Shown in pieces: positions 1 through 15,141 of a stretch of 15,141 nt of DNA. Source of the stretch: a bacterium (GTDB taxonomy: Bacteria; UBA9089; CG2-30-40-21; SBAY01). The notes beneath the pieces are model-generated. The model saw only the letters and a program-made list of their open reading frames with translations, did not search any database and had not been told where the DNA came from. The translations under genes and the position numbers were made by a program. Every line of letters begins with the position of its first letter. The stretch's first letter is position 1. Where the stretch lies: assembly GCA_040757115.1 (NCBI GenBank), contig JBFLYA010000087.1:1-15141 (forward strand), given 5' to 3'.

Positions 1-1512
1 TCCCAAAGTCGATACAGATTAACTCACTTGCCGCAAATCCATCACCTCTAACGGTTACTGCTGTTCCAATAGTGCCTTGCTGTGGACTGACAGCGGTTAT
101 CCTGCCAAGCATCCTGAACCAGCTGTATGCCGCACAGTCTTTGCCTTTAGCACTGACGGTTATTGTGCCACCTCCTGGCTGGGTATCTGCGGTAAATACA
201 GCAGTGAACCGACCCAGTCCATCACTTAAGGTTACCGCTATCGTCGGGTTAGTCCCAAAGTCGATACAGATTAACTCACTTGCCGCAAAACCATCACCTC
301 TAACGGTTACTGCTGTTCCAATAGTGCCTTGCTGTGGACTGACAGCGGTTATCCTGCCAAGCATCCTGAACCAGCTGTAGGCAACACAATCTCTCCCTTT
401 CGCACTGACGGTTATTGTGCCACATCCTGGCTGGGTATCTGCGGTAAATACAGCAGTGAACCGACCCAGTCCATCACTTAAGATTACCGCTATCGTCGGG
501 TTAGTCCCAAAGTCGATACAGATTAACTCACTTGCGGCAAATCCATCACCTCTAACGGTTACTGCTGTTCCAATAGTGCCTTGCTGTGGACTGACAGCGG
601 TTATCCTGCCCAGCATCCTGAACCAGCTGTAGGCAACGCAATCCTTTCCTTTCGCACTCACGGTTATTGTCCCGCATCCTGGCTGTGTATCTGCGGTAAA
701 TACGGCGATGAATCTGCCAAGATAATCACTTATGGTCGTTGTTATTGTTGGATTGGTCCCAAAGTCGATACAGATTAACTCACTTGCCGCAAATCCATCT
801 CCTCTAACGGTTACTGCTGTTCCAATAGTGCCTTGCTGTGGACTGACAGCGGTTATCCTGCCCAGCATCCTGAACCAGCTGTAGGCCACACAATCTTTTC
901 CTTTCGCACTCACGGTTATTGTCCCGCATCCTGGCTGTGTATCTGCAGTAAATACGGCGATGAATCTGCCAAGATAATCACTTATGGTCGTTGTTATTGT
1001 TGGATTGGTCCCAAAGTCGATACAGATTAACTCACTTGCCGCAAATCCATCACCTCTAACGGTTACTGCTGTTCCAATAGTGCCTTGCTGTGGACTGACA
1101 GTGGTTATCCTGCCCAGCATCCTGAACCAGCTGTATGCAACGCAATCCTTCCCTTTCGCACTCACGGTTATTGTCCCGCATCCTGGCTGTGTATCTGCGG
1201 TAAATACGGTGATGAATCTGCCAAGATAATCACTTATGGTCGTTGTTATTGTTGGATTGGTCCCAAAGTCGATACAGATTAACTCACTTGCCGCAAATCC
1301 ATCACCTCTAACGGTTACTGCTGTTCCAATAGTGCCTTGCTGTGGACTGACAGCGGTTATCCTGCCCAGCATCCTGAACCAGCTGTAGGCAACACAATCT
1401 CTCCCTTTCGCACTCACGGTTATTGTGCCACAACCTGGCTGGGTATCGGCAGTAAAGGTTGTGGTAAATGTACCTTGAGCTGTAGATAATACCGTGGCAA
1501 TTGTTGGATTCA
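1..1512 (-). repeat. Near-identical 252-bp tandem repeats encoding 84-residue IPT/TIG-like domains
   Basis: The landmark TCCCAAAGTCGATACAG recurs at nt 1, 253, 505, 757, 1009 and 1261, exactly 252 bp apart, and the array continues off the left edge. Each unit encodes 84 residues with landmarks GTIGTAVTVRGDGFAASEL, CIDFGTNPTI, DTQPGCGTITVSAKGKDC and YSWFRMLGRITAVS. The GTxGTxVTVxGxGF pattern and immunoglobulin-like strands fit the IPT/TIG family. Two sub-types differ in the middle: LSDGLGRFTAVF in the two leftmost units and ISDYLGRFIAVF in the next three. Most units carry three cysteines (ICIDFG, PGCGT, KDC), unusual for this fold; the leftmost complete unit has Gly in place of the PGCGT cysteine. 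Unit identity implies recent duplication or gene conversion, and copy number may vary or be mis-assembled. Confidence 0.92.
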
Positions 1513-4500
1513 TCCCAAAACCTATGGTTACTTTTTCTGATGCCGCAAAACCATTGCCTACCACCGTAACCTTAGTTCCAATTAGACCACTTACAGGAGT
1601 AACTAAGACAATATTCCCGCGAATAATGAAGGTATCAAGAGCATTTTGACCAGAGGTTAATCCTCTTGTAACTATTGTAGTTGTCCCATAGCCTTGTGTA
1701 TCAACCTTAAAGCTGGAGCTAAATGCACCTGAATTATCGGCTGTCGTTGTAGCAATAGTCAAACTCTTACCAAAATCTATCCCAATTCCTTCATTCAAGT
1801 CAAACCCTGCACCTGCTATTTTAACAATACTGCCTACCGTCCCCATTGCAGGTGAGACTAAGGTTATTCCTGGCTTGAGTGTAATCACAAAGTAAGAATA
1901 ACATACCTCATTACTGTCTATCCCTCTAACTAAAATAGTAGTCGTCCCTGCTGATTGTACATCAACAGTAAATATAGTAGAAAAACTGCCCACACCACTT
2001 GAAACACAGTCAGCAATAGTCTTCGTCGTACCAAAATCTACTACTATATCTTCTATTGCTGAATAACCATTGCCTGAAATTGTAACATTAGTCCCCCTTA
2101 GACCACTGGTAGGTGAAACCAAAACAATATTCCCTCGAATGAAGAAGGAAGCACAAGCACTAAAAACAGACCCTGTAGCACTAATGGTATAAATACCAAA
2201 AGGCTGGGTCTGGACTGTAAAATTACACCCAAAGCTTCCAAAGGCATCAGTAGTAGCCATAGCAATACTCATAATTGTGCCAAAATCGATACGGATTAAT
2301 TCTGTCTGAAGATACCCTTCACCTTTTATTGTAACTTTAGTTCCAACAGTACCAGAGTGAGGTGAAACTAAAGTTATATTAGCAGTCACTGCTACTTGTT
2401 CAGCAGACCACTGACTTGCAGCAAGCCCGGTATCAATTGCCTGTACAGCCCAGTAATAAGTCCCGGGTGGCAGATTTAAAGTAAGTGACTTTTGTTTGAG
2501 CAAATAATTACCAAACAGTGGTGAACCATATTTACCTGCGACTACATCTTCTTTACCAGGTGCAGTGCCTACTCGAATATTATAATACAACCCTTTTTCA
2601 GTAGTCTCTTTATCACTACCTGCATTCCAACTGAATGTAAGCTTGCCATTTGAATAACTTGAACTGAATTGAGTAGGTGGAGACGGTAAATTATTAGATT
2701 TAACTCCATAGTTTTTATATAGATTAGAAACTGCATAAAGACCTGTTGACAAAGTAATATCTTTATTACCTTCTGTACGCAATAAATCCAATAAATCCAT
2801 TATTTCTTTAGGAGAAATGATAAGTCCTGTTAATACAAGGTCAAGATTTCCATCACAATCTATATCTCCCCAGGCAATAGAACTTGTCATTACCCCTATT
2901 AAATTTTGAAAGGTATCCTCTATTAACTTCCCAGATGCATTCTTGTAGATTTTTGAAATATGTTCCTTTGACTGAGTAAGTCCTGTTACTGCCAAATCTA
3001 AATCACCATCATTATCGTAATCACCCCAGGCAATGGAACTTGCACCTACACCTGGTAATTTTTGGTTTATATCTTCTATTAATTTTCCAGATTCATTTTT
3101 ATAGATTTTAGAAATATGTTCTGTCAAGATAGTTCTTCCTGTCAATACTAAGTCTAAATCACCATCATTATCATAATCACCCCAGGCAATAAAACTACCT
3201 TGTACTCCTATTAAATCTTGAGAGGTATCCTCTATTAACTTCCCTGATTCATTCTTATATATTTTAGAAATATTGTTAAACCAGTTGTACCCAGTTAAAG
3301 CCAAATCTAAATCACCATCATTATCATAATCACCCCAGGCAATAGAACTGTTTATTACCTCTATTAAATGTTGAGAGGTATCCTCTATTAACCTCCCAGA
3401 TTCATTCTTATATATTTTAGAAATAATCCCATTTGAATAATTCCATCCTGTTAATGCCAGATCCAGGTCACCATCATTATCATAGTCTCCCCACGCAATA
3501 GAACTGTTTGTTACCCCTATTAAATGTTGAGAGGTATCCTCTATTAACCTCCCAGATTCATTCTTATATATTTTAGAAATAATCCCATTTGAATAATTCC
3601 ATCCTGTTAATGCCAGATCCAGGTCACCATCATTATCATAGTCTCCCCACGCAATAGAACTATCTTCTACTCCTATTAAATCTTGAGAAGGATCTTCTAT
3701 TAACTTCCCAGATTCATTCTTATAGATTTTTGAAATACCTTCTCCTGATTCAAGACATCCTGTTAAAGCTAAATCTAAATCGCCATCATTATCATAATCT
3801 CCCCAAGCAACAGAACCAACATAGACATCTACTAAGTCCATTTTAGCATCAATCAGAAGATTCTCAACTATATGTATCTTAAAATTCTTTATTTCCTCTG
3901 CATTACCTGCATTATCCACTGCTTGATAGTAAATTGTATGTTCACCCGGCCTCAGACTAAAAGGCTCAATATAGATAATATCAGGTTCTGGGTTATCTAT
4001 CCCATATTTTATCTTCGCTACTCCTGAAATTACCTCACCAGTTGTCCCCATCGGGTCTATAGCAGTCAAGGAAAAGGTAGAACTGGATAATGTATATGAA
4101 CCATTATATACTATTCCATTTAGTTCAATGGTTGTTACAGGTGGAGTAGTATCTTTTTTCACTAAGGCGGCATAATCTGAGGTATGCTCTATTTTTGCCT
4201 CAATAGTCTTATTTTGCCTATCCACTATCCCACCAATATATTCTGGTACCCCATGGTCGCTGAGATAGAATATCCCTAATTGCTCAACCTTAATATTCTG
4301 CTCTTCATTTACTCCATAATTTTGACTAACAATCTCGCCTGTCTCTATCTTTACTCCTTCTATTTCTGGGTCAGCATCCATTTGAACGCCGATTATGCCA
4401 TCATAAGTCTGGTCGGTCTCGATGAGTTCATTATTATTAAAATCCAGATAAGATAATCTAAGTGTTGCCGCAGGTGAAAATTTCAGGCCTTTTGGTGCAA

Positions 4501-7500
4501 CATTATAGATTTTATCTAAATAATCAAAGAATGGTTCTAATTCTGGTGTTGAGGTAGCGGGTGTAATCTGGATTGTCGAAGTAGCCCAGTTAATCTCCTG
4601 TAAAATCTGTGGCGGAATGACTAATTCGATTGACTTGATGGATGTATCTGAACCAATATCCCCAATTACTGTGCCGCCTATTTCTGCCAAAATAGGCCGT
4701 TGATAGCTAACCTCTTTTACTGATTTTGTGGCATTGCCAGCAATGTCTAAAGAAGTCAATTCGACTATGTATTTACCCGCATTTAGATTAAGTGGTGATT
4801 GGTAGGTAATTTTATCAACCATTTTCGTCCAATTACGCTTTTCTATATCTGCCGACCCATCTCCCCATGTCCCAAACTCTTGTTGAGGTGGTAATGGATT
4901 TAATCCAGCAGTCCCTATCAAATTCTCCTGGCTATCATAGACACAGAGTAAATAGCCTTTAATATATCCATCTAATGTCATATCAAGGTCAAAGATGGGG
5001 TTATCCGGTGGGGTGTCTATTTCACAAACCCCCTTTATCTTTACAGGTAGAGTATCAGTAGCTAATGTTACCTGGCTATGGGTGGCATATTCTAATTTAT
5101 TATTGTAATTAACATAATCGTAATCTCCGGTTGGAAACAAGCCGGCACTGGCAATAGATGCCTCCCGCCTACCCGAGCCATCTCCTTTGCCTGGCGGTAT
5201 ATCCCTGCCATCCCAGATATAAGCATTGGAATTACAGGTATTCGTCGCCATCTCTATAAATTCCATACATTTTATTGGAAATACCCAGGCGAAGCGTGTA
5301 AGATTACCACTGACTATATCCTGACTCCCATAGATAGGAACCGTAGGAAAGATAACCTTCTTCTCTATTTGAATAATGGGGTTTGAGTTAGTTACCGGAA
5401 TTGGTGGTGTGCTCCGATATGTTGGAGAACCATAATCTATTATCGGTGGGAGTGGAGGTGTAGTAATCTGGATAAATCTATTCTCTTTTATCCCATCCCA
5501 GAAGACTACATTACCATCAACATCCTTTAGTTTAATCTTTAAGGTATATCTGCCGGATAACACCATAAACCCATAAATATTCCTTCCATCCCAGCCATAT
5601 TGATAGGTAATTTCATGGTTATTACCCGAAGTAGTTGGTGACCCTAATATTTGTGTCAACTTCCCCTCATCATTAACTACTATTGCCTCAAGCTCTGTGG
5701 CTACCTCCGAGAGAAAGGAAAAATTAAGCATTGGGTTAGTCTGAAAATCAAATTCTAAAGGAAGGGTTAAGGAATCTATCTTTGGTAGCCCTTTCTTAAG
5801 TATCTGGCTATAGGCAAGTTTTGATTCTTTACTTGCCTCATCTACCCCTTTTAGACTAAGGTAGTAGGCAGTATAAGTCCCTGAGTCTGGCAACTCAATA
5901 TTATCCTTATCTTTGCCAGACCAGATAACCTCATTTTCACCTAAATGGACCTCCTCTGTCCAATCCCATACAGGACCGTAGGGTGGGGTATCTTGAAAGA
6001 AACTCTCGATATCAGGATACTCAAGAGGATTCACCTGGTATATATTTATCGTCACCATCCCTGCCTCTGAAATATTGTAGCCAATGACATTAGTCTTGAT
6101 ATTTTCTGCAAGAGTAATCTCAGGTCCTGTTGTATCCACACGCACTGCCCTGATTTGTCTATTCTGATGCTCTAATTTATCGGTGACGGTTAATTCTAAG
6201 GTATAGATACCGCCATCGACTAAATTTGAGGTATTCCAGTTGGTCAAAGTGCCATTTATGACTGAAGTATCTTTTGTAATAATCTCATACCAGGTAGGGT
6301 TAGGATTATGTTCATTCAGTATCCCCTGGCAATATTTGAGTTTAAACTCCTTAAAATTCTTATCCCAGGCAGTGCCGCAGATATCCACTTCCGGTAGGGC
6401 TATGGCTTGTGAGAAACCTGGCTGGGTAATTATGGCGGTCGGATTGGTATTGTCTATCTCGATTATCTTAGTCATCACTGAGCTATGATTAACCAGGTCA
6501 GTGGCAGTCAATCTTAAGGTATATGTGCCATCGGGTAGTGGTAAGGTATTCCAGGTAGCTAAAGTGCCCATATCTTTTTGCGCCAGGGTAGAACTGACAA
6601 TCAGCTTCCAATCTAACGCCGGATTTATCCCTTGAGCATATTCGAGGGTATAAGTACCAAAATGCTTATCCCATGTTCTACCAGAAATAGTGATAGTGCC
6701 TGTAAGGAGTTGGTAGCCGGCATCATTATAGACAGTCCCGGCAAAGATATCACTCGTTAGCGAACCTATCTCGACTACTGGTGGTTCTGTATCTATCTCT
6801 ACATTAACATTGACCGGTTTTGGTTCTGAAATATTACCATAACTATCATCTATCTTTAGCTCCACAATCTTATACTCCCCATCTTTTAGACCTGGTAGAA
6901 TAAGGTAATTAAACCGATATGTTTCAAAGTTACCTACATCGGCTCTTTTAGTTCCTTGGCCAATATAGATAGGCAGGATTGTTTGAGCTGGAGTGTTGAG
7001 ATTAGAAGTCCCGGTTAATTTATTACTGCCATCAAGCAAATCCACATCAAAATAGATATAATCCCCATCCCCTAAAATAGGATTTGGGGTAGAAGAAGAT
7101 ATTCCTATCTTATTCACCAACGGGGCTAAGGTATCCTTACCCATAACCTTAATCTTTAATACTCCAGTTTCAGTCCATGTCCCAAAGTCATAAGGTGTCC
7201 CATTTACATCTGTAACCCTATCTGTAATGGCAATATTAAATGGAATTTCAGTATTAGGTGGGCAATCAGATGAAATTAAGGTAAGGGCATCCTTCTTAGA
7301 ATATCCCTGTTTATAAATACCCGTTAAATCTGTAAAATCAGTCGCTGTATCATCTATTATTCTCTTCACATAAAAGCTATCACTACTCAATTTTCCCTTA
7401 AGCTTATGCGAATAATTTGGACAATCCTCATAAATCTGCCTGATATTGGTATAGCCAATCTGAAGTAAATATACCTCAGTAGAAACAAGTTCACCTGCAT

Positions 7501-9763
7501 CTACATTACCATTATTATTTTTATAGAAATCATCTTCTGTTGTAACACCTTTATCAAATTTAAGTCTTAAATCCATACCTACCTTATCAACTATAAGTGA
7601 ATCTTCATAATTTATACCATACTCATCGATAATATCTAATTTAAAATTTAATATTTGATTAAAAGGGCAATCTTCATCTACTTTAATTATATATCCTGGA
7701 CTATTTTCTCCTTCACCACCGTATGGCTCCATCTTTGAGAATGAAGTTTGATTATTTACAATTCCAGTATATTTTTCTGTCATAGCATCTTTAGTAGTAA
7801 TAGTTGCTATTGTTTCCCCGAGGTGTAATAACATACTACCGTAATTCTTGAGGATAGTTTGTAGTACTGGTGTTTCACCTGCATCTACATCTCCATCTCC
7901 ATTACCCCAAAATTCCCAGCTTCTTAATGATTGTGGTGCTTTATCAGGTAACTCTTTAACTTTAAACTCGATAGATTTATCTGGAATGGGGTCTTGGGGA
8001 TAATGACTTTTATAGCGTACCTTAGCCGTATGAACATATAAATTGAATCTATATGAGGTATCAACAGAAGGATTGGTAATAATCACTACCATCCTCCCAT
8101 AGTCAATTCCTAATCCTTTTATAATTATCTCTCCTTTTTCCTTTGCCTCATTTTTAAATAAAATTTGACTCTCAATGAATTCATATATCGTTCGTTTTAT
8201 AACACTTCCCTTTATATTTAATCCTTCCAGTTTAATTTTAATCATCTGAGCATAGTTATCTGAAACAGGGATTTTTGGGTCTATCAAGAACTCATAATAT
8301 ACCTCAGTACTTGTACCCAGAGTGATATTATTTAAGTTAAAAGGGTATAAGTCCGTACTATAGGCAATGTTAAATTTATAATCTGTATTTTTACCTGGTT
8401 CATAATTACTCCAGGAGCCACTATCAGTGCGAGTCCCCATAGGAAGTGTTGTATCTAATCTATTTTCTGCTAAATCTTTGGCATCAATACTCAAAGTATA
8501 TTCACCAATAGTCATTTCTTTAGGTATCTGGCAGATACCTACCCAGGTATCATTTAAAAAATCACTTTTTGACCAGGGTGTATCAATTGGTGTTACCGAA
8601 TATTGAGCATAAGGTGAGGTAAGACCGAAGGTAACAGTTGGAGTAATACATGTCTTCATACTTTCTGAAAATTGGATAACAAATTTAGTCGCACCTGACC
8701 CTACAGGATAGCGGTAATTAGAATCATTTGAATCATACAATAACTGCATCCCTTGAAGTATCTTTACTCGCTTAACCATCGGGGCAAAGTTATCTAAAAT
8801 AACATCCCTGGTCTGATTAGCAGAATTCGATCGAATATCCTCAGCTATTACCTTTATCGTATAGCTACCATCCGGATACATTGCCTCATAATTCGTTTGG
8901 GCATCATTATAGGTAGCCGGGTCATTATCTATATCTCCATTCTTATCCCATTTAGTATTCCAATACTTATTTGCCGTAGGAGTCCCTGCGGCAAATGGGT
9001 CATTGGTAACCCAGTAATAGAAGCCAGTAGAGCTTTGCCCATCGTAGATAAGCTCAAAATTATCGTTATCAGGTTTAGAATCAAATTTAATATATTCTAT
9101 CTTATTGCCAATGGTACTTCCATCCTGTAAGAACTCAGCATAGATTTTATAAACAGAGCATCTATGTCCTGCACTATTACCATTTGAATCAGTCCGAGGG
9201 TCAAAAGCATCTGCCTTTATATCTATCCGATTCCAGAGGATATTGCCAGTAATTTGAGTATTAGTTCTATCTCGGTATAAAGTAAAACTGGTCACCGTAG
9301 GATTGGCATTGTCAGTAAATGGACTTAACCCATTACTCCTTAATGGATTATAGTCACCATCATCTTCTTCAAAGTGTAAGTGAGGATGGACTAAAACATT
9401 GCCAATAACGCCCAAAAGAGTCTGACCTGCAATTACCGGATCGTTTACATGGAGATTATTCTCAGGATCCATATGGCGATATGTATATGCTCTACCATCA
9501 TCCCCATTAACCACAACTCGTCCATTTCCACCTTCTACAATCTCTCCGATTATTCCACTTACAGCAGGATATACATTAGTCCCTGCACCTTCTCCTATAT
9601 CTACACCAGCGTGGAAATGAAGTGGATCGGTTCTATACTCTCCAAGTGTACCTGTAATAGGATGTTGAGTAGTAGTTCCTGGTACTGGCCAGATATAACC
9701 CAATACTATATGAGGAGTAAGAATAAATAGGCTACTTAAAAGAAAAAAGGTCTTTTTTATCAT
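1..9763 (-). CDS. Giant secreted multidomain protein: M23 peptidase, Ig-like, VCBS propeller, Fn3 and IPT repeats (3'-partial)
   Basis: The reading frame starts at ATG 9763 and runs off the left edge: 3254 codons with no stop found in the frame when translated through. Residues 1-22 form a Sec-type signal peptide (MIKK, hydrophobic core, cleavage probably after VLG). Domain order: M23/LytM peptidase (about 25-150); mixed Ig-like, OmpL47-like and FlgD-Ig-like segments (about 150-1960); seven FG-GAP/VCBS blades (about 1970-2350); Fn3 domain (about 2360-2455, with PPGTYYWAVQAID); then IPT/TIG-like repeats from about 2459 to the edge. The start lies 2 bases after the stop of the upstream gene and its Shine-Dalgarno lies inside that gene's last codons, so translation is probably coupled. 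Architecture suggests a cell-surface adhesin or matrix protein with a peptidoglycan-directed head; the ligand is unknown. The C-terminus, and any sorting or anchoring signal, is outside the window. Confidence 0.93.
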   Translation of the reverse strand, partial: MIKKTFFLLSSLFILTPHIVLGYIWPVPGTTTQHPITGTLGEYRTDPLHFHAGVDIGEGAGTNVYPAVSGIIGEIVEGGNGRVVVNGDDGRAYTYRHMDPENNLHVNDPVIAGQTLLGVIGNVLVHPHLHFEEDDGDYNPLRSNGLSPFTDNANPTVTSFTLYRDRTNTQITGNILWNRIDIKADAFDPRTDSNGNSAGHRCSVYKIYAEFLQDGSTIGNKIEYIKFDSKPDNDNFELIYDGQSSTGFYYWVTNDPFAAGTPTANKYWNTKWDKNGDIDNDPATYNDAQTNYEAMYPDGSYTIKVIAEDIRSNSANQTRDVILDNFAPMVKRVKILQGMQLLYDSNDSNYRYPVGSGATKFVIQFSESMKTCITPTVTFGLTSPYAQYSVTPIDTPWSKSDFLNDTWVGICQIPKEMTIGEYTLSIDAKDLAENRLDTTLPMGTRTDSGSWSNYEPGKNTDYKFNIAYSTDLYPFNLNNITLGTSTEVYYEFLIDPKIPVSDNYAQMIKIKLEGLNIKGSVIKRTIYEFIESQILFKNEAKEKGEIIIKGLGIDYGRMVVIITNPSVDTSYRFNLYVHTAKVRYKSHYPQDPIPDKSIEFKVKELPDKAPQSLRSWEFWGNGDGDVDAGETPVLQTILKNYGSMLLHLGETIATITTKDAMTEKYTGIVNNQTSFSKMEPYGGEGENSPGYIIKVDEDCPFNQILNFKLDIIDEYGINYEDSLIVDKVGMDLRLKFDKGVTTEDDFYKNNNGNVDAGELVSTEVYLLQIGYTNIRQIYEDCPNYSHKLKGKLSSDSFYVKRIIDDTATDFTDLTGIYKQGYSKKDALTLISSDCPPNTEIPFNIAITDRVTDVNGTPYDFGTWTETGVLKIKVMGKDTLAPLVNKIGISSSTPNPILGDGDYIYFDVDLLDGSNKLTGTSNLNTPAQTILPIYIGQGTKRADVGNFETYRFNYLILPGLKDGEYKIVELKIDDSYGNISEPKPVNVNVEIDTEPPVVEIGSLTSDIFAGTVYNDAGYQLLTGTITISGRTWDKHFGTYTLEYAQGINPALDWKLIVSSTLAQKDMGTLATWNTLPLPDGTYTLRLTATDLVNHSSVMTKIIEIDNTNPTAIITQPGFSQAIALPEVDICGTAWDKNFKEFKLKYCQGILNEHNPNPTWYEIITKDTSVINGTLTNWNTSNLVDGGIYTLELTVTDKLEHQNRQIRAVRVDTTGPEITLAENIKTNVIGYNISEAGMVTINIYQVNPLEYPDIESFFQDTPPYGPVWDWTEEVHLGENEVIWSGKDKDNIELPDSGTYTAYYLSLKGVDEASKESKLAYSQILKKGLPKIDSLTLPLEFDFQTNPMLNFSFLSEVATELEAIVVNDEGKLTQILGSPTTSGNNHEITYQYGWDGRNIYGFMVLSGRYTLKIKLKDVDGNVVFWDGIKENRFIQITTPPLPPIIDYGSPTYRSTPPIPVTNSNPIIQIEKKVIFPTVPIYGSQDIVSGNLTRFAWVFPIKCMEFIEMATNTCNSNAYIWDGRDIPPGKGDGSGRREASIASAGLFPTGDYDYVNYNNKLEYATHSQVTLATDTLPVKIKGVCEIDTPPDNPIFDLDMTLDGYIKGYLLCVYDSQENLIGTAGLNPLPPQQEFGTWGDGSADIEKRNWTKMVDKITYQSPLNLNAGKYIVELTSLDIAGNATKSVKEVSYQRPILAEIGGTVIGDIGSDTSIKSIELVIPPQILQEINWATSTIQITPATSTPELEPFFDYLDKIYNVAPKGLKFSPAATLRLSYLDFNNNELIETDQTYDGIIGVQMDADPEIEGVKIETGEIVSQNYGVNEEQNIKVEQLGIFYLSDHGVPEYIGGIVDRQNKTIEAKIEHTSDYAALVKKDTTPPVTTIELNGIVYNGSYTLSSSTFSLTAIDPMGTTGEVISGVAKIKYGIDNPEPDIIYIEPFSLRPGEHTIYYQAVDNAGNAEEIKNFKIHIVENLLIDAKMDLVDVYVGSVAWGDYDNDGDLDLALTGCLESGEGISKIYKNESGKLIEDPSQDLIGVEDSSIAWGDYDNDGDLDLALTGWNYSNGIISKIYKNESGRLIEDTSQHLIGVTNSSIAWGDYDNDGDLDLALTGWNYSNGIISKIYKNESGRLIEDTSQHLIEVINSSIAWGDYDNDGDLDLALTGYNWFNNISKIYKNESGKLIEDTSQDLIGVQGSFIAWGDYDNDGDLDLVLTGRTILTEHISKIYKNESGKLIEDINQKLPGVGASSIAWGDYDNDGDLDLAVTGLTQSKEHISKIYKNASGKLIEDTFQNLIGVMTSSIAWGDIDCDGNLDLVLTGLIISPKEIMDLLDLLRTEGNKDITLSTGLYAVSNLYKNYGVKSNNLPSPPTQFSSSYSNGKLTFSWNAGSDKETTEKGLYYNIRVGTAPGKEDVVAGKYGSPLFGNYLLKQKSLTLNLPPGTYYWAVQAIDTGLAASQWSAEQVAVTANITLVSPHSGTVGTKVTIKGEGYLQTELIRIDFGTIMSIAMATTDAFGSFGCNFTVQTQPFGIYTISATGSVFSACASFFIRGNIVLVSPTSGLRGTNVTISGNGYSAIEDIVVDFGTTKTIADCVSSGVGSFSTIFTVDVQSAGTTTILVRGIDSNEVCYSYFVITLKPGITLVSPAMGTVGSIVKIAGAGFDLNEGIGIDFGKSLTIATTTADNSGAFSSSFKVDTQGYGTTTIVTRGLTSGQNALDTFIIRGNIVLVTPVSGLIGTKVTVVGNGFAASEKVTIGFGMNPTIATVLSTAQGTFTTTFTADTQPGCGTITVSAKGRDCVAYSWFRMLGRITAVSPQQGTIGTAVTVRGDGFAASELICIDFGTNPTITTTISDYLGRFITVFTADTQPGCGTITVSAKGKDCVAYSWFRMLGRITTVSPQQGTIGTAVTVRGDGFAASELICIDFGTNPTITTTISDYLGRFIAVFTADTQPGCGTITVSAKGKDCVAYSWFRMLGRITAVSPQQGTIGTAVTVRGDGFAASELICIDFGTNPTITTTISDYLGRFIAVFTADTQPGCGTITVSAKGKDCVAYSWFRMLGRITAVSPQQGTIGTAVTVRGDGFAASELICIDFGTNPTIAVILSDGLGRFTAVFTADTQPGCGTITVSAKGRDCVAYSWFRMLGRITAVSPQQGTIGTAVTVRGDGFAASELICIDFGTNPTIAVTLSDGLGRFTAVFTADTQPGGGTITVSAKGKDCAAYSWFRMLGRITAVSPQQGTIGTAVTVRGDGFAASELICIDFG
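1513..2392 (-). repeat. Divergent IPT/TIG-like repeats preceding the homogeneous array
   Basis: Four older copies of the same domain precede the near-identical array in the protein. They are marked by the FGxxxTI-type strand near nt 1513, 1768, 2029 and 2278, at spacings of 255, 261 and 249 bp. Each has the entry strand pattern VSPxSGxxGTxVTIxGxGY/F, for example LVSPHSGTVGTKVTIKGEGY in the first. These have drifted strongly at both DNA and protein level, in contrast with the downstream copies, so expansion occurred at the C-terminal side of the domain. Confidence 0.85.
2395..2690 (-). other. Fibronectin type III domain of the giant protein
   Basis: Residues about 2359-2455 start at LPSPPTQF and continue with KLTFSWNAGSD, YYNIRVGTAPG, LPPGTYYWAVQAID and SQWSAEQVAV. 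This is the usual Fn3 order: Pro-rich entry, central Trp, then the YYWAVQAID strand. It sits between the propeller and the IPT repeats and probably serves as a rigid spacer or carbohydrate/protein contact module. Confidence 0.8.
2830..3850 (-). repeat. Seven FG-GAP/VCBS repeats (about 52 aa, 156 bp) forming a probable seven-bladed propeller
   Basis: Seven tandem units carry the core WGDYDNDGDLDLALTG or a close variant, followed by SKIYKNESGKLIED. The DxDxDG loop is the Ca-binding loop of integrin-alpha-type FG-GAP/VCBS repeats. Seven units make one complete beta-propeller. Six keep the DYDNDGDLD loop; the last in protein order (near nt 2855) reads DIDCDGNLD and is followed by a divergent closing segment. 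Units near nt 3361-3516 and 3517-3672 are almost identical at a spacing of exactly 156 bp, which indicates a recent blade duplication. Such propellers usually bind ligands or partner proteins. Confidence 0.9.
3860..9305 (-). other. Ig-like, FlgD-Ig-like and Ca-binding linker region of the giant protein
   Basis: Residues about 150-1965 are a chain of beta-sandwich segments. Visible landmarks: two Ca-binding-type loops of the form NGDGDVDAGE (about 618) and NNGNVDAGE (about 748), as often seen before CARDB-like domains; a pair of related modules with WDKHFGTYTLEYAQG (about 1035) and WDKNFKEFKLKYCQG (about 1132), each followed by a DGxYTLxLTxTD strand; FlgD-Ig-like WxG turns at WSGKD (about 1280), YGWDGRN (about 1382) and YIWDGRD (about 1515); and an OmpL47-like stretch with TTPPVTTIELNG (about 1868) and GEHTIYYQAVDNAGN (about 1940). 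These are structural spacers or binding modules in large secreted proteins. Boundaries are approximate and made by eye; several stretches between landmarks (for example about 320-600) match no family I can name. Confidence 0.7.
9310..9691 (-). other. M23 (LytM/lysostaphin-type) metallopeptidase domain at the N-terminus of the giant protein
   Basis: Residues about 25-150 of the giant protein match the M23 fold. The first zinc motif is HxxxD (H51 and D55, in HAGVDIG). A middle histidine follows (H97, in YTYRHMD), and the HxH motif is HLHFE (H128 and H130). The glycine-rich GQTLLGVIG strand before HLHFE also fits the family. M23 enzymes cleave peptide cross-links in peptidoglycan. All expected ligands are present, so the domain looks catalytically competent rather than a degenerate LytM regulator. 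It begins directly after the signal peptide, with no coiled coil or LysM before it, and would act outside the inner membrane. Confidence 0.9.
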
Positions 9764-9765
9764 TT

Positions 9766-10806
9766 TTATTCCTCTCTTGATATAGATTTTATCAGAGTAC
9801 CATTTTTATCAAACCAGTACTCTTTAACTATCTTAATTCGTGCATTTGTTTCCTTAATATATGAATTTGCTAATTTACCTATGTAAAATATAATAAAATT
9901 ATCCTCTGTAATACATTTAAGTCTACACATATAGGCATTTTTTCCTTCAACAATATTCTCTTTTCTCCATAGTTCATTTCCCTTATCATCCATTACAATC
10001 AAATGCTTTTTCTCTCTCTCCCGGAATTTTTTAGCTTCCACTTTCCTGTCAATGGTTGAAACAACTATGGCACAGAAACTCCCATCCTTGGAAAACGTTA
10101 TATCCGCCCCTCCACCGTCAATCCTTATCCCTCCAACCCGTTCTATCCTTTTACTCACCCCATTATCAAAAAATATGTCTAGCGGCGCTTCTCCCCACTC
10201 AGAATCAGAACAAAAAACATATTTGCCATTAGATGAAACCTTAACATAGGGAGGATATGAAAAAAGACCAACTTTGGGTTTCCACAATACATCCCCTTCT
10301 GTATTTATTACTATGCAGTCTGTAGATATTCCATAGGGTGGTTTATCAGACGGTTTTGCCGATATTCTAGTAGTAGTTACAACAATATACTTTCTGTTTT
10401 CAGAAATTTTTACCTCTGCCGCACTTTGCTTTCCAAGAATCCATCTTTGGACAGGTATTTCCTTCTTTAACCTTCCTTTTTCATCCAAAAATTTAATTGA
10501 TTTTGCTCTCCCTTGAGCATTTTCATCTTCTACAAATATCACCTTTGGATACTGCACCTTCACTGTCTCTGTTACCTTCTTCTTCTCCAACCCCTTCATC
10601 CCCAAAGCCCTTGCCTCTTCTACAGTCATCTCTGTTTCACCAAAGATAACATCAGCAATAGGTTCATCAGATTTGTATTCAAGGACCAATGCTGGTTCTA
10701 TAGTCTCTGTGCCGACGACTGTTTCTGTTCCCTGGGTTTGGGCAAATCCCTTGCTTGCCAACAATCCCAAAACCACCCCTAAGATTAGTGCCTTTTTAAT
10801 AGACAT
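9766..10806 (-). CDS. Secreted beta-propeller-like protein of unknown function (346 aa)
   Basis: The start at 10806 is supported by AAGGAGG nine bases upstream. Residues 1-22 are a clear signal peptide (MSIKKALILG... ASKGFA|Q). After a low-complexity Thr/Glu stretch, residues about 128-345 show repeated WD40/PQQ-like blade strands: AEVKISENRKYIVVTT (about 130), IVINTEGDVLWKP (about 165), YVKVSSNGKYVFCSDS (about 187), ADITFSKDGSFCAIVVS (about 234), LIVMDDKGNELWRKE (about 269) and EYWFDKNGTLIKS (about 329). The alternation of an outer strand and a DxxGxxLW strand is typical of exported propellers that bind partners rather than catalyse. It sits 28 bp after the secretin and 2 bp before the giant gene, so it probably works with one or both. 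No enzyme motif is visible. No family name can be assigned with confidence. Confidence 0.85.
   Translation of the reverse strand: MSIKKALILGVVLGLLASKGFAQTQGTETVVGTETIEPALVLEYKSDEPIADVIFGETEMTVEEARALGMKGLEKKKVTETVKVQYPKVIFVEDENAQGRAKSIKFLDEKGRLKKEIPVQRWILGKQSAAEVKISENRKYIVVTTTRISAKPSDKPPYGISTDCIVINTEGDVLWKPKVGLFSYPPYVKVSSNGKYVFCSDSEWGEAPLDIFFDNGVSKRIERVGGIRIDGGGADITFSKDGSFCAIVVSTIDRKVEAKKFREREKKHLIVMDDKGNELWRKENIVEGKNAYMCRLKCITEDNFIIFYIGKLANSYIKETNARIKIVKEYWFDKNGTLIKSISREE
9771..9777 (-). promoter_or_regulatory. Shine-Dalgarno of the giant gene embedded in the end of the upstream gene
   Basis: On the minus strand AGAGAGG lies inside the final Arg-Glu-Glu codons of the upstream gene. It is followed by that gene's TAA and then ATG 9763. 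Ribosomes finishing the upstream gene would be positioned to start the giant gene, so the two are probably translationally coupled. Confidence 0.75.
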
Positions 10807-10834
10807 TTCACATTACCTCCTTTGAGTTTTATTT

Positions 10835-12229
10835 TTATATTTTAATAATTTTTGGTGTTAAAGTAATAACTATTTCTCTTGTTGTATCTTGTGATATTTT
10901 TCGTTTAAAAAAATAACCTATTATGGGAATACTACCTATTATTGGTACTTTCTTTTCTGTGAATACCTTATCTTCTTTCATAAGTCCGCTTATAAAGAAC
11001 GGTTGACCATCTTTAAGTATTACAGTCGTATTGGTTTTCCGAGAAGTGATGATAGGTTGATTTTGATTTGTAAAACCATTTAAGGTATTATAATCAGTAT
11101 TAATGGTTAATTTAATAAGGCCAGTTGTAGTTATTTGTGGAGTTATTTGAAGGGTTAATCCAACATCTTTTGATGTCTCTATCTTTTCATAAGTAGATTG
11201 TGGAATATAATATATCTTATCAGTAAAGTCCAACTCTCCTGTTTGGTTGTTTAAGATTGAGATTCTTGGGGTAGCCTTGATTTTGGCAGAACCTTTACTA
11301 ACTAATAGATTAATAAAATCAGATAAAGATAATGGAACAGAAATATTTCTAATATTTATATCAAAATTTTTTCTCAATGTATCCTCCCACCTTTCATAAA
11401 TATTATTATATTCCTTACGTTTTGAATATTCATTCCATGACTCCTGATAATACCTTCCACTTGTATTAAAACTTAAGAATTCAAAGATATGGTTCCAATC
11501 TATTCCTACTTTCTTGCCTTTAGCATATATAACTTCCATGACTGTAACTCCAATTTCCACTTGCTCAGATAGAATATCAACATTTTTAATAATCTCTTTA
11601 ATCTCAATAATTTTACTTGGTATATCAGAAATCATAATCGTATTTAATGTATTGTCACAGATTACCTTACCTTTACTTGATAATCGTTGATTGATAAATG
11701 GTATTACTGAAGTTACAGAGATATTTTGAAATCTATAAAAGTAATTCTCAATACCATCATTCCCTGAAGTTCTTTGTTTATCGAGTTGCTTTAAAGCCTC
11801 AATTATCGAATTTACTTTTGATGGGAGATCAGTAATCAGGACAGCCCGCTGGTCCTTTAAAACTGCAAAAGAACCATCATCGCTTAATGAGGATGAGATA
11901 AAATCTACCAATTCCTCAGCAGAAATATTTTGGAATTTATAAATATTTGAAATAGTTAAATCATCCTGGTCATTGATAATGCGAAGGTTTATATCATCTT
12001 TTGAATTTTTTATCTCTAATTGAATAGGAATCTCTTCTGAATAAACCATAGTAGCCCATAATGTATCAGCAAGCACTCCTATTGCCAGCAAGCAAACCAA
12101 TCCTAAACTCATCTTACACCTAACCATAATTTTATCCTGGCAATCTGTGGCAATCTGCGTCCTATTATTTTTAACCATAATTCTACCACCTACTAAAGAT
12201 TTTTTAAACGATTGTTTTAGGTTAAACAT
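10835..12229 (-). CDS. Short secretin (GspD/PilQ-type outer-membrane pore), 464 aa
   Basis: Secretins form multimeric gated channels in the outer membrane for type II secretion, type IV pili and related systems. Two N1-type (Secretin_N/NolW-like) domains are visible: residues about 96-150 (YKFQNISAEELVDFI ... LITDLPSKVNSIIEALKQLD) and about 164-218 (YRFQNISVTSVIPFI ... MISDIPSKIIEIKEIIKNVD). The secretin core spans about 222-462, with VEIGVTVMEV, ATPRISILNNQ, a late VILKDGQPFFISGL and the signature VPIIGSIPIIGYFF, ending in TREIVITLTPKI. It is shorter than typical GspD and lacks a recognisable N0 domain and C-terminal S-domain. The start at 12229 has AAGGAGG ten bases upstream; the real signal peptide appears to be the hydrophobic stretch at about 40-60 after an odd leader. 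An alternative start is Met35 (nt 12127), because the leader contains a repeat insertion. No ATPase or pseudopilin genes lie in the window. Confidence 0.92.
   Translation of the reverse strand: MFNLKQSFKKSLVGGRIMVKNNRTQIATDCQDKIMVRCKMSLGLVCLLAIGVLADTLWATMVYSEEIPIQLEIKNSKDDINLRIINDQDDLTISNIYKFQNISAEELVDFISSSLSDDGSFAVLKDQRAVLITDLPSKVNSIIEALKQLDKQRTSGNDGIENYFYRFQNISVTSVIPFINQRLSSKGKVICDNTLNTIMISDIPSKIIEIKEIIKNVDILSEQVEIGVTVMEVIYAKGKKVGIDWNHIFEFLSFNTSGRYYQESWNEYSKRKEYNNIYERWEDTLRKNFDINIRNISVPLSLSDFINLLVSKGSAKIKATPRISILNNQTGELDFTDKIYYIPQSTYEKIETSKDVGLTLQITPQITTTGLIKLTINTDYNTLNGFTNQNQPIITSRKTNTTVILKDGQPFFISGLMKEDKVFTEKKVPIIGSIPIIGYFFKRKISQDTTREIVITLTPKIIKI
12121..12182 (-). repeat. Repeat-derived 51-bp in-frame insertion in the secretin leader, flanked by 11-bp direct repeats
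   Basis: AATTATGGTTA (minus strand) occurs twice, at 12172-12182 and 12121-12131, exactly 51 bp apart. Between them lies GGACGCAGATTGCCACAGATT, read as Arg-Thr-Gln-Ile-Ala-Thr-Asp, which resembles the intergenic palindromic repeat at 13446-13510 (GGACGCAGATTTTCACAGAT). The 11-bp direct repeat looks like a target-site duplication and includes an ATG, so the insertion duplicated a possible start codon. 51 bp is 17 codons, so the frame is kept. Confidence 0.7.
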
Positions 12230-12254
12230 TTTAAATCAACCTCCTTATTTTATT

Positions 12255-12341
12255 GGTAATTGGTTAAATGGTAACTGGTTAAATAATTACCAGTTACCAA
12301 TTACCAATTACCAGTTGCCAGTTACCAATTACCAGTTGCCA
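12255..12341. repeat. GGTAATTGG/CCAATTACC repeat with a strong hairpin upstream of the secretin RBS
   Basis: Stretches of the words TTACCAATTACCAG and CCAGTTGCC are repeated here. GGTAATTGGT (12255-12264) pairs perfectly with ACCAATTACC (12303-12312), and GGTAACTGGT (12270-12279) pairs perfectly with ACCAGTTACC (12289-12298), giving two stacked 10-bp stems with small internal loops. On the transcript this sits in the leader about ten bases before the AAGGAGG of the secretin gene. There is no U-tract, so it is not a standard terminator; an effect on leader folding is possible but unproven. Confidence 0.75.
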
Positions 12342-12346
12342 CTCAC

Positions 12347-12510
12347 CAATCAATTGAAATTCATAGAAATTCATTGTTTTTTTGCCACCAATTTCTACAA
12401 ATTTCTATATATTTCCTACCCGGATTACACGGATTAATTTGCTTCGCAACATTCTTTGAATTCGGATTTTTTTATTTTCTTTATCCGTTTCATCCGCTAA
12501 ATCCGATTAC
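12347..12510. repeat. Palindromic intergenic repeats (GAAATTxATAGAAATT and CGGATTACACGGATTA families)
   Basis: Two word families fill this stretch. At about 12350-12417, GAAATTCATAGAAATTC is answered by the inverted words AATTTCTACAAATTTCTA; the same words form the core of the elements at 13196 and 15011. At about 12418-12510, CCCGGATTACACGGATTAATT is answered by the inverted words ATCCGTTTCATCCGCTAAATCCG. No gene, promoter or terminator was recognised in this interval. Confidence 0.65.
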
Positions 12511-12527
12511 TATAACTTTTCTAACCT

Positions 12528-13109
12528 TCACTGATAATATGGTCGTACCTCGACAATCTTGCCAAACTGAGCACCATTAATCCGTAAGTATGCATAATAA
12601 TGATTAAAAATAGATACATCATCACCATCATCATTTTTACCATCCCAGTATACTTTATATTTTCCTTTTGTTAAACTCCCAGAATATAATCTACGGATTA
12701 AATCCCCTCCCATATAAGGACTAAAATGTATTCTAATTTCTATATAACTATCTGCGTTTAATTTAACTATTACTTCATTTTTGCCTCCTTCACCTGCAAA
12801 CCATGCGCTATAGAAATCATTTTGTGTAGGAAAATTTAAACTTACCAGTGCGTACTTATCCCCAAACGAATCTGCTTCTGCTTCGACATAGTTTTCAGCA
12901 GGATGTGGTGTAGAGAGTAGCTCTGTCCATGTTTGCGAGCCGACATCAAATTTAAAGATTTTAAGATTATTTTCGTTTTTACCTGCTACCTCCTGGTCAG
13001 TGTAGGGAATAGCAATCTTTACTGTTTGAGTGGCATTAACATTATTTGATATTACCAGGCTGCAAATTCCCGTTAGCAAAATTTCTAAAAAAAATCTTTT
13101 TTTAATCAT
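12528..13109 (-). CDS. Small secreted protein with C-terminal FlgD-Ig-like domain (193 aa)
   Basis: The start was placed at ATG 13109 (MIKKRFFLEI) rather than at the in-frame ATG nine codons upstream. GGAGGT lies ten bases before 13109, and this start gives a clean signal peptide (cleavage near residue 26, NNVNA|T). Residues about 48-92 (NLKIFKFDVGSQTWTELL ... SFGDKYALVSL) resemble the beta-sandwich module that often precedes FlgD-Ig domains in candidate-phylum secreted proteins. Residues about 140-190 (GSLTKGKYKVYWDGKNDDGD ... YYAYLRINGAQFGKIVEV) match the FlgD-Ig-like fold with its WDGxNDxGxxV turn, the same turn seen three times in the giant protein. The function is unknown; likely periplasmic or surface-located. 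A good sigma70-type promoter lies 49-78 bases upstream of the start. Confidence 0.85.
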   Translation of the reverse strand: MIKKRFFLEILLTGICSLVISNNVNATQTVKIAIPYTDQEVAGKNENNLKIFKFDVGSQTWTELLSTPHPAENYVEAEADSFGDKYALVSLNFPTQNDFYSAWFAGEGGKNEVIVKLNADSYIEIRIHFSPYMGGDLIRRLYSGSLTKGKYKVYWDGKNDDGDDVSIFNHYYAYLRINGAQFGKIVEVRPYYQ

Positions 13110-13157
13110 CTTTAAATTTACCTCCATGATTTTCATTTTATTTAATTTAGTGTTTTT

Positions 13158-13187
13158 AATATATCATATATTTCTGATTATTGTCAA
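13158..13187 (-). promoter_or_regulatory. Sigma70-type promoter for the FlgD-Ig-like gene
   Basis: Minus strand: TTGACA (13182-13187), 18-base spacer, TATATT (13158-13163). The -35 is a perfect consensus. Predicted transcription start is near 13150, leaving a leader of about 40 bases before ATG 13109. The -35 lies 8 bases past the end of the inverted-repeat element at 13196. Confidence 0.7.
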
Positions 13188-13195
13188 CAATTTTT

Positions 13196-13432
13196 GTAAG
13201 CGTTCAGGTGGTGTAACAAAAGGAGATGTGGAGATTAAGGAGATAGGGAGATATTATTAAAAAAATTGAAATTAGTAGAAACTAATAGAAATTTATGGGA
13301 ATTTGTTGTTTCCCACAATCAATTTCTACCTATTTCTATAAATTTCAATCTATTTCTATTATCTTATCTCCATATCGCCCTTATCTCCTTATCCCCTTTC
13401 TTACACTTTTGAGATATAGCCTGAACGGTTAC
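13196..13432. repeat. MITE-like nested palindrome (237 bp), copy 1
   Basis: The terminal inverted repeats are GTAAGCGTTCAGG (13196-13208) and CCTGAACGGTTAC (13420-13432), with one mismatch. Inside are concentric inverted layers: AGGAGAT-rich words against ATCTCCTTATC, then GAAATTxxTAGAAA against AATTTCTACC. The central hairpin TGGGAA (13296-13301) pairs with TTCCCA (13311-13316). No coding capacity. At least 126 bases match copy 2 at 15016-15141 with three differences. Confidence 0.85.
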
Positions 13433-13445
13433 CATTTTTTTAATG

Positions 13446-13510
13446 GGACGCAGATTTTCACAGATGGAGACAGATGAATTATTTCCTCAAATCTGCGTCC
13501 ATCTGTGTCT
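13446..13510. repeat. Palindromic repeat of the GGACGCAGAT/ATCTGCGTCC family
   Basis: GGACGCAGATT is answered by AATCTGCGTCC, a perfect 11-bp inverted repeat. Around it are degenerate words CACAGATGGAGACAGAT and ATCTGTGTCTCC. Related words occur inside the secretin gene at 12132-12171. Confidence 0.75.
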
Positions 13511-13537
13511 CCAAAAAGATTAATCTGCATAAATCCT

Positions 13538-13566
13538 AATATATCACAGAACCTATCATTAGTCAA
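13538..13566 (-). promoter_or_regulatory. Second sigma70-type promoter, upstream of the repeat block
   Basis: Minus strand: TTGACT (13561-13566), 17-base spacer, TATATT (13538-13543). It resembles the promoter at 13158-13187 and likewise lies close to a GTAAC-x-GTTCA terminus (12 bases). Transcripts from here would read through two palindromic repeats before reaching ATG 13109. Confidence 0.55.
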
Positions 13567-13577
13567 CAAAAATATTT

Positions 13578-13792
13578 GTAACTGTTCACCGCAGAGACAA
13601 AAGAGTTCGCACAGAAAAAAATTAAAATCTATTTACGATACGCAACAATTCTGGCTTGCCTGCTGAACATTCGGCAAGCACGTCCTATGTATTTCCATGT
13701 CTGCCTCAATAATCTTTTCTGTTATCTGATTTATTTCTATGTCTTCTCTGTTCCTCTGCGTCTCTGCGGTAAATTACCACCTGAACGGTTAC
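13578..13792. repeat. MITE-like element with GTAAC-GTTCA ends and CGCAGAGAC inner repeats
   Basis: The ends are GTAACTGTTCACC (13578-13590) and, inverted, GGTGGT-type CCTGAACGGTTAC (about 13780-13792). Just inside, ACCGCAGAGACAAAAGAG is answered by CTCTGCGTCTCTGCGGT. The termini match those of the element at 13196-13432, but the interior is unrelated. The middle contains a GCTTGCC/GGCAAGC hairpin (13654-13660 with 13673-13679). The hairpin lies downstream of the DUF4398 gene but has no following U-tract, so I do not call it a terminator. No ORF of note. Confidence 0.75.
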
Positions 13793-13801
13793 AATATTGG
13801 A

Positions 13802-14989
13802 TTAATGTCCCCAGAGAGAGAGTGCGCGGAAGGTCTCACCAATAAGGTTGGATTTATAGAATTTAGCCTTTTGTTTTGCTTGTAATTCAGAGGTTTCTGC
13901 TTTTTCTTTTGCTTTTATAGATGCCATTAAACTTTTTGTATAGCCACCGGCCTGGTGAGCGACCTGGGCTACTTCTAATAAATCTTGTGCATCTTTAAGC
14001 ATGTCCGGTGAGTATTTATCTGCTTGAGCGGATTTAGCTCTGGCAATTGCCTTTTTAGCCTCTTCAATAGAGTAATTTGCCTCATTTTTTTGTGAGTCAA
14101 TGATATTCGCTATCCTTTCCTCGACGCGCATTGCACGTTCTAAAAACAAATCTTTTTCTTCTTTGATTTTTTTGCGGTCTTCTTCCAGTTTTCTTTTTTC
14201 AGCCGCGGCTAAAGCACTTTGTTCTTCTGCTTGCTTTTTAGCCTCTTCAAGCAATTTTTTCTCTTCAAGTAACCGTTGTTTTTCTGCGTTTAAAACTAAT
14301 GATTTTTCTTGTAATGTAAGTGCCTTTTGTTCAAGGTCTAATATCTTTTCTTCCTGATTTGAGATTTTCTTTTCTGAATCTTTTAGCGTAGATTGTATCT
14401 GTTTCTTTTCCTCTTCTACTTTCTTTCGTTCTTTATCACTTACAACTTTCTCTTGTTCTAAAGCAAGAAGTTTCTCTTCAATAATATTTTTTTCTTCCTC
14501 TAACCTTTTCTTTGCCTCAATAGCGTTTTTCATCTCCTGTTCTACATTTTCAATGCTCTTTTCAATTTCAAGTTTTTCTGTTTCACTCAAGATTTTCTCT
14601 TCTGGCACTTCTTTGATTTCAATCTTTGGTTCTTCTTCAATTTCAACTTTGGGGTTTTCAATTATTGTTGGAGGTTGGACAATCAGTTTTGGTTTTACTG
14701 GTGATTTTTTAACTGTCTTAGGTTCTTTCTCCACTTTTGGTTTAGGTTCTTCTATGGGTTTTTCTTTCAATATCTCGATTTCTTCCTCTGATAATTCCTT
14801 TTTAACCAGTGGTTTAATTTCTTTTTCCTCTTTTATAGGTAATTGAGTTTTAACCTCGCTAACTCCAGGTTCTGGTGTTTCCTGCTCAGTTAGTTGGACC
14901 CCCGCTAAAACTAATAAAACCATAAAAGTACATCCTGAGATAATTAACAAAGTAATTGTTGTCATCAATATCCCTTTGTTTGATTGCAT
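13802..14989 (-). CDS. Membrane-anchored coiled-coil protein with DUF4398-like C-terminus (395 aa)
   Basis: The start at 14989 is chosen because AAGGAGG lies nine bases upstream; the 15-codon upstream extension to ATG 15034 begins inside a MITE and lacks a good ribosome binding site. Residues about 9-33 are one transmembrane segment. It contains an ISGC that could pass for a lipobox, but hydrophobic residues continue well past the Cys, so a signal anchor is more likely. Residues about 34-130 are a Pro/Glu/Lys-rich spacer (periplasm-spanning type). Residues about 135-300 form a long, highly charged coiled coil. Residues about 305-378 (YSIEEAKKAIARAKSAQADK, YSPDMLKDAQDLLEVAQ, then Ala/Lys-rich helices) match the DUF4398 helical pattern seen in envelope proteins. 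The overall shape suggests a structural envelope tether; partner unknown. It is separated from the downstream gene by a 690-base repeat block and is probably its own transcription unit. Confidence 0.85.
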   Translation of the reverse strand: MQSNKGILMTTITLLIISGCTFMVLLVLAGVQLTEQETPEPGVSEVKTQLPIKEEKEIKPLVKKELSEEEIEILKEKPIEEPKPKVEKEPKTVKKSPVKPKLIVQPPTIIENPKVEIEEEPKIEIKEVPEEKILSETEKLEIEKSIENVEQEMKNAIEAKKRLEEEKNIIEEKLLALEQEKVVSDKERKKVEEEKKQIQSTLKDSEKKISNQEEKILDLEQKALTLQEKSLVLNAEKQRLLEEKKLLEEAKKQAEEQSALAAAEKRKLEEDRKKIKEEKDLFLERAMRVEERIANIIDSQKNEANYSIEEAKKAIARAKSAQADKYSPDMLKDAQDLLEVAQVAHQAGGYTKSLMASIKAKEKAETSELQAKQKAKFYKSNLIGETFRALSLWGH

Positions 14990-15010
14990 AATATTAAACC
15001 TCCTTTTTTC

Positions 15011-15141
15011 GTAGGCGTTCAGGTGGTGTAACAAAAGGAGATGTGGAGATTAAGGAGATAGGGAGATATTATTAAAAAAATTGAAATTAATAGAAACTAA
15101 TAGAAATTTATGGAAATTTGTTGTTTTCCACAATCAATTTC
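15011..15141. repeat. MITE-like nested palindrome, copy 2 (cut by window edge)
   Basis: It begins with GTAGGCGTTCAGG (15011-15023) and aligns without gaps to copy 1 at an offset of 1815 bases as far as the window edge. Differences from copy 1 over 15016-15141 are at 15090, 15114 and 15127. It ends immediately upstream of the AAGGAGG of the DUF4398 gene, so any promoter for that gene lies within or beyond the element. Confidence 0.85.

Follow-up and report, generated by a model that had tools for sequence, protein, structure and literature searches.

The secretin gene in the window analyzed here (the whole stretch of 15,141 nucleotides, from a 4.3-Mb source genome, G000) carries in its leader a short word that is intergenic elsewhere, which raises the question of how such a repeat became part of a protein. 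The gene is a 464-amino-acid ORF at positions 10835-12229 of the minus strand, with Secretin_N and Secretin domains (Pfam matches PF00263, E=6e-37, and PF03958, E=2e-17), and the word lies within its leader. Immediately upstream of the secretin start, positions 12260-12345 hold an array of short words (AATTGGTAACTGGTAATTACC...) that is ca. 35 bp shorter in a second genome of the same genus (G001); parts of this region match many places elsewhere in the G000 genome.

The first-pass annotation had described a 51-bp in-frame insertion with a direct repeat at its ends, and re-reading of the sequence yielded the same coordinates. Two copies of AATTATGGTTA, located at 12182-12172 (with Met18, 12178) and 12131-12121 (with Met35, 12127) of the minus strand, are spaced 51 bp apart and are in frame, and the ORF from 12229 to 10835 is continuous and stop-free through the whole segment. 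The 40 bp separating the copies (12171-12132) consist of AAAAT followed by AATAGGACGCAGATTGCCACAGATTGCCAGGATAA (12132-12166, minus strand); thus, 35 of the 40 bp are one copy of a repeat word, which is translated within NNRTQIATDCQDK. No other 11-bp direct repeat with its copies at most 80 bp apart occurs in the ORF. Since at least one such repeat was also present in 40 of 500 dinucleotide shuffles, the repeat by itself is unremarkable in an AT-rich ORF and is weak evidence alone. The same shuffle frequency (8%) speaks for a view in which the segment is ordinary leader sequence that matches the repeat by accident.

A comparison with the rest of the genome decided this point. We drafted a 35-bp search pattern, AATAGGACGCAGATTnnCnCAGATTnnCAGGATnA, mainly from copies outside the leader, and searched G000 allowing up to three mismatches, with the reversed pattern as a control. 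The search retrieved 49 matches versus none for the control. The leader copy matched with zero mismatches, a "perfect" match that is slightly circular because the n positions of the pattern were chosen with this copy in view, which leaves the control unaffected. The shorter word GGACGCAGATT occurred 59 times, compared to two occurrences for its reversed control, and the leader segment was 85% identical to several intergenic copies over 46 bp (E=5e-7). Since the reversed controls gave 0 against 49 and 2 against 59, the link of the leader segment to the repeat family is not due to chance, and accidental resemblance, whose probability we put close to nil, was ruled out by these controls together with the similarity to intergenic copies.

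A related pattern was present in 12 of the 61 genomes searched, all from one phylum, with the control giving 0 in every genome. Counts were highest in G000 (71), G001 (29) and G013 (27); G003, which belongs to another genus of the same family as G000, had one. When 30 distinct G000 copies were sampled and examined locus by locus, half were accompanied, within 160 bp, by a second arm in inverted orientation. In the window, intergenic inverted copies of the same family lie at 13446-13500, with GGACGCAGATT at 13446-13456 on the plus strand and 13490-13500 on the minus strand. The leader copy has no such second arm and corresponds to one arm of the family palindrome. The earlier description of a palindromic repeat turned into protein is therefore right as to the resemblance to the non-coding repeat at 13446 and wrong as to the palindrome, the leader copy being a single, non-palindromic arm. 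Of the 30 sampled copies, the leader copy alone is read in frame as part of a long and credible gene. At locus L139 the word also overlaps a long ORF (522 amino acids, codon 18); this case was set aside, since the start of that ORF is probably over-extended. A match of NRTQIATDCQD in genome G018, to a protein that we take to be siroheme-synthase-like, was weak (E=0.135) and was regarded as chance; a short match in G003 (contig C107, E=0.75) was unsubstantiated. In the literature, none of the matches listed for GGACGCAGATT dealt, as far as title or abstract indicates, with such repeats. Separately from the word, an intergenic block (TTCAGGTGGTGTAACAAAAGGAGATGTGGAGATTAAGGAGATAGGGAGATATTATTAAAAAAATTGAAATTA...) is present in the window in two near-identical copies, at 13205-13345 and 15017-15141.

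The annotation had further proposed that the word transposed recently into the leader, duplicating its target, and had called for an orthologue with a single repeat copy. Such an orthologue exists. The G001 secretin, 94% identical to that of G000 at the amino-acid level, has a leader (...TTTAGGAGGGGGGAAGATTATGGTCAGGAATAAGATGAG...) with one ATTATGGT and without the word, as an empty site would have. The abundance of the word in G000 and its rarity in G003 are also what recent insertion in G000 would lead one to expect. However, the G003 leader, MFNLKESLKTLGGGKIMVRSNRTQDLTAGCQDRIMIRNKIGLGLICLLAIGVFA, has the word as well, joined at the same positions and with the same duplicated residues (IMVR...IMIR), has diverged from the G000 leader to an ordinary degree, and has a period of 54 rather than 51 bp; its flanking repeat extends imperfectly to ca. 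17 bp. If the G000 insertion were recent, the G003 copy would have to be an independent insertion into the same site, a base-exact coincidence. Since the G003 word shares its junctions and shows ordinary divergence, the segment appears to predate the two genera, double capture at one base being an unlikely alternative. When contigs were scanned with the leader alignment, the sole matches were the G003 contig and a short leader of canonical form in G011.

If the segment is that old, the G001 leader takes on a different meaning. Replication slippage can precisely delete one direct repeat together with the spacer, and this would yield the G001 sequence. Given that G000 and G003 both carry the word and G001 lacks it, the most economical step is a deletion between the direct repeats in the G001 lineage, and we consider later loss the simplest explanation of the apparent empty site. 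A single-copy leader without the word thus does exist as predicted, but it is more simply a later loss than the state before insertion. This history was read from only three genomes (G000, G001 and G003), with the polarity assigned by parsimony.

Recent transposition also predicts direct repeats around other copies of the word. Among the 30 distinct G000 copies, flanking direct repeats longer than 8 bp were found at the leader copy only (11 bp), the others having 3-8 bp. The mean length of flank repeats was 5.3 bp (half) and 4.9 bp (full), compared to 4.7 and 4.8 bp, respectively, for mispaired flanks. Orthologous sites in G001 were located with a concatenated flank query. Three word copies (L012, L021 and L037) were common to both genomes at high identity. 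At six other loci (L013, L027, L028, L030, L032 and L040) the intergenic content differed, unrelated sequence occupying the site and several other repeat words being involved, and by this comparison intergenic content turns over quickly between G000 and G001. None of the G000/G001 orthologous sites compared formed a clean filled/empty pair with target duplication. Since flanks resemble the mispaired controls and no clean pair was seen, the data give no support for the word as an element that transposes with target-site duplication; judged from these 30 copies and G000/G001 sites, the family does not habitually duplicate its target. The proposal of recent transposition thus finds no support in the boundaries in G003 or in the flanks of the other copies, the latter being an outcome that the annotation itself had named as refuting it, and we consider it improbable. 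The duplication in the leader may instead stem from repair or recombination.

The context of the leader in G003 bears on the latter possibility. There, the word-bearing leader fronts a BamB-like protein (weak PQQ_2 match), followed by a 3101-amino-acid homologue of a giant ORF that also closes the operon in the G000 window, so that leader and operon position are common to both; the secretin is absent or was lost at this G003 locus. Unequal crossover could have joined two paralogous leaders, one of them with the word just upstream of its ATG, into a tandem start region that encloses the word, in which case no insertion into coding sequence took place. Similar leaders (MFKxKxxKGLxCLxAIG) are indeed common to several genes in these operons, the leader is attached to different bodies in G003 and G000, and the ca. 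17-bp imperfect repeat in G003 is longer than the usual target duplication. On the other side, among extant leaders, none was found in which the word immediately precedes the start, and we judge such a crossover rather unlikely.

Several further differences were noted around the operon. The BamB-like gene (9766-10806 in G000; L083:9417-10874) begins with a different signal leader in each genome (MSIKKALILGV... in G000, MFKEKLSKGIACL... in G001 and another in G003), which suggests that neighbouring genes have exchanged leaders. The spacer that separates the secretin gene from the BamB-like gene is 28 bp in G000; G001 has an extra ca. 1 kb there (L082, contig C60, ca. 9830-10960), in which lie copies of the word and one further gene (MFKEGLKKQLGWLIVFL...). 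The giant ORF of the window (2-9763; 3254 amino acids) has near-identical tandem units of ca. 252 bp at its C-terminal end, and G000/G001 alignments of this ORF slip by 252-bp steps.

Whether the word is translated depends on the start codon. The first candidate, M1 (12229-12227), is preceded by a Shine-Dalgarno sequence AGGAGG (12245-12240), which, like the first residues MFNLK, is conserved in the three-genome alignment. A manual count on the codon alignment gave differences in leader length of 51, 9, 12 and 3 bases; all four are multiples of three, for which the chance would be ca. 1 in 80 if they were independent. Both observations speak for M1 as the start of translation. Relatives that are shorter, such as MFKDKLRKGLICLLAIG, fit Met35 in length, yet their MF start resembles M1, so both remain candidate ancestral starts. 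An ancestral Shine-Dalgarno sequence for Met35 had been suggested in the annotation, and in G001 AGGAGG does precede the Met35 equivalent, 10 bases upstream. Just upstream of the second ATG, the end of the word itself reads CAGGATAA in G000 and CAGGATAGG in G003, and internal initiation there is possible. One could go further and regard these ends as a ribosome-binding site brought by the word, from which would follow two secretin forms, one of them 34 residues longer at its N-terminus, and a role of the word as a selected, portable start-site cassette; we find this very doubtful.

The history that we consider probable, with real room for doubt, is an old in-frame capture of one word arm in the leader, accompanied by a flanking duplication and followed by loss in G001. 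In the common ancestor of the two genera, one arm of the intergenic 35-bp word would have joined the leader of the operon's first gene, with ca. 11-17 bp of the leader around an ATG duplicated on either side of it; repair or template switching, instead of transposition, could have brought it in. Since the arm is open in the required frame (its consensus reads NRTQIFADYQDN) and is of a length that preserves this frame, the residues that it added ahead of the hydrophobic signal segment would have been tolerated without serving a function. In G000 and G003 the captured word would since have drifted as part of the coding sequence, and in G001 it would have been lost through a deletion between the direct repeats. 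Two observations count against old capture. The G003 leader stands on a different, BamB-like protein, and leader exchange could have carried the word into G000. Moreover, among the copies tested, such flanking repeats are found only at the G000 leader and its G003 counterpart.

If read in this way, the locus offers a modest and checkable example of an intergenic repeat turned into protein outside Rickettsia and Wolbachia, with word-bearing and word-free states both in close relatives and with genomes of the phylum rich in such words. The G001 leader would then illustrate that a site which looks empty may have arisen by loss. Replication slippage between direct repeats accounts for that loss but not for the capture. 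Rickettsia palindromic elements (RPE) and their Wolbachia equivalents are dispersed non-autonomous repeats that occur both between genes and in frame within genes, where the added peptide is apparently tolerated (PMC2229807, PMC10969869). The leader word is likewise intergenic elsewhere and in frame in a protein gene. RPE, however, are ca. 100-150 bp long, and the whole palindrome encodes a conserved peptide in many genes, compared to a 35-bp arm at one locus of 30 sampled here. Correia/NEMIS and ERIC repeats are short, mainly intergenic and at times fused in frame to genes (PMC2229807), and the leader word is similar in each of these respects; it differs from such MITE-like repeats in that target-site duplication was not found around the other copies tested. 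On this comparison, the leader word is best called a minor new instance of the already known in-frame capture of repeats, as in RPE.
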